A stretch of 64,000 nucleotides of DNA from the NCBI RefSeq assembly GCF_003340495.1, contig NZ_QASA01000001.1:5146001-5210000 (forward strand), read 5' to 3'. Origin of the DNA: Adhaeribacter pallidiroseus. Its GTDB lineage: Bacteria > Bacteroidota > Bacteroidia > Cytophagales > Hymenobacteraceae. Of the stretch, positions 1 through 64,000 are shown piece after piece; position 1 is the first letter of the stretch; each line of letters begins with the position of its first letter. The notes under the pieces are model-generated. The model was given only the letters and a program-made list of their open reading frames with translations, was not told the DNA's origin and did not search any database. Made by a program: the position numbers and the translations under genes.

Positions 1-826
1 CGTGCAAGTGCCCGGTATACGAAAAACGGAGCCCATCGTACACGCCTTTCCAGATCGTAGAAAAATGCGTTTCGTCGGGGTACTGGGCCACTTGCCAGAG
101 TAAACCGGCGGGTGCTTTTTGCTGCAAAACGGAATCCAGAGCCGCCACTCCCATATCGTGGTAATCTCTGCCATCGCGCACGGAGAGCCAGAGTGTGTTG
201 TTAATCCCCGCCATAGTGGGTAATTTTTGCGCGGCCATTTTGTTCACGTAGCCGTTGTCCCACCATAAACTAGGCTCCACGGTTAAGTAAGATTTAAAAA
301 GCGTGGGCTCCTGTAAAAAGGCATAGACCGTAAATAGGCCGCCCAGCGAGGTACCGTACAGGGTATTGTTTTCTTTTTTGGTAGGATACTTCTGGTTGAT
401 GTACGGAATTAACTCATTTTTAAAAAAAGCCAGAAAATTGGCGGCTCCCCCGGAAACCGAACCATCTTTCACCGCGGAAGGCGTAAAATCCCGGTCGCGC
501 AGGTTTAAATCTTTCTGGTATAAATTAGGTACGCTCACCAGAATCATATTAGACGGAATGTAGCGGGCATACTCCATAAAGCCGTAGAGTTGAATGGCTA
601 GGTTGGTGTTCCATTCGCCGTCTAAGATGTACAGTACATCGTACTTATTAGTGTTGCCTGCTTTATAATTCTGAGGCAAAATAACTCCCATCTTTCTGGT
701 TTCTTTTAAAATGGCCGAATACAGCGAATCCGGTAACGTGTTTACCTTTTGCGCCTTTATTGGGCCAACGAGCAGAAAACCGATAAGAAAACCGGCAATG
801 AAAAAAGAAATTTTTAAATTTTTCAA
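1..826 (-). CDS. alpha/beta-hydrolase, putative esterase (3' end beyond window)
   Basis: The minus-strand frame is open from about 826 to the window edge, so the C-terminus is missing. The translation begins with a hydrophobic signal-like segment (FFIAGFLIGFLLVGPIKAQ) and continues with an esterase-D/enterochelin-esterase fold pattern (PF00756). YILDGEWN is followed by nucleophile motif GTSLGG with Ser near residue 160, and by a late Asp-His region (YPDETHFSTIW) carrying the likely catalytic His. No ATG is available: an in-frame stop lies at 860-862 and the only plausible start is TTG at 826. It follows the FtsX permease by 37 bases on the same strand, so it is probably co-transcribed and shares that promoter. 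A secreted esterase acting in the periplasm is inferred; the substrate is unknown. Confidence 0.8.
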   Translation of the reverse strand, partial: MKNLKISFFIAGFLIGFLLVGPIKAQKVNTLPDSLYSAILKETRKMGVILPQNYKAGNTNKYDVLYILDGEWNTNLAIQLYGFMEYARYIPSNMILVSVPNLYQKDLNLRDRDFTPSAVKDGSVSGGAANFLAFFKNELIPYINQKYPTKKENNTLYGTSLGGLFTVYAFLQEPTLFKSYLTVEPSLWWDNGYVNKMAAQKLPTMAGINNTLWLSVRDGRDYHDMGVAALDSVLQQKAPAGLLWQVAQYPDETHFSTIWKGVYDGLRFSYTGHLH

Positions 827-863
827 TTTTTGTAAGCTTAGCTCTGGCTGAATACTTTTTTAA

Positions 864-3275
864 TTACTCCGTCCGTAAATTCTGCACTGGGTTGGTGCGG
901 GCCGCCCGGATAGAGCGGTAGATTACCGTGATACCCGCAATTACTAAGCTAAACAAGATAGCCATGAAAAAGCTGCCCGGCCCTATGGGGTCGCGGTAAG
1001 GGAAGTCTTGCAGCCAGGCCTGCATGGCGTACCAAGCTAGTGGTGCCGCTACAACAAAGGCAATAATAATCAGCACGAAAAACTCTTTCGTAAACAGCCC
1101 CACAATATTGGCTACTGAAGCGCCCAACACTTTGCGAATACCAATTTCTTTGGTGCGCTGCACGGCCATAAACGATACCAAACCGTACAAGCCCAAACAA
1201 CTAATAAAAATGGCAATGCCGGCAAACAGGCGGAACAGGTTAAACATTTTTACTTCTTCGCGGTAAAAATTGGCGATATCTTCATCAAGAAACGTGAATC
1301 CGAACAAGCTTTCGGGGTAAGCTTGCTTCCAGAGTTGCTCTACCTGGGCCATCGTAGCCCGCAGGGCGGCTGGTTCTAACTTCAGGCCGATTAATCCGTT
1401 GTGGGGCACTTTACGCATAAACACGCCCGGAATTTCGTCTTTTAAGGAGCCCGGATGAAAATCTTTTACCACCCCGGCAATCCGCCGTTTCTTACCGTCC
1501 CAGTCTACTTTCTGGCCAATGGCCGCTTCCGGCGTAGCAATGTTCATGGTGCGCAGCACGGTTTCGTTTACCAGAATATCTGCCGAATCGGTTTGCAAGT
1601 CTAAGTTTTTACCGGCCAGCAAGGTTAAGCCGTAGGTTTGCAGGTAGGTATGGTCAATGGGAATTTCGCGGATGTAATATTCTTTGGTGGGGTCGGAGCC
1701 CGGAAAAGTAAAGGTGCTCCATTGGTTATCTTCGCTGGAAGGCGCAAAAACCGCAAAGCTCACGCTCTTTACGCCAGGCAGTTGTTCGAACTGCTGGCGC
1801 AAAGCCCGGGCCGTTTCGGGTTTATTCTCGGCCGGCACCGGTAAAGTAACCACTGCTTCTTTGTTAAAACCTAAAGATTTATTCCGGAAATATTCCAGCT
1901 GGTTAGAGACGACCATGGTGCTGATTATTAACACCTGGGCAATAATAAACTGGCCCACAATCAGGCTGCGGCGTAAAGAAAAAGCGTTTCCGCGGGAAAC
2001 GGTAATCTTGTTTTTTAAAGCCAACACCGGCTGAAACCCCGATAAGACCAATGCCGGATACAGGCCGGCCAGCAAACTTACAACTACCGCAATACCGCCC
2101 AAAAACGCGAGTAAACTACTATCCGTGAAAGGATTAAATTGCAGGTTCAGATTTAAAAAACCTTTAAACTGCGGCAATAAAATAAAAATAATAACCGCCG
2201 CCAGACTGGTAGCCAACAAACTGAGCAAACTGGTTTCGGCTAAAAACTGCCGCACCAGTTGGCCCCGGTTGGCACCCAGCACTTTGCGCACGCCTACTTC
2301 TTTGGAGCGTTTCACGGATTGGGCGGTGGCGAGGTTGATGAAATTAATACAGGCAATAAACAAAATAAACAACCCGATCAGGATTAATCCGGTAATGTTT
2401 TCTTTGGCAACAATACGACCGTTCAGGTTACCAAAACGTTCATCGTAATGCATTTCCCGCAAAGGCTGGAGCAAATGGGTACGGCGGCTAGCCTCCAAAG
2501 CACCCATGTATTTTTTCTCCATTACCGGGATTTTTTTCTGCAGCTGGGCTACATCGGCTCCGGGCCGGAGAAGCACTAAATGCACATTACCCATCCCAAA
2601 ACTATTCCAATCATTCAGGTTCCACTGGGGCATGTGTACTTTAAACGAACTCCAGGAAATAAGTATTCTAAAAGGCAAGTCCGTATTATCCGGGAAGTCT
2701 TCCAGAATACCCGTTACTTTTAAGGTATGCTTGGCATTTAATCTAACTGTTTTACCCATCGCGTTCTGAACAATCTGATTACCAGTACCGCCAAAATACT
2801 TCTGGGCTACGGTTTTGGTAAGTACCACCGTATTAGGTTCTGTTAAAGCTTGCTTCGGGTTACCGGCTAACCACTGCGCATCTATAATCGAGAAATAATC
2901 CGGGGCTACGTAGGCAATCCCGGATTCTTTGTAAAGCTGGTTATTTACTTTTATGGAGCTATTAACGGACGAAAATGCCGATGTATAAAATGCGGTTGTC
3001 GCTTGTTCTATTTCGGGGAAGGTTTGTTTTAAAGCACGGGCTACCGGCATGGGGCCACCACCGCTAAAACCACCCGTTTTTAAAAATTTAGTATTTACCC
3101 GGTAAATGCGGTCGGCTTTGCTATGAAACGTATCATAGCTCTGCTCGTAGCGTACTACCAGAAAGATCATCAGGCAACAGGCAATGCCTAAGGCCAAACC
3201 CGCTATATTAATAACAGAATACGCTTTGTTCCGCTGCAGGCCGCGGAAAGCTGTCGTGATAAAGTTTCTCAGCAT
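864..3275 (-). CDS. MacB/FtsX-type ABC transporter permease (orphan, copy 1)
   Basis: This 803-residue protein has the layout of Bacteroidota double-FtsX permeases. An N-terminal membrane helix (GLALGIACCLMIFLVV) leads into a large extracytoplasmic MacB_PCD domain to about residue 285. A first FtsX block follows (FIACINFINLATAQ, then EVGVRKVLGA), then a second periplasmic domain, then a C-terminal FtsX block (KEIGIRKVLGAS) with the last helices. Family proteins use ATP hydrolysis by a partner ATPase to drive mechanotransmission or export across the envelope. No ATPase gene lies beside it, so it must borrow one; the LolD-like ATPase at 34254-34946 is a candidate. It heads a two-gene unit with the esterase. 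A sigma-54-like promoter and paired operators lie upstream. Confidence 0.93.
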   Translation of the reverse strand: MLRNFITTAFRGLQRNKAYSVINIAGLALGIACCLMIFLVVRYEQSYDTFHSKADRIYRVNTKFLKTGGFSGGGPMPVARALKQTFPEIEQATTAFYTSAFSSVNSSIKVNNQLYKESGIAYVAPDYFSIIDAQWLAGNPKQALTEPNTVVLTKTVAQKYFGGTGNQIVQNAMGKTVRLNAKHTLKVTGILEDFPDNTDLPFRILISWSSFKVHMPQWNLNDWNSFGMGNVHLVLLRPGADVAQLQKKIPVMEKKYMGALEASRRTHLLQPLREMHYDERFGNLNGRIVAKENITGLILIGLFILFIACINFINLATAQSVKRSKEVGVRKVLGANRGQLVRQFLAETSLLSLLATSLAAVIIFILLPQFKGFLNLNLQFNPFTDSSLLAFLGGIAVVVSLLAGLYPALVLSGFQPVLALKNKITVSRGNAFSLRRSLIVGQFIIAQVLIISTMVVSNQLEYFRNKSLGFNKEAVVTLPVPAENKPETARALRQQFEQLPGVKSVSFAVFAPSSEDNQWSTFTFPGSDPTKEYYIREIPIDHTYLQTYGLTLLAGKNLDLQTDSADILVNETVLRTMNIATPEAAIGQKVDWDGKKRRIAGVVKDFHPGSLKDEIPGVFMRKVPHNGLIGLKLEPAALRATMAQVEQLWKQAYPESLFGFTFLDEDIANFYREEVKMFNLFRLFAGIAIFISCLGLYGLVSFMAVQRTKEIGIRKVLGASVANIVGLFTKEFFVLIIIAFVVAAPLAWYAMQAWLQDFPYRDPIGPGSFFMAILFSLVIAGITVIYRSIRAARTNPVQNLRTE

Positions 3276-3356
3276 GGTTGCAGCAATAAAAGTTTGTAAA
3301 AAAGCTACGTAGAAACACTATTCAGCCAATGCTTCCGGCAGCTGCTAGGAGTAAAC

Positions 3357-3372
3357 TCTAATAAAAGTGCCA
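3357..3372 (-). promoter_or_regulatory. sigma-54-type -24/-12 promoter for FtsX permease 1
   Basis: Read on the minus strand this is TGGCACTTTTATTAGA. It has the full -24 box TGGCAC, five spacer bases and TT at the -12 box, but AG where the consensus has GC. It lies 82 bases upstream of the start codon. Three other FtsX units in the window have TGGCAT-N5-TT in the same position relative to a shared operator. The match and the context together support it; transcription has not been shown. Confidence 0.6.
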
Positions 3373-3424
3373 AACCTACAATTTACTAATGTACAGATAT
3401 TTAACAAGAGAATACCACATCCAT

Positions 3425-3464
3425 TGTCCGGTTTTGGTACATTTTTTTGTCCGGTTATGTAACA
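3425..3464 (-). promoter_or_regulatory. paired activator sites upstream of FtsX permease 1
   Basis: Two 17-base copies lie in the same orientation on the plus strand: TGTCCGGTTTTGGTACA at 3425-3441 and TGTCCGGTTATGTAACA at 3448-3464, 23 bases start to start. The ends of the first copy are an inverted repeat (TGTCC and GTACA), as expected for a dimeric activator. The first copy begins 53 bases upstream of the -24 box edge. Binding by an NtrC-family protein is inferred from the adjacent sigma-54-like promoter. Confidence 0.6.
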
Positions 3465-3951
3465 AGATTAGGGGTTGTTTTAGCCCATACCGGCAGCACT
3501 CTAAGCTATTACGGACAATGCGCCGGTGCCCTTGCTAACAAAGACGACAGAAGCGTGCATACATTACAGACTTTAGTAGAAAAAGCGAAAAATTAACTGA
3601 ACCTGAACGGGTAGGCTGACGGGATCATTTAAAATTTAACATTAGCAGATAGTCAGGCTAACCTTTTATTCCTAAAAGCATCATTCAGGCAGTTTGTTCA
3701 ATAATCCGGGCCATTCTTCCATACGCAATTGTAGATTATGGTTACTAAAACCGGCCGCAGTAATTTATGGCGCCTTTTCAAGGAGCCAGGCAAGCCTCGT
3801 TTGGCTTTTCTTAACGATGGTGCGGATTTACTTCCGGGCCTTGCCAAATAAAACAAGAAAGCGGCAGCTAGTAAAAGCCAGGCAGTTGCCGCTTTTGCCA
3901 GTTCGATAAAGCACCACGATAAATCAAAATTCTCATTCAAAAAGCAATAGC
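3465..3951. other. intergenic stretch, no convincing gene
   Basis: Between the operators and the S41 peptidase stop I find no convincing gene. One plus-strand frame ending at a stop at 3594-3596 reads protein-like over its last codons (AHTGSTLSYYGQCAGALAN) and could be the tail of a lost gene. I could not assign a family. Two overlapping opposite-strand frames at 3694-3940 have low-complexity, unconvincing translations. Confidence 0.3.
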
Positions 3952-5400
3952 TTATTGTTTTTCTATGATTTCTACAATTTTTCTTACTGCTTCTTTATGT
4001 CCGCCGAAAATATTTTCTTTCGTAAATACGGACATTTTAATATCAGGCTCTACTCCCGAAACTTCATAGTATTTACCATTGGGCAGGATTAATCTTTGAT
4101 TAGATAAAGTACAATAAAAACGGCCAATAGACTTACCCAACATGCCTGACAAGATTCCTAAAGTATTCGTACCCACCAGTTTTACGTGGGCGTTTGCTTT
4201 CATGGTCATCGCAAAAACTTCGGCCTGGCTTCTGCTAATATCGGTCATTAAAATATAAACGGGTTTCGTAAAAATTACTTTGTCGGCCGGTTGAATGTAT
4301 ACTTTTGCTTCGTCATGAAACGCTTCGTTCTGGTAAACCTGGCTGGTATAGGCTAATTTACGTTTATCGGTAAAATAACTCGCCAACGTTAAGCTCGCCG
4401 CATCGTAGCCGCCAAAGTTAAAGCTCACATCCAGAATAATGGCTTTTTTCTCTTGGCATGCCTGAATGATATGATCCAGATAGTAGTTAAGCGAATCTAT
4501 TTGCTGCTTTCGGGAATAACCTTTAGGAGCAAAACCGTCGAACGAGTAGATGCTGATATAGCCAATGTTGTTGTTCAGACTACCCCATTCTAATTTGCCA
4601 TTCGCCACTTTATACCCTTTGCCATGCAGCAAACTGTCCGAAATATTTTTATAATTGGTATTAAAAAACAAATTGAAGTAGTCATTTAAATTTTTAACAT
4701 CCGATTGGCTTTTAAAAACCGCCGCTACAATCTCCGCGGATGGGGTCATGCCGTATTGCAACGTTTGCCCATTCTCTTTGATAACTTTGGTATGCTGGTC
4801 TTTGGTACGGGTAACAATTTGCCCCAATAATTCAAATAATTCCTCTTCGGTGGTACTATCCGAAATTTTACTTGCATATTCCGTTTTGATCGCGTTCCAA
4901 TCTAAATTTCTTTCTTGGCTGAAAGCATAGTTTTCCTGGTAAGTTTGAATAAAAAGATTGAATAATTGCTTGGCCCCTAAGTTTTGCATTTGGGAGAAGC
5001 TCAAGTGGTTTTCCGGTAACCGGTCTATTTTGATATAGTCCCGCTTTATTTGTAATGCCGTGGATTTAGCTCCAAAATCAGCGCCGTAAATGCTAAGGGT
5101 ATCGTTATGCAAGACGAAGCGGGCATTACTATTCAAAAGTCCTTCGAGGTAATCGTTCTTTTCTTTGTAGCAGAAATTCTTGGTATAACTGTACAGGAGA
5201 ATACTATCCGAGGTGGCATCTAACATATACCCGTTCCCGATGGATTGCCAGTAGCCTCTAATAATGGGGTTAACAGTACCATTTTCTCTTAAAAAAGAAT
5301 CCGGCGGCGCTATGGCTTTATTAGGTCCTGGGTTTGTTACCGCACACCTACTAAACAGTATTATACTTACCGCAATAACAAACAAAACCAATACTTTCAT
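3952..5400 (-). CDS. S41-family (tail-specific/C-terminal processing) peptidase, lipoprotein
   Basis: A 482-residue protein. The N-terminus has a lipoprotein signal with lipobox-like FSRC followed by AVTN, so it is predicted to be anchored in the envelope. The C-terminal half has the S41 pattern: GNIGYISIYSF-like strand, AIILDVSFNFGGYDAAS (the usual D-x-R-x-N-x-GG segment), then TDISRSQAEVFAM, where the Ser is the likely nucleophile, and LVGTNTLGI. The N-terminal part (lipocalin-like, then a helical tail-peptidase segment) is typical of Bacteroidota S41 homologues. It probably trims or degrades envelope proteins. It stands alone; no operon partner is evident. Confidence 0.85.
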   Translation of the reverse strand: MKVLVLFVIAVSIILFSRCAVTNPGPNKAIAPPDSFLRENGTVNPIIRGYWQSIGNGYMLDATSDSILLYSYTKNFCYKEKNDYLEGLLNSNARFVLHNDTLSIYGADFGAKSTALQIKRDYIKIDRLPENHLSFSQMQNLGAKQLFNLFIQTYQENYAFSQERNLDWNAIKTEYASKISDSTTEEELFELLGQIVTRTKDQHTKVIKENGQTLQYGMTPSAEIVAAVFKSQSDVKNLNDYFNLFFNTNYKNISDSLLHGKGYKVANGKLEWGSLNNNIGYISIYSFDGFAPKGYSRKQQIDSLNYYLDHIIQACQEKKAIILDVSFNFGGYDAASLTLASYFTDKRKLAYTSQVYQNEAFHDEAKVYIQPADKVIFTKPVYILMTDISRSQAEVFAMTMKANAHVKLVGTNTLGILSGMLGKSIGRFYCTLSNQRLILPNGKYYEVSGVEPDIKMSVFTKENIFGGHKEAVRKIVEIIEKQ

Positions 5401-5540
5401 TTTATCTTTCTGGTTGTAGGCAATTAGTTGGTGCAGATTATGCGATAGTCTCTATGCGGTTGCCGATAACGTTTTAGCATAAGAGAATACTGCAGTGGCG
5501 CAAGGATTTAGTATATACTATGTTGGACATAGATTTCTTT

Positions 5541-5866
5541 TTATTCACTAATAACTGCCGATCCAGAAATTAGCTCTTTATTGAGGATCTCTTTAATTCT
5601 AGGCACAAGTATTACATAAAGTCAAATAAGTATTGTTTGCTGCGTGAAGCACTAAAACTAGGATAGCGGTATTTTTTAAAGTTCTGTTGGTACTGTAAAT
5701 TCTTGTCAAAGGTGAATAAAGCGTCAAAGTTTCCTGCCATTAACAACTTTATTAATTCTCCGTTTTGATTTCCATTCCAGCCTTTGTCGCTAACTGTATA
5801 AATTTCATGTTCCGGAAAGTCGAGTTCAAGCCGCTTTGGTAAGTTTTTGTCAAGCAGCAGCTTCAT
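5541..5866 (-). pseudogene. DUF5615 (PIN-like, toxin-side) gene broken by two frameshifts
   Basis: The first 70 or so codons encode a DUF5615 protein: MKLLLDKNLP with the first conserved Asp, then DALFTFDKNLQ with the second. The family C-terminus continues in other frames: ILVLVLHAANNTYLTL in the +1 frame, then VPRIKEILNKELISGS in the next, ending at a stop at 5541-5543. Total length is 326 bases, two more than a multiple of three, which fits two single-base insertions in an ancestral gene of about 108 codons. The uninterrupted frame stops at 5612 with a nonsense tail. It overlaps the upstream DUF433 gene by 17 bases, the usual order for such pairs. Decay is seen directly; toxin activity is only inferred from the family. 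Confidence 0.75.
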
Positions 5867-6092
5867 ATAACTTTCCTATATTCTTAGAAGTCATTATTTT
5901 TTCGGCAATTCCTAAAACATTAATTGCTTGTTCTTTACTTACGGAAGGAAAATCTTCTAAAAATTCGTTTAAAGAAACTCCTTTTTCTAAATGCAGGAAT
6001 AGTGTCTCAATTGTAACTCTGGTTCCTTTGAAAACAGGTTGCCCGCTCAAGATATCTTGGTCAATGCTGATGTAGTCTTTGATATCTATCAT
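5850..6092 (-). CDS. DUF433 domain protein (antitoxin-like)
   Basis: An 80-residue DUF433 protein. The pattern ISIDQDILSGQPVFKGTRV followed by a short helix-turn-helix (ETLFLHLEKGVSLNEFLEDF, then SVSKEQAINVL) is diagnostic. DUF433 proteins usually precede and overlap DUF5615 genes and are thought to act as the antitoxin and DNA-binding half of VapBC45-like modules. Here the reading frame is intact while the downstream partner is frameshifted. It may survive as a solitary regulator. Confidence 0.85.
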   Translation of the reverse strand: MIDIKDYISIDQDILSGQPVFKGTRVTIETLFLHLEKGVSLNEFLEDFPSVSKEQAINVLGIAEKIMTSKNIGKLYEAAA

Positions 6093-6382
6093 AATGTTAA
6101 ATATACAACTTTTACAAGATATGATAGTTCTTTAGCTTGCGTTCAACAAGTATGTATTCGGCATATTACGCATGTTTAATACCCGTTAGCTGGATTATGT
6201 AATGGGAAAGTTGTTGCTGTCAGTGTTGGATTCAAATTATTGTAGCCTCACCCCAATACTAATGTAGAATAGAATTGGCATTGCTCAAAACGTGTGCTAT
6301 TACCAGCATTGCCGCAACATAGTGTTAGCGGCTCCATTTCCATAACAAAAAAGTATTTCATCTATTACGAACTATAAGCTAT

Positions 6383-7471
6383 TTACTTTTTTGTCAAATG
6401 GTAATGCCTTGTTAAGAAGTTAAAAAAATCCTTATCAAATTGTTTGGGTGAAATACCTAAAGAGGCCTGAATTTTTCCACCCGTACGAATTAATTTCAAA
6501 ACAGCATCCCATCCCCATGTACTAACTATATACTCTGTGATATAGTATCCTAACTCGTAGCTTTTGCCATAGTCTTGTTTTTCTTCGATTTCCATGATTG
6601 AAGGGTAATTACCGTTTATTAGATAATTCAGCTGGTCTGGAGTAATCCATTTACAACAGCCTTTATAGATGGCAACGCCTTCCCAGAGCCATACAGGTGG
6701 TTGCTGCTGACCAGGTCTTATTTGGAGTGTTAACAAATGAACATATTCATGCACTAGTGCGCCCGTAGAAAGGCTATCTGGTTGGCCGGTTACTTGCTCA
6801 ATACTAACTCTTATTTCCTGATAGTCCTTTACACTCCTGATACTCCCGCTTTGCCAAGCTGGTGCTAAAGGGGTATTCATGGCATTATGATACACCTCTA
6901 AAGTTGAGTACAGCCACACTGAGATTTTAGGCATATTCGCTACTCCAAATTCCTTTATTAGCCTACTATAAGCGGATTCCAGAGCATTGATCATCTTGAA
7001 CACTTTTACAGAATCCTTTAGATCGTAGTGATATGCGAACGCCTTTGTTTCGTATTTACCCGTTAATGACTTGTCTGTATCCACAGCATACGGGTCTAAT
7101 TTATCGTTACGAGTGGCCGTTAGGTTAGTAGCAAAATCTCTTTTGGGCCGGTTTATTTGAAGAGCCTTTACCTTGTCAGCTCCTAATGAAAAACTAACGC
7201 TATAATCTTTTAGCTTCATTCCCGAAGGGTTTTCTTCAGCTTTGAAACCGAATCTGTGATCGCTCAATTCAGAAAGTTCATAATCAGGCTCTCCAGGCAC
7301 CACCAAAATCAGCTTATGGTGCTCATTTTGATACACCCGTAAGAGCATATCAGGAATCTCTTTTACCTCATAGTAACCTACATACTGGCTCAGTTGATCC
7401 ACCTTTTGACTTAGAGCGGGTGTGCAGCTTAGATATAGGATAATAAGATAAATCGAGACAAAACTTTTCAT
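6383..7471 (-). CDS. secreted gluzincin-like (peptidase MA-type) metallopeptidase
   Basis: A 362-residue protein with an N-terminal signal peptide (YLIILYLSCTPALSQ). Around residue 240 it has the zinc-binding motif HEYVH in ALVHEYVHLLTLQ, followed about 20 residues later by VWLWEGVAIYKG. The W-x-x-E/G-x-A segment supplies the third ligand in peptidase-MA-like proteins. The N-terminal ~120 residues are a beta-rich region of unknown role. Substrate is unknown. The gene is flanked by spacers on both sides and looks monocistronic. Confidence 0.75.
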   Translation of the reverse strand: MKSFVSIYLIILYLSCTPALSQKVDQLSQYVGYYEVKEIPDMLLRVYQNEHHKLILVVPGEPDYELSELSDHRFGFKAEENPSGMKLKDYSVSFSLGADKVKALQINRPKRDFATNLTATRNDKLDPYAVDTDKSLTGKYETKAFAYHYDLKDSVKVFKMINALESAYSRLIKEFGVANMPKISVWLYSTLEVYHNAMNTPLAPAWQSGSIRSVKDYQEIRVSIEQVTGQPDSLSTGALVHEYVHLLTLQIRPGQQQPPVWLWEGVAIYKGCCKWITPDQLNYLINGNYPSIMEIEEKQDYGKSYELGYYITEYIVSTWGWDAVLKLIRTGGKIQASLGISPKQFDKDFFNFLTRHYHLTKK

Positions 7472-7715
7472 ATGTTACTTATAAGTTATCGGGTGTTGAC
7501 AGTAACTGCCGCTAACTTTTAAATATACGAAAGTTCTGTCGTGCTTTGTGTGTTCATTTAAACTATTCTTATTTTTGTTTGTATTATAGGATGCCGATAA
7601 ATACAAAACTTTTCAATCATATCCATTTTTATCTCTAATTTGTCGAAAGGGCTCCGGATTTTTTCGAGCATAAGATTACTTGCAGGAGAACAACGCAAGA
7701 AAGTGAAAATACTAG

Positions 7716-7723
7716 TATCTTTG
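7716..7723 (+). promoter_or_regulatory. Bacteroidota -7 element for the ABC-F gene
   Basis: TATCTTTG matches the Bacteroidota primary sigma -7 consensus TAnnTTTG and lies 20 bases before the ATG at 7744. I see no good -33 TTTG at the usual 19-21 base spacing, so confidence is moderate. Confidence 0.45.
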
Positions 7724-7743
7724 CGGCCTTATTAGATTATATC

Positions 7744-9387
7744 ATGATTTCAGTAGATTCGGTTAGTGTAGAGTTTAACGGGGCGGCTCTTTTTAGCAAC
7801 GTGGGTTTTAATATCAACGAAACCGACCGCATCGCCCTGATGGGGAAGAACGGCGCGGGAAAATCGACCTTGCTCAAAATTATTGCCGGCGTTAGTAAAC
7901 CTACCCGGGGCAAAGTATCGGCGCCGAAAGATGCCGTAATTGCTTATTTACCGCAGCATTTACTCATCGAAGACGACGCAACGGTGTTCGAAGAAGCCTC
8001 CAAAGCGTTTGGGAAAATCTTGGCTATGAAAACCGAAATGGACGAGCTGAATGCTCAACTGGAAGTACGCACCGATTACGAATCGGAAGAATACTACGCT
8101 ATTATTGAAAAAGTATCGGAGCTCAGCGAAAAATATTATTCCGTCGAAGAAATTAACTTTGATGCCGAAGTAGAAATAACGCTCAAGGGTCTGGGCTTTT
8201 CCCGGGAAGATTTTTCGCGGTCGACGCGGGAGTTCAGCGGGGGCTGGCGCATGCGCATTGAGCTGGCCAAAATATTGTTGCAGCAACCCGACCTGATCTT
8301 GCTCGATGAACCAACCAACCACCTGGATATTGAATCGATTCAGTGGCTTGAAGAATTTCTGGTAAATAATGCCAAGGCGGTAATCGTTATTTCGCACGAT
8401 AAAACTTTTGTGGATAATATTACCAACCGTACCATTGAGGTAACCATGGGCCGCATTTACGATTACAAAGTAAATTACAGCCAGTATTTGCAATTACGGC
8501 AAGAGCGGCGCGAGCAACAGCAGCGCCAGTTCGAAGACCAGCAAAAAGAAATTGCCGAAATTCAGGGTTTTATCGACCGTTTTAAAGGCACTTATTCCAA
8601 AACCCTGCAGGTGCAATCGCGGGTAAAAATGCTGGAGAAAATAGAATTGATTGAGGTAGACGAAGTAGACACCTCGCATTTAAATTTAAAATTTCCGCCG
8701 GCGCCGCGTTCCGGTAATTACCCCGTAATCGTGGATCACTTAACTAAGAAATACGGCGACCACACCGTTTTTCAGGATGCGTCGCTTACCATTGAGCGGG
8801 GCCAGAAAATAGCTTTTGTGGGCAAGAACGGCGAAGGGAAATCGACGCTGGTAAAAGCCATTATGGGCGAAATAGATTACGAGGGTAAACTGCAACTAGG
8901 TCACAATTCTTTAATTGGCTATTTTGCCCAGAACCAGGCCGCCTTGCTCGACGGCGAACTCACCGTTTTCCAAACCATCGACCAGATTGCCGTGGGCGAC
9001 GTGCGCACCAACATTAAAAATATTCTGGGCGCTTTTATGTTCAGCGGCGATACCATCGAGAAAAAAGTAAAAGTGTTGTCGGGCGGCGAGAAAACCCGTT
9101 TGGCGATGATTAAGTTATTGTTGCAACCAGTTAATTTGTTAATTCTGGATGAGCCAACGAACCACCTGGATATTAAAACCAAGGATATTCTGAAAGACGC
9201 GCTGAAAGCCTTCGACGGCACTTTAATTCTGGTGTCGCACGACCGCGATTTTCTGGATGGACTGGCGACCAAAGTATTTGAGTTCGGGAACAAACGCATT
9301 AAAGAGCACTTCGAAGATATTAATGGTTTCCTGCGCAACAAGAAAATGGAAAACTTGCGCGAGATAGAACGAACTGCGAAAAAGTAA
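7744..9387 (+). CDS. ABC-F family ATPase (ribosome-associated type)
   Basis: A 547-residue protein with two ABC domains and no membrane segments. The first Walker A is GKNGAGKST near residue 35, with signature FSGGWRMRIELA and Walker B LILLDEPTNHLDI. The second Walker A is GKNGEGKST near residue 360, with signature LSGGEKTRLAM and a second DEPTNHLDI. A charged linker rich in Gln/Arg/Glu separates the domains (about residues 240-300). Duplicated domains without a permease define the ABC-F family, whose members act on the ribosome in translation control or antibiotic protection. The length fits the YbiT/EttA group; resistance function cannot be read from the sequence. Confidence 0.92.
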   Translation: MISVDSVSVEFNGAALFSNVGFNINETDRIALMGKNGAGKSTLLKIIAGVSKPTRGKVSAPKDAVIAYLPQHLLIEDDATVFEEASKAFGKILAMKTEMDELNAQLEVRTDYESEEYYAIIEKVSELSEKYYSVEEINFDAEVEITLKGLGFSREDFSRSTREFSGGWRMRIELAKILLQQPDLILLDEPTNHLDIESIQWLEEFLVNNAKAVIVISHDKTFVDNITNRTIEVTMGRIYDYKVNYSQYLQLRQERREQQQRQFEDQQKEIAEIQGFIDRFKGTYSKTLQVQSRVKMLEKIELIEVDEVDTSHLNLKFPPAPRSGNYPVIVDHLTKKYGDHTVFQDASLTIERGQKIAFVGKNGEGKSTLVKAIMGEIDYEGKLQLGHNSLIGYFAQNQAALLDGELTVFQTIDQIAVGDVRTNIKNILGAFMFSGDTIEKKVKVLSGGEKTRLAMIKLLLQPVNLLILDEPTNHLDIKTKDILKDALKAFDGTLILVSHDRDFLDGLATKVFEFGNKRIKEHFEDINGFLRNKKMENLREIERTAKK

Positions 9388-9435
9388 AGGGTTTGCTGGT
9401 TCAACTGTTTCCGGACTAGCTGGAGATATACTATT

Positions 9436-10427
9436 ATATAACGTGCGTTCGACGTAAGGTTAAGCTATTAATTTAGCTTGTTGCTGCGTGAATTTAAGTT
9501 TCGGTTTTTGGGGTAAAAAGGAATAAGCTACCAATCCGGAGAGCAGGTTAACCAGCCAGTTGTTTTTACTTCTATGCCGGGTATGTTGAATCTGGCAGGT
9601 GTTCTTCAAAAAATCATTTACTGACTCGATCAAAGCCCTTTTTCGGAGCATGAGTTGATCAAACAGGGGCCGGAACGGCTGTTCCATGTTCTTGCGAAGT
9701 TTAGTGATCAGGTCCACGCCTTTGTCTTTTAAGCGTTCTTTCAAACTGTGACTAATATAACCTTTGTCGGCAAAGAGGCGGCCCCACAGGTTTTTGGTAA
9801 GCAGTTCCACTGGCTTTCGATCATCGGTATTGCCTGTAGTCAGGCAAAAGGAGATGATCTCTCCTTGATGATTGATGATCAGGTGCAGTTTGAAGCCAAA
9901 GAACCAACCAGTGGAAGTTTTCCCTCTTTGTGCCCTTCCCGCAAAGACCTGGTGCTGATAGATGCGGGGATTGGCACAAACGGCTAAGGCGGTGGAGTCG
10001 ATAAATGCCACGCCTTGGCTCTGCTTCACCTTATGTCGGCTCATAAATAAAGCAAGCGGCACACTGCAGGCTTGCATGAGTTCTACAAAGCGGTTGTAAG
10101 ATACCAAATGTGGAAAATAGGAGCGATAGCTGCGCAGCACTTGTCTATGATAATAATCTTTAAAGGTGCGGTAACGCGACAAGTGAAACATAATCACAAT
10201 GGTCATCACCTCACTCAAGCACAGGCGGCAAGCCTTTCTTCTTTGTCTGCTAGGATCAGCTAGCAAAATTTTCTCTCATTCTCCTTGAAACTGTTTCCAG
10301 AAATCGTGAACTTCACAAAAAATCTTGATGATTTTCATGGCTTTTTAGGTGTAAGGTTGGCTTCCACCTCTTTTTACTTAAAAAGCCTTGTTTTTTGTTC
10401 CATCCTTATGTCGAACTCACGTTATAT
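9436..10427. mobile_element. IS982-family insertion sequence
   Basis: A 992-base element bounded by 24-base terminal inverted repeats at 9436-9459 and 10404-10427 that match at 22 of 24 positions (outer ends begin ATATAACGTG). Length and transposase fit IS982. It lies between the ABC-F gene and the alpha-2-macroglobulin gene, both of which end toward it, so it interrupts no gene. I could not find a clean target duplication; the flanks TACTATT and TACACTT are only partly alike. Confidence 0.85.
9460..10338 (-). pseudogene. IS982-family transposase with an in-frame stop at codon 21
   Basis: From TTG 10266 the frame gives 268 residues with the IS982 DDE pattern: AFIDSTALAVC (first Asp), GWFFGFKLHLIIN, TTGNTDDRKP, LFADKGYIS (second Asp), then KRALIESVNDFLK near the C-terminus with the Glu. 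The natural N-terminus continues upstream in the same frame to ATG 10338 (MKIIKIFCEVHDFW), but codon 21 is TGA at 10276-10278. The coding sequence is therefore interrupted by a nonsense mutation unless it can restart at the TTG. All catalytic residues lie after the stop. The element may be dead, or mobilised in trans by an intact copy elsewhere. Confidence 0.8.
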
Positions 10428-10495
10428 TACACTTATTCCTATCATAGGTTATAAAGTGAAATCTGATAAAAGCCGCAATCTTTTAATCACGATTA

Positions 10496-13400
10496 CTACT
10501 TTACCTGCACTTGCTTTATTCTGTTTCTGCCGAAAAATGTGGGGAAGTACATCAGCTCGGCTTTGGCCGGGTTAAGGGTATAAGTACCCGTATAGCGCGG
10601 TAAAAGTTGAATCGTGAAAGTATATTTTCCTTTCGGCAATTGCGCGCAGAAGATGCTTACTTTATGGCGATGGTACTGCCGGTGTTCTTCGTAAGCGCTT
10701 TTTTCCGTTTTGGATTCGTAAGAACAGCCCGCCGGAATAGGCACTTCCAGCATTACGTAATCGGCATCCGCTTTTACTTCTACCTCTACCCGCATTTCTG
10801 CGGGCTTACCGGCCGTTAGGGTAGCCTTATCTTTTGCTTTATTTAAAAAAGTAGTAAGTATAAAATCTTTGCTTACGGGCTCCGGCGCTTGGTTCCAGGT
10901 AATTTGGTAGGCGGTGAAGTAGAGCGGCAGTTTTCCTTGCTTTTTAACGGTTACGGGTTGGGTTAAAATAAACGTGGTATCCAGGTGGGATTCCTGCATT
11001 GCCAAATTAATGCCTCCCGAAAAGCTTAGACCCGCATTTAACCGGCCTGATTGAGCGCTTCCTTTTGGGAGCAAATCGGGCAATAAAGTTTCTAAAATTT
11101 TGGCGGATTCGTAGGTATTGCGCCAATGACCGGCCCTTCGTTCGCTTAATAAGTAGGCCCGAATTTTAGTCAGTTCCCGCTCGTGGTTGCCGGCGGTTTT
11201 TAGTATTTCGTAGGCCAGTAAAGTATTGGTAATGTTATTGTCGAAAAGGCTGTACTTGGCTTTACCCCAATACATACTGCCCAGCATGGTTTGCTGCTGG
11301 TACTTTTGGAGGGTATCTAAAGGAGCCGGGAGTTGCAGTTTTTGTTGCAGGCGCGTTAAACGGAGTTGTTCTTCCAGAGTAGGCTTTTTCTTTTTTTGGA
11401 GTTCCTGTACGTAACGGTTATAGTCTACTTTGGCTTGTAGCTGGTGCAAGGTTTCCAGAGAGGTAAGCTTATTTAGGCCAGGGGCTTTTTCCAGTTGATC
11501 CACCAGGTAGTCGGTTAATTTTTGCTCCTGGTATTTTACCGGGTACTTCGCGTTTTTCGCCATTACCAAGGCTTCCAGCACGTGCGCGGTAATCCAGGAA
11601 TAAGCCGGCCCGTTTTGCCACCAAGTCCAGGGACCGGTACTCAGTTGTGTTTTTTCTAAGTGGCGGATTAATCTCCGCACCATCCGGTCGTGTTCAAAGG
11701 GCTGCCCTAGGTGTGCCCGGATTTGTTTCTCCAGGAGCAATCCTTTTAACTTAGAGGCTGCTTGTTCGCTGCACCAGTACTCGTAGTGGTGCAAATAGTC
11801 AATTTCTTCCAGCAGGACGGGTAATACATGACTTTGAGCGGATAATCTTACCGGACCTTTCGCGGGATCAAGGTTTAAAGTAAAAGTAGTATCGGCAGAA
11901 AGTGGTAGAAACCAACCTGTTTTTTCTTCTACGCCTCGGGCATACACGGGAATGTACCGTTTCTCGCCATCGGTAAAACCAGATGGCTGTTGCAGGCTAT
12001 ACTGCACTTCTAACGAATCCGCGCCATGAGCCGGCGCTGTAATTTGCAGCGTGTCGGTAAAGCTTTTTTGCAGTAATTTTTTAAATTTTTTGCCCGGCAC
12101 CCCACCCACCTGGTATTGGGTAGTAACCAGAACAGAATCCGGCAAATAATTTAAGGCTTTCCCCAGTACGGTAGTTCTATCGCCTTCAACCAGGAAACGC
12201 GGCACGTGCAAGGTAGCCATCATGGCTTTAAATGAATTAATTGAAGTGCTGTAAATACCGCTGCGCTTTTTCGCATCCATGCCGATGACGTAGGCGTTCC
12301 ATTGGGTTATATCGTCAGGGAAAGTAGTTTTAAAATGGACTTCGCCTTTTTTGTCGGTAACCAGGCGTGGCTGCCAGAAAGCATAATCTGAAAAATTACT
12401 CCGGATAGCGTTGATTGGCTGTAATTCCTGTTCGGTTGGGTTCCCTGCCGTTGTGCCTTTTTTAGTGGTAATTAAAATAACACCAGCGGTGCCAACCGAT
12501 CCGTATAAACCCATGGCTTCGGTACTGCTCAGGATTTTTTTAGATACTATATTTTTAATATCAGCTTCGGCACCACTGTAAGGCACTCCGTCTACTAACA
12601 AAAGCGGCCGGGCATTTTCTGCTTTCACGGTGGCCGCTCCCCGGATAAGAATACCCGCAGCCCTACCCTGCAGTTGCGTAGCTACTGCCCCGGTTAACAC
12701 CTTTCTTTCTTGAAAGCTATAACCAATTACTACTACTTCTTGTAACGCCTTGGCATCCGTATTCAGTTTGGCATTAATTTCATCCCGTCCGTGAATGTTT
12801 ACTTCCGCGGTTACATAACCGATAAAGCTAAACGTTAAGGTACCGTTTGCCGGCACGTATATCTCGTAACGGCCATTATAGTTGGTGGTAGTGCCCGTGG
12901 TAGTACCTTTTAAAACTACGGTTACTCCGGGCAAGCCTTCGCCGCTGGCGTTATCCTGCACGACTCCCGTAACCAGGTGGTTATAGTGCGCTGATCCGTT
13001 GGAAAGGCTATAAGTAATTTCATGTGCTGTTTGTAGTTGTAATTGCCGATCTTCGGCTTTGGTTTGAGTTGTTTTTTTAAATTTTTCGATTTTTTCCGCC
13101 ACTAGTTGTAACAGGTACTTACTTTGGGCAGAAGAAGCTACCTGCGTTTTTTTAAAGTGTACCTGCGTTTGTCCGTTTGGTTTTACGTTTACCTGAGCGG
13201 TAAGAAAATCTCCTTTGGTTAAGGCCAGCGTTAGAACATACGCCGCTGGTTCGAGATTAAACAATAGCGAGTTATTTGCTGCATAAACCCGCAGCGAATC
13301 GGGATAATTTACTTTGTGGAGCAGTACTAGTTTTACGTCTTGTTTCATAGCGGACTCCAGGGTCCAGCCTAATTTACCGGTGTTCTTCTTTCCGGCATGA

Positions 13401-15739
13401 TAACCATTAGTAGTGTAAATTTTTTGCAGGAATCGCTCGTACTGGGCCGCTTCCCAGCTTTCTTCAATTCGGCGCGGGGTAAGCGCTTCCTGGTACAACA
13501 ACTCCGGTTTACGTTCCCCCTTATTCCAAATGGGCAGCATTATTTTTTCCCGGGGTAATTTGTATTCCTGCATTTTTAGTAATTGCGGCGCGAAGTAATA
13601 TTGGTAGCCGGCTTCCAGCTCAAAATTGGTAGTAAAGTGGTGCAGCCGCACGTACTGCATCCAGAGCGGGCGAAAAGGACCGGCCAAAAGTGTTTCGCGG
13701 CCACCAGCAGGATAGTACGCTATTTTATCTGTATTGCGCGTGAGTAAATGAATCCGGTTGCCTTGTTTTAAATAAGCCAGGGTATCGCTGCTTTTATGAT
13801 TTACCCAAAATAAATATTGGCTAAGCCTGTTCTGTTCGTAACCAGATAAACTGCTTTTTTGCGCTACCTGGGTCAGCAGCGGATTAGGGGTGGTGATGTC
13901 GGCGCTGAGAATAAGCTTATGCTGGTGCTTTAGGTATACCTTGTCCAGGGTAATCAGCTTATCCGAGGTGCGCAGTTTAATAGTATGGAAACCACTATCG
14001 GCCGCAAAGGAATAGGCGGGTAGCACATCGGTTTGCGAGAAATAAACCGGCACTTCATCCAGGTATACGATGTGCACCGGCACTACCCGCCCCGAATCCA
14101 CGACAAAGGGGGAAACCTGGGTAATGCTGTCGCGGGGAACACTGTATTCGGTAAACAATCCTTTTTCCGGGTAAAGAAATTGATAGTAGGCCATGCTGTC
14201 CAGGCCCAGGCGGTAACGCCAGTAATTCCAATCGAGTAGTTTTTGGTCACTCTGGCTGATTTCTTCTTTCGTTAACCGGCGGTATGGCTTTTGTTTTTTG
14301 TACCGGTCCCAGGAAGGAATGGTCGGGATGTTCGGTTCTTTAAACTTTGCGGTAATGGCGTAGGCGGTAACATCTACGCCCGAAGCAGGTTTACCGGCGG
14401 CATTTTTTACCTGAACCGTTAAATTAGTAGCCTGGCCCGGGTAAATTACCGAGGGTGCCTCCAGATTTAACGACAAAAGGTGTTTCGCCAGGGGGATGGC
14501 TTCCTCTAATTGCTGCATTTCGCCGGCCCACAAATACCGGACGGCTACAAAGTAAGGTTTTCCGCCGGGAGCGGGCCGTTGCAGGAAAAAATGGGCTTCT
14601 TTTCCCTGCCCACGGGCTGCCAGTTTTTCGCCCCGATAAACAAAGTACCAATACGGAAGCCGCCGGGGATTCTGGAGCTTAAAAAACACCGAATCGTTTA
14701 CCCGGGAAGTATGCAGGCTTACTAACGCCTCAGTTTCCGATAAATCCAGGTCAGCCCTTAAGCTGCTATCCACCACCACCTCGTAACTGGCCGCAAACGC
14801 ATTTAGAGGCAGGCGCGCGGGTAATTGCAGCGGTATAGCCGTTATTTCGTCATCATCCGGATTGTAGGCAATTAACCGGGCAGTTTTTGATTTTTCTGCC
14901 CCGGCTAGCTGGTATTGTACCAGCAAGCTATCCTGCAGCAGCGAAATTTTTAAATTTTCGTTGGTATGCTCGTAAGTGGCGTTTCTGGCTAAAGTGCTAA
15001 GCTCGTTGTTAGCGGTCCGGAAAGTAGCGGTTACGGTATAATCCAGGGATGCCCGAGGAAAAATTTTGTCCGGAATAAGGATAGTGGTTTCGCCTACGGC
15101 CTCTAATGGCTGCTGGTGCACCCACAACGTATCCGGTATAAATACTTCCGGCTCCTGCGTTTGCTTTACCTGGCCGGTTACAATGGTAATTTCCACCTGG
15201 GCATCGAGCAAGTTTAAACCATTGGCATTGGTACCCCGTGCGATTAAACTATTCATCCGGCCGGCCGGGTGCTTGTCGTATTTCAGGTCAAGGGTATACT
15301 TGTTTTCCTGCAGCTCATAATCTTCGTATTTAAAAGTGTTGCTACTATATTTCTTCTTGGACCTACCTTTTTTTAAAAAAGCCAGGGTATAAGCCCGGTC
15401 TAGTTCCAGGTTTAAACTATCCGTTAACACAAAAGAGCCGGCGTAGGCTCCGGGCCGGTAAGGTTTTACTTCTCCTAGAATCTTAGCTGGTTTCTCGTAA
15501 TTACTTACTTGCAGGATTGCTTTTTTCCTGATCGGCTGCCCAGCTTTATTTGTTACAAAAGCTTTGTACCGGACCGTATCACCCGGCTGGTACATGGGCT
15601 TATTGGTAACCAGATACCCTTTGTAAGGCGAGGCAGGCTCCCGGCGGTACTGGCTGTCGAACAAAGCAAATACGCTTCTTACCCAGCCCTCCGGATAATG
15701 CCCCGGATAGAACGATAAACCCGGTAAGCCGGGCGCCAC
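10496..15739 (-). CDS. alpha-2-macroglobulin-family protein, C-terminal frame (frameshifted gene)
   Basis: This 1747-residue frame holds most of a bacterial alpha-2-macroglobulin. It has an MG2 domain near residue 45 (LVTNKPMYQPGDTVRYKAF) and further MG-type beta domains. A CarboxypepD-like repeat starts near 924 (GVVQDNASGEGLPGVTVVLKG) and runs into a SusC-style TonB-plug segment (about 1000-1075; LLLVDGVPYSG, GVILITTKKG). The A2M core follows (TFPDDITQWNAYVIGMD), with the thioester motif CSEQ near residue 1322. Cys and Gln are both kept, so thioester chemistry should be possible. It has no signal peptide. The start and signal lie in the next gene upstream in another frame, overlapping by 61 bases. 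The full ancestral protein would have about 1940 residues. Family role: trapping foreign proteases in the periplasm. Confidence 0.85.
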   Translation of the reverse strand: MAPGLPGLSFYPGHYPEGWVRSVFALFDSQYRREPASPYKGYLVTNKPMYQPGDTVRYKAFVTNKAGQPIRKKAILQVSNYEKPAKILGEVKPYRPGAYAGSFVLTDSLNLELDRAYTLAFLKKGRSKKKYSSNTFKYEDYELQENKYTLDLKYDKHPAGRMNSLIARGTNANGLNLLDAQVEITIVTGQVKQTQEPEVFIPDTLWVHQQPLEAVGETTILIPDKIFPRASLDYTVTATFRTANNELSTLARNATYEHTNENLKISLLQDSLLVQYQLAGAEKSKTARLIAYNPDDDEITAIPLQLPARLPLNAFAASYEVVVDSSLRADLDLSETEALVSLHTSRVNDSVFFKLQNPRRLPYWYFVYRGEKLAARGQGKEAHFFLQRPAPGGKPYFVAVRYLWAGEMQQLEEAIPLAKHLLSLNLEAPSVIYPGQATNLTVQVKNAAGKPASGVDVTAYAITAKFKEPNIPTIPSWDRYKKQKPYRRLTKEEISQSDQKLLDWNYWRYRLGLDSMAYYQFLYPEKGLFTEYSVPRDSITQVSPFVVDSGRVVPVHIVYLDEVPVYFSQTDVLPAYSFAADSGFHTIKLRTSDKLITLDKVYLKHQHKLILSADITTPNPLLTQVAQKSSLSGYEQNRLSQYLFWVNHKSSDTLAYLKQGNRIHLLTRNTDKIAYYPAGGRETLLAGPFRPLWMQYVRLHHFTTNFELEAGYQYYFAPQLLKMQEYKLPREKIMLPIWNKGERKPELLYQEALTPRRIEESWEAAQYERFLQKIYTTNGYHAGKKNTGKLGWTLESAMKQDVKLVLLHKVNYPDSLRVYAANNSLLFNLEPAAYVLTLALTKGDFLTAQVNVKPNGQTQVHFKKTQVASSAQSKYLLQLVAEKIEKFKKTTQTKAEDRQLQLQTAHEITYSLSNGSAHYNHLVTGVVQDNASGEGLPGVTVVLKGTTTGTTTNYNGRYEIYVPANGTLTFSFIGYVTAEVNIHGRDEINAKLNTDAKALQEVVVIGYSFQERKVLTGAVATQLQGRAAGILIRGAATVKAENARPLLLVDGVPYSGAEADIKNIVSKKILSSTEAMGLYGSVGTAGVILITTKKGTTAGNPTEQELQPINAIRSNFSDYAFWQPRLVTDKKGEVHFKTTFPDDITQWNAYVIGMDAKKRSGIYSTSINSFKAMMATLHVPRFLVEGDRTTVLGKALNYLPDSVLVTTQYQVGGVPGKKFKKLLQKSFTDTLQITAPAHGADSLEVQYSLQQPSGFTDGEKRYIPVYARGVEEKTGWFLPLSADTTFTLNLDPAKGPVRLSAQSHVLPVLLEEIDYLHHYEYWCSEQAASKLKGLLLEKQIRAHLGQPFEHDRMVRRLIRHLEKTQLSTGPWTWWQNGPAYSWITAHVLEALVMAKNAKYPVKYQEQKLTDYLVDQLEKAPGLNKLTSLETLHQLQAKVDYNRYVQELQKKKKPTLEEQLRLTRLQQKLQLPAPLDTLQKYQQQTMLGSMYWGKAKYSLFDNNITNTLLAYEILKTAGNHERELTKIRAYLLSERRAGHWRNTYESAKILETLLPDLLPKGSAQSGRLNAGLSFSGGINLAMQESHLDTTFILTQPVTVKKQGKLPLYFTAYQITWNQAPEPVSKDFILTTFLNKAKDKATLTAGKPAEMRVEVEVKADADYVMLEVPIPAGCSYESKTEKSAYEEHRQYHRHKVSIFCAQLPKGKYTFTIQLLPRYTGTYTLNPAKAELMYFPTFFGRNRIKQVQVK

Positions 15740-16329
15740 ATGTACCTAAACGGGGGCAGGTAAATTACTTTGGTTATTCTATTACGCGTCTGCCCGTAAT
15801 CTTCTTCTTTACCGAGCTTTTCAAAAAAGGTAAATCCGTGCCGGGTAACGGTAAGTAAACCCTCTTTAGGAGCTTGTTTTAGCCGGTAGGTTTGGGTGAG
15901 CGGATCAAATAAAATTTTTTTAGCATTCAGGCGCACATCGGCATCCGGAATATTGGTACCCAGACTATCGTGCACCAATACGGCGAAAGCTGGTTTTACG
16001 GGTAATATTTTGGTGGCTACCGCGGAGTAGGTGTGCAGCGTATAAGTTAAATCGGGGCCTTTGGTATACAGAAAAAGATAATGCCCCTGCGGCAACGTTT
16101 TATTGAAACCCTGATCAACGGTAAAAGAATCCACGAGGGTATGCAGGTAAGCGGTATTTACTACCCGGGGGCTGCGCTTATAAATAGCCGCCGCTTCTTT
16201 ACCCGTAACCTGGTAAACGTAGGTAAAGTAACTGCGGATTTTAGATTTGGCCAGGGGGCCGGCGGTTTGAGCCCAACCCGTTGAAATTACGGTAAGGGTG
16301 AAAAACAGAAAAAATAATTTTTTGAACAT
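15679..16329 (-). CDS. N-terminal part of the frameshifted alpha-2-macroglobulin gene
   Basis: A 216-residue frame starting with a clean signal peptide (KLFFLFFTLTVISTGWAQ) and continuing with an MG1-like beta region (PQGHYLFLYTKGPDL, then FAVLVHDSLGTNIPDADV). It ends in an Arg-rich tail that overlaps the first codons of the downstream A2M frame. The downstream frame lacks a signal and begins mid-protein, so the two are best read as one gene with a -1 shift between about 15679 and 15738. I see no slippery heptamer with a downstream structure that would make this programmed. A real mutation or a sequencing error are both possible. Confidence 0.75.
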   Translation of the reverse strand: MFKKLFFLFFTLTVISTGWAQTAGPLAKSKIRSYFTYVYQVTGKEAAAIYKRSPRVVNTAYLHTLVDSFTVDQGFNKTLPQGHYLFLYTKGPDLTYTLHTYSAVATKILPVKPAFAVLVHDSLGTNIPDADVRLNAKKILFDPLTQTYRLKQAPKEGLLTVTRHGFTFFEKLGKEEDYGQTRNRITKVIYLPPFRYMWRPAYRVYRSIRGIIRRAG

Positions 16330-16778
16330 AGAATAACTCCCAAAACACTAAATATACAAATTTATATATTAATAATAATACATATCTGAAATTGCAGTTG
16401 ATCGCCTATTTATTCCCGGCGGGCCTTTGCACAACCTAGGGTATAAATGCTTTTATTGAGGGCGGGTACGGCCGTATAGCCGGAATCACAAGATACGGAT
16501 GAAAGTTTTAACCGGGCTGGCAATAACGTGCCCTCTTCCCCGGTAACCATGGCAGGAAGAAGCAAGACCATAGCTAATACTTGATTTACCAGCAGAAAAC
16601 AGGCACAAGGCCGGCCGGAACCAAAACGTTTTTTTAAATTTTCCGGCCCGATGCCACCCCGGAGGAGGTATGCCAGGAGAACTTATTAAATTCTTTTACT
16701 TACCAGTCCGGAGGTGCCATTCTTTGAGTTGCTTTACAACTAGCGGCATTAGTTAGCGGGTTAAAGTTTTCCTGGCCT
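16330..16778. other. intergenic stretch between A2M and a truncated T9SS gene
   Basis: About 450 bases with no supported gene. The A2M promoter must lie near 16330-16400, which is AT-rich. A 28-codon frame preceded by a purine-rich stretch near 16668 has no recognisable product. The right part may hold decayed 5' sequence of the following T9SS gene. Confidence 0.4.
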
Positions 16779-17615
16779 TTGCATTATCTTCTTTTTCAAA
16801 ACATCTTAAACGAAACCTTAACCGGAATCGTAACTACGGCTAATAAGGGCTTCTTACTCGGAGGTACTTCTTTATCAGGCCAAAGTGGCGACAAGAGCGA
16901 AGGGAACCGGGGTGGCAGCGACTTCTGGCTAATCAGCGTGGATAAAAACAACAATAAACTCTGGGATAAAACCTACGGCGGCAGCGACCAAGACGGAGCT
17001 TACTCTTTGGGCCGGAGCGGTAATGCGTATTTTATCTCGGGTCAAGGCAACTCACCGGCTGGTGCAGATAAAACGGCAGCCAGCAGGGGCGGCAAAGAAT
17101 TTTGGTTTTTGAAACCAGATGCCAATGACGCTAAAGTTTGGGATAAAACCTTCGGCGGCACGATAGACGAAGAACTCCGGGCCAGTATTTATACCCAGGC
17201 TGGCGGCTATCTGCTAGCGGGCCGGTCATACTTCGGCAAAAACGGGGATAAAAGGCAGGATAGCCAAGGCGATAGCGCTTATTGGCTGATTAAGATTGCC
17301 CTGGAAAAAGCTCCTGCTTTAGCCATGCGGCAAGTAACAGCTTCCCCTACCGAAACAACTGCTCCGGCCAAGAAACTCCCGGTACACGTTTATCCTAATT
17401 CTTTCCGGGAAAAAGTAAAGGTGTGTTTTACCTTGCCACAAACCGAAGCCACTATTATTACTGTTTATAACGGCCAAGGACAAGTCCTTACCACTTTGTT
17501 CCCCGGTGAAGCGCAAGCTAACCGTACGTACGAAGCAGAAGGGCATGCCCCTGATAAACCGGCTGGTATCTATTTTTTTAAAATTACAAACGCCGCCGCT
17601 GCATCAGCAGCATAA
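16779..17615 (+). CDS. T9SS cargo protein, probably 5'-truncated
   Basis: A 278-residue frame from TTG 16779 with no signal peptide. It has three repeats of the secreted-protein pattern GGxS..GDKsE..GGsDFWLISVD..WDKTYGG and ends in a type IX sorting domain (VHVYPNSFREKVKV, then ITVYNGQGQVL, then PAGIYFFKITN). Family members have several more repeats and a signal peptide. Here the first repeat begins in mid-pattern (ETLTGIVTTANKGFLLGGTS), so the 5' part appears deleted or decayed. The expected C-terminal KL-x-K-like end is replaced by an Ala-rich tail. Without a signal it could not be exported. Confidence 0.6.
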   Translation: MHYLLFQNILNETLTGIVTTANKGFLLGGTSLSGQSGDKSEGNRGGSDFWLISVDKNNNKLWDKTYGGSDQDGAYSLGRSGNAYFISGQGNSPAGADKTAASRGGKEFWFLKPDANDAKVWDKTFGGTIDEELRASIYTQAGGYLLAGRSYFGKNGDKRQDSQGDSAYWLIKIALEKAPALAMRQVTASPTETTAPAKKLPVHVYPNSFREKVKVCFTLPQTEATIITVYNGQGQVLTTLFPGEAQANRTYEAEGHAPDKPAGIYFFKITNAAAASAA

Positions 17616-17804
17616 ACTGCTTTTAACCAAGTAATAACTTGGGCTCCTGACAGCAGGCTGGGAAAATTTTCCAGCCTGCTTCGCTTCGCTTTTATTCCTG
17701 CTCCTTAGCTGCCTCGGCCAAATTATATTATAGATCCCTATAACTTAATCCAAACCCAGGAGAATCTGTGATTGTGTGTATATCAACCTTTTAACCCAGT
17801 AGCT

Positions 17805-20552
17805 ATGCTCTACTTTTCCCAAAACAAATTTTTTATTGTTACCCTTATTTGTTGGTTGTTTCTCCTGCCTGGTTTAGCCGAGCGCACGCAGGCGCAAAAT
17901 AAACCCAGTTATAAAATGGATGCCGCTCATCCTTTAGCAAAGATCGGAACCGAATTAGCCGAACTGCACTTGAACCAAAAAGCAGGTACCAGCCAAATTC
18001 AAAAACTAAGTTCAGGTGGTCTTCGCAAGAAAAGTCCCTTGCAAATAGAGGGCGATTACGTGGTAATAGAAGCCATCGCGGAACCAAACCAAACCGCTAA
18101 GTTGCTCTCGGAATTAAAAGCGTTAGGCATGACCCACGCGGCGGCTTATGGCCGCATGGTATCCGGATTAATGCCTATTAGTACGTTAAACAAAGTAGCC
18201 GCTTTACCTAACCTGCATTTTGCCCGGCCCGCGTACAAGCCTATTATTAAAGTGGGCGAGATTACCAGCCAGGGCGACGCGGCCATGTTCGCTGATTCGG
18301 TGCGGAAATCGCAGGTTTTAAAAGGCAAAGGCAGCAAAATCGGGGTATTATCTGACAGTTACAATCTCGAGAACGGGGCCGAAAAAGGAGTTAAATCCGG
18401 CGATTTGCCGGGTAAAGGCAACCCCAATGGCTATACCACTCCCGTGCAGGTGCTGGAAGATGCCCCTGCTTTTGGCGGAATAGACGAAGGCCGGGCCATG
18501 CTGGAAATTATTCATGATGTGGCCCCCGCCGCTACGTTGGCCTTTCATACAGCAATTGGCGGGCAGGCCAATTTTGCCCAGGGCATTCTGGATTTGCAAA
18601 AAGCCGGCTGTAATATCATCACCGACGATGTTAGCTACCTGAACGAACCCATGTTCCAGGACGGTATTATTGCGCAGGCCGTGAATGAAGTAACTAAAAA
18701 AAATGTTGGTTACTTTAGTTCCGCGGGCAACCGTGGCCGGCAATCGTACCAGGCAAAATTTAAAAATTCCGGTAAAAACGTAATAGTAAATGGCATTAAT
18801 TACGGCGTAGCGCACGATTTTGGGAACGGTGATATTACCCAGAGCATTACATTACCCCCAGGCGGCGGCATTGCCCTGCCTTTACAATGGGACGATCCTT
18901 TCTTTTCGGTGAGTGGCTTACCGGGCGCCCAAACCGACTTAGATGTATTGGTTTTTTATAAAGGAGAGCTGCTGCCGGATTTTTCTTCTTTAGAAAAAAA
19001 CGTGGGCAATGATCCGTTCGAATTCCTGGGGATCAGCACCGACCCTACCGACACGGCCGAAATTGAAATTGCGATTGTGAAGTACAGTGGCCCCGATCCT
19101 ACTTACATTAAATGGATAGATTTCGCCAACGGAGAGCCGACGGAACACGAAACAAATAGCTCCACCATTTCGGGCCATAGCAATGCGGCCGGCGCCGTGA
19201 GCACCGGGGCAGTTTTCTGGGGCTATACCCCGGCTTACGGAACTTCCAAACCAGCGCGCGAAGAATTTTCCTCGGCGGGGGGTACTCCTATTTTGTTTGA
19301 TGGTGCGGGTAAGCGGATAAAAGAAGTGGTACGCCGGAAACCCGAAATTATGGGGCCGGATGGCGTAAATACCACTTTCTTCGGCCAAGCGGTGCAAGGG
19401 AAATATTACTTTTTTGGCACCTCGGCGGCGGCTCCTCACGCTGCCGCAGTAGCTGCGTTGATGCAGGAATCCGCTGGCCTGACTTTAAGTCGCGACCAAA
19501 TTTTAAAAGTAATGCAAGAAACGGCGCTGGACATGGAGGATCCTGGCTTTGATTTTAATACCGGTTATGGCTTTTTAAATGCTTTTAAATCGGTAGGTGC
19601 CGTGGCCAAACCCGGTACCCGGTCTTTGGTTATGCTTAACGCCAGTAATAGTCAAGAACTGCAAACACTTAGCGAAGGATCCGTTATTAACCTTACCCGA
19701 CTGGCTACGGCAAAAGTGCGTTTTCGGGCTCAAACCGGACCCATGAAGGTGGGCAGTGTTATTTTAGAGTTAAATGGTCAGAAAATTACGGAGAATAAAG
19801 CGCCTTACGATTATCCCAACTCTACGGATAGCTTTGAATTAACCCCCGGCGATTACACGCTAACCGCCACGCCGTACACCCAAGCGCAAGGCGCAGGAGA
19901 AGCGGGTATTCCCTTAACCATTCATTTTAAAGTAGTAGAAGAAAAAATTCTGCGATTTGAGTTAATCAACGTGGCGAATGGCAAAGTAATCCAGACTTTA
20001 GAAACCGGAGATATTTTGTATTTACCAGCCTTGCCTGAAAAGCTCAACATCAGGGCCATTACCAGTCCGGCCGAAGTGGGCAGTGTTCAGTTTAATTTAA
20101 ATGGTATTGTTACCATTGAAAACCGCCGCCCGTACGATTTAACGGGTACCTCCGGAGGCGGCCTTAATTTCACCAATAGCTTGTATATATTATCGGCCAC
20201 TACTTACCCCAATGCTTTGGCAAAGGGCAAAGCCGGCGATAGCAAAACCATTACTTTTGGGGCAACCAACCTGCCAATAGATTTGGCTGCTGATCAGGCT
20301 TTCACTGTATTTCCGAATCCGTTTGCCGGGAAAGCCAAAATTCAATTAAAAGCTGCGGCAACAGGTAATGCTTCCCTCATTATTTACAATCTAAACGGCG
20401 AACCGGTTACCACCTTGTTTAACGGCAACCTGGAAGCAGGCAAGCAATACGAGTTTGAACTGGACGGAAGCCATTTACCCGATGGATTTTATGTCAGCCG
20501 CTTCGTTACCAAGTCGGGGGTAGCACACCGAACCATCAAGCTGCAAAAATAA
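17805..20552 (+). CDS. subtilisin-fold (S8/S53-like) peptidase with T9SS sorting domain
   Basis: Start chosen at ATG 17805 because it gives a normal signal peptide (FIVTLICWLFLLPGLAERTQAQ); an in-frame GTG/ATG further up adds only a short tail. The catalytic domain runs to about residue 590. The Asp motif is GSKIGVLSDSYN near residue 185, and the Ser motif is GTSAAAPHAAAVAAL near 540. Where S8 enzymes have H-G-T-x-V, this protein reads EGRAMLEIIHDVAPAA near 227, so the usual His position is a Glu. Two Ig-like regions follow, then a type IX sorting domain (VFPNPFAGKAKIQL, LIIYNLNGEPV, LPDGFYVSRF). It should be secreted and attached to the surface. Substrate unknown. Confidence 0.82.
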   Translation: MLYFSQNKFFIVTLICWLFLLPGLAERTQAQNKPSYKMDAAHPLAKIGTELAELHLNQKAGTSQIQKLSSGGLRKKSPLQIEGDYVVIEAIAEPNQTAKLLSELKALGMTHAAAYGRMVSGLMPISTLNKVAALPNLHFARPAYKPIIKVGEITSQGDAAMFADSVRKSQVLKGKGSKIGVLSDSYNLENGAEKGVKSGDLPGKGNPNGYTTPVQVLEDAPAFGGIDEGRAMLEIIHDVAPAATLAFHTAIGGQANFAQGILDLQKAGCNIITDDVSYLNEPMFQDGIIAQAVNEVTKKNVGYFSSAGNRGRQSYQAKFKNSGKNVIVNGINYGVAHDFGNGDITQSITLPPGGGIALPLQWDDPFFSVSGLPGAQTDLDVLVFYKGELLPDFSSLEKNVGNDPFEFLGISTDPTDTAEIEIAIVKYSGPDPTYIKWIDFANGEPTEHETNSSTISGHSNAAGAVSTGAVFWGYTPAYGTSKPAREEFSSAGGTPILFDGAGKRIKEVVRRKPEIMGPDGVNTTFFGQAVQGKYYFFGTSAAAPHAAAVAALMQESAGLTLSRDQILKVMQETALDMEDPGFDFNTGYGFLNAFKSVGAVAKPGTRSLVMLNASNSQELQTLSEGSVINLTRLATAKVRFRAQTGPMKVGSVILELNGQKITENKAPYDYPNSTDSFELTPGDYTLTATPYTQAQGAGEAGIPLTIHFKVVEEKILRFELINVANGKVIQTLETGDILYLPALPEKLNIRAITSPAEVGSVQFNLNGIVTIENRRPYDLTGTSGGGLNFTNSLYILSATTYPNALAKGKAGDSKTITFGATNLPIDLAADQAFTVFPNPFAGKAKIQLKAAATGNASLIIYNLNGEPVTTLFNGNLEAGKQYEFELDGSHLPDGFYVSRFVTKSGVAHRTIKLQK

Positions 20553-20603
20553 ATCTCTTGCTCCTGATTCGTTTGACCTTCAGCTAATTATACCGGGCGA
20601 ATC

Positions 20604-20675
20604 GAAAATTTAAAAAAAGCTTGCAAACAGATAACGCTTATTGATTATCTGTTTGCAAGCTTTTTTTAAATTTTT
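20604..20675. terminator. bidirectional terminator-like hairpin
   Basis: Arms 20604-20634 and 20645-20675 pair over 30 of 31 bases around a ten-base loop. The arms carry A-rich 5' and T-rich 3' flanks, so it can end transcription from both sides. It sits between the convergent peptidase and DUF4097 genes. Confidence 0.85.
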
Positions 20676-20718
20676 GAATTCCGGAGAAGCCTTCCCCGGC
20701 ACTAACGCTTTAAGGCAT

Positions 20719-21129
20719 TTACCGCACCGATAACGACACATTACCGCTGCCCGCGTCGGCACTTATCCGGACACCGCCCCCGTTTAATTTACCGCGGACT
20801 TCGTCTTTTTGGATGGTGCCGTTAAACGCAGCGAGCTTGCCTACATTTACCTGGTCGGCTTGTAAATCCAGGTCCGCAGCAATGTTTTTAGGTAGATGCA
20901 GGGTAATATCGCCGCCCGAGTTACTCAGCCGCACGTATTTACCGGGTTGTTTAATGGCTACCTCTAAGTTGCCGCCGCTCGTAGCTGTTTCCAAAGTGCA
21001 GGCCATGTCGCGCAGGTCAATATCGCCGCCGGACGTACGGGCACTTAACTCCCCGGAAACGTTTTTGCCATCTACATCGCCCCCGGAAGTATGGGCTTCT
21101 ATAACGCCATTTAAATTAGTTAAGCGCAA
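20719..21129 (-). pseudogene. C-terminal part of a DUF4097 protein (after frameshift)
   Basis: A 136-residue frame of DUF4097 beta-helix-like repeats (HTSGGDVDGKNVSGELSART, then SGGDIDL, SGGNLEVA, SGGDITLHL). It has no start region of its own; its first residues continue the repeat that ends abruptly in the upstream frame. Adding one G to the five-G run at 21135-21139 rejoins the two frames as LVTSGGSLRLTNLNG and gives a single 347-residue protein. Confidence 0.8.
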
Positions 21130-21761
21130 AGAGCCCCCGAGGTAACCAACCGTAGGTCACCGGTACAATCGGTAGCTTCTATGTCGCCGCCGCTGGTAGT
21201 TAAATCAATGTTATCTTTCGAGTTCTTCAGATGAATGCTGCCGCCGGAAGTACTGCCTTTGGTGCGGCCGCTTACCCGGTCGATGTTTAAATCGCCGCCG
21301 CTGGTGGTAAAGTGCTGCTCGCCCGCAATATTCGCTAACTGAATACTACCGCCACTGGTAGATAGATCCGTCGAAATTTTTTGCGGTACAAATACCCGAA
21401 ACGAAATATTGAGGCCGCGTTTCCAATCCATATCTCTTTCCTTGGGCCGGGCCCGGGCAATGAGCTTTCCGTTGCTGGCCGTAACCGTAAGTTCGTAATC
21501 GGCGGTTATCCGTTGTTGAATTTCTTCTTTGGTAAGCGTTTCGCCGGAACGGTTATTATTCTGGTTTACGTACACTTCTACGCGGGCATCGGCATTACTG
21601 CCGCCCGTTACGGCAATGCTGCCACCGGAGGTTTTTACCTCCACACTTTTAATGGATTCGCTGGTCAGCGATTTGGTAAGGTAAGGCTCTTGCCCAGCTT
21701 TGATTTGAGCGTTTGCCGTAAAACCAAGGCCAATTAATAATAGGGATAAATACGTTTTCAT
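21120..21761 (-). pseudogene. N-terminal part of a DUF4097 protein (before frameshift)
   Basis: A 213-residue frame with signal peptide (YLSLLLIGLGFTANAQ) and repeated S/T-S-G-G-x-I/L units (VKTSGGSIAVTGG, LSTSGGSIQLANI, FTTSGGDLNI, STSGGSIHLKN, TTSGGDIEATD). It ends LVTSGALCA and stops ten bases into the downstream frame. The break is exactly at a run of five G on the coding strand, where six would keep frame. DUF4097 proteins are exported, beta-helical and of uncertain role, sometimes called putative adhesins. A slipped-strand change, which could be reversible, or a sequencing error would explain it. Confidence 0.82.
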
Positions 21762-22219
21762 AGTTTAGTTCTTAGTTTTTAAATTTTTGAATTCTTGTGC
21801 GGTTAGTAGCTTGTTTTATCTGTAGATTCTGAAAACCCGCCTCTGGTTGCCTGCTGATTTAAGCGGAATGTGGCAGCGTGCCCGTTTGTTGCAAAGCCTC
21901 GAATGGTATTTGGTAGTCTCGAATGCAAGATCTGCCGCAAAAAATGCCAGCCGCAACGGGAGTCAATAATAAAGACGAGCAGGTAAGCCAAACATTACAA
22001 AAAATTTAAAAAAATCAGGTAAAAAATTTAAAATGTGTGGGAACCGGTTTATAAGTAGTTGGTCGTTATTAGTTGTTCGTTGTTCGATTGTTAGTATCTT
22101 AAAAATAAACTACTTAGTCGAACCTGTGCATCTGTTTAATTTTGCCCAAGTACTTAGAAGTAATGGAGCGGTTTTTTAAAAATTTACATTACTCCAGCGC
22201 GAAAAATTTAAAAATTTGT
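21762..22219. other. intergenic stretch with no supported gene
   Basis: About 460 bases between DUF4097 and FtsX permease 2. It contains a TTG/TTA-rich imperfect repeat near 22057-22095; a similar string recurs near 50722-50750. No gene or clear terminator is seen apart from A/T tracts. Confidence 0.35.
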
Positions 22220-24598
22220 CTATTCATCCTTCAAACTCTGGGCAGGGTTCACCGAAGCGGCTTTAATGGCTTGGCTGCTCACGGTAAGCCAGGCCACGAG
22301 TAAGGCCGCCAGTCCGGCTCCCGCAAAATACCACCACTCTAAATCTATCCGGAATTCAAAATTATTGAGCCAATTGTTTACTACCAGGTAACTCAGCGGC
22401 AACGCAATACAAATAGCCACCACTACCAGTTTGGTAAAATCGCTGGATAACAAATACACAATACTAAACCGGCTGGCCCCTAACACTTTGCGTACGCCAA
22501 TTTCCTTGCGCCGGCGTTCGGCGGTGAAAGCGGCTAAACCAAACAGCCCCAGGCAGGAAATAAGAATGGCAAACCCGGCAAAATACTGGGAAAGGACGGC
22601 CACCCGTTGTTCGGCTACGTAAAGGGCTTGAAAATCCTGATCCAAGAATTTATAGTCAAAAGCAAAGCTAGGATTAAAGGCCTCGTGCAGGCGGCGCACC
22701 TCGCTGATCACTTCTTTGGTTTGCCCCGCCCCGATCTTAACCATAATGGTATTGGTGCGCGGAGGGTCTAATACAAAAAACAAGGGCTTTACGTTTTCGT
22801 GCAGCGATTCAAAATGAAAATTTTTCGCTACGCCCACAATTTCCCGATCGGTACCCCACAGGTTAATATGTTTACCTACCGGATCTTTTAAACCCATGGC
22901 GGTAACGGCCGCCTCGTTAAAAATAATTTTGGTGTTATCGGTAGCAAAATTTTTGGAAAAGGCCCGTCCGGCAGCCATTTGAATACCCAGCGTTTGCAGC
23001 AGGTCGTAATTCACGCTTACTAATTCAAAATCAATACTTTCATTCGGATCTTTTCCTTCCCAGTCCAGACCACCCGTGGTATTGTGGCTGCCAATAATAC
23101 TGCTGCTAATGCTGGAGGCATTTACCACGCCCGGCGTATTTTTTACCGCGGCCAGAAATGCGTCCTGGTTTTCGTAGAGTTTGCCCTGCCGGTCGAAATA
23201 AATAATATTGTTTTTGTCGTAGCCCAATTGTTTGGTTTGAATATACCCAATTTGCTGGTACACCACCCATACCGCTACCATTAAAATTACCGATAAGGCA
23301 AACTGAAACACCACTAATCCTTTGCGAATTAACACTTCCCCCAAAACGGTTTGCAACTTTCCCTTTAATACCGCAACCGGATTAAACCCGGATAGATATA
23401 AAGCGGGATAACTGCCGGCAATCAAGCCGGTGCACAAAGTAACCGTCAGGATGGCCAAGATAAAGGAAAGGTCTGGAGTAAGGGTTAACTGTTTGCCGGT
23501 AATCTGGTTAAAAGCCGGCAATAATAAAACCACCAGCAGGAGGGCTACCCCCAACGATACAAACGCCATGAGCAGCGACTCGCTCAGGTATTGCCAGATA
23601 AGCGTGCTGCGGGAAGCGCCCATTACTTTCTTTACGCCTATTTCTTTGGTGCGGCTGCTGGCTTTGGCCGTAGAAAGGTTCATGAAATTAATGCAGGCAA
23701 TTAAAAGAATAAACAAGGCAATAACCGAAAAAAGCTTCACGTACACGATTCTGCCGCCCGTTTGTACTCCGTTTTCGTAGTGGCCATATAAATACTTCTG
23801 CGAATAAGGTTTCAGCAACAACTGCCGATTAGTACTGCCCACTTTGCGGGCTAACAGGTTCGCAATTTTATTATTAAACTGTTTCGGGTTTGCGCCGGCT
23901 TTTAAAACCGCGTAGGTATGCGTGCCATTGTTTCCCCATTCTAAAACACCGGGATTGATGTCTTTCCAGGCTTCAAAAGACAGCAAAAAATCGAACTGTT
24001 CGGAAGAATTAGTTGGAACATTTTTAAAAATACCTGTAACGATTACGGGCTTTTGTAAAGGTCCCACTTTCCAGACCATGGTTTTGCCCACCACATTTTG
24101 CGTCGTGCGAAATAATTTTTGCGCCAGTTGTTCCGATAGCACAATGGCGTTTTTATCGCGCAACACGTCTTTGGCCTGCCCCTGAATAAGATTATAGGAA
24201 AAAACCTGGAAAAAGTCCGGGCTGGCAAATTGGCCGGTTCCCTTAAAAGCTTGGCGATCTTCTTCGCCGATAGAAAGAGTAAATTTGGGAAACCACGAAT
24301 AATGCATCACCGCCGCCGCAAATTCCACTTCCGGCATTTCTTCCGCCAAAGCTTGTGCTACCGGGCCGGAAGTCATTTCACTCACGATAATGTCATTCGC
24401 GTTTTGCCGGCGTTCCATCACCCTAAATAGTCTTTCGTCTTTCGCGTGAAATTTATCCACGTGTAGTTCATCGTTTACCCAGAGGTAAATAAATAAAGTA
24501 CAAGCCAGGCCCGTAGACAAGCCCATTAGGTTTATAAGAAACGTACTTTTAAACCGGAGAAAGCTGCGATAGGCTAATAGTAGGATATGCCGGAACAT
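22220..24598 (-). CDS. MacB/FtsX-type ABC transporter permease (orphan, copy 2)
   Basis: A 792-residue double-FtsX permease. The first helix is near residue 20-40 (GLSTGLACTLFIYLWV). A MacB_PCD domain follows, then the first FtsX block (LLIACINFMNLSTA, KEIGVKKVMGAS), a second soluble domain, and the final block (CLGLFGLAAFTAE, KEIGVRKVLGAS). No ATPase, adaptor or other gene follows it in the same unit. Its own sigma-54-like promoter and operator lie upstream at 24680-24798. It is similar in plan to the three other copies here but clearly divergent, so the set is an old family rather than a recent duplication. Confidence 0.93.
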   Translation of the reverse strand: MFRHILLLAYRSFLRFKSTFLINLMGLSTGLACTLFIYLWVNDELHVDKFHAKDERLFRVMERRQNANDIIVSEMTSGPVAQALAEEMPEVEFAAAVMHYSWFPKFTLSIGEEDRQAFKGTGQFASPDFFQVFSYNLIQGQAKDVLRDKNAIVLSEQLAQKLFRTTQNVVGKTMVWKVGPLQKPVIVTGIFKNVPTNSSEQFDFLLSFEAWKDINPGVLEWGNNGTHTYAVLKAGANPKQFNNKIANLLARKVGSTNRQLLLKPYSQKYLYGHYENGVQTGGRIVYVKLFSVIALFILLIACINFMNLSTAKASSRTKEIGVKKVMGASRSTLIWQYLSESLLMAFVSLGVALLLVVLLLPAFNQITGKQLTLTPDLSFILAILTVTLCTGLIAGSYPALYLSGFNPVAVLKGKLQTVLGEVLIRKGLVVFQFALSVILMVAVWVVYQQIGYIQTKQLGYDKNNIIYFDRQGKLYENQDAFLAAVKNTPGVVNASSISSSIIGSHNTTGGLDWEGKDPNESIDFELVSVNYDLLQTLGIQMAAGRAFSKNFATDNTKIIFNEAAVTAMGLKDPVGKHINLWGTDREIVGVAKNFHFESLHENVKPLFFVLDPPRTNTIMVKIGAGQTKEVISEVRRLHEAFNPSFAFDYKFLDQDFQALYVAEQRVAVLSQYFAGFAILISCLGLFGLAAFTAERRRKEIGVRKVLGASRFSIVYLLSSDFTKLVVVAICIALPLSYLVVNNWLNNFEFRIDLEWWYFAGAGLAALLVAWLTVSSQAIKAASVNPAQSLKDE

Positions 24599-24679
24599 AG
24601 TGAATGGTTTTAGAATTACTAGTCAGGATTTACTATCCGGAGTAAATATTATTTCGCCGAAAATAGATATTGAAAATGC

Positions 24680-24695
24680 AGTAAGAACAATGCCA
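24680..24695 (-). promoter_or_regulatory. sigma-54-type -24/-12 promoter for FtsX permease 2
   Basis: Minus strand reads TGGCATTGTTCTTACT: -24 box TGGCAT, five-base spacer, TTAC at -12 (consensus TTGC). It lies 82 bases upstream of the start codon, the same distance as for permease 1. Confidence 0.55.
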
Positions 24696-24758
24696 ATTAC
24701 TTAAGTTATTATTTTTCAACGTTTTATACGCCAGATTGAGCGCAATATTTAAAAAAAA

Positions 24759-24798
24759 TGTCCGGTTCCGGTACAATCTGTTGTTCGTTTCCGAATCA
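24759..24798 (-). promoter_or_regulatory. activator site(s) upstream of FtsX permease 2
   Basis: TGTCCGGTTCCGGTACA at 24759-24775 is a good copy of the shared operator. A degenerate second copy (12 of 17 matches) begins 23 bases later at 24782, the same spacing as in front of permease 1. The first copy starts 64 bases upstream of the -24 box edge. The sites lie just beyond the stop of the hydrolase gene at 24865. Confidence 0.55.
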
Positions 24799-24864
24799 GC
24801 CGGAGCGGGTTTCGGAAAAGCAGTTTTACCTTGCTGCAGCAGCAGAATAAAACCGCCAAAAAGT

Positions 24865-26607
24865 TTATTTCACTACTACCACCGAATTTTTGTACCCATT
24901 TTCTTCCGCAATTTCGGGGTTGCCCGGATCTAACACCCAATCGCCGTCTATTACTATTTTGTACGAGTATTTTCCGGGCGTTAAATCCAGGCGGCAGACC
25001 CATTCGTCGCCTTGTTTTACAAAGAAATTACGGTACGCATTCCAGTTGTTAAAACTGCCGGCCAGTGTTACAAGTTTGGCGTTACTATAACCTTTTAATT
25101 TAAATTCTGCGTTACCCTTTGGTACTTTAGCGGCGGTAAGCTGATCGGCCACTAGTTTAGCTTCTTTGTTCTTTGGGTCCAGGGTATAAGCCTTTAAGTA
25201 ATTTTGGGCAGCCGTTTCTTTTTCACCGTTTAACAGGCAGGCATACGCATAGCTATCGTATACATTCGCCGATTGCGGATACGCTTCCAGGTTTAACTGC
25301 AGCACTTCTTTGCCTTCGGCTACTTTGCCGCTGCGCAAGAGTTGGTAACCAATACTGTTCATCTCGTCTTCGGCAATATCCGGTTTATGATCGGATTTTA
25401 AGAAAGGTTTTATGGCGGCGGTTACGCCTTGTTTGGGAATATTCTGCCGGAACAAAAAGCCAGGGTTGGTATACGGTTGGTAATCAATAAAACCAATAGC
25501 CGGCTGCTCGCGGTTAGTTACCAAGTGTACTATTCGGTTAGCAACGCTTAAACCATTATTGCTGTTGGTAAAATACACTACGCCCATTTTTTCTTTCGGG
25601 TAAGCCAGTACGTAACACCGGAAACTGTAATTATCGCCCCAATGCCAGAAAGCTTTATCACCGGAAACTTCCTGCAAACCTATTCCTAGCCCCCAGGCGA
25701 CTTTTTTGGATAATGCTGCCGCGGCATTGGTTCTTTCTTCCGGCACCTGAATTTGCGGTGTGAGCATGGCTGCTAGAGTTTGCTTTTTCAGGCCGGTTCC
25801 GTTTAACACGGCCGTAATAAACGCGGTATAATCGGGAGCGGTGGTGTGTAACGAAGCAGCAGCATTGGCAGCAGTTGGTTTGTTTTTCGGCAAAGGATTG
25901 CTAAAACCATCGTGCGGAGTGGCGGCTTTCGTATCAAAATCGGGCCGCCAGACATAACTGCTGTTCGGCATGCCGAGCGGCCGGAATACTTTCTCGGTTA
26001 TAAAATCGTTTAAGGGTTTGCCCGTTATTTTCTCTACTACTTTTTGCAGATACACGTAGCCTTCGCCGGAGTAACTAAACTTTTGGCCGGGTTCAAAATT
26101 AATCCGCAGTGAATCGTTGTTGCGCCAATTCGGAAAGCCGCTAGTATGGCTCAATACCATGCGGGCCGTAATTTTTTTATAGCGGGCATCCCTTTCGATA
26201 TCCGGGTAAGGCAAGTAGGTATACAGCGGCTTATCCAGGTTTAGCAATCCTTGATCCACTAACTGCAGGCAGGCGTAGGCAAAAACCGGTTTACTCAGAG
26301 AGGCCGCTTCAAAAACAGTATTAATCGCCATTTTTTCTTTGGTTTCAATGCTTTTTACGCCATAAACCTGCGTGTAGGCCATTTTGCCATCTCTGATTAC
26401 CGATATAGCTAACCCCGGAATAGAAGCACTATCGAGTAGTTGCGGAATGGTTTGGTTTAGCTTAGCAATTAACAAACTTTGCTGACTACCTCCCTGTTGC
26501 GCCACACTGCTCCAGGATTGCCCGGTGAAAACCAGGCTTAAGCATAGAATCATCCATTTTTTAAATTTTTGCATTTTTAACGGTAAACGAACAAATCTTT
26601 TCTTCAT
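24865..26607 (-). CDS. beta-lactamase-fold serine hydrolase with TPR-like and CBM48-like C-terminus
   Basis: A 580-residue protein; start either ATG at 26607 or the internal Met 11 residues later, which sits closer to the signal peptide (ILCLSLVFTGQSWSSVAQ). The class C beta-lactamase/PBP4-like domain has SLSK (S-x-x-K) near residue 103, a YSG tyrosine motif in FSYSGEGYVYLQ, and the late HWGD box. A helical TPR-like segment follows (about 430-500; AYACLLNGEKETAAQNYLKA). The C-terminus is an AMPK/CBM48-like Ig fold (LAGSFNNWNAYRNFF, YSYKIVIDGDWVLDPGNP). It follows FtsX permease 3 by 49 bases, so it is likely co-transcribed. It probably hydrolyses a cell-wall peptide or ester; resistance is not implied. 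Confidence 0.87.
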   Translation of the reverse strand: MKKRFVRLPLKMQKFKKWMILCLSLVFTGQSWSSVAQQGGSQQSLLIAKLNQTIPQLLDSASIPGLAISVIRDGKMAYTQVYGVKSIETKEKMAINTVFEAASLSKPVFAYACLQLVDQGLLNLDKPLYTYLPYPDIERDARYKKITARMVLSHTSGFPNWRNNDSLRINFEPGQKFSYSGEGYVYLQKVVEKITGKPLNDFITEKVFRPLGMPNSSYVWRPDFDTKAATPHDGFSNPLPKNKPTAANAAASLHTTAPDYTAFITAVLNGTGLKKQTLAAMLTPQIQVPEERTNAAAALSKKVAWGLGIGLQEVSGDKAFWHWGDNYSFRCYVLAYPKEKMGVVYFTNSNNGLSVANRIVHLVTNREQPAIGFIDYQPYTNPGFLFRQNIPKQGVTAAIKPFLKSDHKPDIAEDEMNSIGYQLLRSGKVAEGKEVLQLNLEAYPQSANVYDSYAYACLLNGEKETAAQNYLKAYTLDPKNKEAKLVADQLTAAKVPKGNAEFKLKGYSNAKLVTLAGSFNNWNAYRNFFVKQGDEWVCRLDLTPGKYSYKIVIDGDWVLDPGNPEIAEENGYKNSVVVVK

Positions 26608-26656
26608 GAGCTAAAGCATTATTTGCCGGAAAGGGAATTTACTTACCATCAGAAAA

Positions 26657-29125
26657 CTACTCGGTGCGCAGGCTCTTTACCGGATTAGCCACAGCCGCTT
26701 TAATAGCCTGAAAACTCACTGCCAGTAAAGCAATTGAAATAGCAGAAATCCCGGCCAGAATAAAGAGCCCTGCCGAAAGCGGCACCCGGTACGCAAAATC
26801 CTGCAACCACCGGTGCATGGCCCAACCCGCCAAAGGCCAGGCTACAACATTGGCCAGCACTACTAATTTTAAAAAATCGCGGGAAAGCAATGCCACAATG
26901 TGGGTGACCGAAGCGCCCAATACTTTGCGGATACCTATTTCTTTGGTGCGTTGCGTAACCGTAAAAGCTACTAAACCAATTAAACCCAGGCAAGCAATAA
27001 AAATGGCTAAGTCGGTAGCCAGGCGAACGATAGTTGCCATTTTTTGCTCGTTGTCGTAAAAATGGGCGATAGTTTCGTCGAAGAAAGCGTAATTAAATTT
27101 TTGTTCAGGGTAAAGTGCCTGGTACTCTTTTTCCAGCTTTGCCAGCGTCGCTTTCACTTCCGCGGCTTGTTTGCCACGGGTAGCCAGCTTCAGGCTAATA
27201 GTACGAGCAAATTTATTTTCGGCGCCGATGAATACAGGCTCGATAGACTTATGTAAGGACTGCACGTGAAAATCGGCCACTACGCCTACAATAGGCAGTT
27301 TTTTATTGTCCAGCATGGCATAGTGCCCTACCGCTTCGTTGACTTGCTTAAAACCAATGGCTTTGGCGTAGGTTTCATTAATTAATATTTCCCGTAAAGT
27401 GTCGCTGGGAAAGATGTTACGCCCGGCCAGCAGCTTAATACCGTACAAGTTAATAAAATTTTCGTCGCCGGACTTATTATGCACGTTCCAGCTGATCTCT
27501 TCTTTACCAGCGTGGTATTTAAAGACCATGGTGTTGGTACCACTGCGAGCGGGGGTAGAGTTACTTAAACTAACCTGCGCCACTTCGGGCATTTGCCGGA
27601 TTTTGTTTAACAGCACAAACTTATTTTGGGTTTTATCGCGCCAATCCAGCTCAAAGGTTACAATTTCGTCTTGTTTAAAACCCATATCCTGGCTGCGCAT
27701 AAAATTAATTTGCGCTCCTACTACCAAAGCCCCCAAAATAAAGGCCTGCGAAAGCGTAAACTGAAACACAATCAAGGTTTTGCGGAGGTACGCTTTGCGG
27801 GTAGTCGTAGAGGAGATTTGCCCTTTCAGCGATTGAATAGGGGCCGCTGCCGATAAAACCAAGGCCGGATAGAAACCAGCTAACAGGGTAGTTATAATGG
27901 TAAGACCAACTAGAAACAATAACACTGCAGGGCTAAATAGGGGCAAGTGAATGCCCGGCGGCAAAAATGACCGGAATACGGCCAGGAGGGGATTGGTAAG
28001 CAGTACCGCCAATAATACGGCAACTAGGGCTAACACAAAAGTTTCGCTCAGAAATTGTGTAATCAGGCTATACCGGCTACTACCTAATACTTTGCGCACG
28101 CCTATTTCCTTGGTTCGTTGCACCGATTGCGATGTAGCCAGATTAATAAAATTAATGCCTGCCATGAGCAGCAAAAAAACCGCTACTCCCATAAGCGCGT
28201 AAAGTGTAGGGCGGTGCGCCAGTCGCACAAAATCACTGCCGTAGTCGGCGTTAAAGTGAATATCCGCGAGGGGCTGCAGTAAAAAAGAACGATTGTTATT
28301 ATATCCATCTTTTGGTATGTGCCGGTCAATTAAACCAGGAAACTGTTTTGCTATTTGGGCCGGAGTGGTGTTCGGAGTTAGTTTTATTAATAATTGCGAA
28401 GAAGAACTGGTACCGCCCCATTCTTTTAGTCCTAGCTTATTTTCCCAGTCCGGACTTTGGGCACTCGCCAGCGAAATAAAATCAGTAAAATGGAAGTCGG
28501 TGTTTTGCTGAAAATCGCGCACTACCCCCGCCACTGTTACCGTTAAGGTATCTTCCCCATCCAGGTAGGTGAGGATTTTGCCCAGGTAATTCACCGGCTT
28601 TTGGTTACCAAAATATTTACTTGCTTGTTTCTCGGATAATACGACTTTATATGGCTCGTGCAGTGCGGTTTGCGCATTACCGGCGAGCCATTCGTATTTA
28701 AAAACAGCAAAATACTGCGGATTGACGAGTATGTAATTAGCCTTGGCGGGGTGATAATCAGTGGCGCTAAGATCCAACTTTTTCATTTTTCCTTTGGCTT
28801 CGGGAATATGCACTTGCTGCGCATAAAATAGGTGAAAAGGGGCGACGCTCGCCAGTCCGGTTATTTCTTGTTGCATAGCGTTTGGTAAGGCCCCCGACAC
28901 CCCGCAATTTTTAAAAATTTCACCGGCAAAACCTGTTTGCGATACTACCCGGTAAATCCGGTTCCGGTCCGCGTGGAAGGTATCGTAACTTAATTCAAAC
29001 CGCACGAGCAAGTAGATAATTAAACAGGCACTAACGCCAATGGCTAAACCCAGTATATTAATCGCCGAAAAAGCGGGGTACTTCCAGAAATTGCGAAGGG
29101 CTATTTTAAAGTTATTGCGGAACAT
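26657..29125 (-). CDS. MacB/FtsX-type ABC transporter permease (orphan, copy 3)
   Basis: An 822-residue double-FtsX permease, the longest of the four. Features in order: first helix (GLAIGVSACLIIYLLV), MacB_PCD domain, FtsX block one (LLMAGINFINLATSQ, KEIGVRKVLGSS), second soluble domain, FtsX block two (CLGLIGLVAFTVTQ, KEIGIRKVLGAS). It leads a two-gene unit with the beta-lactamase-fold hydrolase and has no ATPase beside it. A sigma-54-like promoter lies about 220 bases upstream of the start, leaving a longer 5' leader than in the other copies. Confidence 0.93.
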   Translation of the reverse strand: MFRNNFKIALRNFWKYPAFSAINILGLAIGVSACLIIYLLVRFELSYDTFHADRNRIYRVVSQTGFAGEIFKNCGVSGALPNAMQQEITGLASVAPFHLFYAQQVHIPEAKGKMKKLDLSATDYHPAKANYILVNPQYFAVFKYEWLAGNAQTALHEPYKVVLSEKQASKYFGNQKPVNYLGKILTYLDGEDTLTVTVAGVVRDFQQNTDFHFTDFISLASAQSPDWENKLGLKEWGGTSSSSQLLIKLTPNTTPAQIAKQFPGLIDRHIPKDGYNNNRSFLLQPLADIHFNADYGSDFVRLAHRPTLYALMGVAVFLLLMAGINFINLATSQSVQRTKEIGVRKVLGSSRYSLITQFLSETFVLALVAVLLAVLLTNPLLAVFRSFLPPGIHLPLFSPAVLLFLVGLTIITTLLAGFYPALVLSAAAPIQSLKGQISSTTTRKAYLRKTLIVFQFTLSQAFILGALVVGAQINFMRSQDMGFKQDEIVTFELDWRDKTQNKFVLLNKIRQMPEVAQVSLSNSTPARSGTNTMVFKYHAGKEEISWNVHNKSGDENFINLYGIKLLAGRNIFPSDTLREILINETYAKAIGFKQVNEAVGHYAMLDNKKLPIVGVVADFHVQSLHKSIEPVFIGAENKFARTISLKLATRGKQAAEVKATLAKLEKEYQALYPEQKFNYAFFDETIAHFYDNEQKMATIVRLATDLAIFIACLGLIGLVAFTVTQRTKEIGIRKVLGASVTHIVALLSRDFLKLVVLANVVAWPLAGWAMHRWLQDFAYRVPLSAGLFILAGISAISIALLAVSFQAIKAAVANPVKSLRTE

Positions 29126-29348
29126 GCTAGCTGGATTAAGATTTATAAGATTACTGATACTTAAGTTGAAAATACCTTAAACAGACTTATTCGACTACCA
29201 CCACTACTCAGATTTAATCTAACAAACTTTCATAAATTAAAAAGAAAACTGTAGCGATTAGAGCCCCCGCCCCGCCCCGAAACCGGGTAATCCCACCACC
29301 GATAGTTCTGTTCTTACTTAATTCGCCGCTACCTGTTACCGGAAAACA

Positions 29349-29364
29349 AGGAAGAAAAATGCCA
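29349..29364 (-). promoter_or_regulatory. sigma-54-type -24/-12 promoter for FtsX permease 3
   Basis: Minus strand reads TGGCATTTTTCTTCCT: TGGCAT, five-base spacer, TTCC at -12. The predicted transcript would have a leader of about 210 bases, in which I see no riboswitch-like fold. Confidence 0.5.
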
Positions 29365-29416
29365 GAAACGTATATAATTAAAAATCAGCGAAATAAACCA
29401 CTTACTTCTTCTCAAT

Positions 29417-29455
29417 TGTCCGGTTTTGATACAACTCTCGTTCGCTTTTAGAACA
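29417..29455 (-). promoter_or_regulatory. activator site(s) upstream of FtsX permease 3
   Basis: TGTCCGGTTTTGATACA at 29417-29433 is identical to the first site in front of the HlyD gene. It starts 53 bases upstream of the -24 box edge, the same spacing as for permease 1. A weak second copy (11 of 17) may start at 29439, with inverted ends GTTC and GAAC. Confidence 0.55.
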
Positions 29456-29781
29456 ACATTTATCTGCTTTATCCAGCGCAGGAAATTAGCTCGATAAGTA
29501 AATAATTTTTATAAATTAGTACCCTGGTCAGAGTGGCGGGCAGCGCGGCATTTCTCTTTTAGCGTGCCAGAGAAACGGTTACTAACCTCTTTAAAAATTG
29601 ATGAACGTAACCGGAGCCCTTATTTTAAATGCCTAATAAACCTAGTACCAGCTTCCTTGTTCGCTTAAATAAATTTAACTGCACCTATAAACTTATTAGT
29701 TGGTTTGCTAATTAAAGCGCCTTCTTTATGCTGCGGATTGTTTGCCCGTAGCAAGGTAACCTTTTTAAAAAAAGCATTATC
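29456..29781. other. divergent intergenic stretch before the AraC-type regulator
   Basis: This spacer holds the upstream region of the plus-strand regulator gene. It is AT-rich with no recognisable operator copy or RNA gene. No clear TTTG/TAnnTTTG promoter pair was found. Confidence 0.3.
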
Positions 29782-31035
29782 ATGCATTTTGAGTTTAACT
29801 TTTACTCTTCGTTACTGCTGGTATTTTTTGTGCACGGCTTGGTATATGCAATTTTATTATACCGAAAAAGCCTGGTTAAAAAAAATGCCGCCGATAAGTG
29901 GTTGAGCTTATTTTTGTTATTGGGCATCTTATATATAGCTCCCTGGATGCTGGGTTTTGCCGGCTGGTATGACCAGCAGACTTACCGGGATTTTTTATTA
30001 TATACGCCTCTTCAACAGCTGTATTTGCTGGGGCCCGTCTTGTTTATCTACGTGCAAAGTTTGCTTAACCCTTTGTTTCGTTTTGGCAAACACCAGTGGC
30101 TTCATTTGCTGCCGGGTTGGTGCTACCTCGGGTATGGCGTGGTAATGGTAGTAGCGGATAAGATTTTTTTAAAAAAATATTATTTTCTACAGGATGGCCT
30201 GGACCGCGACTTTGATTTCTGGTACCAGATAACCGGCTTTACGTCCATCACCATTTATTTCTTTGCTTCGTTGCGCTACTATGTTGTGTACAAAAAACTA
30301 ATGGCACAAGTAGTGAGCTACGCCGATACCTTGTCTTTTAGCTGGATGAAGAATTTCTTGGTGGCTTTTTTGTTTATTTTGGGCCTGCAATTATTTTTTT
30401 ACTTGCTTACAGCACTGTTTCCGGAGGCTAATTCGTATGTTGGCTCGTGGTGGTATTACTTTTCTTTTGCCCTGATTCTGTATTACATTGCTATTACGGG
30501 TTACGCGAATTCTATTAAAACTACCATTGCGTTTACTCCTAATTTGTTTACGGCCCCACCTACTTTATGGCTTACGCCTAACCCTTTGGTACCGTTCCAT
30601 CAAAATGATGCGGAAGAGGCAGTGAAAGTAGAAATAGCCATTACAACCCCTGGCTCTCGGACTACCGCCTTACCACTTGATCCGGCCATAGAACCTTGGA
30701 AGGAGAAAATTTTAACTTTAATGGAAACCGAAAACTTGTATACCAACCCGGAGCTTTCGTTAACGCAATTAGCCAAACAAGTACACAGTAATCCCGCTTT
30801 TGTATCTAAAGTTATAAACCAAGGTTTTGGGATGAACTTCAACGATTTTGTGAATCACTACCGTGTTCGGGCAGTACAACGTTGCTTACAGGCCGGTCAG
30901 CATAAAACCCATACCCTGTTGGCCATTGCTTACGAATGTGGTTTTAATTCTAAAGCTACTTTTAACCGGGCTTTTAAAAAATATACTGGCCAAATTCCGC
31001 AGGAGTATGTAAAATTACGGGCAGGGCTTACCTGA
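29782..31035 (+). CDS. membrane-anchored AraC-family transcriptional regulator
   Basis: A 417-residue protein. The N-terminal ~240 residues hold several hydrophobic helices (LLVFFVHGLVYAILLY, LSLFLLLGILYIAPWML, LLGPVLFIYVQSLL, LVAFLFILGLQLFFYLLTAL, FSFALILYYIAITGY). The C-terminal ~100 residues are an AraC/XylS double helix-turn-helix (LSLTQLAKQVHSNPAFVSKV, then AIAYECGFNSKATFNRAFKK, then TGQIPQEYVKLR). Such membrane AraC proteins are frequent in Bacteroidota beside beta-lactamase-fold hydrolases and sense an envelope signal. It faces away from the permease 3/hydrolase unit, which it may control, although that unit also has a sigma-54-like promoter. ATG 29782 gives the full first helix. Confidence 0.88.
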   Translation: MHFEFNFYSSLLLVFFVHGLVYAILLYRKSLVKKNAADKWLSLFLLLGILYIAPWMLGFAGWYDQQTYRDFLLYTPLQQLYLLGPVLFIYVQSLLNPLFRFGKHQWLHLLPGWCYLGYGVVMVVADKIFLKKYYFLQDGLDRDFDFWYQITGFTSITIYFFASLRYYVVYKKLMAQVVSYADTLSFSWMKNFLVAFLFILGLQLFFYLLTALFPEANSYVGSWWYYFSFALILYYIAITGYANSIKTTIAFTPNLFTAPPTLWLTPNPLVPFHQNDAEEAVKVEIAITTPGSRTTALPLDPAIEPWKEKILTLMETENLYTNPELSLTQLAKQVHSNPAFVSKVINQGFGMNFNDFVNHYRVRAVQRCLQAGQHKTHTLLAIAYECGFNSKATFNRAFKKYTGQIPQEYVKLRAGLT

Positions 31036-31203
31036 GCAATCAGGCGTTTAAAAGGAAACACTTTTTAAGTAAGGTGGCGCTGGATTTTACGTTTATTGTA
31101 AGGTTTTACTACCTTATTTTCTGGTCTCAAAACATCATTTGCGGCGATTGCAGAAATTAAAATTTTAAAATTTGTTAGCATCAACGCTCTTGGTAACCCT
31201 GTT

Positions 31204-31560
31204 ATGACAACTAAATTCTTAAAAACTGTTTTATTTGCTGGCTGCCTGCTACTGGCAACTGATTTGTACGCCCAAAAAACTACTCTGGCCCCGGTGGTAA
31301 TTTACCTCAAAAACACGGCTTTACTTCCTAAAAAGTTTAATCTTATCTCATATGCGCCTTCCGAAGCGGGGAATACAGCCGTTAGTCAATACTTTATGCC
31401 GGGCAAAGAACAAGCATTTACTTTTGAGGAAGGCACTAAATTGTACTTAGCCTCTAACGAGCAGGTAGCCACCGTTATGTCCGGCCAACGGATTGATAAA
31501 GAAAAACCTTTTCTGGTGGTGAAAAAAAGCGATGCGGGTAAAACGTTTTCCTTGAAATAA
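31204..31560 (+). CDS. small secreted protein of unknown function
   Basis: A 118-residue protein with a clear signal peptide (TVLFAGCLLLATDLYAQ). The mature part is about 95 residues with alternating hydrophobic residues, suggesting a beta-sandwich (VVIYLKNTALLPKKFNLISY, then EQAFTFEEGTKLYLASNEQ). I do not recognise the family. It lies 168 bases after the AraC-type regulator on the same strand and may be read with it. Confidence 0.7.
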   Translation: MTTKFLKTVLFAGCLLLATDLYAQKTTLAPVVIYLKNTALLPKKFNLISYAPSEAGNTAVSQYFMPGKEQAFTFEEGTKLYLASNEQVATVMSGQRIDKEKPFLVVKKSDAGKTFSLK

Positions 31561-31754
31561 CAGCACAAAAACCACCGGAAAACACTTACATGTTCTGCGT
31601 ACCCCGGCGGTTCTTGTTTGCTAGTAAGCGTAATTTTAAAAATACGCGTACGGATGCTTTACAGAAGTATCTCACTCCTATAATTTTAAAAAGATGCTGA
31701 ACAGAATTTGTAATCTTGTTTGCCCGCGTATTTAAATTTAAAATAACCAGGAAT

Positions 31755-34172
31755 TTACTCCCTGCGGAGTGCTTGCACCGGGTTTGCCAAAGCGGCCCGA
31801 ACTGCGTGGAACGAAATAGTAACCAAGGCAATTACCAACGTGGCCACACCGGCCAGGCCAAAAATCCACCAGCTCACGGGCACTTGGTAGGCAAAATCCT
31901 GTAACCATTGATGGATGCTGTACCAGGCCAGCGGCCAGGCCACCACGTTAGCTATTACCACCAAACCCACAAAATCTTTGGATAACAGGGCTACAATATT
32001 CGTTACCGATGCGCCTAATACTTTGCGCACCCCAATTTCTTTGGTGCGGCGCGCCACGGCCAGGGTAGTTAAACCAAATAAGCCCAGACAAGAAATAAAA
32101 ATAGAAAGCGCCGAAGCAATATTCACCATTTTTCCTAAGCGCTGTTCCTGGCGGTATTGGTTTGCCAGGTTCTCATCCAGGAAAGTGTACGCAAAGGGCT
32201 CGTTGGGTGAAAGGCTTTTCCAGGTTTTTTCCAGCAAAGCTACTTGCTCGGTTAAATTACCGGTCTGGAGGCGTACCGAAATATCGGGTTGCGGCGACGA
32301 AGAAAACATTAAATTTTCGATACCCCGGTACAACGAGTCGGGTTGCATGACCAGCACCAAAGGTTTTACGGGCGTGTGCAGCGATTCAAAATTAAAATTT
32401 TCTACTACGCCAATTATGCGGTGCGCCGGAAATTTGCCCGGCAAATGTGCGTTTAGCGGGTCTTGCCAACCGTATTCTTTTACCAGAGCCTCGTTTACAA
32501 TAATAGACTGCGATTTATCGGCGGTATTATTTTCCTGGAAGTTGCGGCCTACCTTTAACCGAATACCGTAAGCCGGAATAAAATGCGCGTCGATGTTATT
32601 CTGGGCAAATTCGCGGTAAACTTTTTTAGGATCGGTGTAACCTACCCCAGCCCAAGGACCGCTGCCAAACGCAAACGCCGAAGCAGCCACTTCGGCCACT
32701 TCCGGCCGGCTCTGAATAGCTTCGCGAAAACGGGCAATTTGGGCCTGGCCCGCTTCGCCGCTCTGCGTAGCCGGAATGACTACTATGCGCTTAGTTTGGT
32801 AACCCAAGGGCTTACTTTGCAGAAAATGCATTTGCTGGTTCATTACCAGAGTGCCGACTATTAAAAAAACCGATAATGCAAACTGCACAATTACCAGGCT
32901 CCGGCGAAAAAAGCTTTGGTCGCCGGTAATAGTTAATTTGCCTTTTAATACTTCTACCGGCCTGAAATTAGAAAGTACCAATGCCGGATAACTGCCGGCT
33001 ACTAAGCCCACTACCACCACTAATACGCCCAGCAGACCCATGGTACCGGCATCAAAAGAAAATTTTAAATTTTTATCGGCTAACTGATTAAATACCGGCA
33101 ATAACAGCATAGCCAGTACAAATCCGGTAAAAACCGCCAGCACCGTTAAGAACAAGGCTTCGCCCCAGAACTGCTGAATCAACTGGCTCCGGATGGCACC
33201 CATTACTTTACGCACCCCTACCTCGCGGGCGCGGCCAGCCGAGCGACCTATCGACAGCGTCATGAAATTAATGCAGGCAATGAGTAAGATAAAGCCGGCA
33301 ATGGTACCCAGAATATACGAATAAGCCGGATTGCTGATCGGCTCCATTCCTTCGGGCAACGTGTTGTTGAGGTGAATATTCCGGATAGGCTGCAAATGCA
33401 CCGCGTAAGCGCCGGGTTGGTATTTTTCGCCGAGGGCGGCTTTAACCATGGCGGGAAACTTGGCTTCCAGTTGGGCCGCGTTGGTACCGGGGCGCAACAA
33501 CACGTACGTTTCGCCGTCAACTTGCTGCCAATGTTTTAAAAAATTTTCGCTGCGGAGGCGCTTGATATGGGCAAAAGACAATAAAAAATCGAACTGAATG
33601 CTGGAATTGACCGGTACGGTTTGGGCAACCCCCGTTACCGTAAAGGCTTGCACTGCAGAATCGAGCTGTATTTTTATAAGTTTGCCTACCGGATTTGCCT
33701 GGCCGAAGTATTTGGTAGCCATGGCTTTTGTAACTATTACGCTGTTTACCTCCGCCAGCGGTGTTGCGCTACTTTGCTGCACCATCCGGAAGTCGAACAT
33801 CGGGAAGAAATCGGGCTCCACCAAGTGCAGGCGTTCGTTAAAAATTTCACCTCCGGTTTGTACTTTACCCTCTATGCTCACTACCCGGGTCATTTTTTCT
33901 ACTTCCGGATAATTTGCTACCAGAGCGGGTCCCAGCGGGTAAGGCGTAACGGTGTTAACCATGGGTTCGTTCTGGTAAACTTCACTGATCCAAGGCCGGT
34001 ACAGGCGATCGACTTTGGCGTGAAAATCATCGTAACTCCATTCGTGCCGGATAAATAAGCCAATTAACAAACAACACGTTACCGCCATACTCAAGCCTAA
34101 CAGGTTAATACTGGAGTACGTTTTATGCCGAAAAAAATGGCGGATGGCAATTTTAAAGTAGTTTTTCAGCAT
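31755..34172 (-). CDS. MacB/FtsX-type ABC transporter permease (copy 4, with ATPase and adaptor)
   Basis: An 805-residue double-FtsX permease: first helix (GLSMAVTCCLLIGLFI), MacB_PCD domain, FtsX block one (LLIACINFMTLSIG, REVGVRKVMGAI), second soluble domain, FtsX block two (CLGLFGLTTLAVARR, KEIGVRKVLGAS). It is the third gene of the adaptor-ATPase-permease unit, 81 bases after the ATPase. This is the only one of the four permeases with a full tripartite partner set in the window, apart from an outer-membrane channel, which is absent. The complex should form a MacAB-like exporter or envelope mechanotransmission machine. Confidence 0.93.
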   Translation of the reverse strand: MLKNYFKIAIRHFFRHKTYSSINLLGLSMAVTCCLLIGLFIRHEWSYDDFHAKVDRLYRPWISEVYQNEPMVNTVTPYPLGPALVANYPEVEKMTRVVSIEGKVQTGGEIFNERLHLVEPDFFPMFDFRMVQQSSATPLAEVNSVIVTKAMATKYFGQANPVGKLIKIQLDSAVQAFTVTGVAQTVPVNSSIQFDFLLSFAHIKRLRSENFLKHWQQVDGETYVLLRPGTNAAQLEAKFPAMVKAALGEKYQPGAYAVHLQPIRNIHLNNTLPEGMEPISNPAYSYILGTIAGFILLIACINFMTLSIGRSAGRAREVGVRKVMGAIRSQLIQQFWGEALFLTVLAVFTGFVLAMLLLPVFNQLADKNLKFSFDAGTMGLLGVLVVVVGLVAGSYPALVLSNFRPVEVLKGKLTITGDQSFFRRSLVIVQFALSVFLIVGTLVMNQQMHFLQSKPLGYQTKRIVVIPATQSGEAGQAQIARFREAIQSRPEVAEVAASAFAFGSGPWAGVGYTDPKKVYREFAQNNIDAHFIPAYGIRLKVGRNFQENNTADKSQSIIVNEALVKEYGWQDPLNAHLPGKFPAHRIIGVVENFNFESLHTPVKPLVLVMQPDSLYRGIENLMFSSSPQPDISVRLQTGNLTEQVALLEKTWKSLSPNEPFAYTFLDENLANQYRQEQRLGKMVNIASALSIFISCLGLFGLTTLAVARRTKEIGVRKVLGASVTNIVALLSKDFVGLVVIANVVAWPLAWYSIHQWLQDFAYQVPVSWWIFGLAGVATLVIALVTISFHAVRAALANPVQALRRE

Positions 34173-34253
34173 AGGATGGGCAATAAACCGGTAATCGGAG
34201 TATTTTTTTAAATATCCGTTAAACTAAGTTGGAAAATAAAAAAGAATTAAAAC

Positions 34254-34946
34254 TTATACGCCGGAGAATTGCTCCTTTATGTTTTCGAGTACTACCTCGC
34301 CGTCGAGCAGGCGCAGGATGCGGTGCGCATAGCGGGCGTCGTGCTCGGAGTGCGTTACCATGATTACCGTGGTACCGTTTTCGTTTAAGTCGGTAAGCAG
34401 TTCCATTACCTCGTTACCATTGCTGGAGTCCAGGTTACCGGTCGGCTCATCCGCCAGAATTAAACGGGGTTTTTGAATAACGGCCCGGGCCACGGCTACC
34501 CGTTGCTGCTGACCACCCGAAAGCTGCTGCGGAAAGTGGTTGCGGCGGTGCATGATCTGCATTTTCTCGAGTACGGCTTCTACTTTTTGCTTCCGTTCGG
34601 CAGCGCTTACGCCCAGGTAAATTAAAGGTAATTCCACGTTCTCGAACACGGTTAACTCATCAATCAGGTTAAAACTCTGGAACACAAAACCAATGTTTTT
34701 CTTGCGCAACTCGGCCCGCTGCCGTTCCGAAAAGGTAGCTATTTCTTGCCCCAGAAACTGAAAGCTGCCGCCGTCGGGCTGGTCGAGTAAACCCAGAATG
34801 TTTAACAAGGTTGATTTACCGCAACCCGAAGGCCCCATAATGGCTACAAACTCTCCTTCGTTAATCACGAACGAGACTTTATTCAGAGCTTTCGTTTCCA
34901 CTTCTTCGGTGCGGTACACTTTTTCGAGGTTCGAGATAGTAATCAT
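34254..34946 (-). CDS. ABC transporter ATPase, LolD/MacB type
   Basis: A 230-residue ATPase with Walker A GPSGCGKST near residue 39, Q-loop in VFQSFNLIDELTV, signature LSGGQQQRVAVARA, Walker B LILADEPTGNLDS and the switch His in MVTHSEHDARYA. Length and motifs fit the MacB/LolD/FtsE class that partners FtsX-type permeases. It is second in the unit, between adaptor and permease. As the only such ATPase in the window it could also serve the three orphan permeases; that is inference. Confidence 0.95.
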   Translation of the reverse strand: MITISNLEKVYRTEEVETKALNKVSFVINEGEFVAIMGPSGCGKSTLLNILGLLDQPDGGSFQFLGQEIATFSERQRAELRKKNIGFVFQSFNLIDELTVFENVELPLIYLGVSAAERKQKVEAVLEKMQIMHRRNHFPQQLSGGQQQRVAVARAVIQKPRLILADEPTGNLDSSNGNEVMELLTDLNENGTTVIMVTHSEHDARYAHRILRLLDGEVVLENIKEQFSGV

Positions 34947-35113
34947 AAGTAGGAGTTATTAATATTTTTAAATTTTAATTTTTTACCCTTCCACCTTAAA
35001 GGGCACCTTCCCTGAAAACCGGACGGGAGGTGCCGCTTTCAATTTAAGGTTTATTTTGGTGCTTGTACTTTATAAATTACGGACAGGCACAGCCCTTTTT
35101 TAAAAAATGCGGC

Positions 35114-36376
35114 CTATTCTTTTTCTTCGTTAATTACCAGTTCGCCCATGTCTTCGTAGTTTTCGTAGCTCGAGGTTACCACTTTGTCGCCCGGACTCAG
35201 GCCCGACACGACTTCAAAATATTCCGGATTCTGGCGGCCCAACCGGATTTCGGTTTTATAAGCTTTATTGCCGTTTTCATCAATTTTAAAAATCCAGTTG
35301 CCGCCGGTCTTCTGGTAAAAGCCGCCCCGCGGTACCAATACCGCCTGGGTTTGGTCGGATAAAGCTAAGCGTAATTGCAACGATTGGCCGCGCCGGATAC
35401 CTTTGGGTACTTCGCCCACAAATTCCATATCTACCTGAAACTGGCCGTTGGTAACCTGGGTAAATACTTTTTTCACGTTTAAGTCGTAATCTTTACCGGC
35501 AAAAGAAAAGGTAGCTTTTTGGCCGGTAAATACCCGCGAAATGTAATGCTCATCAATATTGGCGCGTACTTTAAAACCATCCAACACGTCGATCTGGCCC
35601 AGGCGCTGGCCGCGGGTTTTGGATTCGCCTATTTCGGCGTTAAGCGAAGTGATCTGGCCGTCTACGGGCGCTTTTACCATTAAATCATCCATTTTCTTGC
35701 GCATCAAAGCCAGGTTGTTTTGCATGCGCTCCACCGATTCTTTCATCTGGCCCAATTGCTGGTGCATGTTCAACGAATCCTGCTTTAAGGTGCGCATGGT
35801 TAACTGGCGTTTCCGGACCTGGTAATCGTATTTGTATTTGGCTTGCAGAAATTCTTGTTGGGGCACTACTTTTTCTTCGTAGAGCTTTTTGTTCATTACG
35901 TATAAACGCTCGGCGTCGCGCAGGTTATAATCAATATCGGCCAACTGGTTGAGTTGGGTGATGCGGTTTTGCTGCATTAAGTTGCGGGTGGTGTTCATGT
36001 TGTTAATCAGGTCGAACACGGCCGTTTCGCGGTTCATCATTTCGAGTTGCAAATCGGTGTTGGCCAACTGCACGATGGGCGTACCTTCTTTTAACGTAGC
36101 ACCATCTTCCACTAAAATCTTTTGAACCGTACCGCCTTCGGTCGCATCGAGGTAAATGGTTTTAATGGGGAGCACGATACCATCCAGGGGAATAAATTCC
36201 TGAAAATTGCCCTTGGTAACACTGCTAATGGTGATTTTATTCGTATCAACGTTTAATTTGGCTTTGCCGCTGGTCGAAAAATAAGAAGCGCCTACCAGCA
36301 CCACTACCAAGGCGCCCATAGCCAGGCTCACAATCCGTTGCGTTGTCCACTTCTTTTTCTTAATTAAAACATCCAT
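35114..36376 (-). CDS. HlyD/MacA-type periplasmic adaptor (membrane fusion protein)
   Basis: A 420-residue protein with one N-terminal membrane helix (VSLAMGALVVVLVGASYF), a biotinyl-lipoyl half-motif (TEGGTVQKILVEDGATLKEG), a long coiled-coil hairpin about residues 100-230, the second half-motif (VKAPVDGQITSLNAEIGES) and beta-barrel/MP domains. It is first in the adaptor-ATPase-permease unit; 167 bases separate it from the ATPase. Family role: bridge the inner-membrane transporter to an outer-membrane channel. The promoter and two operators lie directly upstream. Confidence 0.92.
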   Translation of the reverse strand: MDVLIKKKKWTTQRIVSLAMGALVVVLVGASYFSTSGKAKLNVDTNKITISSVTKGNFQEFIPLDGIVLPIKTIYLDATEGGTVQKILVEDGATLKEGTPIVQLANTDLQLEMMNRETAVFDLINNMNTTRNLMQQNRITQLNQLADIDYNLRDAERLYVMNKKLYEEKVVPQQEFLQAKYKYDYQVRKRQLTMRTLKQDSLNMHQQLGQMKESVERMQNNLALMRKKMDDLMVKAPVDGQITSLNAEIGESKTRGQRLGQIDVLDGFKVRANIDEHYISRVFTGQKATFSFAGKDYDLNVKKVFTQVTNGQFQVDMEFVGEVPKGIRRGQSLQLRLALSDQTQAVLVPRGGFYQKTGGNWIFKIDENGNKAYKTEIRLGRQNPEYFEVVSGLSPGDKVVTSSYENYEDMGELVINEEKE

Positions 36377-36420
36377 TGTTGTATTTATTAATAAATAGTC
36401 TTTTTCTTGGGTTGGAGTAA

Positions 36421-36436
36421 AGAAATAAAAATGCCA
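36421..36436 (-). promoter_or_regulatory. sigma-54-type -24/-12 promoter for the adaptor/ATPase/permease unit
   Basis: Minus strand reads TGGCATTTTTATTTCT: TGGCAT, spacer TTTTA (same spacer as permease 1), TTTC at -12. The surrounding bases GGAGTAAA and CCAAACCTA are shared with the permease 1 promoter, and both have CAGATATTTAAC between promoter and operator, so the two regions share ancestry. Confidence 0.6.
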
Positions 36437-36498
36437 AACCTATAAAACCCTTAATTTCAGATATTTAACCTGTAAACAGGTATAAAATTTAAAAAAAT

Positions 36499-36548
36499 TG
36501 TCCGGTTTTGATACAGCTCATTGGAGTAAAGTGTCCGGTGATGTAACA
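36499..36548 (-). promoter_or_regulatory. paired activator sites upstream of the adaptor gene
   Basis: TGTCCGGTTTTGATACA at 36499-36515 and TGTCCGGTGATGTAACA at 36532-36548, 33 bases start to start. This is ten bases (about one DNA turn) more than in front of permease 1. The first site starts 63 bases upstream of the -24 box edge, again ten more than for permease 1. Confidence 0.6.
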
Positions 36549-36689
36549 CGAAAGAAGGAGCAGTTATTCCGTTCGTATTAAATAAAAGCATTATGACTGG
36601 ATTGATTAACTTTTAGTAAATATAAGCTTATCCGGGGAGCTGGTAAGTACATTTTTAAATGGAGACCTGACAAACGAAATCAGCAGCCA

Positions 36690-38027
36690 TCAGGAGGCAG
36701 CATCCAGGAGGGAGTTGTGTTTGGTATCGCGCATGGTGAGGTATACCAACAGGGAAATAAAGATACAACCCGTAACGTACCAGTAAAAATAGCTTTCGTT
36801 ACCGGCATTTTTAAAACGAAGCGCCACGTACTCGGCGGTTCCGCCAAAAAGAGCCACCGTTACGGAATACGGAAAACCTACGCCCAAGGCCCGGATTTCA
36901 GTCGGGAACAACTCCGCTTTCACCACCGCATTGATGGACGTATACCCGCTAACAATCAGCAGAGCCAGCATAATCAGCCCGAAAGCTTGCCATTGGCTGG
37001 TAGTCTGGCTTAAAGTGGTAAGCAAAGGCACGGTGGCCAAAGTACCGAACAGCCCAAACCCAATCAGTAAAGGCTTACGGCCAATATGGTCGGAGAGTAA
37101 ACCAAAAAGCGGCTGCAGGGCCGCATAAATCAACAGCGATACAAACGTTATTTGCGTAGACTGGCTTTTGCTGAGGTGTACGGTATTTACCAGAAATTTT
37201 TGCATGTAGGTGCTGTAGGTGTAAAAAGCAATGGTACCGCCCAGGGTGAGGCCAACCACTATCGCTACGGCTTTGGGGTGCTGCAAGAGTTGCTTAATGG
37301 TGCCGTTCTTTTTCAGTACAGCCGTACCTTTTTCCGGGTTAAAAGCCACTGATTCCGGCATGTGGCTGCGCAGATACAGCGCCGTTAACGATAAACCGGC
37401 GCCCATCACAAACGGGATGCGCCAACCCCAGGCATGCAATTGGGCTTCGGTTAAAAAGAACTGCTGCAAAAGTAACTGAATGCCCAAAGCAATCAACTGC
37501 CCGCCAATTAGGGTAACGTACTGAAAGCTGGAATAAAAACCCCGCCGCTTAGTTGTAGCCATTTCGCTTAAATAGGTAGCCGAAGTCCCGTACTCGCCAC
37601 CTACGCTTAAACCTTGCAGCAAACGGGCAAATAAAAGCAAAACAGCCGCTAGCACCCCAATAGCCTCGTAAGCAGGCGTAACTGCAATCAGCAAAGACCC
37701 AAACGACATCAGCAGCACCGAAAGCGTCATGGCAAACTTGCGCCCCGCTCGGTCGGCCAGGCGGCCAAACAACCATCCGCCAATGGGACGCATGAGAAAG
37801 CCTACCGCAAAAATACCCGCTGTATTTAAAAGCTGGGCCGTGGCACTGCTCTTGGGGAAAAACACTGGCGCAAAATAAATGGAAAAAGCCGAGTACGCGT
37901 ACCAATCGTACCACTCCACCAAATTGCCCATCGAACCGCTGATGATGGCTTTCAGGCGGTTGGGTTGATAAGCGGGGGCCTCGGTGGAACCCGTAATTGC
38001 TGCTGCTGAATTGCTCCGTATAGCCAT
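36690..38027 (-). CDS. MFS transporter, metabolite:H+ symporter (KgtP/ProP-like)
   Basis: A 445-residue, 12-helix transporter. MHS-family hallmarks are present: NLVEWYDWYAYSAFSIYFAPVFF near residue 36, the loop 2-3 motif GGWLFGRLADRAGRKFAM, and LLQGLSVGGEYGTSATYLSE, which closely matches alpha-ketoglutarate permeases. A second GLLSDHIGRKPLL repeat lies in the C-half. It probably imports a dicarboxylate or related acid by proton symport; the exact substrate cannot be told. It is unlinked to the adaptor unit, having its own upstream spacer. Confidence 0.88.
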   Translation of the reverse strand: MAIRSNSAAAITGSTEAPAYQPNRLKAIISGSMGNLVEWYDWYAYSAFSIYFAPVFFPKSSATAQLLNTAGIFAVGFLMRPIGGWLFGRLADRAGRKFAMTLSVLLMSFGSLLIAVTPAYEAIGVLAAVLLLFARLLQGLSVGGEYGTSATYLSEMATTKRRGFYSSFQYVTLIGGQLIALGIQLLLQQFFLTEAQLHAWGWRIPFVMGAGLSLTALYLRSHMPESVAFNPEKGTAVLKKNGTIKQLLQHPKAVAIVVGLTLGGTIAFYTYSTYMQKFLVNTVHLSKSQSTQITFVSLLIYAALQPLFGLLSDHIGRKPLLIGFGLFGTLATVPLLTTLSQTTSQWQAFGLIMLALLIVSGYTSINAVVKAELFPTEIRALGVGFPYSVTVALFGGTAEYVALRFKNAGNESYFYWYVTGCIFISLLVYLTMRDTKHNSLLDAAS

Positions 38028-38500
38028 AGAACCCGTTTGTCGCTGAAATAAAGAAATGTGATACTACTCAAGTAAAACTAATTATTTTAATTTAGCAACA
38101 GCTTCCTTTAGTGGCCGGATTATCTGTACATAGCCAGATCGTAGCTTTAAATGCGATTATCTTAAATTTTCATTATTTGTAACAAAGCAAATACTGCCAA
38201 TTACCTCTTAAGCCATTATTTGTGTACCTACGCCTATACCTTATAAATACCAGCATAGAACCTGGCTCGCTTTATTTATCTCCCGCAGTTATCCTTAACC
38301 CAGAAACATCTGCTTAAATAACTTGTGTAGAAATCGGGCGAATTGCAGCCGCTGAAAAGCATAATTTAGTATTAACTTAAACCAAGGCGATGCACCTTCG
38401 ACAGAATTATACGTTTTCTTATAATCTCCCCGGAATGTTAGTGATTCTTACTACATTGAATAACCCCGTGGAGGTTTCGTAATTTATAAATTAAAAATCT
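38028..38500. other. divergent intergenic stretch
   Basis: About 470 AT-rich bases between the divergent MFS and membrane-protein genes. No gene, RNA or convincing promoter pair is seen. Confidence 0.35.
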
Positions 38501-39016
38501 ATGTATAAACTAATCGGGAAAGTTCTCGCTGTTGGGTATTCGTTCATTATTTTTCTGCTGATCTGCTGCGCCTTTAGTTTAATTTTCTTCGGCGTAACCG
38601 AGTTGTGGCAGGGCATTCACCCCAACGCTACTATAGACCTGCGAACCCGGTTCAATTCTATTCTGGAAAGCATTGGCTTATTAACTATTGCCGTAGTAGC
38701 CCTCGAACTCGGGCAAACCATCTTGGAAGAAGAAGTACGGCGCGAGGCGCACGTGAGCGCTCCCACCCGGGTCCGGCGATTTCTATCCCGGTTCTTAGTA
38801 GTCATCATTGTGGCCCTCTCTATTGAGTGCTTAATTACTATTTTTAAACTGGCCTATAAAAATCCGGAACAGTTGCCGCAAGCCGCTTCTATCGGCATTG
38901 CCGCGGGTGTGCTGCTGGTGGCTTGGGGCGTGTTTATTAAATTAAATAAGAGCGCCGAAGAAATAGAACCGGAAGCCATGGAGAAGACCAAGCAGGAAGA
39001 TAAAAAGTTGGAGTGA
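38501..39016 (+). CDS. four-helix inner-membrane protein of unknown function
   Basis: A 171-residue protein with hydrophobic helices near residues 7-33 (YSFIIFLLICCAFSLIFFGV), 53-72, 93-113 (LVVIIVALSIECLITIFKL) and 126-146 (AASIGIAAGVLLVAWGVFI), and a charged Glu/Lys cytoplasmic tail. The E-L-G-Q-T-I segment between helices (LELGQTILEEEVRREAHVSAP) looks conserved, but I do not recognise the family with confidence. It stands alone. Confidence 0.7.
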   Translation: MYKLIGKVLAVGYSFIIFLLICCAFSLIFFGVTELWQGIHPNATIDLRTRFNSILESIGLLTIAVVALELGQTILEEEVRREAHVSAPTRVRRFLSRFLVVIIVALSIECLITIFKLAYKNPEQLPQAASIGIAAGVLLVAWGVFIKLNKSAEEIEPEAMEKTKQEDKKLE

Positions 39017-39066
39017 GAAATTAGACTGCTTTATTTTTCTGCCTGGTTTATGAATGGTGTAAACCC

Positions 39067-39248
39067 GTTTGTGAAGACACAAACGCGGGCGTAGAAATTT
39101 GTTGCTGTATTAATCCCTACCTTAACAATAAAAATTTTGTTAAAAAATTTGACAATAAAAATTTTGTCAAATTTGGAATTTTAATAAACCTGTTAATGGC
39201 ATCATAAACGATTTTAGCACCCCTGCCCGTGTTTGTGTCTTCACAAAC
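39067..39248. repeat. REPIN-like element (two inverted REP hairpins)
   Basis: A 24-base sequence at 39067-39090 recurs inverted at 39225-39248 with 23 of 24 matches. Each copy contains its own hairpin (GTTTGTG, loop AAGA, CACAAAC) followed by a G-rich tail GCGGGC or ACGGGC, the form of a REP unit. Between them lie AT-rich repeats of ATAAAAATTTTGT. Two REPs in inverted orientation make a REPIN. A RAYT-type transposase remnant starts 43 bases to the right. Confidence 0.75.
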
Positions 39249-39290
39249 ACTTTCTTCATTCTATCGTTACTTCCAAGCTAGGAGCTGGGG

Positions 39291-39458
39291 AAAATCTATT
39301 TTTACACCGCCACTATTCTACACTGGAAAACTCTACTTAAACCAGATAAATACAAAGAAGTCATTCTAAACTTCTTGCGGTTTCTGGCAGCAGAAAAGAA
39401 GATAATAGTATACGGATTTGTTATTATGCTTAACCACCTGCATCTTATATGGGAGCTT
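39291..39458 (+). pseudogene. REP-associated tyrosine transposase (RAYT / Y1_Tnp) 5' remnant
   Basis: The plus frame from 39291 reads KIYFYTATILHWKTLLKP, then YKEVILNFLRFLAAEKK, then YGFVIMLNHLHLIWELTQ. This is the N-terminal third of a Y1/IS200-like transposase, with the HUH pair His-x-His kept in LNHLHLIW. There is no good start codon, and the sequence turns to non-homologous DNA after about 39458, before the catalytic Tyr. It is a fragment and cannot be active. RAYT proteins mobilise REP/REPIN repeats such as the one just upstream. Confidence 0.75.
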
Positions 39459-39501
39459 ACGCAAATTGTAAGTGTCCGCGGAGCGAAATGTAATAAAATC
39501 A

Positions 39502-39528
39502 AAAAGGGAGCTTTCTTAGCTCCCTTTT
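39502..39528. terminator. hairpin terminator of the Ntn hydrolase unit
   Basis: Eleven-base arms AAAAGGGAGCT and AGCTCCCTTTT around a five-base loop, ending 20 bases past the stop of the 59-residue gene on the minus strand, with T-rich sequence following. Its A/T flanks would let it work in both directions. Confidence 0.75.
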
Positions 39529-39547
39529 GTATATTTAACCACTAATG

Positions 39548-39727
39548 TTATTTAGCACTTTCAAGTATCTTCTTTACTTCAGTCGAAAGAATTTTTTGAA
39601 TATCCTTTACAGTTGAGTGTTCAGTAATCTTATCATTAGAACGAACAGAAGAAGCAACAAAATGGCCTTTTGTAGCTTTACCACTATCCCTTTTAGAATA
39701 AGTACCAACCATTTTTAATGTTTCCAT
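39548..39727 (-). CDS. 59-residue basic protein, partner of the Ntn hydrolase
   Basis: A small gene from ATG 39727 (METLKMVGTYSK) or from the second ATG at 39712. The product is Lys/Ser-rich with a predicted C-terminal helix (KDIQKILSTEVKKILES) and a polar N-terminal half (RDSGKATKGHFVASSVRSND). It starts 16 bases after the Ntn hydrolase stop on the same strand, shares its AT-rich composition and is followed by the hairpin at 39502-39528, so both form one unit. I do not recognise the family. It may be a substrate, activator or inhibitor of the hydrolase; this is a guess from position only. Confidence 0.65.
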   Translation of the reverse strand: METLKMVGTYSKRDSGKATKGHFVASSVRSNDKITEHSTVKDIQKILSTEVKKILESAK

Positions 39728-39743
39728 TGCTTTATAATTAATT

Positions 39744-41039
39744 TTATGTATTCCTTTGATTAAATACGCTAGCTAAATAATTAAGGTTCATTTCAGGTTT
39801 AAAGTAATGTTTACGCTTAATCCATACGAAACCATCCCCTTTGGTTATTACTGCAACATCTACAGGACCACCTACAGATTCTTCCTCAAAGCTAACCCTT
39901 CTTTTTAAATAAGTCAAATCTATCAAAGATTCTGCCATCTCAGTTAAATCTTCTTTAGATAAAGTACCTATTGTTCTCAATATAGGAAACAAATTTCTTT
40001 CGTTACAAACCTCGTCAACAATTTTTTTAAATTTATCTATAAGAGCAGGTGTTGTATTAAGTATAGCCTTTATGGCATTACTATCTGTATTTGTAGGAAT
40101 AGCATTTTCAATATCTACATTATAAATATCTAGAATAGTTTTAAACCCGGCAGTTATATTATTTATAATAAATGGATCTATACCTTTTAAAAAAGTTGAA
40201 ATTATGTCAACTTGTGCAAATGGAGTTATAGCTCCGGTATTTTGAGTACTTATAATAACATCTTCCGACAGTTTATACCTAATCCGATGATCTATAATAC
40301 CTCCAATTATATATGACCTTAATTTAGGAAACACATCATCTTCTCCAAACCCGGTAATAATAATACCAGAATATGGATTGTCAAATATATCTTTGACAAT
40401 ATTTAAATAGATAAATTCTTTAAATGCTATAAGAGAGGTTTCTGCAAGACTTAGGTTTACACTACTATATAAATTATTAATATAAGTAACAATATTAACT
40501 TCATAAGCAGCTAAAAACATTTCTTGTGTATAATCAATAAACTCAATTAGAGTATTAGTATTATTAATACTCTGAATATTCCGCTGAATTATATTAACTA
40601 AAATATTATTAAACTCCTGGTTTACATCAATTTGGCTTTTATCAGGGAAAGTATCTTCAAATTCAGTGCTTGCTACTTCATGTATACTTTTAACTACATT
40701 AAAAATAGTTGTATTTAAATATAATTCTACATCGTAAGTATTAACTCTTAACTTGATTTTATTTAAATAAGTAATAAAGTCATTCGCATATTCAAAGAGA
40801 TTAGGAAAATTCCGTGTTCCTAATTCTTTCTTATACATTTTTATGATTGTTTCCCATGGTATACCCATGAATTCGGCAGAATTATATATACTTATACCAA
40901 CTGGGTAATTGGAAGCAAGATTGAATATTTTATTTGCATTATTGTAGACTTTATTTACTTCTCCACCACTCACTGTTGAGGCACTATCAGCAGCAAGAGC
41001 AACAGCAGACTTATTCAAAACACCGATTATTGCAGTCAT
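39744..41039 (-). CDS. proteasome-beta-like Ntn hydrolase with a long helical insertion
   Basis: A 431-residue protein. The N-terminus MTAIIGVLNKSAVALAADSA matches proteasome/HslV beta subunits: after Met removal it would begin with Thr, with Asp 17 residues in (AADS) and a Lys in NKIFNL at position 36 (33 in the 20S subunit). A Gly-rich strand near residue 225 (GIIITGFGEDD, then YIIGGIID) resembles a later core strand. Residues about 60-220 are Ile/Asn-rich and probably helical, unlike known 200-240-residue HslV or Anbu proteins. There is no signal peptide. Codon usage is strikingly AT-rich beside its GC-richer neighbours, which suggests acquisition. I infer a self-activated peptidase; no known family name is assigned. 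Confidence 0.65.
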   Translation of the reverse strand: MTAIIGVLNKSAVALAADSASTVSGGEVNKVYNNANKIFNLASNYPVGISIYNSAEFMGIPWETIIKMYKKELGTRNFPNLFEYANDFITYLNKIKLRVNTYDVELYLNTTIFNVVKSIHEVASTEFEDTFPDKSQIDVNQEFNNILVNIIQRNIQSINNTNTLIEFIDYTQEMFLAAYEVNIVTYINNLYSSVNLSLAETSLIAFKEFIYLNIVKDIFDNPYSGIIITGFGEDDVFPKLRSYIIGGIIDHRIRYKLSEDVIISTQNTGAITPFAQVDIISTFLKGIDPFIINNITAGFKTILDIYNVDIENAIPTNTDSNAIKAILNTTPALIDKFKKIVDEVCNERNLFPILRTIGTLSKEDLTEMAESLIDLTYLKRRVSFEEESVGGPVDVAVITKGDGFVWIKRKHYFKPEMNLNYLASVFNQRNT

Positions 41040-41176
41040 TATTTTAGTTATTTATAGCAATTAAAGCATTAAAAATTGATAGTCCAATTTCTTATAAACA
41101 AATAATTATATAATTATATATAATCACTCCCTCACCCATACCAAAATCTTTCTAAATACACAATCCCCTTCCTGGC

Positions 41177-41207
41177 TTTGCCTTCCGGTTTTTACGGTGT
41201 AAATTTG
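41177..41207 (+). promoter_or_regulatory. Bacteroidota primary-sigma promoter of tex
   Basis: TTTG at 41177-41180, a 19-base spacer, then TAAATTTG at 41200-41207. This fits the TTTG-N19-TAnnTTTG consensus exactly. The start codon follows 28 bases downstream. Confidence 0.75.
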
Positions 41208-41235
41208 AACGGTATAACCCGAAGCCTAGTGCCGC

Positions 41236-43497
41236 ATGGAAGAACTGATTAGAAATTACCTTAAAATTGCCACCGAGCTGCGTATCAGCATCAAGCAAGT
41301 ACAAGCAACCGTAGAATTATTAGACGAAGGCGCTACCGTGCCTTTTATTTCGCGTTACCGCAAAGAAGTTACCGGCTCTTTAGACGAAGTAGCCGTGGCG
41401 GGCATCCGCGACCGCATGGAACAGCTCCGCGAACTGGATAAACGCCGCGAAGCCATTCTCAAATCCATCCGGGAGCAACAAAAACTAACTCCCGAACTCG
41501 AGGCCCAAATTAACGCCGCCGAAACCATGGCGGTGCTCGAAGATATTTATTTGCCTTACAAACCCAAGCGCCGCACCAAAGCCACCATTGCCCGCGAAAA
41601 AGGTTTGGAGCCATTGGCCCAGCGTTTATTTGAACAAGAGAAATTTGACGTAACCGCCGAAGCCCAGCAATACATCAGCGAAGAAAAAGAAGTAAAAGAC
41701 ACCGAAGAAGCCTTAGCTGGTGCCCGCGATATTATAGCCGAGTGGATTAACGAAAATCCCGATGCTCGGGCCCGCATGCGGAACTTGTTCGAAAAGAAAG
41801 GCATGTTCAAAAGCCGCGTGATGGTGGGCAAGGAAGAAGAAGGCCAGAAATACAAAGATTATTTTGAGTGGGAAGAACCCATCGAGAAAGCCCCTTCGCA
41901 CCGCGTATTGGCTATGCGCCGCGGCGAAAACGAAATGATTTTGATGCTCAACGCGCAACCCGAGGAAGAAGAAGCCATTGAACTGCTCGAAAGCCTATTC
42001 GTGAAAGGCAGTAACGAAGCGGCTCAGCAGGTAAAAATAGCCACCAAAGACGCCTACAAACGCATGCTGAAGCTCTCGATGGAAACCGAAATCCGGATGC
42101 TGTCGAAGAAGCGCGCCGACGAAGAAGCGATTCGGGTATTCGCCGATAATTTACGGCAATTATTACTCTCGGCTCCGCTGGGCCAGAAAACCGTTTTGGC
42201 CCTGGACCCGGGTTTTCGGACGGGTTGTAAGCTGGTGGTACTGGACAAACAAGGCAAATTACTGCACAACGAAAACGTGTATCCGCACACCGGCGCCCGC
42301 CAGGCCCAGGAAGCGGCCAGTACCGTTAAATATTTAGCCTCCAAATACGAAGTAGAAGCTATTGCCATTGGCAACGGCACCGCCAGCCGCGAAACCGAAA
42401 CCTTTGTGCGCGGCTTGGGCTTACCCAATACCATTGCCGTGGTAATGGTAAACGAAAGCGGCGCTTCTATTTACTCGGCCTCGGATGTAGCCCGCGAAGA
42501 ATTTCCGGACCATGATGTTACCGTGCGGGGTGCTGTTTCTATTGGTCGTCGTTTAATGGACCCATTGGCCGAACTGGTAAAACTCGATCCTAAAAGCATT
42601 GGTGTGGGTCAATACCAGCACGACGTCGACCAGTTTGCTTTGAAACATTCTCTGGACGATGTAGTGATGAGTTCGGTAAACGCCGTGGGTGTAGAAGTAA
42701 ATACCGCCAGTAAGCAATTATTAACCTACGTATCGGGCTTAGGTCCGAGCCTGGCGCAAAACATTGTGGAATACCGCAACCAAAACGGCCCGTTCCGTAC
42801 GCGCGCCGAACTGAAAAAAGTACCGCGTTTAGGCGACAAAGCTTTTGAACAAGCCGCCGGTTTCTTGCGCATCCGCCACGCTAAAAACCCGCTGGATGCC
42901 AGCGCCGTGCACCCCGAACGCTACGAACTGGTAGAACGCATGGCGAAAGACTTAGGCACTACCGTCACCGACCTGATGAAAAAGCCGGAGCTGCGCAAGC
43001 AAATAAATTTAAAAAATTACGTAACCGACACGGTTGGTTTGCCTACGCTCCAGGATATTATGAGCGAGCTGGCTAAACCCGGCCGCGACCCGCGCGAAAG
43101 TTTTGAGGCGTTCTCGTTTACCGAAGGCGTAAACGAAATCAATGATTTACGGACCGGCATGAAGTTACCCGGCATTATTACCAACGTAACCGCTTTTGGG
43201 GCCTTCGTGGATATCGGCGTACACCAGGACGGTTTAGTACACGTGAGTCATTTATCCGACCGCTTTGTAAGCAATCCGCACGAAGTGGTGAAAGTGGGTC
43301 AACGGGTAGAAGTTACCGTTTTGGAAGTAGATGCCGCGCGTAAGCGTATTTCCTTGTCCTTAAAAACCGAACCTAGTGCCGCAAAGCCAGCTGGTGGAGC
43401 GGGCTCCGGTAAAAAAGGCGATAAAAATAAACGCGAAGAAGAACCGCAAAACGATTTTGCTGCGAAACTGGCTATGCTGAAAGGAAAGTTTAAGTAA
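41236..43497 (+). CDS. tex: Tex-family S1 RNA-binding transcription accessory protein
   Basis: A 753-residue cytoplasmic protein with the Tex order of domains. The N-terminal helical region has VPFISRYRKEVTGSLDEV. A YqgF/RuvC-like fold starts near residue 320 (VLALDPGFRTGCKLVVLD), then helix-hairpin-helix DNA-binding motifs (ASKQLLTYVSGLGPSLAQNI, and the later PRLGDKAFEQAAGFLRI). A C-terminal S1 domain spans about 645-720 (GIITNVTAFGAFVDIGVHQ, DGLVHVSHLSDRF). A Lys/Gly/Glu-rich tail follows. Tex binds nucleic acids and affects transcription and ribosome-linked processes. It stands alone behind a good promoter. Confidence 0.95.
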   Translation: MEELIRNYLKIATELRISIKQVQATVELLDEGATVPFISRYRKEVTGSLDEVAVAGIRDRMEQLRELDKRREAILKSIREQQKLTPELEAQINAAETMAVLEDIYLPYKPKRRTKATIAREKGLEPLAQRLFEQEKFDVTAEAQQYISEEKEVKDTEEALAGARDIIAEWINENPDARARMRNLFEKKGMFKSRVMVGKEEEGQKYKDYFEWEEPIEKAPSHRVLAMRRGENEMILMLNAQPEEEEAIELLESLFVKGSNEAAQQVKIATKDAYKRMLKLSMETEIRMLSKKRADEEAIRVFADNLRQLLLSAPLGQKTVLALDPGFRTGCKLVVLDKQGKLLHNENVYPHTGARQAQEAASTVKYLASKYEVEAIAIGNGTASRETETFVRGLGLPNTIAVVMVNESGASIYSASDVAREEFPDHDVTVRGAVSIGRRLMDPLAELVKLDPKSIGVGQYQHDVDQFALKHSLDDVVMSSVNAVGVEVNTASKQLLTYVSGLGPSLAQNIVEYRNQNGPFRTRAELKKVPRLGDKAFEQAAGFLRIRHAKNPLDASAVHPERYELVERMAKDLGTTVTDLMKKPELRKQINLKNYVTDTVGLPTLQDIMSELAKPGRDPRESFEAFSFTEGVNEINDLRTGMKLPGIITNVTAFGAFVDIGVHQDGLVHVSHLSDRFVSNPHEVVKVGQRVEVTVLEVDAARKRISLSLKTEPSAAKPAGGAGSGKKGDKNKREEEPQNDFAAKLAMLKGKFK

Positions 43498-43615
43498 TTA
43501 CTAGCAACAATTTGTTAAAAGAAGCTAGCTTCTTATTAGAAATTTAAAAAAACGGGCTTAATAGCGTTAACAGAATGGATGTTATTACCGCTTTTAAGCT
43601 TGTTTGCGGTAAGGC

Positions 43616-43900
43616 TTATTTGTGCCGGTGGTAATCAAACTCATAATCTTCTTCGTAATTATTGCCGGCATTTTCTTCTTCGTTGTCAAATGCATCATCC
43701 GGTTCGTCATCCATCATTTCGTCCTGGTACACCGTTTTGTCCAACTCATCTTCTTTATTTAGTTGGTAAACCAAACTCAGGTATTGCCAATAGATCAGAT
43801 TTGCAAAATTACCTGCCGGCTTTGCACCCTCCGCTTTTAATGGTAGCAGTTTTCGTGGACTGTTGTGGTGGCCGGCAATAATGCATGTCGCTTGTTTCAT
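43616..43900 (-). CDS. small protein with a highly acidic C-terminus
   Basis: A 94-residue frame. The first half is neutral to basic (CIIAGHHNSPRKLLPLK, then IYWQYLSLVYQL); the last 45 residues are dominated by Asp and Glu. No signal peptide or family is recognised. The opposite strand also has a 100-codon frame, but its translation is Cys/His/Pro-rich and less gene-like. Convergent with tex. Confidence 0.5.
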   Translation of the reverse strand: MKQATCIIAGHHNSPRKLLPLKAEGAKPAGNFANLIYWQYLSLVYQLNKEDELDKTVYQDEMMDDEPDDAFDNEEENAGNNYEEDYEFDYHRHK

Positions 43901-44248
43901 CTTTTTGTAGCTTATTTCTACCGAAGGTAAGTGGTCTAGGTATTTGAAAATAATGCCGGCCGCACATTTAACTAAAATATAATATGTTATTCCCGGTAAA
44001 CCGAAAATTTTAAAAGCAGGCAGTTGGTGGTGTAGCCAAAAGCAGTTTAGGCATTAATCTGTGGTACCTATTACCCAGCTCTATTGCCCAAAGTGCGGAA
44101 ATATTCCCCAAATTATTTTTTACATCTAAAAATTCAAATTTACATAATTAATTGATTTTTAGTATATTAACTAATTATAAAGGTTTCTGGCACAGCTTTC
44201 GAACAAGGGGATACACCAATTAATGTTAAATAGCTTAAAATTACTATT
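43901..44248. other. intergenic stretch
   Basis: About 350 AT-rich bases between divergent genes; no RNA gene or strong promoter pair seen. Confidence 0.35.
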
Positions 44249-44761
44249 ATGAAGAAAATTGTTGTATCCGCTTTTTCCCTGTTTCTATTAGGCGCTGTAT
44301 CTGCTAATGCTCAAACTACTACTGGTGGTCAGTCTGGAACCGCAACCCAAACTACTACCCCCAGCACGACGCCAGGTACTACTCAATCTGGAACGCAAAC
44401 AGGTACGGCAAGCGGTACGCAGGAAGGAACCGCTGCTGGCACCACTACTACACCAGGCACTAGCGCTACGGGTGTTGGTACCGGCGCTGCCACGGGAACT
44501 GCTGCTACGGGTGCTGCCGGAACGGCCGCTGGTACTGCTGCTACCCCTGCTGCTCCGGCCGGAACAACGGTAGCCCTGGAAGAACTGCCTGCTCCGGTTA
44601 AAGCCACGCTGGCCAGCGAAAAATTAAAAACCTGGACTCCTTCTGCCGCGCAATTAGTAACCGATGCTACTACCGGTAAAGAGTACTACTCCATTGAGTT
44701 AAAACAAGCCAACCAAATAGGCACTGTTAAATTAGGTAAAGACGGTAAACCAGTTAAATAA
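44249..44761 (+). CDS. secreted Thr/Gly/Ala-rich protein
   Basis: A 170-residue protein with signal peptide (VVSAFSLFLLGAVSANAQ), then about 85 residues of low-complexity Thr/Gly/Ala/Gln repeats (GTQ, GTA, TTTPGT units), then a 60-residue folded-looking C-terminus (ELPAPVKATLASEKLKTW, EYYSIELKQANQIGTVKLGK). The C-terminus resembles the PepSY/beta-lactamase-inhibitor-like repeats of Bacteroidota secreted proteins (a conserved-looking GKEYYSIEL...GTVKLGKDGK), but the match is loose. The linker length probably varies among strains. A terminator follows. Confidence 0.75.
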   Translation: MKKIVVSAFSLFLLGAVSANAQTTTGGQSGTATQTTTPSTTPGTTQSGTQTGTASGTQEGTAAGTTTTPGTSATGVGTGAATGTAATGAAGTAAGTAATPAAPAGTTVALEELPAPVKATLASEKLKTWTPSAAQLVTDATTGKEYYSIELKQANQIGTVKLGKDGKPVK

Positions 44762-44805
44762 ATCTAAAAGCCTTTAACAAGTCCAACCTTATTGCAACCA
44801 CAAAG

Positions 44806-44836
44806 AAAAGCCGGGAAATACCCGGCTTTTTTTTAT
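44806..44836 (+). terminator. Rho-independent terminator
   Basis: Ten-base stem AAAAGCCGGG / CCCGGCTTTT with a five-base loop and a run of T, 45 bases after the Thr-rich gene and just before the NtrC-type gene. Confidence 0.88.
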
Positions 44837-44866
44837 TTTTACAGCTTCCACGTATTCCAATAAGGC

Positions 44867-46198
44867 ATGGCAAAAATATTAGTGATAGAAGATGATTTAA
44901 CCTTTGCGCTGATACTGGAAGGCTTTTTAAAAAAACAAGGCTTTGAAGTAAACGTAGCTCACCGGATTAAAGACGGTATTAAATTATTAGGCAACCAACC
45001 ATACCAACTCGTACTCATGGATTACCGGTTACCCGATGGTACCGGTTTTGAAATTTTAGAATTTATCCGGAACCTGCCGGCGGCAATACCCGGCATTATG
45101 ATGACCAGCTTTCAGGACGTGGGCACGGCGGTCCGGGCCATGCGGCTGGGGGCCATTGATTATATTACCAAACCCGTTAACCCTGACGAGTTGCTCATGG
45201 TCATTAAGGAAGTGTTGCCTCTGGAGAGCGATACCGCTAAAAGTAAAAGCAGCAATACGTCGCTATTTATCGCCGGCCACAGTTCTGCTTCCAAACAATT
45301 ACACGAATTTATTCAACTGGTAGCGCCTACGGATATGTCGGTGATTGTGCAGGGCGAAAGCGGCACCGGTAAAGAATACGTGGCGCGCACCACTCACCAG
45401 CAAAGCAAGCGGGGCGAAGCCCCTTTTGTGGCCGTCGATTGCGGCGCCATTTCCGGGGAAATAGCCAACAGCGAATTGTTCGGGCACGTAAAAGGCGCTT
45501 TTACCGGGGCTACCAACGATAAGCAAGGCTTGTTTGAAACCGCCCACGGCGGCACTATTTTTCTGGATGAAGTGGGTAATCTTACCTACGATATTCAGGT
45601 AAAGTTATTACGGGCCCTGCAGGAACGGATTATTCAACCGCTAGGGAGTAACAAGCAAGTAAACGTAGATGTGCGGGTAATTACCGCTACCAACGACGAC
45701 TTAGCCAACAGCGTAAAAAACGGCGATTTCCGCGAAGATTTGTACCACCGTTTAAACGAATTTAAAATTAAAGTACCCGCCTTGCGCGACCGGGAAGCTG
45801 ATTTAGAAGAATTTGTGGCTCACTTTATTGCTTTGGCCAACCAGGAACTAAACCGGAATGTGCAAACTTTTTCGCCGGAAGTAATGGCTATTTTTCGGGA
45901 ATACCATTGGCCGGGTAATTTGCGCGAGCTAAAAAACGTGGTGAAACGGGCAGTGCTCTTGTCGCCCGGCGAAATGGCCGGCCTGGAAACCTTACCCGAA
46001 GAAATGGAACAAACCATCCACGAAGCCCCTAAAACCGATAGTCCGGATTTAAAAGCCCTGCAGGAAGCCAACGAACGCGAACTGATTTACAAAACCTTAC
46101 AAGAAGTAAAATACAATAAATCCAAAGCGGCCCGCCTGTTAAACATCGACCGGAAAACTTTGTACCTGAAATTAGCCAAGTATAACCTGGAGGGATAG
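44867..46198 (+). CDS. NtrC-family sigma-54-dependent response regulator
   Basis: A 443-residue protein with three domains. The receiver has acidic pair EDD near 8-10, phospho-acceptor Asp52 (MDYRLPDG) and the conserved Lys in ITKPVNP. The AAA+ domain has Walker A GESGTGKE near 163, the sigma-54-contact loop GAFTGA near 209 and Walker B GTIFLDEVGN. The C-terminal Fis-type helix-turn-helix is at about 400-440 (NKSKAARLLNIDRKTLYLKL). GAFTGA is complete, so it should activate sigma-54 promoters. It converges with the hybrid kinase gene 17 bases away, its probable partner. It is a candidate to bind the FtsX operators, but many such regulators exist in these genomes. Confidence 0.95.
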   Translation: MAKILVIEDDLTFALILEGFLKKQGFEVNVAHRIKDGIKLLGNQPYQLVLMDYRLPDGTGFEILEFIRNLPAAIPGIMMTSFQDVGTAVRAMRLGAIDYITKPVNPDELLMVIKEVLPLESDTAKSKSSNTSLFIAGHSSASKQLHEFIQLVAPTDMSVIVQGESGTGKEYVARTTHQQSKRGEAPFVAVDCGAISGEIANSELFGHVKGAFTGATNDKQGLFETAHGGTIFLDEVGNLTYDIQVKLLRALQERIIQPLGSNKQVNVDVRVITATNDDLANSVKNGDFREDLYHRLNEFKIKVPALRDREADLEEFVAHFIALANQELNRNVQTFSPEVMAIFREYHWPGNLRELKNVVKRAVLLSPGEMAGLETLPEEMEQTIHEAPKTDSPDLKALQEANERELIYKTLQEVKYNKSKAARLLNIDRKTLYLKLAKYNLEG

Positions 46199-46215
46199 GA
46201 AAAATTTTAAAAAAA

Positions 46216-48807
46216 CTATTTTACCGGCACGGTTTCCAGGCTTTTTATCTTTTGCTTGATTTTCTTGTTAAGCTCTTTTAACTCCTGCTGTAAAGGAACC
46301 AGGTCGGGCATTACCGTGGATAAAGGTTGTTGGTTGTTGAGGGCTACTTCTATTTGGCGTAAACGCCCCGCTAAATCTGGGGCGCCCACCTGGCCGGTAC
46401 GGCCCGCTAAGCGATGAACTAATTCGGCCACGGATTCCGGCGCTTCTTCTTCCAGGCTTATTTCCAGCTCGTCCAGATCCTGTTCCGAATCCCAGATAAA
46501 CTGATTTAAAATAGCTCGTAATTGCTCTTCGTCGTTGCCGGTCATTTTTGTTAACAAAGATAAATCCAGTTCGGCTGTTGGAAGTGCCAGTGCCGGTGTT
46601 GGTTCCGGAGTAATGCCGCCGCCAATAATATGTTGGTCATTGATCCAGGCGAGTAGTTCCGGCTCCCGGAAAGGCTTCATTAAAATGCCGTCGAAACCTT
46701 CGGCCAAAATGATTTCCCGTTCTTCTGGCAAAGCCTGGGCGGTAAGCGCCACCATTTTAACGAGCTTGCCTACTTTTTGCCGCAAACCCCGGCAAAGCTC
46801 CAGGCCATTTATTTCGGGCATCCGGATATCCATTAAAACCAGTTTAATGGTAGGATCCCAAGGCTGGTTTAGTACCGCTGCGGCATCGGACGTACAGGTA
46901 TTTAAAATATTAAATTTATTTAAAATAGTGCTGCAAAGCTGTAAGATAAAGGCATCATCGTCTACCACTAAAACCTTACCGCTGGGGTTACCCGGCGCGA
47001 TAAATTTAAGCGGTTGGCTGGCGGGTAATTCCGGCGCTGCCGCTACGGGGGCCATGGCAAGCGCAAAAGGCATTTTCACCACAAAACAAGATCCTACGCC
47101 CGGCTCACTGCCTACCTCAATGGTACCATTCTGACTTTCGACCAAGGTTTTGGCAATACTTAAGCCCAGGCCGGTACCCCCGTGGGTACGCACAACCGAC
47201 GCATCGGCTTGCTCAAATAGGTAAAAAATACGTTCCAGCTCCGGAGCCGGTATGCCAATGCCCGTATCTATCACCGAAAAAGTTATATCCACGAGTCCTT
47301 TACCGGGCGCACAATCTACTTGCAGCATAACGCTACCGGTATGCGTAAACTTAATGGCATTCCCCAACAGGTTATACAATACTTGCCGCAGCCGGAAAGC
47401 ATCACCGGAAACAAACAAAGAGGTGGGTATTGTACTTTTTAAAATTAAAGCCAAGGATTTCTGCTCAGCGGGTACCCGCATGGTATTAATCACGTCGGCA
47501 ATCACCTGGTGCATGTTAAACACCTGGTCTTCAAAAGTAAACTTACCGGAAGTAATGCGGCTGTAATCGAGTACTTCGTTTACAATCTGGAGTAAATGTT
47601 CCGCGGACCGGTAAATAGCGTCCAGAGCTTCCCGTTTGGGCTGCGGTTGCTGGTGCACCTGTTCGGCAAAACCAATAATGGCCTGCAAAGGCGTTCGGAT
47701 TTCGTGACTCATGTTGGCCAGAAAGCGTTGTTTTACCTGCCCCAGGTGTTCGGCTTCTTCTTTGGCGGCAATTAATTGTTTCCGGTACTGGTGGCTGCGG
47801 GCAATATCAATTAAAATTAAATAGGCCAGAAAAGCCGCTACCGCGAAGAAAACCACCATAATGCCGTTCATGCGGCTAATGCTGGCCCGCACCACTTCCG
47901 TAGCCTGCTGGCTGTTTTGCTTATCCAGGTTAATTTCTTCGGCTTCTATTACGTGCAGAATAGCCAGCAACTGGGTATGCAGCTGGTTGTTGGTATGAAT
48001 TAAAGCCAGTTCGCGGTTCAGGAGTTTGGTGGTACGGTCGTGCTGCTCACGCTCCATGCGGCGCATCATTTTTTGAATTTTCCAGATAGAACTATCCTGC
48101 TTGGCAACGGCCAGCGTATCTACTTGTATTTTAAGCTCTTCTTCTACCTGTTTTAAAGCCGGAATTACCGGTTCTTCTTTGCGGCTGCCAAATAAGCGGC
48201 TGAAAAAAGATTTTCTCGGCTTTTTCTTAACTACCAGGGGTTGCAGGGTATCGGCGTTGGGTACCGTGGTGGTGGTTACGTACCGCTGGTTGGTAATAAC
48301 AATGCTGGTGTCTACCTTGGGCTTGTTGTTTTTGGCAATGTACTTCGATACGCCCTGTATGCGCCGCGAGAGCGCTTCGTTGTGCACTAAATCTTTCCGC
48401 AGTTTTAAATAACTCATGAAAAGTTTATCCCGCGAGCGCAAAATAGTTTCCATGGAATCTAACCGCCGCACTTGCAAGGGATTGCTGGTACTTAAGTCGC
48501 GCAGCGTGTCCAGGGTTTGCAGCAGGTACTCCGATTCTTTTTTAAAAGCCGCGTACGGTTGGTTGGGGTTTTTAATAGCCTGCACCCGTTGGAGCTGGTC
48601 GAGCTGGGTAATAGACTGAAAAAGATTGTTAACTACTTTTAATTTCTCGTTCGGGGTAGATAATTTATTCACCGTAAAAAGCATTTCTTCGAAGCCCACC
48701 CGGGTAACCACCCAGGATAAGCCAATGGCAATAGCGCCGATTAAAAAAGCGGCGATTACCTTCCGGCGAATGGATTGTAAGAAAAATTTATCGGTAAATT
48801 TGGCCAT
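46216..48807 (-). CDS. hybrid sensor histidine kinase with receiver and HPt domains
   Basis: An 863-residue membrane kinase. Helices lie at about 18-36 and 315-335, with a long coiled helical sensor region between (four-helix/CHASE3-like). Then come HisKA with His368 (FLANMSHEIRTPLQ), HATPase_c with N box LLGNAIKFTHTG and G boxes DTGIGIP and GTGLGLSIAK. A receiver follows (VLVVDDDAF, Asp in LMDIRMPE near 659), then a C-terminal HPt with His near 798 (ELVHRLAGRTGQVGA). All phosphorelay residues are present, so it can feed phosphate through its own REC and HPt to a separate regulator. The convergent NtrC-type protein is the obvious target. Confidence 0.93.
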   Translation of the reverse strand: MAKFTDKFFLQSIRRKVIAAFLIGAIAIGLSWVVTRVGFEEMLFTVNKLSTPNEKLKVVNNLFQSITQLDQLQRVQAIKNPNQPYAAFKKESEYLLQTLDTLRDLSTSNPLQVRRLDSMETILRSRDKLFMSYLKLRKDLVHNEALSRRIQGVSKYIAKNNKPKVDTSIVITNQRYVTTTTVPNADTLQPLVVKKKPRKSFFSRLFGSRKEEPVIPALKQVEEELKIQVDTLAVAKQDSSIWKIQKMMRRMEREQHDRTTKLLNRELALIHTNNQLHTQLLAILHVIEAEEINLDKQNSQQATEVVRASISRMNGIMVVFFAVAAFLAYLILIDIARSHQYRKQLIAAKEEAEHLGQVKQRFLANMSHEIRTPLQAIIGFAEQVHQQPQPKREALDAIYRSAEHLLQIVNEVLDYSRITSGKFTFEDQVFNMHQVIADVINTMRVPAEQKSLALILKSTIPTSLFVSGDAFRLRQVLYNLLGNAIKFTHTGSVMLQVDCAPGKGLVDITFSVIDTGIGIPAPELERIFYLFEQADASVVRTHGGTGLGLSIAKTLVESQNGTIEVGSEPGVGSCFVVKMPFALAMAPVAAAPELPASQPLKFIAPGNPSGKVLVVDDDAFILQLCSTILNKFNILNTCTSDAAAVLNQPWDPTIKLVLMDIRMPEINGLELCRGLRQKVGKLVKMVALTAQALPEEREIILAEGFDGILMKPFREPELLAWINDQHIIGGGITPEPTPALALPTAELDLSLLTKMTGNDEEQLRAILNQFIWDSEQDLDELEISLEEEAPESVAELVHRLAGRTGQVGAPDLAGRLRQIEVALNNQQPLSTVMPDLVPLQQELKELNKKIKQKIKSLETVPVK

Positions 48808-49437
48808 CCTGTTATGGGGTACTTAAAAATTTTGCAACTCCTCGGGTGGTTACAAAAAGCGCTATCTGCCTTTTATTCTATTTAGCTGCCGCCGGCCATT
48901 ACGCTCAGAATAGGAAACGGATTGTTACTTATTTTAGCATGCACCTAGAACAATAGCACTAAATTAAAGAACAGAATTCTGAGCAAATTTAAATATTTTA
49001 CCTGATTTGAAAATGCCTAAATTCAGGTAAGCCTGATTATTACCATTAAATAAAAGATAAAGAACAAAATTGTTTTGAATAAGCCGAAATATATGGAAAT
49101 AATCAAGATTCATTAACTTTTTGCAGGATATCTTTTAGGTTGAGGTTTTAACGACACCCCATTTCAGTAAGTTCCTGTTTTGTATTTACCTGATTTATTT
49201 AGCCTTAATCCTTCATCAGAAGCAGCCCACAATTGGATTATACCTAACTACTACTGAATCACTTAGTAAGTAATAACCTTTGAAAAAACTAATTTTTATT
49301 TATCCGGAGTGTTTTACCCGTTCCTTATAATTAATTTAATTTGGTTTTAACAAATGCATGTACCTTTAACGGGCAAACTGTTCGGGCAAAGCTCCGTAAG
49401 GGAGTATCGCTGAGAAGTATTTTTTAAATTATTGACT
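48808..49437. other. long intergenic stretch
   Basis: About 630 AT-rich bases between divergent genes. No gene, RNA or shared FtsX operator is present. An imperfect stem occurs near 49375-49415, just before the next gene, but is too weak to call. Confidence 0.35.
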
Positions 49438-49629
49438 ATGCGTATCCGTAAAAAAGTAACCGCTATTTTACCCATTGAAGCGGGCAAGTTCGAAGCGCTA
49501 AGCGTGTTTGTAAAGGCGGCCGAAAAAGCTAACTGGACGGAGGCCGAAATCCAGCAGGTGATTGATGAAATTGTAGAAGCTTCGGACAGTGAAGCACTGC
49601 TCATTTTTCAGGAATACACGCAAGCCTGA
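49438..49629 (+). CDS. small conserved-looking protein of unknown function
   Basis: A 63-residue protein; ATG 49438 is chosen over an in-frame TTG six bases upstream. The sequence [20 protein letters not shown] followed by amphipathic helices ([16 protein letters not shown]) looks like a small folded cytoplasmic protein. Not recognised. Same strand and 47 bases ahead of the next small gene, suggesting a pair. Confidence 0.6.
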
Positions 49630-49676
49630 GACGTCTTTTAAGCAGCAAACGGCCCGAAAATTTAAAAAATTAGCTT

Positions 49677-49937
49677 ATGCCCTTAAATAAAAAACTAGCC
49701 GAGAAACTAAACAAACGCTTTGCCCCGGACAGTCGCCTCGATGATACCTACCAAGGCCTGGATCTTACTTATATTACCAACGAACTGGGCGAACCAATAA
49801 CCTTATTTATTGGCAAGCGCCGCCCGGATGGAGCCATTACCGGCGAACGCTACGTGCGCACCATAAAACGCGTTCCCAACTCCGACCAGATTGCATCAAG
49901 CCACTGGGATTTAAAAGGTAAAGTATCGCGGAGTTAA
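49677..49937 (+). CDS. small conserved-looking protein of unknown function
   Basis: An 86-residue basic protein (LNKKLAEKLNKRF, then GEPITLFIGKRRPDGAITG, then YVRTIKRVPN). No signal peptide or membrane helix. The beta-hairpin-like centre resembles short Bacteroidota proteins of unknown role. Likely co-transcribed with the gene before it. Confidence 0.62.
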   Translation: MPLNKKLAEKLNKRFAPDSRLDDTYQGLDLTYITNELGEPITLFIGKRRPDGAITGERYVRTIKRVPNSDQIASSHWDLKGKVSRS

Positions 49938-50029
49938 TGCAAGCAGATTGTATCAGGTAGTAGGTATCAAGTATCAGAAACTACTTTGCTTTGGCTTACC
50001 TAACAGTAACTTATAACAGCTAATGTTAG

Positions 50030-50626
50030 CTACTTTCCGGATTTTTTCACCAACTCCGTAACTCCCAAAAATCCGCCGCCATCGGCGCGGACTACCCGCC
50101 AACCCATTTTCTGTAAAGCGCGCCGCACAAAAAAATTTAAAAATCCGTGAGCTACCAGCACTACTTTACCGTCTGTAGCGGCTTGCTGCCCTAATTTTAG
50201 CGCGGCTTTACGCGCGCGTTTCCGGGCCTGACCAAAAGTTTCCAAGCCTTTGTTGTTTAATCCTAACAGCCATAGTATCCGAGCGCCGTACAGCCAGAAT
50301 TTAATCGGGAATTTAATTTTTGGTACCCGAAAAACCTGGCGCTGAAATTCGTTAAATAGGGCATCTTCGATTAATGTTACCCCGGGGCCAAAAATAGCCC
50401 GGGCGGTTTGCTTAGCCCGTGGCAAATTACTGCAAAATACCTGCGTAACGTGTTCGTAGGGCAAACCGGCGGGTTTGGTTACGAGCTGTTCGATGGCGCT
50501 GGTATCGTAATTTTTTAAAAATTGACCGGCTTGCTGCTGATTAAAAAATCCCTTTTTAGATACGTCCGGCCGTTGGTGCCTTATCAGAAATATATGTTGG
50601 GTAACCGGTTGATCCATGTATAACAA
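50030..50626 (-). CDS. histidine phosphatase (phosphoglycerate mutase-like)
   Basis: A 198-residue protein of the histidine-phosphatase superfamily. The catalytic His is in IFLIRHQRPD (family L-x-R-H-G, with Gln in place of Gly), followed by the second motif VFCSNLPRAKQTARAIF and the second His in VVLVAHGFLNFFVRRAL. The conserved acid is in EDALFNEFQRQ. No signal peptide. Substrate is unknown. Start at ATG 50626 gives the expected short N-terminus. Confidence 0.85.
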   Translation of the reverse strand: MLYMDQPVTQHIFLIRHQRPDVSKKGFFNQQQAGQFLKNYDTSAIEQLVTKPAGLPYEHVTQVFCSNLPRAKQTARAIFGPGVTLIEDALFNEFQRQVFRVPKIKFPIKFWLYGARILWLLGLNNKGLETFGQARKRARKAALKLGQQAATDGKVVLVAHGFLNFFVRRALQKMGWRVVRADGGGFLGVTELVKKSGK

Positions 50627-50921
50627 TAACCTTAGTATCTGGCTTAAAACGTGGTTCCTTGGCTGTAATTAAATAATTTTTAAGCAAACTAAATCCGCTA
50701 CTTTCTTCAGATCTAATAAATAGCTGGCCGTTATTAGTTGTTGGTTGTTCCCCATCCAACGGGCTTTACCTTCTAACCCATGGTTCTGTTTAAAATTTTT
50801 TAAAATCTGGGGTAACCGGGATCTTTTTCCAGAATCTTTTTAGCAACAGTGTATAAAATGGGGCAACCTGCTAAAGCAAATGCGTATATATTCCAAAATG
50901 TGTGTACTAATAATCAAAACT

Positions 50922-51383
50922 ATGAAAAAGCTAAGTCAATTATCGTTCATTGCCGTTTTTACGGCGTTCTCGTTGGTAGCCTGCCAAACCAAAAGCACCG
51001 AAAATGCGGCTGAAAATAACGAAGCAGTAATGGAACAGGAAAACCCAGCCGCTACGGATGCCGAAGATGCCAATAATGCCTCGGTAGAAGGCGATACCAA
51101 AGAAACCGGCGATAACATCGAAGACCAGGCCGAAGCCGCCGGCGATAAAACCGAAGCCGCCGCCAACGAAGCTGGTTCGGATATAAAAGAAGCCGGTCAG
51201 GAAGCAGGTGCAAAGCTAAATGCAGCGGGCCAGGACATAAAACAAGAAGCGAAAGAAGCGGGAGCCGAGCTTAAGCAAGAAACCCAGGAAGCAGGCGCAA
51301 AATTAAAAACTGGTGCCCAAAAGGCCAAAGCCAAAGTAAAGGAAGAAGCCAACGACGCCAACAACGCGGTACAAGGCAACTAA
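50922..51383 (+). CDS. LEA/apolipoprotein-like repeat lipoprotein
   Basis: ATG 50922 is chosen because it gives a lipoprotein signal (LSFIAVFTAFSLVACQ) with lipobox LVAC. The mature part is about 135 residues, almost all Ala, Glu, Lys and Asp. It contains degenerate 11-residue-like repeats (EAGAKLNAAGQDIKQ, EAKEAGAELKQETQ, EAGAKLKTGAQKA) typical of LEA- or apolipoprotein-like amphipathic helices. The earlier frame start adds 14 residues that would spoil the signal. A role in envelope stress or desiccation is possible but inferred from composition only. Confidence 0.75.
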   Translation: MKKLSQLSFIAVFTAFSLVACQTKSTENAAENNEAVMEQENPAATDAEDANNASVEGDTKETGDNIEDQAEAAGDKTEAAANEAGSDIKEAGQEAGAKLNAAGQDIKQEAKEAGAELKQETQEAGAKLKTGAQKAKAKVKEEANDANNAVQGN

Positions 51384-51408
51384 GTTAATTTGCAGTTTTA
51401 CCCATTAG

Positions 51409-51448
51409 TTTCCAGCAGGAACAAATAATAGTTTGTTCCTGCTGGAAA
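51409..51448. terminator. bidirectional hairpin terminator
   Basis: Perfect 17-base arms (51409-51425 and 51432-51448) around a six-base loop, between the convergent lipoprotein and GH3 genes. Arms end in AAA/TTT, but there is no long T run. Confidence 0.75.
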
Positions 51449-51484
51449 TACTTACAACCTGTAACTTGTAACCTGTAACTAACT

Positions 51485-53299
51485 TTACAAACCATCGCCG
51501 TATTTAAAATATTCGTTTACCGTTACGGGTAATTTACCATTGGCACTAATACGACCAGCTACCAGTTTGGCGGCGGCTTCCTGCACGGGTAACAGCTGCT
51601 GATAACCCACAATTAATCCATCGGCTTTCCGGATTTCGTTTATTTTAGTAAGCGTATAGGCGTTATCAAACAATACAACCAAACATTTTTTCTGATCCAG
51701 CAACTCATTTACTAAATCCAGTTCTTCTTTGGCGAGCAGCAAGGTATTACTGGGCCGGATGCTGGGTCCGTACAAACCAATAACTACCTGCTTGTATTTT
51801 TTAAGCTTCCGGCGCAAAGCCAGGCGGGCCTTTTTATCGCTGCGCCGGGGCAGCACAAAGTTCTCAACCAATACAAATTCGCCCAGTTTCTTTTGAAAAA
51901 AAGTGGGTCGGGATGCTCCTACCGCTAACACCGCGTATTTTACCCGCTTTTTACGCGGCAACGGAATTATGTGCCGTTGGTTATGCAGCATGGTTAAGGA
52001 GCCTTCGGCGAGGCGGCGGTTGGTTTCGTAGGCCCGCGACGTGGTTAAGTTGGCGTATAAACTATCCAGTACAATGGGCCGGTATTTATTTAAGCCTACC
52101 CAGTACTTTGCCGCTAATATTTTTTTACAACGCCGGTCAATGTCCAGCTGGCTCAAGCGCTTTCGCCGGATAGCTAATTTGATGGCCGCAATGGCTTTGG
52201 GTACACTTACCAATCTTTCCAGTACGTCGTTGCCGGCCAGCAAAGCTCTTACTTCGGCTTCGCCGGGTTTAAAAAACTTGGTTAAACCTTTCATTACCAT
52301 GGCATCGGTAACTACCAGGCCGCCAAATTTGAGTTCTTTTTTTAATAAATCGGTAACAATGGGCCGCGAGAGCGTGGAAGGTAAGTTAGACGTAGAATCA
52401 AGCTTAGGTAAATGCATGTGCGCCACCATAATTCCGCCTACTCCCGCTTTAATAATTTCCCGGAACGGGTATAACTCCAGCGAGTCCAGGCGGTCGCGGC
52501 CGTACGGAATAACCGGTAAATCGTAGTGCGAATCTACGTTGGTATCGCCGTGCCCCGGAAAATGCTTGGCCGTAGCAATAATGCCCTCACTCTGCATGCC
52601 CAGCATGTAGGCCAGGCTTTTCGACGCCACGTCGGTTTTGTTTTCGCCAAAAGCCCGGTAACCAATAATGGGGTTGGCCGGGTTGTTATTAATATCTACC
52701 ACCGGGGCAAAGTTCAGGTGCATGCCCAGCCGTTTAAATTCCAGCGCAATTTCGGCGCCCATGCGGTAAATTAAACTATCGTTATTAATGGCACCCAGCA
52801 ACATGGGCAACGGGTATTGCACGGCACTGTCCATGCGCATGCCAATGCCCGATTCGGCATCCATGCTAATGAGTAAGGGCACTTTACTGGCTGCCTGAAA
52901 CTTATTCGTGAGTTTGGCTTGCCGCACCGGCCCGCCCTGAAAAAAGATCAGCCCGCCTACTTTATATTTTTTGATTAAATGAATAACATCTTCTTCGTGT
53001 TCGGGTCCTTTGTTCGAAAAAGCTTCCACAATCATGAGCTGGGCAATGCGCTCGTCGGGGCTTAAGCGCCGGAACACCGAATCGACCCACCGGTTTTTAC
53101 GGTGCAACGAGGTAATTAAAGCATTGGGATATTTAATGGTATCGGCAATTTCTACTTCGCGGGCTTTAAAAACTACTTTGCGGGCGGGTGGGTCTTTCTC
53201 GCGGCAAGAACTTAGGAGCGTACTAGCCAAAGGCATTATTCCTAAGAGCAAAAAGCAGAATAAACGAAGCGTAGCGGCGTAATTTTTAAAAAAACACAT
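51485..53299 (-). CDS. glycoside hydrolase family 3 beta-N-acetylhexosaminidase-like lipoprotein
   Basis: A 604-residue protein with a signal ending LLSSC (lipobox-like). The GH3 TIM-barrel has NagZ-type motifs: LLISMDAESGIGMRMD, KHFPGHGDTNVDSH near residue 246 (the substrate-binding K-H-F-P-G-H and catalytic dyad His) and LVVTDAMVMKGL, where the Asp is the expected nucleophile. A GH3 C-terminal domain follows. Many Bacteroidota homologues have an additional beta-lactamase domain at the C-terminus, bringing them near 1000 residues; it is absent here. Predicted role: peptidoglycan recycling or muropeptide trimming at the membrane. Confidence 0.9.
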   Translation of the reverse strand: MCFFKNYAATLRLFCFLLLGIMPLASTLLSSCREKDPPARKVVFKAREVEIADTIKYPNALITSLHRKNRWVDSVFRRLSPDERIAQLMIVEAFSNKGPEHEEDVIHLIKKYKVGGLIFFQGGPVRQAKLTNKFQAASKVPLLISMDAESGIGMRMDSAVQYPLPMLLGAINNDSLIYRMGAEIALEFKRLGMHLNFAPVVDINNNPANPIIGYRAFGENKTDVASKSLAYMLGMQSEGIIATAKHFPGHGDTNVDSHYDLPVIPYGRDRLDSLELYPFREIIKAGVGGIMVAHMHLPKLDSTSNLPSTLSRPIVTDLLKKELKFGGLVVTDAMVMKGLTKFFKPGEAEVRALLAGNDVLERLVSVPKAIAAIKLAIRRKRLSQLDIDRRCKKILAAKYWVGLNKYRPIVLDSLYANLTTSRAYETNRRLAEGSLTMLHNQRHIIPLPRKKRVKYAVLAVGASRPTFFQKKLGEFVLVENFVLPRRSDKKARLALRRKLKKYKQVVIGLYGPSIRPSNTLLLAKEELDLVNELLDQKKCLVVLFDNAYTLTKINEIRKADGLIVGYQQLLPVQEAAAKLVAGRISANGKLPVTVNEYFKYGDGL

Positions 53300-53703
53300 G
53301 TATTCAGGCTTAGTGCGCGCGTTTCATCCGGCGAAACTAACAATTAGTATCAGCAGATGTACCTTTAATTAAGGTTTAGTGTTACAAATCATTAACTTCT
53401 CTGGCCTATTTTCCGGGAATCGCCCTATACTTTCCTTAAATTAACAAACTTCTGCGGCATAGTTTTTTTTATATTTATTAATAGCAATGGGTTATAGAAC
53501 CGTTTGGCGCATTTGGGCTACCGACTAATCCGTTGGTTTAAATACCGGTCATAAAAACAATTACAGGCGAGGGCTTTTTTAAAATTTTATGGCTATTGGT
53601 GGTTCTTTACGGGTGACGGAAGCATAAAAGAAAACTTAGTACAGCTTAAAATCCTTTCGCGGCTAAATTTTCTTTTAACTTTAAGCCCAAATTTTAATGA
53701 GGT
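53300..53703. other. divergent intergenic stretch
   Basis: About 400 bases upstream of both the GH3 and alaA genes. TAACTTTA near 53675 approaches the -7 consensus but lacks its last base. Nothing else recognised. Confidence 0.3.
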
Positions 53704-54927
53704 ATGATACAGAAGAGTAACCGGCTGCATAATGTGTTTTATGAAATCCGCGGCCCCGTTTTCGAGAAAGCCATGGAGTTAGAGCTGCAAGGCTATAAAA
53801 TAACCCGTTTAAATATTGGTAATCCCGCGCCGTTCGGCTTTGATGCGCCCGACGAAATTATTCACGACGTAATTATTAATCTGCGCCGCGCCCAGGGTTA
53901 TACCGAGTCGAAAGGTTTATTTGCGGCCCGTAAAGCCGTGATGCACGATTGCCAGCGCAAAGGCATTGCCGATGTAAAAATTGATGATATTTACATTGGC
54001 AACGGCGTTAGCGAATTGATTCTGCTTAGTATGCAGGCGCTACTCAACAACGACGACGAAATTCTGATCCCCGCGCCCGATTATCCGCTCTGGACCGCCT
54101 CGGTAAACCTGGCCGGGGGTAAAGCCGTGCATTACCTCTGCGACGAAGCCGCCGATTGGTTCCCGGATCTGGAAGACCTGGAAAGTAAAATTACGCCCCG
54201 CACCAAAGGTTTGGTAGTAATCAACCCCAATAACCCTACAGGAGCGGTTTATTCCGAAGACGTGCTGCGCCGCATTGTCGCCATTGCCGAACGCCACAAC
54301 CTGATTATTTTCTCCGACGAGATTTACGACCGCATTTTGTACGACGATGCCGTGCATTATTCGCCAGCGGCTTTTTCGAGCGATATCTTATTTTTGACTT
54401 TTAGCGGTTTATCGAAGAACTACCGGGCGGCCGGTTTCCGGGCCGGCTGGATGATTGTGAGCGGCGCCAAGCACCGCGCCAAATCGTACATCGAAGGATT
54501 AACGGCCTTATCGAGTATGCGTTTGTGCAGCAATGTGCCGTCGCAGTTTGCCATTCAAACAGCGCTAGGTGGTTACCAAAGCATTAACGAGTTAGTAATG
54601 CCCAACGGCCGCCTGCGCAAACAACGCGATGCCTGTTACGAAAAACTGATTTCTATTCCGGGAATTACCTGCGTAAAACCCAAAGGGGCCTTTTACCTTT
54701 TCCCGAAGCTAGACGTGCAAAAGTTTAACATTAAGGATGATATGCAGTTTGCCCTGGATTTGCTCGAAGATCAGCACATTCTAATTGTGCACGGTACCGG
54801 CTTTAACTGGCCCTACCCCGACCATTTCCGGATTGTGTACTTACCCACCGTGGAAGAATTAAACGCTACGTTGGCGAAAATGGCTTTATTCCTGAAAGAT
54901 TACGAGGGCATTGCAAAGATTCAGTAG
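53704..54927 (+). CDS. alaA: alanine-type aminotransferase (AlaA)
   Basis: A 407-residue class I/II PLP aminotransferase that follows E. coli AlaA nearly throughout: YEIRGPVFEKAMELE, LNIGNPAPFGFDAPDEI, GNGVSELILLSMQALL, PAPDYPLWTASVNLAGGKAV, INPNNPTGAVYS and FSDEIYDRILYDD (PLP-contacting Asp). The Schiff-base Lys is near residue 238 in FSGLSKNYRAAGFRAGW. Reaction: glutamate + pyruvate to 2-oxoglutarate + alanine, cytoplasmic. The next, broken gene starts two bases after its stop. Confidence 0.95.
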   Translation: MIQKSNRLHNVFYEIRGPVFEKAMELELQGYKITRLNIGNPAPFGFDAPDEIIHDVIINLRRAQGYTESKGLFAARKAVMHDCQRKGIADVKIDDIYIGNGVSELILLSMQALLNNDDEILIPAPDYPLWTASVNLAGGKAVHYLCDEAADWFPDLEDLESKITPRTKGLVVINPNNPTGAVYSEDVLRRIVAIAERHNLIIFSDEIYDRILYDDAVHYSPAAFSSDILFLTFSGLSKNYRAAGFRAGWMIVSGAKHRAKSYIEGLTALSSMRLCSNVPSQFAIQTALGGYQSINELVMPNGRLRKQRDACYEKLISIPGITCVKPKGAFYLFPKLDVQKFNIKDDMQFALDLLEDQHILIVHGTGFNWPYPDHFRIVYLPTVEELNATLAKMALFLKDYEGIAKIQ

Positions 54928-54929
54928 TC

Positions 54930-55264
54930 ATGAGATTAGTGGCCAAAGTAAACCTACCTGATTCGGAGACAAAACGTCTAATAATTTATGATTCGGGCAG
55001 TGCAGTTTATTTATTTGGCTATAAAACAATGGAAGATTCTCCTGCAAATTGGGATGAATAGTTTGAAAATGTAGAAGAAGCTAAAGAATCAAGCAGGGAC
55101 AAATATCAAGTAGAACCTACAGCTTGGCAGCAAATTCCCGACCCTATGGAAAATTGTCAGCATGATTGGATAGATCCAGTCAGAGTTAAAGGCCGGATAT
55201 TGGCAAGCCTGGTTGGGGAACATGGGAGAAATTTAAAAATGGAAAGTGGATAGATTTACTTTAA
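54930..55264 (+). pseudogene. short gene broken by a stop and a frameshift
   Basis: From ATG 54930 the frame reads MRLVAKVNLPDSETKRLIIY and hits TAG at codon 44 (55059-55061). Reading through, it continues FENVEEAKESSRDKY, then CQHDWIDPVRVKGR. A one-base deletion near 55197 then shifts to GKPGWGTWEKFKNGKWIDLL, ending at TAA 55262-55264. Length 335 is one short of a whole number of codons, as expected. The ancestral protein of about 111 residues resembles small Bacteroidota proteins with an ...hD-x-i-x-p-v-r-v and W-G-x-W-E pattern; function unknown. It overlaps no other gene and sits behind alaA. Confidence 0.75.
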
Positions 55265-55281
55265 ACATTGTTTAAACTCTC

Positions 55282-55449
55282 CCGCCAGCTTGTAGCTGGC
55301 GGTTTTAAATAAAGTCAAGTTTTCAACTTGACGGCAAGCTGAAAGCTTGCTCGTATGGCTTATCACCAGTTACGCTTCGCTAAACTGGCGACAGTTAGAA
55401 TAAGTAAGAGCTATAATTACATTAACTTACGGTGGGTTTAAACCCACCG
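55282..55449. repeat. cluster of short palindromes
   Basis: Four separate inverted repeats lie in one spacer: 55282-55302 (9-base arms, loop TGT), 55314-55332 (8-base arms), 55334-55350 (7-base arms) and a perfect 20-base palindrome at 55430-55449. This density is unlike normal intergenic DNA and suggests REP-type repeat debris or stacked terminators after the broken gene. Confidence 0.7.
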
Positions 55450-55532
55450 CTATGTAAAGGAGTAAAAACGTCATCTCAACTTCTTCCGTATTTCTTACCA
55501 ACTACCGCTTATTATTAACCTAAACCTTGCCC

Positions 55533-58310
55533 ATGTTTCTTGCACCGTTTGAGCAACTAAAGCGAAAACCAGCTTTCGAGCGGAAAGAGCGGAACGCCGA
55601 GGAGTTATTATTCCAAATTTTATTCGATGACCACGGCGCGTACCTGGAAACGGTAAACCGCAACTTACGAGTTATTGCCGCCGATTACCGGCAATACAGC
55701 GGACCGGTGCGGGAGGTGTTGCGGGCCTTGGAAACCATTCAGCAGAAAAACAGCTTTGTCATTGACTGGGAAAAGAACCCCGATCAGGTATACCTTGCCG
55801 ATTACGATTTTTTGCTGTGGCAACTGCGTGAGTGCAGTAACCTGGTAAATGAGCAAGGTAAAAATTTGCTGTTCGCGCCCGGCGAAGGAAAGATAATCGT
55901 GCGGCTGGAAGGTGAAAGTCCGCTACAAGGCCAGGTAATTCTGCAACACGAAAATCAGGAATTTACCAACTGGCAACTTATTAGCGAGAGTTACTTATTA
56001 AGCGAGAACCAAATTTACCAGGTAAAGCCGTTGGGCAGTAATTTTAAACATTTACCCTTGTTTCAGGCCTCAGTTCCGGTTCCGGATGTAGAAAAATACC
56101 TGTCGCTGCTTTTTTCATCTTTCCCGGAGGTAATGGTCCAGTACCGCGACTACCAAACCGTTACGCTTCCCGAACCCCTGCCGCCGCAGCCTACGCTTAT
56201 TTTTGAAAAAATCGACGAAAATAATGCTTTGTATTTACGGGTAACGCAGGTGTTGCCCAACTTCGACGTGGATTTTCTGGAACAATACGAAGTAGATAAA
56301 ATCGTGAACCTGAATGACCTGGAAAATACGATCAGCGTGCGGCCGGTGGCCTACCAACCTTACGCCGATTTAGTGAACGAGGTGGTAAGCCTGGTAACCG
56401 GTAAAACCAAATCCAAAAAAGCCCTGCATAGTTTTTACCAGGAAGACAACCTGCTCGTAATTCCGGAGCCAATTGCCCGTGATTTTTTGCGCAACCAGTT
56501 GCCGTATTTGCTGCACAAGTACCAACTATTCGGGGCCGAAAAATTAAAATCGTACAAAATAGCGGCGGTAAAGCCCAAGCTGCTGCTCATGCTCCGTTCC
56601 AGCATTGATTTTCTGGAAGGCGATGCTTCGCTGGAACTACAAGGGCAAAAGTTTTCGCTCTTCGACGTGATTCAGCAATACCACAAAAACCGCTACATCC
56701 AGCTTTCCGATGGTACGCAGGCCATTCTCAACGAAAAATACATTCAACGCCTGGAACGGCTGTTTAAAAAGAAAAAAGACAAAGTAAAGCTGTCGTTTTT
56801 TGATTTACCGCTCGTGGAAGAGCTACTCGAAGAAAAAATAGCCAACGAGTATTTCGCTCGGTCGCGCGACGTATTTCAGGGTTTTAACGACCTCAAAAAG
56901 AAAAAAGTAAAACTGCCCGCCGTGCAGGCGCAACTACGGCCTTACCAGGAACAAGGCTTTAAATGGTTACATTATTTGCACCAGCATCAACTCGGCGGCT
57001 GCCTCGCCGACGATATGGGTTTAGGTAAAACCCTGCAAGCTATTACCATGTTGTCCACGGTTTATCCGGCACAGCAGCAGCCTTCCTTAATTGTAATGCC
57101 CAAAAGTTTACTGTTTAACTGGGAAAACGAACTCCGCAAATTTAATCCCGCGCTTACTTCGTACACGTATTACGCCACTACCCGCGACCTGGCAGAAGCC
57201 GTAAAGCATCATTTAATTTTAACCACTTACGCCATTCTGCGCAACGATATCGAAAAATTTAAAGAACAAGCATTTTATTATACCATCCTGGATGAGTCGC
57301 AGAACGCTAAAAATTTAAATTCGCAAGTATCCAAAGCCGTGCTGCTACTGAACGGGCAACACCGGTTGGCCCTGAGCGGTACGCCCGTGGAAAATAATTT
57401 AACCGAGTTGTACACTTTGTTCCGGTACCTGAACCCGGCTATGTTTGGCTCCGCCGACGAATTTAATCGCTATTACACTTTGCCCATTCAGCAAAACAGC
57501 GATAAAGAAGTAGCGGCCGAGCTCCGGCGCAAGGTTTACCCTTTTATTTTGCGCCGCCTAAAAAAAGACGTGATACAAGAACTGCCCAGTAAAATTGAGC
57601 AAACTTTGTTCGTGGAAATGGCGGAAGAGCAGCAACGGTTGTACGAAGAACGGCGGCGCTATTACCAAACTTTCCTGAAAAACCAAATCATCCAGGAAGG
57701 CATCCAAAAAGCGCAGTTTTTTATTTTACAAGCTTTAACGGAACTCCGGCAAATTGCTTCGGTGCCCGAAAGTAAAAGCGATAACCTGGTAAGCTCGGCC
57801 AAGCGCGAAGTTCTTTTGGAAAATATTCTGGATGCTGCCGCTAACGGCCACAAAATGCTGGTGTTTACCAATTTTTTGAACGGCATGGAGCTTATCGGGC
57901 AAGATTTAAACCAGGCCGGCATTGATTTCGTGGAAATGACGGGCTCCACCTCTACCCGCACCCGCCAGGAAAGAGTAACCCGTTTTCAGCAAGATCCGCA
58001 GTGCCGCGTTTTTCTGATGACGCTAAAAACCGGGGGCGTAGGCTTGAATTTAACGGCCGCCGATATGGTTTTTATCTTCGACCCGTGGTGGAATACCGCC
58101 GCCGAAAACCAAGCCATCGACCGCGCACACCGCATCGGCCAGGATAAAACCGTGTTCAGCTACCGCCTGATTACCAAAAATACCATCGAAGAAAAAATCA
58201 TGCATTTACAGGAAAAGAAAAAAGAACTCTTCGCCAACATCATCGCCTCCGACAGCGCTTCCATTAAATCGCTCAGCGAAACGGACATTGAATTTATGCT
58301 GGGGGCTTGA
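55533..58310 (+). CDS. SNF2-family DEAD/DEAH helicase-like ATPase
   Basis: ATG 55533 is preferred over a TTG six bases upstream. The N-terminal ~470 residues are a bacterial SNF2-associated region without zinc ligands that I can see. The motor follows: Walker A ADDMGLGKTLQAI near 492, motif II DESQ near 586 (DESQNAKN), motif III LALSGTPVENNLTELYTLF, then the C-terminal lobe with TGGVGLNLTAADMVF, DPWWNTAAENQAIDRAHRIGQ near 862. It should translocate on duplex DNA and remodel protein-DNA complexes. The next plus-strand gene, 488 bases on, encodes a protein that may work with it. Confidence 0.93.
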   Translation: MFLAPFEQLKRKPAFERKERNAEELLFQILFDDHGAYLETVNRNLRVIAADYRQYSGPVREVLRALETIQQKNSFVIDWEKNPDQVYLADYDFLLWQLRECSNLVNEQGKNLLFAPGEGKIIVRLEGESPLQGQVILQHENQEFTNWQLISESYLLSENQIYQVKPLGSNFKHLPLFQASVPVPDVEKYLSLLFSSFPEVMVQYRDYQTVTLPEPLPPQPTLIFEKIDENNALYLRVTQVLPNFDVDFLEQYEVDKIVNLNDLENTISVRPVAYQPYADLVNEVVSLVTGKTKSKKALHSFYQEDNLLVIPEPIARDFLRNQLPYLLHKYQLFGAEKLKSYKIAAVKPKLLLMLRSSIDFLEGDASLELQGQKFSLFDVIQQYHKNRYIQLSDGTQAILNEKYIQRLERLFKKKKDKVKLSFFDLPLVEELLEEKIANEYFARSRDVFQGFNDLKKKKVKLPAVQAQLRPYQEQGFKWLHYLHQHQLGGCLADDMGLGKTLQAITMLSTVYPAQQQPSLIVMPKSLLFNWENELRKFNPALTSYTYYATTRDLAEAVKHHLILTTYAILRNDIEKFKEQAFYYTILDESQNAKNLNSQVSKAVLLLNGQHRLALSGTPVENNLTELYTLFRYLNPAMFGSADEFNRYYTLPIQQNSDKEVAAELRRKVYPFILRRLKKDVIQELPSKIEQTLFVEMAEEQQRLYEERRRYYQTFLKNQIIQEGIQKAQFFILQALTELRQIASVPESKSDNLVSSAKREVLLENILDAAANGHKMLVFTNFLNGMELIGQDLNQAGIDFVEMTGSTSTRTRQERVTRFQQDPQCRVFLMTLKTGGVGLNLTAADMVFIFDPWWNTAAENQAIDRAHRIGQDKTVFSYRLITKNTIEEKIMHLQEKKKELFANIIASDSASIKSLSETDIEFMLGA

Positions 58311-58444
58311 AGGTTGCAGGTTGAGAAGTTGCAAGTTACAGGTTGCAGGTTGCAGGTTGAAAGGTTGGAAGGTTACTTTAAATTTTAAAAGATACCGCTG
58401 GCGCGAGCTTCCTCACTGTTAGGTGTAGAGTTCGCGTGAGCGGT
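58311..58444. repeat. GGTTGCA-type tandem repeat in the spacer
   Basis: After the helicase stop there is a degenerate tandem array of GGTTGCAGGTTGA units (about 58312-58375), then unique sequence up to the REPIN-like element. The rest of the spacer to 58798 has no supported gene. Confidence 0.6.
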
Positions 58445-58541
58445 CTCTACGCTCTTCCGGACTGCCAATCTCTGATTGGCGTTTATCAATAAAATTCTCT
58501 GCTACGCCAATCAGAGATTGGCAGTCCGGAAGAGCGTAGAG
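58445..58541. repeat. large perfect inverted repeat, REPIN-like
   Basis: Perfect 38-base arms at 58445-58482 and 58504-58541, loop of 21 bases. Each arm contains its own hairpin (GCCAATC, TCT, GATTGGC), so the element is two inverted REP-type hairpins. Weaker pairing extends outward (GTGTAGAGTT near 58421 against AACTCTACGCAC near 58551). No matching transposase is nearby. Confidence 0.8.
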
Positions 58542-58798
58542 CGCTTTGCTAACTCTACGCACAACTAAATGGTAAGGTAGTAAGTTTTAAGTTATACGTT
58601 TTCAAAGTATGGTTTAGCAAGTACTTAGATTAAACAAAACGTACACTTGCTTCAGCCTCAGTATATATTTAATTAAATCAGAGGTATAACCAAAGTTTAA
58701 TTTTTAAATAGCTACTAGCTTTTGAATGGCCATTAGCTAAAGCTAGTGGTTAAGAATTAAAGCGGGAGACAAGTCACTATTTACAGCTAACTCTAAAA

Positions 58799-60676
58799 AT
58801 GCAGAAAATAATCCCGATAACCGGTAGAACGGAAATGCCCGATGAACTCAGCCCACGGGAGTTGCAGGAAGTGGTAAGTGCGGCTTATACCAAAGATAGT
58901 ATTTATCCTTTTTTTAAAATTTTCCTACGCAGCTTTATTTTAAATAATGTTACGTTATGCCGCCAGTACCACGTGCCTTCTTACTCGCAAAAACCCAACC
59001 CGACTAAATCAGAGTTAATTGCCTGCCTGGTGCCGTTCTTTCAGCACGGCGAGTTGTTCCGGCAAATGCGAGCGGCTTTACCTGACCCGATGCCGGCGGT
59101 AGTAGATAAAATAATCTGGGAAGGTGGTCAGAATCACGAAAGCCTGGAAAAACATTTTAACACGAAAGTAGCCTACACCAACCAGGAACTCGAAACTTCT
59201 TATCCTAATGCTGTTACCGAACTGCATCCATTGTTCTGCCTTTTCCGCGACGATCCTACTGACCGGGATTATTCGTACTGGTATTCGGGGCGCAATTTTA
59301 AAAACGAAACCTCTTACCTGCATTTTTTGTATTTCCCGCGGCCCCTTAATGCCCGGCTTAAGAAATTTACGCCGGTTCCTTTCGGGTTCGACCTGATAGC
59401 AATATCGCTGCCGGAAAGTCCGGGCTTACAGGTTTATACCAACCACGATAGTTTGTTTTCGGAATTGCCAGTGGCCTTATCGTACGTACAGCAAGGGAAA
59501 TTGAGCATTTCGGAATCGGGCTTATTAAACGTAGCATCGGTGAGTAAAATGCGAAAATACTGCGGCATTAAAGAATTTTACCCAGATAATGGCGATAAAT
59601 ACGCCGCCAGCATTCGCACCCGCTTTATTGCCGAAATGGTGCTGGCTTTAAATCGGAAAGGCTTTACTACTTACGACGATTCGGTAGCTTTTCTGAAACA
59701 AGGTTTCCAGCTCTACGAAAAGGCTCAGTTCTCGTCGGCAACCGTGCTTTTTCACCTGAAAGGCATAAACAAGGCAGATACCAATCCAGTGGTTAACCAA
59801 ACCCTGTTTTCATTGCTGCAACAATTACCGCTGGGGCAGTGGGTGGCTGCCGATAACCTTCTGAACTATGCCTTGTACCGGGAACTACCTTTAGAATTAA
59901 TACGCGATTACGTCGCGCATAACAACGTGTATTTTGAATCGGATGATACGTACGGGAAAACTAAAAAATATTTGTACCGGCCTTACTACCGAACCTTGCT
60001 TACCGAGCCGCTGCTGCGGGGTACTTTTTACTTATTTGCCACTTTTGGTTTGGTAGACCTGGCGTATGGCTTACCAGCCAACCCGGCAGCCGAAAAATTT
60101 AAAAAAAAGCATATCTCGGTATTCGATGGCTTGCAGGCGGTGCGCCTGACAGCTTTGGGCGCATACCTATGCGGCTTAACCCAAACCTACGAAGCGCCAG
60201 TAACGCCGCATGAAAAAATCTTATTAGACGAGCAGCATTTGTTTATTTCTTATACCGGAACTAATAAACCCCTCCTTACCATCCTGGAAAAAGTAGCCCG
60301 CAAAGCCGGCGAGCATTTGTTTAAGGTAGATTACGAAACCTTGCTGGGCGACTGCAACACCAGCCTGGAAGTAACGGCAAAATTAAACATGTTTAAGCAA
60401 CTGCTTTCGGCAACCCCCCCACTAATTTGGCAGGAGTTTTTTGCGGCCATTCAGGAACGAAACGTAGCTTTACCTGCGCTTAATGCTAATTACCAGCTTT
60501 TTGAATTGCCCTCCAACAAAGAGTTAATACGCCTGGTAGCCAGCGATGCTTTCCTCAAAAAACACATCATCAAAGCGGAGATGTATCACGTTATTATCCC
60601 CAAAACCAGCATCAGCAAAGTAAAAAACTACCTGAAAAAGTTTGGGTTTTTAATTGATTTTAAGGAAGTAAGTTAA
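58799..60676 (+). CDS. uncharacterised 625-residue protein, possible SNF2 partner
   Basis: A 625-residue soluble protein with no signal peptide or membrane helix. An N-terminal SAP-like or helical part (NPTKSELIACLVPFFQHGEL) precedes a long all-alpha/beta middle. The last ~50 residues (YHVIIPKTSISKVKNYLKKF, then GFLIDFKEVS) resemble the C-terminal fold of helicase-associated winged-helix proteins (Helicase_C_3/XPB-N type). I do not recognise a named family. It follows the SNF2 gene on the same strand, so a functional pair is plausible, although a 488-base repeat-rich spacer separates them. Confidence 0.7.
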   Translation: MQKIIPITGRTEMPDELSPRELQEVVSAAYTKDSIYPFFKIFLRSFILNNVTLCRQYHVPSYSQKPNPTKSELIACLVPFFQHGELFRQMRAALPDPMPAVVDKIIWEGGQNHESLEKHFNTKVAYTNQELETSYPNAVTELHPLFCLFRDDPTDRDYSYWYSGRNFKNETSYLHFLYFPRPLNARLKKFTPVPFGFDLIAISLPESPGLQVYTNHDSLFSELPVALSYVQQGKLSISESGLLNVASVSKMRKYCGIKEFYPDNGDKYAASIRTRFIAEMVLALNRKGFTTYDDSVAFLKQGFQLYEKAQFSSATVLFHLKGINKADTNPVVNQTLFSLLQQLPLGQWVAADNLLNYALYRELPLELIRDYVAHNNVYFESDDTYGKTKKYLYRPYYRTLLTEPLLRGTFYLFATFGLVDLAYGLPANPAAEKFKKKHISVFDGLQAVRLTALGAYLCGLTQTYEAPVTPHEKILLDEQHLFISYTGTNKPLLTILEKVARKAGEHLFKVDYETLLGDCNTSLEVTAKLNMFKQLLSATPPLIWQEFFAAIQERNVALPALNANYQLFELPSNKELIRLVASDAFLKKHIIKAEMYHVIIPKTSISKVKNYLKKFGFLIDFKEVS

Positions 60677-60709
60677 GTTATCGGTTAAAATTTTATGCCA
60701 GACAAAATC

Positions 60710-63568
60710 TTAAAATCCTAAATTTACCACCAGCAATTCCACTTGTAAGTCCTTCTCTTGCGGCAAGTACGAAAAACGTACACCTAAATTCAATAAAGTC
60801 CTGTTAAAACGCATAAAATTAAAATCGGTACTTAACTCCGCACCTACTGATTGGTATTCCCGGTTGGGCTGGTAAACCACTGCCTTACTTCTCCCCTGGC
60901 CGTAATCAAAAAATACATTGCCCCGCACCCGCTGGAAGTACAAAAAAGGCCCTAAAGCTAAATCGGGGTACCAGAGCGGTAAGCGGTACTGCACAAAACC
61001 ACCCGTAAAGTTTTGGTGCGAGTGGTAACTATAGCCCCGCGGAAAAATGATGGTACTGGCAAACCGGTAATTTTCGACGTTTTGGTGCTGGTAATTACCG
61101 CCAATCTGGAAAGAATGATGCTTAAACAAACCCGGGAACGCCAGTTGCGCCGTCGTCGCGAATAAACCACTTTTGTAATCCCCGCCCAGGGGCGTATGGT
61201 AATAATTTACCGCCAGGCGCTGCTCAAACCGGCCGGCTAAATCGCGTTTGCTCCGGCTATGGCTGCGAACATAAGCCACATTGTAATGCAAATGACGCAG
61301 CGTTCCGTTTGCTTGCTCCGTTAAAGCAGTCCGGGGCCGCTCGTAATCCGAAATGCTGGTGACACTTGCGTCGGCGCCAAAAATTAAGGATTCTGAATAA
61401 CGGGAGTGCGTTAAGATTAAGGGCACCTGAAAACCGGCCGTTACACTTTTTTCGCGCCAGCCATACGATAAGGTATCGTCTTCTACTTCGGCGCGTTGAC
61501 CGATAGTGCCGGCTACGTTCAGAATGGGGTAAAAACCTTGGTAACTAACCCCGACTTGGCCCCGGCTGGTTTTCTCGTTGGCGTTGTAGGTATAAGCCGC
61601 TGTAGCTACGGTAGTACTGAGCAAATCCTGGGAATAAACAGTAGCCGTCCAGGTATTATTAACCGGGTCCCGGCCCGGCGACCAGCTATGCGGTTTAAAT
61701 ATTTTTTTAAATTTTGAATAATGCTGCACGGGATAAACCTGGTTAGGCACCTGCGTTAAAATGTCCGGGTTACCTTCATGCTCTACTACGGGCTGGTAGT
61801 ATTGTATCCGGGTATCCGGCACTTGCTCCCGGGCTACCCAAGTGGCTGGCGTGTGCGGCATGCGCGCTACATTATACCCATATTTGGTAAAATCGTTGAA
61901 GATAATCTGCTGGCCGTCGTGGCTAATGGTAGCGTTAATGCCGGCAAACTGCCGGGAGGTTACCTGGTATTGCTGCCCGGTGGTTAGGTCCAGGGCAAAC
62001 ACATTTTCGATGCCGGTATAGGGCGCATTAAAGTACACGTAATTCCCTATTAGTATTGGGTGCCCGATGTTCTCGGTGGTAGGGGGCAGCACTTCGGTAA
62101 AAACCTCCGTTTCGGTGTTAAATAAACTAATGGTCCGCTGGCCATTGGCGGTGCGGAGCAATACAATGTTTTTACCGTCCGGGGACCAGCGGGGCATCGA
62201 GAGAAAATCGTTTTGCGGCGCGGCTATTCTTTTTAATTCATTCCCGGTAGCCGCATCCAGAATAACCAGCGCGTATTCGTTTTTTAAAGAAGCCTCGATG
62301 GCCACTATTTTACTGGCATCCGGCGAAAAGGCGGGGGCGGCTAAGCGGGTTTTGCGCTGTAAAACCTGCTGTTTACCGGTAGTAATATCATAAGTTTTTA
62401 AAACCGAATACGTTCTTACCTGCCAGCGCGGATCAAACGCATACTCCGACCACACAATTTTATTCTGCGCCACCGATAACATGGCGTTACCATTTAACGG
62501 ACCCGGCGTAAATAATTTTTCTTCGGAACCATCGGTTTTAACTTTTACAAACTGCGGGTAATCGCCCAAGCCGGATTTAAGCACAACTACGCTACCATCC
62601 GGGAGTTCCTGCGGAAACTCGTAGTTGGTGTAAACAGAATCTGTTCGTTTAGTGATGGTAGTAGCTGGAGTAAGTTTAATTTGGTTCACCTGTCCGGTCC
62701 AGAGCGAATCGAGTTCGTGTTGCATGCGGCGGTAGTTGGCGGGCAAGCTGTAACCACTTTCGTAGCGCAACGACGACGAAAACACAAAAGGAACAAAGAA
62801 CCGACTCGCCGCCTGGTCTATTACGCCGCTCCAAAAATCGGCCCCGTAATGTCGCCGGCCGTAAGTTACAAAGTGGTAGCCTAATACGTAATGGTTGGGT
62901 ACCGGATCTTTAAAAGACCCTAGATGTTGCTTGTTGTACGAGTACTGGCGGCCGCTGAGTAAATTGGTGCGGAACAGTAAATCAAAATCCGGGGTGCGGC
63001 CCCGGCCGCTACGGGTAAAAGCGGTTTCGGTACTTACGGCATCGCCTTCCCAAAACCAGTTCGGGATAGAAATATTATTCGCGATGGACAGGCCATATTC
63101 GCCGCCTAAATAATACATTAATTTCGTGGCACTTTGCCGGGCTTTGTCGTATTGTACCACGTGCCGGAACTCGTGTACCGCTAATAAATCGAGCCAGCGG
63201 TTAGTGCCCAGCAAGGTGTAATCCTGGGGCGGCATGGTGTAAAACTCCGACCGGCGCGGCGCCAGCGTTACAAAGCCGTTAGAAATAGCGTTGCGGTTCT
63301 GCAAAATTAAAGGCAAGCGGCGCGGCTCTTTCTTTAGGGTACGCGACAAAGGGGCGTGTAAGTACTGTAGGGTGTTGGCCACTTTTTGCGCCTGGTCTTC
63401 GAAACCTTCCGGGAAAATTACCTGAAACTTTTCGGTGTTGATTTGCCGCCACGACACATCGGGCGGGTTGGTTTCCAGTTGCGCCTGGACCGTATAATTT
63501 AAAAACAGGGAAATAAATAAAAGCAATACCTTGCGCTTCGGCGAAAAAAGCAACGTACTAGTATGCAT
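60710..63568 (-). CDS. secreted peptidase-MA / TolB-like propeller / beta-barrel protein
   Basis: A 952-residue protein with signal peptide (VLLLFISLFLNYTVQAQ). A zinc peptidase-like domain follows: HEFRH at residues 132-136 and NWFWEGDAVSTE about 40 residues on, which matches HExxH with the third-ligand region. The middle (about 300-620) has repeated PD40/TolB beta-propeller motifs (AAPAFSPDASKIV, MPRWSPDGKNIV, INATISHDGQQII). The C-terminal ~300 residues have alternating aromatic strands and end NLGF, like an outer-membrane barrel. This plan, a periplasmic sensor or peptidase tethered to a barrel, is seen in Bacteroidota proteins of unknown function. It is convergent with the previous gene. 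Confidence 0.8.
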   Translation of the reverse strand: MHTSTLLFSPKRKVLLLFISLFLNYTVQAQLETNPPDVSWRQINTEKFQVIFPEGFEDQAQKVANTLQYLHAPLSRTLKKEPRRLPLILQNRNAISNGFVTLAPRRSEFYTMPPQDYTLLGTNRWLDLLAVHEFRHVVQYDKARQSATKLMYYLGGEYGLSIANNISIPNWFWEGDAVSTETAFTRSGRGRTPDFDLLFRTNLLSGRQYSYNKQHLGSFKDPVPNHYVLGYHFVTYGRRHYGADFWSGVIDQAASRFFVPFVFSSSLRYESGYSLPANYRRMQHELDSLWTGQVNQIKLTPATTITKRTDSVYTNYEFPQELPDGSVVVLKSGLGDYPQFVKVKTDGSEEKLFTPGPLNGNAMLSVAQNKIVWSEYAFDPRWQVRTYSVLKTYDITTGKQQVLQRKTRLAAPAFSPDASKIVAIEASLKNEYALVILDAATGNELKRIAAPQNDFLSMPRWSPDGKNIVLLRTANGQRTISLFNTETEVFTEVLPPTTENIGHPILIGNYVYFNAPYTGIENVFALDLTTGQQYQVTSRQFAGINATISHDGQQIIFNDFTKYGYNVARMPHTPATWVAREQVPDTRIQYYQPVVEHEGNPDILTQVPNQVYPVQHYSKFKKIFKPHSWSPGRDPVNNTWTATVYSQDLLSTTVATAAYTYNANEKTSRGQVGVSYQGFYPILNVAGTIGQRAEVEDDTLSYGWREKSVTAGFQVPLILTHSRYSESLIFGADASVTSISDYERPRTALTEQANGTLRHLHYNVAYVRSHSRSKRDLAGRFEQRLAVNYYHTPLGGDYKSGLFATTAQLAFPGLFKHHSFQIGGNYQHQNVENYRFASTIIFPRGYSYHSHQNFTGGFVQYRLPLWYPDLALGPFLYFQRVRGNVFFDYGQGRSKAVVYQPNREYQSVGAELSTDFNFMRFNRTLLNLGVRFSYLPQEKDLQVELLVVNLGF

Positions 63569-63886
63569 AAAAAAAGGATTGAGTAAGTTTAAAATTTTAA
63601 AATTATCGGGATATTGGCGACAGTTCTTCCTCGAAATCAGGATTAAGTACTACTTGTCCCGAAACAGGAAAGCCGCAAGCGGAAGATAATATTTTATTTC
63701 TATTTTACAGAATGGCCGTATTTTGCCCGGCGTAAGAAAGAAGACATGGTATTGGATGTTAAATTTTTTAAAAAATTAATTTACGGCATAAAAGTATTTG
63801 ATTGCATCAACCCAGCACATAAGTAGTTCAACTTAATTTTATCCGGAACCTTAAAAAACAAGTATTTTTAAATTTTTAGAATAAAT
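63569..63886. other. divergent intergenic stretch
   Basis: About 320 AT-rich bases containing several AAATTT words; no supported gene or RNA. Confidence 0.3.
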
Positions 63887-64000
63887 ATGGCTCACCCGGT
63901 TACTGCGCCTCCTATAACTTCCCGCTTGCTGGCTTGGCTTTGCCAACCCGTCGATAACAGTCCCCTGATTATTTTCCGGTTGTTCTTTGGTTTGTTACTG
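63887..64000 (+). CDS. HTTM-domain (vitamin K-dependent gamma-carboxylase-like) membrane protein, 5' end
   Basis: The window ends after 38 codons from ATG 63887. The sequence LLAWLCQPVDNSPLIIFRLF followed by FGLLL is the typical start of HTTM proteins, membrane relatives of gamma-carboxylase. The rest is outside the window, so the call rests on this short stretch only. Confidence 0.65.
   Translation, partial: MAHPVTAPPITSRLLAWLCQPVDNSPLIIFRLFFGLLL

What the first reader, a model, noticed from the sequence alone, without database searches (positions are those of the whole stretch)
39744..41039. Proteasome-like Ntn hydrolase with a long insertion in an AT-rich island
The N-terminal Thr, Asp17 and Lys36 after Met removal, plus a later Gly-rich strand pattern, match proteasome beta subunits. 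However, the protein is 431 residues with a helical insertion of about 150 residues, longer than HslV or Anbu. It lies beside repeat and transposase debris with foreign base composition. It may be an undescribed peptidase family, possibly part of a defence or stress system.
Basis: partly seen in the sequence, partly recalled or inferred. Interest (0 to 1): 0.85.

Follow-up and report, generated by a model that had tools for sequence, protein, structure and literature searches.

The report
Mobile proteasome-like hydrolase with tiny partner
The gene encodes a proteasome-like enzyme of a family known only from computer surveys, and in nearly every relative examined it is followed by a small fast-changing partner gene, the pair being patchily spread on phages, phage satellites, plasmids and chromosomes, which makes a testable guess at its so far unknown job possible.

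Summary
The ORF is real, on the minus strand (39744-41039), 431 aa. It is a proteasome-like Ntn hydrolase: the AlphaFold2 model (pLDDT 93.5) matches 20S beta subunits and Anbu (Z about 17), and Thr/Ser2, Asp18 and Lys37 are kept throughout the relatives aligned. There are two helical insertions, not one. The family is probably not undescribed: insertion sites and spread fit PMI-4, one of 22 proteasome homologs listed by Fuchs et al. 2021, who found no informative genomic context; it is also PHROG 5990.

New here: (1) a 35-85 aa ORF starts at the enzyme's stop codon in 118 of 123 usable non-redundant loci (286 of 1055 control ORFs) and is under purifying selection where testable, so this looks like a two-gene module. 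(2) The pair is cargo of prophages, streptococcal phage satellites and plasmids, and patchy in chromosomes. In the window it is a 1.65-kb AT-rich insert; sister species hold other genes there. (3) In several Rhizobiales and one other MAG it lies beside a ubiquitin-like conjugation operon.

Most likely it is a partner-controlled, proteasome-derived protease serving conflict between mobile elements and hosts. Fold and gene pair are well supported; defence is inferred. No activity, complex or phenotype was tested.

The parts
39744..41039 (-). Proteasome-like Ntn hydrolase (PMI-4-like, PHROG 5990), 431 aa; Thr2 nucleophile after Met removal, Asp18, Lys37; helical insertions within residues 62-225 and 286-369
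39548..39727 (-). Small partner ORF, 59 aa, predicted disordered N-terminus and one C-terminal helix (residues 40-58); starts 16 nt after the main stop
   Evidence: position as in relatives; model; sequence likeness to Bacteroidota partners only modest:
39502..39528 (-). Terminator-like hairpin (11 pairs, T-rich tail) just after the partner's stop; reads on both strands
   Evidence: 4 found in 39000-41300, shuffles mean 1.1; pattern only
39468..41121 (.). AT-rich insert (28.5% GC) holding the two genes; homology to sister species ends at 39463-39467 (two sisters) on one side and 41121-41131 (three sisters) on the other
39222..39467 (+). Truncated transposase-like gene fragment (name recalled from its motif); a longer ORF with homology to it is present in a sister genome (L192:10982-11503)
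   Evidence: no Pfam match
41236..43497 (+). Flanking gene (753 aa; Tex-like S1 RNA-binding protein by recall), divergent from the insert; used to find the same site in relatives
36690..38027 (-). Flanking gene on the other side (MFS-type transporter by recall), syntenic in three sister genomes

Best explanation
A proteasome-like N-terminal-nucleophile hydrolase of the PMI-4 type forms a two-gene module with a small fast-evolving partner protein. Shown or strongly predicted: the Ntn beta-type fold, the Thr/Ser-Asp-Lys site, no propeptide in the ORF, two helical insertions at positions that line the cavity and the ring-ring interface in the proteasome, a partner ORF conserved in position and (in relatives) under selection, and spread on mobile elements. 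Inferred: initiator Met is removed by methionine aminopeptidase to free Thr1; the partner's helix and disordered tail bind the enzyme and control it, either as an inhibitor or cork (antitoxin-like) or as an adaptor feeding it targets; a signal from an invading phage or competing element releases the enzyme, which then cleaves a host or phage protein. The pair thus acts as a cargo immunity or conflict module of prophages, satellites, plasmids and variable chromosomal sites.
For: Fold: AlphaFold2 pLDDT 93.5, pTM 0.89; Foldseek PDB top hits are 20S subunits (E 2.1e-5), Anbu from rank 24; VIA-align Z 17.2 over 186 residues at 3.3 A to yeast beta5, model range 2..411 on chain range 1..192. PF00227 Proteasome is matched by more members than any other Pfam family, 17 of 111, best E 2.4e-4. 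Active site: T or S in all 169 rows with a residue at position 2 (164 T, 5 S; one of 170 rows has a gap), D18 and K37 in 170 of 170 (rows partly redundant); D18 and K37 invariant and T2 at least 90% in 111 less redundant rows. Partner: 118 of 123 usable non-redundant loci (ATG only 113) against 286 of 1055 control ORFs (ATG only 143); dN/dS 0-0.31 where dS is defined and above zero. Mobility: streptococcal satellites, phages and prophages, plasmids. Patchiness, source genomes left out: none of 199 other genomes of the family, 7 of 394 others in the phylum, two of them by fragments, 9 of 397 other Pseudomonadota; 22 of 5426 E. coli. The same chromosomal site holds other single genes in two sister species, one GIY-YIG-like with weak PADLOC similarity.
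Against: No PADLOC, NCBIfam or Pfam model covers the window protein. No defence gene recurs beside the family; defence-like PADLOC matches near chromosomal copies are scattered and have no control. In four Flavobacteriaceae loci the gene sits 18-21 bp after hemB at a stable place, which looks like ordinary inheritance, and the tree clusters by phylum. The window's partner is not picked by the profile of Bacteroidota-type partners above shuffled copies, selection on the window's own partner could not be tested for want of a close relative, and the partner groups are not demonstrably homologous to one another (best hhalign probability 10.9). Whether the partner binds, inhibits or feeds the enzyme is untested.
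Confidence: 0.42

Rival explanations
1. A general quality-control or stress protease: an uncapped proteasome-like particle that removes damaged or unstructured proteins, with the small protein as assembly chaperone or gate, spread by chance on mobile DNA.
For: Relatives lie in many chromosomes including archaea and stable sites such as downstream of hemB. Fuchs et al. raise the possibility of function without specialised accessory factors and recall ATP-independent proteasome roles (PMC8665760, Discussion).
Against: Only about 1-2% of sampled genomes have it once source genomes are left out (7 of 394; 9 of 397) and it is cargo of elements as small as a 10-kb satellite, unusual for quality control.
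Confidence: 0.22
2. A specific processing enzyme or protein ligase (connectase-like) whose substrate or carried peptide is the small partner: the Thr1 enzyme cleaves or transfers part of the partner onto target proteins.
For: The window's partner is predicted disordered with one helix and many partners carry an aromatic-(aromatic/Asn)-Pro motif (37 of 122 against a shuffled mean of 5.4, maximum 16), as a recognition motif might look. Connectase, a relative, is a ligase (PMC8665760, sections read).
Against: The motif was chosen after seeing the sequences and many of its holders belong to one homologous group (group 1), so the count is not of independent cases; it is absent from the window's own partner and from 85 of 122. 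I saw no shared C-terminal residue. No helix lies between the early strands where connectase has its insertion.
Confidence: 0.14
3. Part of a bacterial ubiquitin-like pathway: the enzyme degrades or processes proteins tagged by the multiubiquitin/E1/E2/JAB operon.
For: Five of seven Rhizobiales plasmid records (two of them near-identical R. gallicum plasmids) and one Muproteobacteria MAG locus hold a multiubiquitin gene 1.2-1.5 kb away with a ThiF/E1 gene and DUF6527, in two different arrangements; in R. gallicum the parts also include E2, JAB and a ClpP-like protease. Multi_ubiq occurs in only 12 of 398 Pseudomonadota genomes.
Against: None of the 10 Pseudomonadota genomes with the enzyme is among the 12 with Multi_ubiq. 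The other loci, the window included, showed no such neighbour in the DNA held, which is often short. Five of the six loci are Rhizobiales, so few independent events; the L201 copies look frameshifted. Both could simply share a defence island.
Confidence: 0.08
4. A phage-serving factor (for example for lysogeny maintenance, virion assembly or counter-defence) rather than immunity.
For: Found next to head, lysis or immunity genes in several phages.
Against: Positions differ from phage to phage, as for cargo genes, and many copies come from chromosomal contigs with ordinary cellular genes as neighbours.
Confidence: 0.1

Closest known systems
PMI-4 (Proteasome homolog with Multiple Insertions 4), Fuchs, Alva and Lupas 2021, PMC8665760
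   Same: Proteasome-like core with Thr/Ser1, Asp17 and Lys; insertions after H1/H2 and between H3/H4; reported in Proteobacteria, Firmicutes, Actinobacteria, Bacteroidetes, PVC, Cyanobacteria, Euryarchaeota and phages, as found here
   Different: Their sequences and models were not available here, so not aligned. They report no informative genomic context; the small partner ORF, the satellite/prophage cargo positions and the ubiquitin-operon linkage are added here
PHROG 5990 (unknown function)
   Same: Full-length match, E 1.2e-106
   Different: PHROG gives no function
20S proteasome beta subunit
   Same: Same predicted fold, Z about 17; catalytic residues
   Different: Two helical insertions of about 115 and 70 residues, no propeptide; no alpha subunit or ATPase gene recurred among neighbours
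Anbu
   Same: Fold match at the same Z (17.2)
   Different: Solved Anbu chains have about 235 residues; no recurrent multi-gene operon here; no Pfam or NCBIfam hit
Connectase
   Same: A proteasome-like single enzyme with a helical insertion and a specific protein substrate is a possible working model
   Different: Its insertion is between S3 and S4; [quoted passage not shown]
PPH/AAH phage-borne proteasome homologs
   Same: Carried by phages and their hosts
   Different: PPH has only about 140 residues and group I proteins are compact without insertions (as read in PMC8665760)

Membership tests
Proteasome-like Ntn hydrolases | N-terminal Thr/Ser nucleophile exposed after Met (or propeptide) removal | tested here: met
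   T 164, S 5, one gap in 170 rows; processing itself not tested
Proteasome-like Ntn hydrolases | Asp17 and Lys33 equivalents | tested here: met
   D18 and K37 in 170 of 170; invariant in 111 rows
Proteasome-like Ntn hydrolases | Four-layer alpha-beta-beta-alpha fold | tested here: met
   predicted model only
Proteasome-like Ntn hydrolases | Proteolytic activity and ring assembly | not testable with these tools
   needs purified protein
PMI-4 | Long insertion after helices H1/H2 | tested here: met
   helices 101-215 follow helices 62-98 in the model; site as described in PMC8665760
PMI-4 | Insertion between H3 and H4 | tested here: met
   helical stretch 289-359 between helices 277-285 and 362-382
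PMI-4 | Phyletic spread including phages and Euryarchaeota | tested here: met
   against Table 1; PMI-3, the other subfamily with both insertions, is not marked for phages there
PMI-4 | Clusters with the PMI-4 reference sequences | not testable with these tools
   representative HDY66466.1 and the authors' alignments are not held
HslV | Compact subunit without helical insertions | tested here: not met
   431 aa with two insertions; no NCBIfam hit
Anbu | Compact subunit and characteristic Anbu operon (operon recalled) | tested here: not met
   two insertions; no recurrent neighbour family of that kind
Connectase | Two-helix insertion between S3 and S4 | tested here: not met
   strands 4-9, 12-18, 21-25, 28-32, 38-40 and 47-53 follow one another with no helix before residue 62
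Known anti-phage defence system | Matches a PADLOC profile | tested here: not met
   best PADLOC E 0.069 (Csm3)
Known anti-phage defence system | Protects against phage | not testable with these tools
   plaque assay needed
Toxin-antitoxin pair | Small partner neutralises a toxic enzyme | not testable with these tools
   needs expression test

The most novel reading that the evidence does not exclude
A widespread mobile immunity module built from a proteasome subunit: a Thr1 hydrolase held in check or aimed by a dedicated, rapidly evolving 35-85-aa partner, carried by phages, satellites and plasmids against rivals, and in some Proteobacteria working with a ubiquitin-like conjugation operon, that is, a bacterial analogue of ubiquitin-proteasome immunity.
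Probability: 0.2. Interest if true: 0.88.

Novelty: new variant of a known kind. Interest (0 to 1): 0.62.

Why it matters
Fuchs et al. catalogued 22 new proteasome homologs and reported no genomic context that hinted at function; PMI-4 was among the commoner ones (501 sequences at 90% identity, Table 1). A partner gene in the same place in nearly all loci checked, and cargo positions on satellites and prophages, turn an orphan family into a testable two-component system. If it is an immunity module, the proteasome fold joins the bacterial defence arsenal, and the partner offers a natural inhibitor or adaptor. If not, the partner still tells what any function must involve.

Tried and rejected
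Direct sequence search against PDB with the single protein found nothing. The profile search gave proteasome beta only weakly (E 0.005, an 18-residue stretch), below spurious Cullin-3 matches to the helical insert. The window protein's only Pfam hit (MetOD2, E 0.039) and PADLOC hit (Csm3, 0.069) were taken as chance, as were the partner's weak PHROG hits (best E 0.017). In the viral structure library only two entries pass E 0.001, a phage 'proteasome beta type-2 subunit' and a Gordonia phage protein; same fold, not followed.

Second copy in the same genome: a weak match at C1:880838 (E 0.077) was not supported by the family profile and was dropped. Two of the eight Bacteroidota matches are short fragments, and one is the window's own genome; one of the ten is the genome used as centre because it holds the gene, and two (G743, G852) are divergent.

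Partner homology: a profile of 34 Bacteroidota-type partners does not pick the window's partner above shuffled copies. A looser sum of pairwise scores was reached by 3 of 300 shuffles, so membership rests mainly on position. Profile-profile comparison does not join the partner groups (15 pairs of six groups; best probability 10.9, E 0.0028 for that one comparison). A profile of 24 FFPKS-type partners found no convincing solved structure (best E 0.14).

Recurrent neighbours: clustering of 1153 neighbour ORFs from 127 loci found only families that I read as phage genes or lineage synteny (largest in 10 loci; this was a blastp clustering, not a full annotation). PADLOC/Pfam tallies of 254 neighbours of 73 loci show scattered restriction-modification and candidate defence genes; the tool shows only the 25 commonest families, gives no per-protein counts, and I ran no control, so I make no enrichment claim. 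Fusion of partner and enzyme: none noticed among the loci parsed; the long C-terminus of L016 overlaps a partner-like ORF in another frame.

Loci without a partner in the -60..+60 scan: L111, L122, L127, L016, L176, L015, six of 170; L015 ends at the stop codon and L016 has a partner-like ORF starting about 142 nt before its stop. Five of 175 loci were dropped as shorter than 380 aa, apparently interrupted. The dN/dS script was set to stop after 71 pairs; pairs are partly redundant, many had saturated dS, and none involves the window.

Literature: searches; among the titles and abstract beginnings listed (in only the first 20 of the papers found) I saw none on this pair, on phage defence by it, or on PMI-4 beyond PMC8665760. 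Only open-licence PMC papers are held. PMC8665760: abstract, Methods, Results and Discussion read. PMC13022661 and PMC1779556: search passages only. Others: listings.

Full report
WHAT IS THERE. A second minus-strand ORF of 59 aa (39727-39548) starts 16 nt after its stop, and a terminator-like hairpin follows at 39528-39502. The 1.65 kb from 39468 to 41121 has 28.5% GC against 45.1% for the window; the lowest-GC stretches of that length all overlap it.

THE INSERT. The same chromosomal site was read in three sister genomes. In two of them (L191, L192) homology to the window resumes at 41125 and 41121 on the side of the Tex-like gene and at 39463 and 39467 in a transposase-like gene. Between these points they carry different genes: a 261-aa ORF without Pfam family (L191) and a 243-aa ORF with T5orf172/MUG113 (GIY-YIG-type) domains (L192). 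The latter is weakly similar to PADLOC PDC-S57 (E 9e-8). The third (L193) keeps both flanks about 8 kb apart, with other DNA between that I did not read. In the window the transposase-like gene is truncated at the junction. So the two genes with their terminator are a compact insert at a variable spot. The enzyme was found in none of 199 other genomes of the family.

THE ENZYME. No Pfam or NCBIfam model matches at useful significance; PHROG 5990 of unknown function matches end to end (E 1.2e-106). With 111 rows (A2) AlphaFold2 gave pLDDT 93.5 and pTM 0.89. Foldseek ranks 20S proteasome subunits first (E 2.1e-5, probability 1.00), with Anbu from rank 24. VIA-align gives Z 17.2 to yeast beta5 and to Anbu over 186 and 195 residues, model range 2..411 against chain range from residue 1. 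Across 170 parsed loci, the window's own included and some near-duplicates, position 2 is T in 164 and S in 5 with one gap; D18 and K37 are in all 170. In the less redundant A2, D18 and K37 are invariant and T2 is at least 90%. The start of most proteins is Met-Thr, so no propeptide is encoded. PF00227 Proteasome is matched by 17 of 111 members at E up to 0.1, best 2.4e-4, but not by the window protein itself. The helical additions lie between W62 and G225 (144-170 residues, median 161) and between G286 and A369 (57-89, median 85), that is, after H1/H2 and between H3/H4.

IS THE FAMILY KNOWN? Fuchs, Alva and Lupas (PMC8665760; abstract, Methods, Results and Discussion read) described 22 new proteasome homologs. 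PMI-3 and PMI-4 have long insertions at both of these sites; of the two, PMI-4 is the common one (501 sequences at 90%) and the one listed from phages, with a spread like that seen here. I therefore file the protein as probable PMI-4. The reference sequences are not held, so clustering with them was not tested. They write that they found no genomic context suggestive of a specific function.

THE SMALL PARTNER. I took 127 non-redundant loci, the window's included. Of the 123 with enough downstream sequence, 118 have an ORF of 35-85 aa starting within 40 nt of the enzyme's stop (113 with ATG). Among 1055 other ORFs of at least 200 aa in the same loci, 286 do (143 with ATG); the control ORFs were called mechanically and include spurious ones. 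Typical spacing is -4 to +25 (118 of 164) and 59 of 164 overlap the enzyme gene. In close pairs of relatives the small ORF has dN/dS 0 to 0.31 wherever dS is defined and above zero (pairs partly redundant, many with saturated dS, none with the window). In those lineages it is a real, selected gene; for the window this is by analogy. Its sequence falls into groups that I could not join by profile comparison. 37 of 122 partners hold an aromatic-(aromatic/Asn)-x-Pro motif against a shuffled mean of 5.4 and maximum of 16; the motif was picked after looking, many holders are homologous to each other, and the window's partner lacks it. The window's partner resembles the Bacteroidota-type group only modestly: summed score reached by 3 of 300 shuffles, but no profile hit. 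Its model has a disordered first two thirds and one C-terminal helix, residues 40-58 (mean pLDDT 68.1, helix blocks 84-89).

WHERE THE PAIR LIVES. Relatives: 542 of 577 pattern matches in GTDB genomes, best 80 kept; 175 of 262 in viral contigs, best 80 kept; 13 phage records, seven of them streptococcal satellites; 10 plasmid records. The best-80 cut favours relatives near the query. Positions in mobile DNA: at or near the right end of streptococcal phage satellites, with a small gene annotated right after it in two of the three records read (in one search none is annotated); after the lysis genes of a streptococcal prophage; between a DNA adenine methylase and the holin of a Providencia phage; beside holin and lysozyme of a Stenotrophomonas phage; amid head and neck genes of a Porphyromonas phage; in E. 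coli, in a prophage between an HTH gene and recE and next to antiterminator Q in another. Three E. coli searches each match 22 of 5426 genomes, mostly by short pieces; 9 of 5426 match the full gene at 79%; I read two of these loci. In Pseudomonadota, 9 of 397 genomes besides the one used as centre; in the window's phylum, 7 of 394 besides the window's, two of them by fragments. Tenacibaculum and Belliella, of different families, share an 87% identical protein, which suggests transfer, but in the tree labels are also clustered by phylum (21 changes, least possible 16, shuffled mean 34.9), so long-term inheritance matters too. Against a purely mobile view, four Flavobacteriaceae loci hold the gene 18-21 bp after hemB.

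UBIQUITIN-LIKE OPERON. Five of seven Rhizobiales plasmid hits lie 1.2-1.5 kb from a multiubiquitin gene followed or preceded by a ThiF/E1 gene. Two of the five are near-identical R. gallicum plasmids and L201 looks frameshifted. Of the other two, L200 showed none by tblastn and L202 is a fragment without one. In R. gallicum the multiubiquitin protein also bears a Prok-E2 domain and the ThiF protein a JAB domain, with a ClpP-like gene after them; DUF6527 was confirmed in L197. A related multiubiquitin-ThiF-DUF6527 set, on the other side of the enzyme as in Mesorhizobium, is found in a Muproteobacteria MAG (L098). Multi_ubiq is rare: 12 of 398 Pseudomonadota genomes, none of them among the 10 with the enzyme. 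The link is thus not general, but is hard to get by chance in two arrangements; sharing of a defence island would explain it as well.

HOW IT MOST LIKELY WORKS. Shown: the gene pair, selection on both in relatives, mobile setting. Predicted with high confidence: fold and active site. Inferred: Met removal frees Thr1; the insertions block or reshape the classical double ring; the partner binds the enzyme and restrains or aims it; and the pair serves conflict with phages or rival elements. I put the whole chain at 0.42. Quality control (0.22), partner-processing or ligation (0.14), a phage-serving role (0.10) and a ubiquitin-coupled pathway (0.08) are the rivals. The recount of patchiness (source genomes left out) did not change these odds.

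JUDGEMENT. The claim of an undescribed family should be lowered to a probable member of PMI-4; the partner and cargo pattern, which I saw in none of the papers listed by my searches (open-licence papers only), are what is new.

Noticed in passing
L016, L196, L197, L201, L203 (Rhizobiales plasmids) and L098 (Muproteobacteria MAG): The enzyme gene lies 1.2-1.5 kb from a multiubiquitin/E1 operon (in R. gallicum with E2, JAB and ClpP-like parts), in two different arrangements.
   Followed up: partly
L191:2501-3286 and L192:12116-12847: Other genes occupy the window's insertion site in two sister species, one a GIY-YIG/T5orf172 protein weakly like PADLOC PDC-S57: a small variable spot next to a transposase-like gene.
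   Followed up: partly
38501-39016 (+): A 171-aa ORF of normal GC (47.7%, membrane-like by eye) lies in a stretch (about 38104-39222) that shrinks to about 145-217 bp in two sister genomes, so it seems a separate gain or loss.
   Followed up: no
39067-39090 / 39225-39248: 24-nt inverted repeat, 96% complementary, beside the truncated transposase-like gene; one arm matches DNA at the end of the transposase-like ORF in two sister genomes.
   Followed up: no
L196:6662-7309 and its counterparts in L197, L201, L203: A divergent cluster of a 205-215-aa protein, a 57-aa protein and an HTH protein between the enzyme and the ubiquitin-like operon; the largest is weakly like PADLOC PD-T4-9_A (E 2.4e-7).
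   Followed up: no
L213, L214, L215 (Pseudomonadota): Divergent relatives (48-122 bits) that may be other PMI subfamilies.
   Followed up: no
L034, L041, L046, L052: In four Flavobacteriaceae loci the enzyme gene follows hemB by 18-21 bp on the same strand, hinting at co-transcription with haem synthesis there.
   Followed up: no
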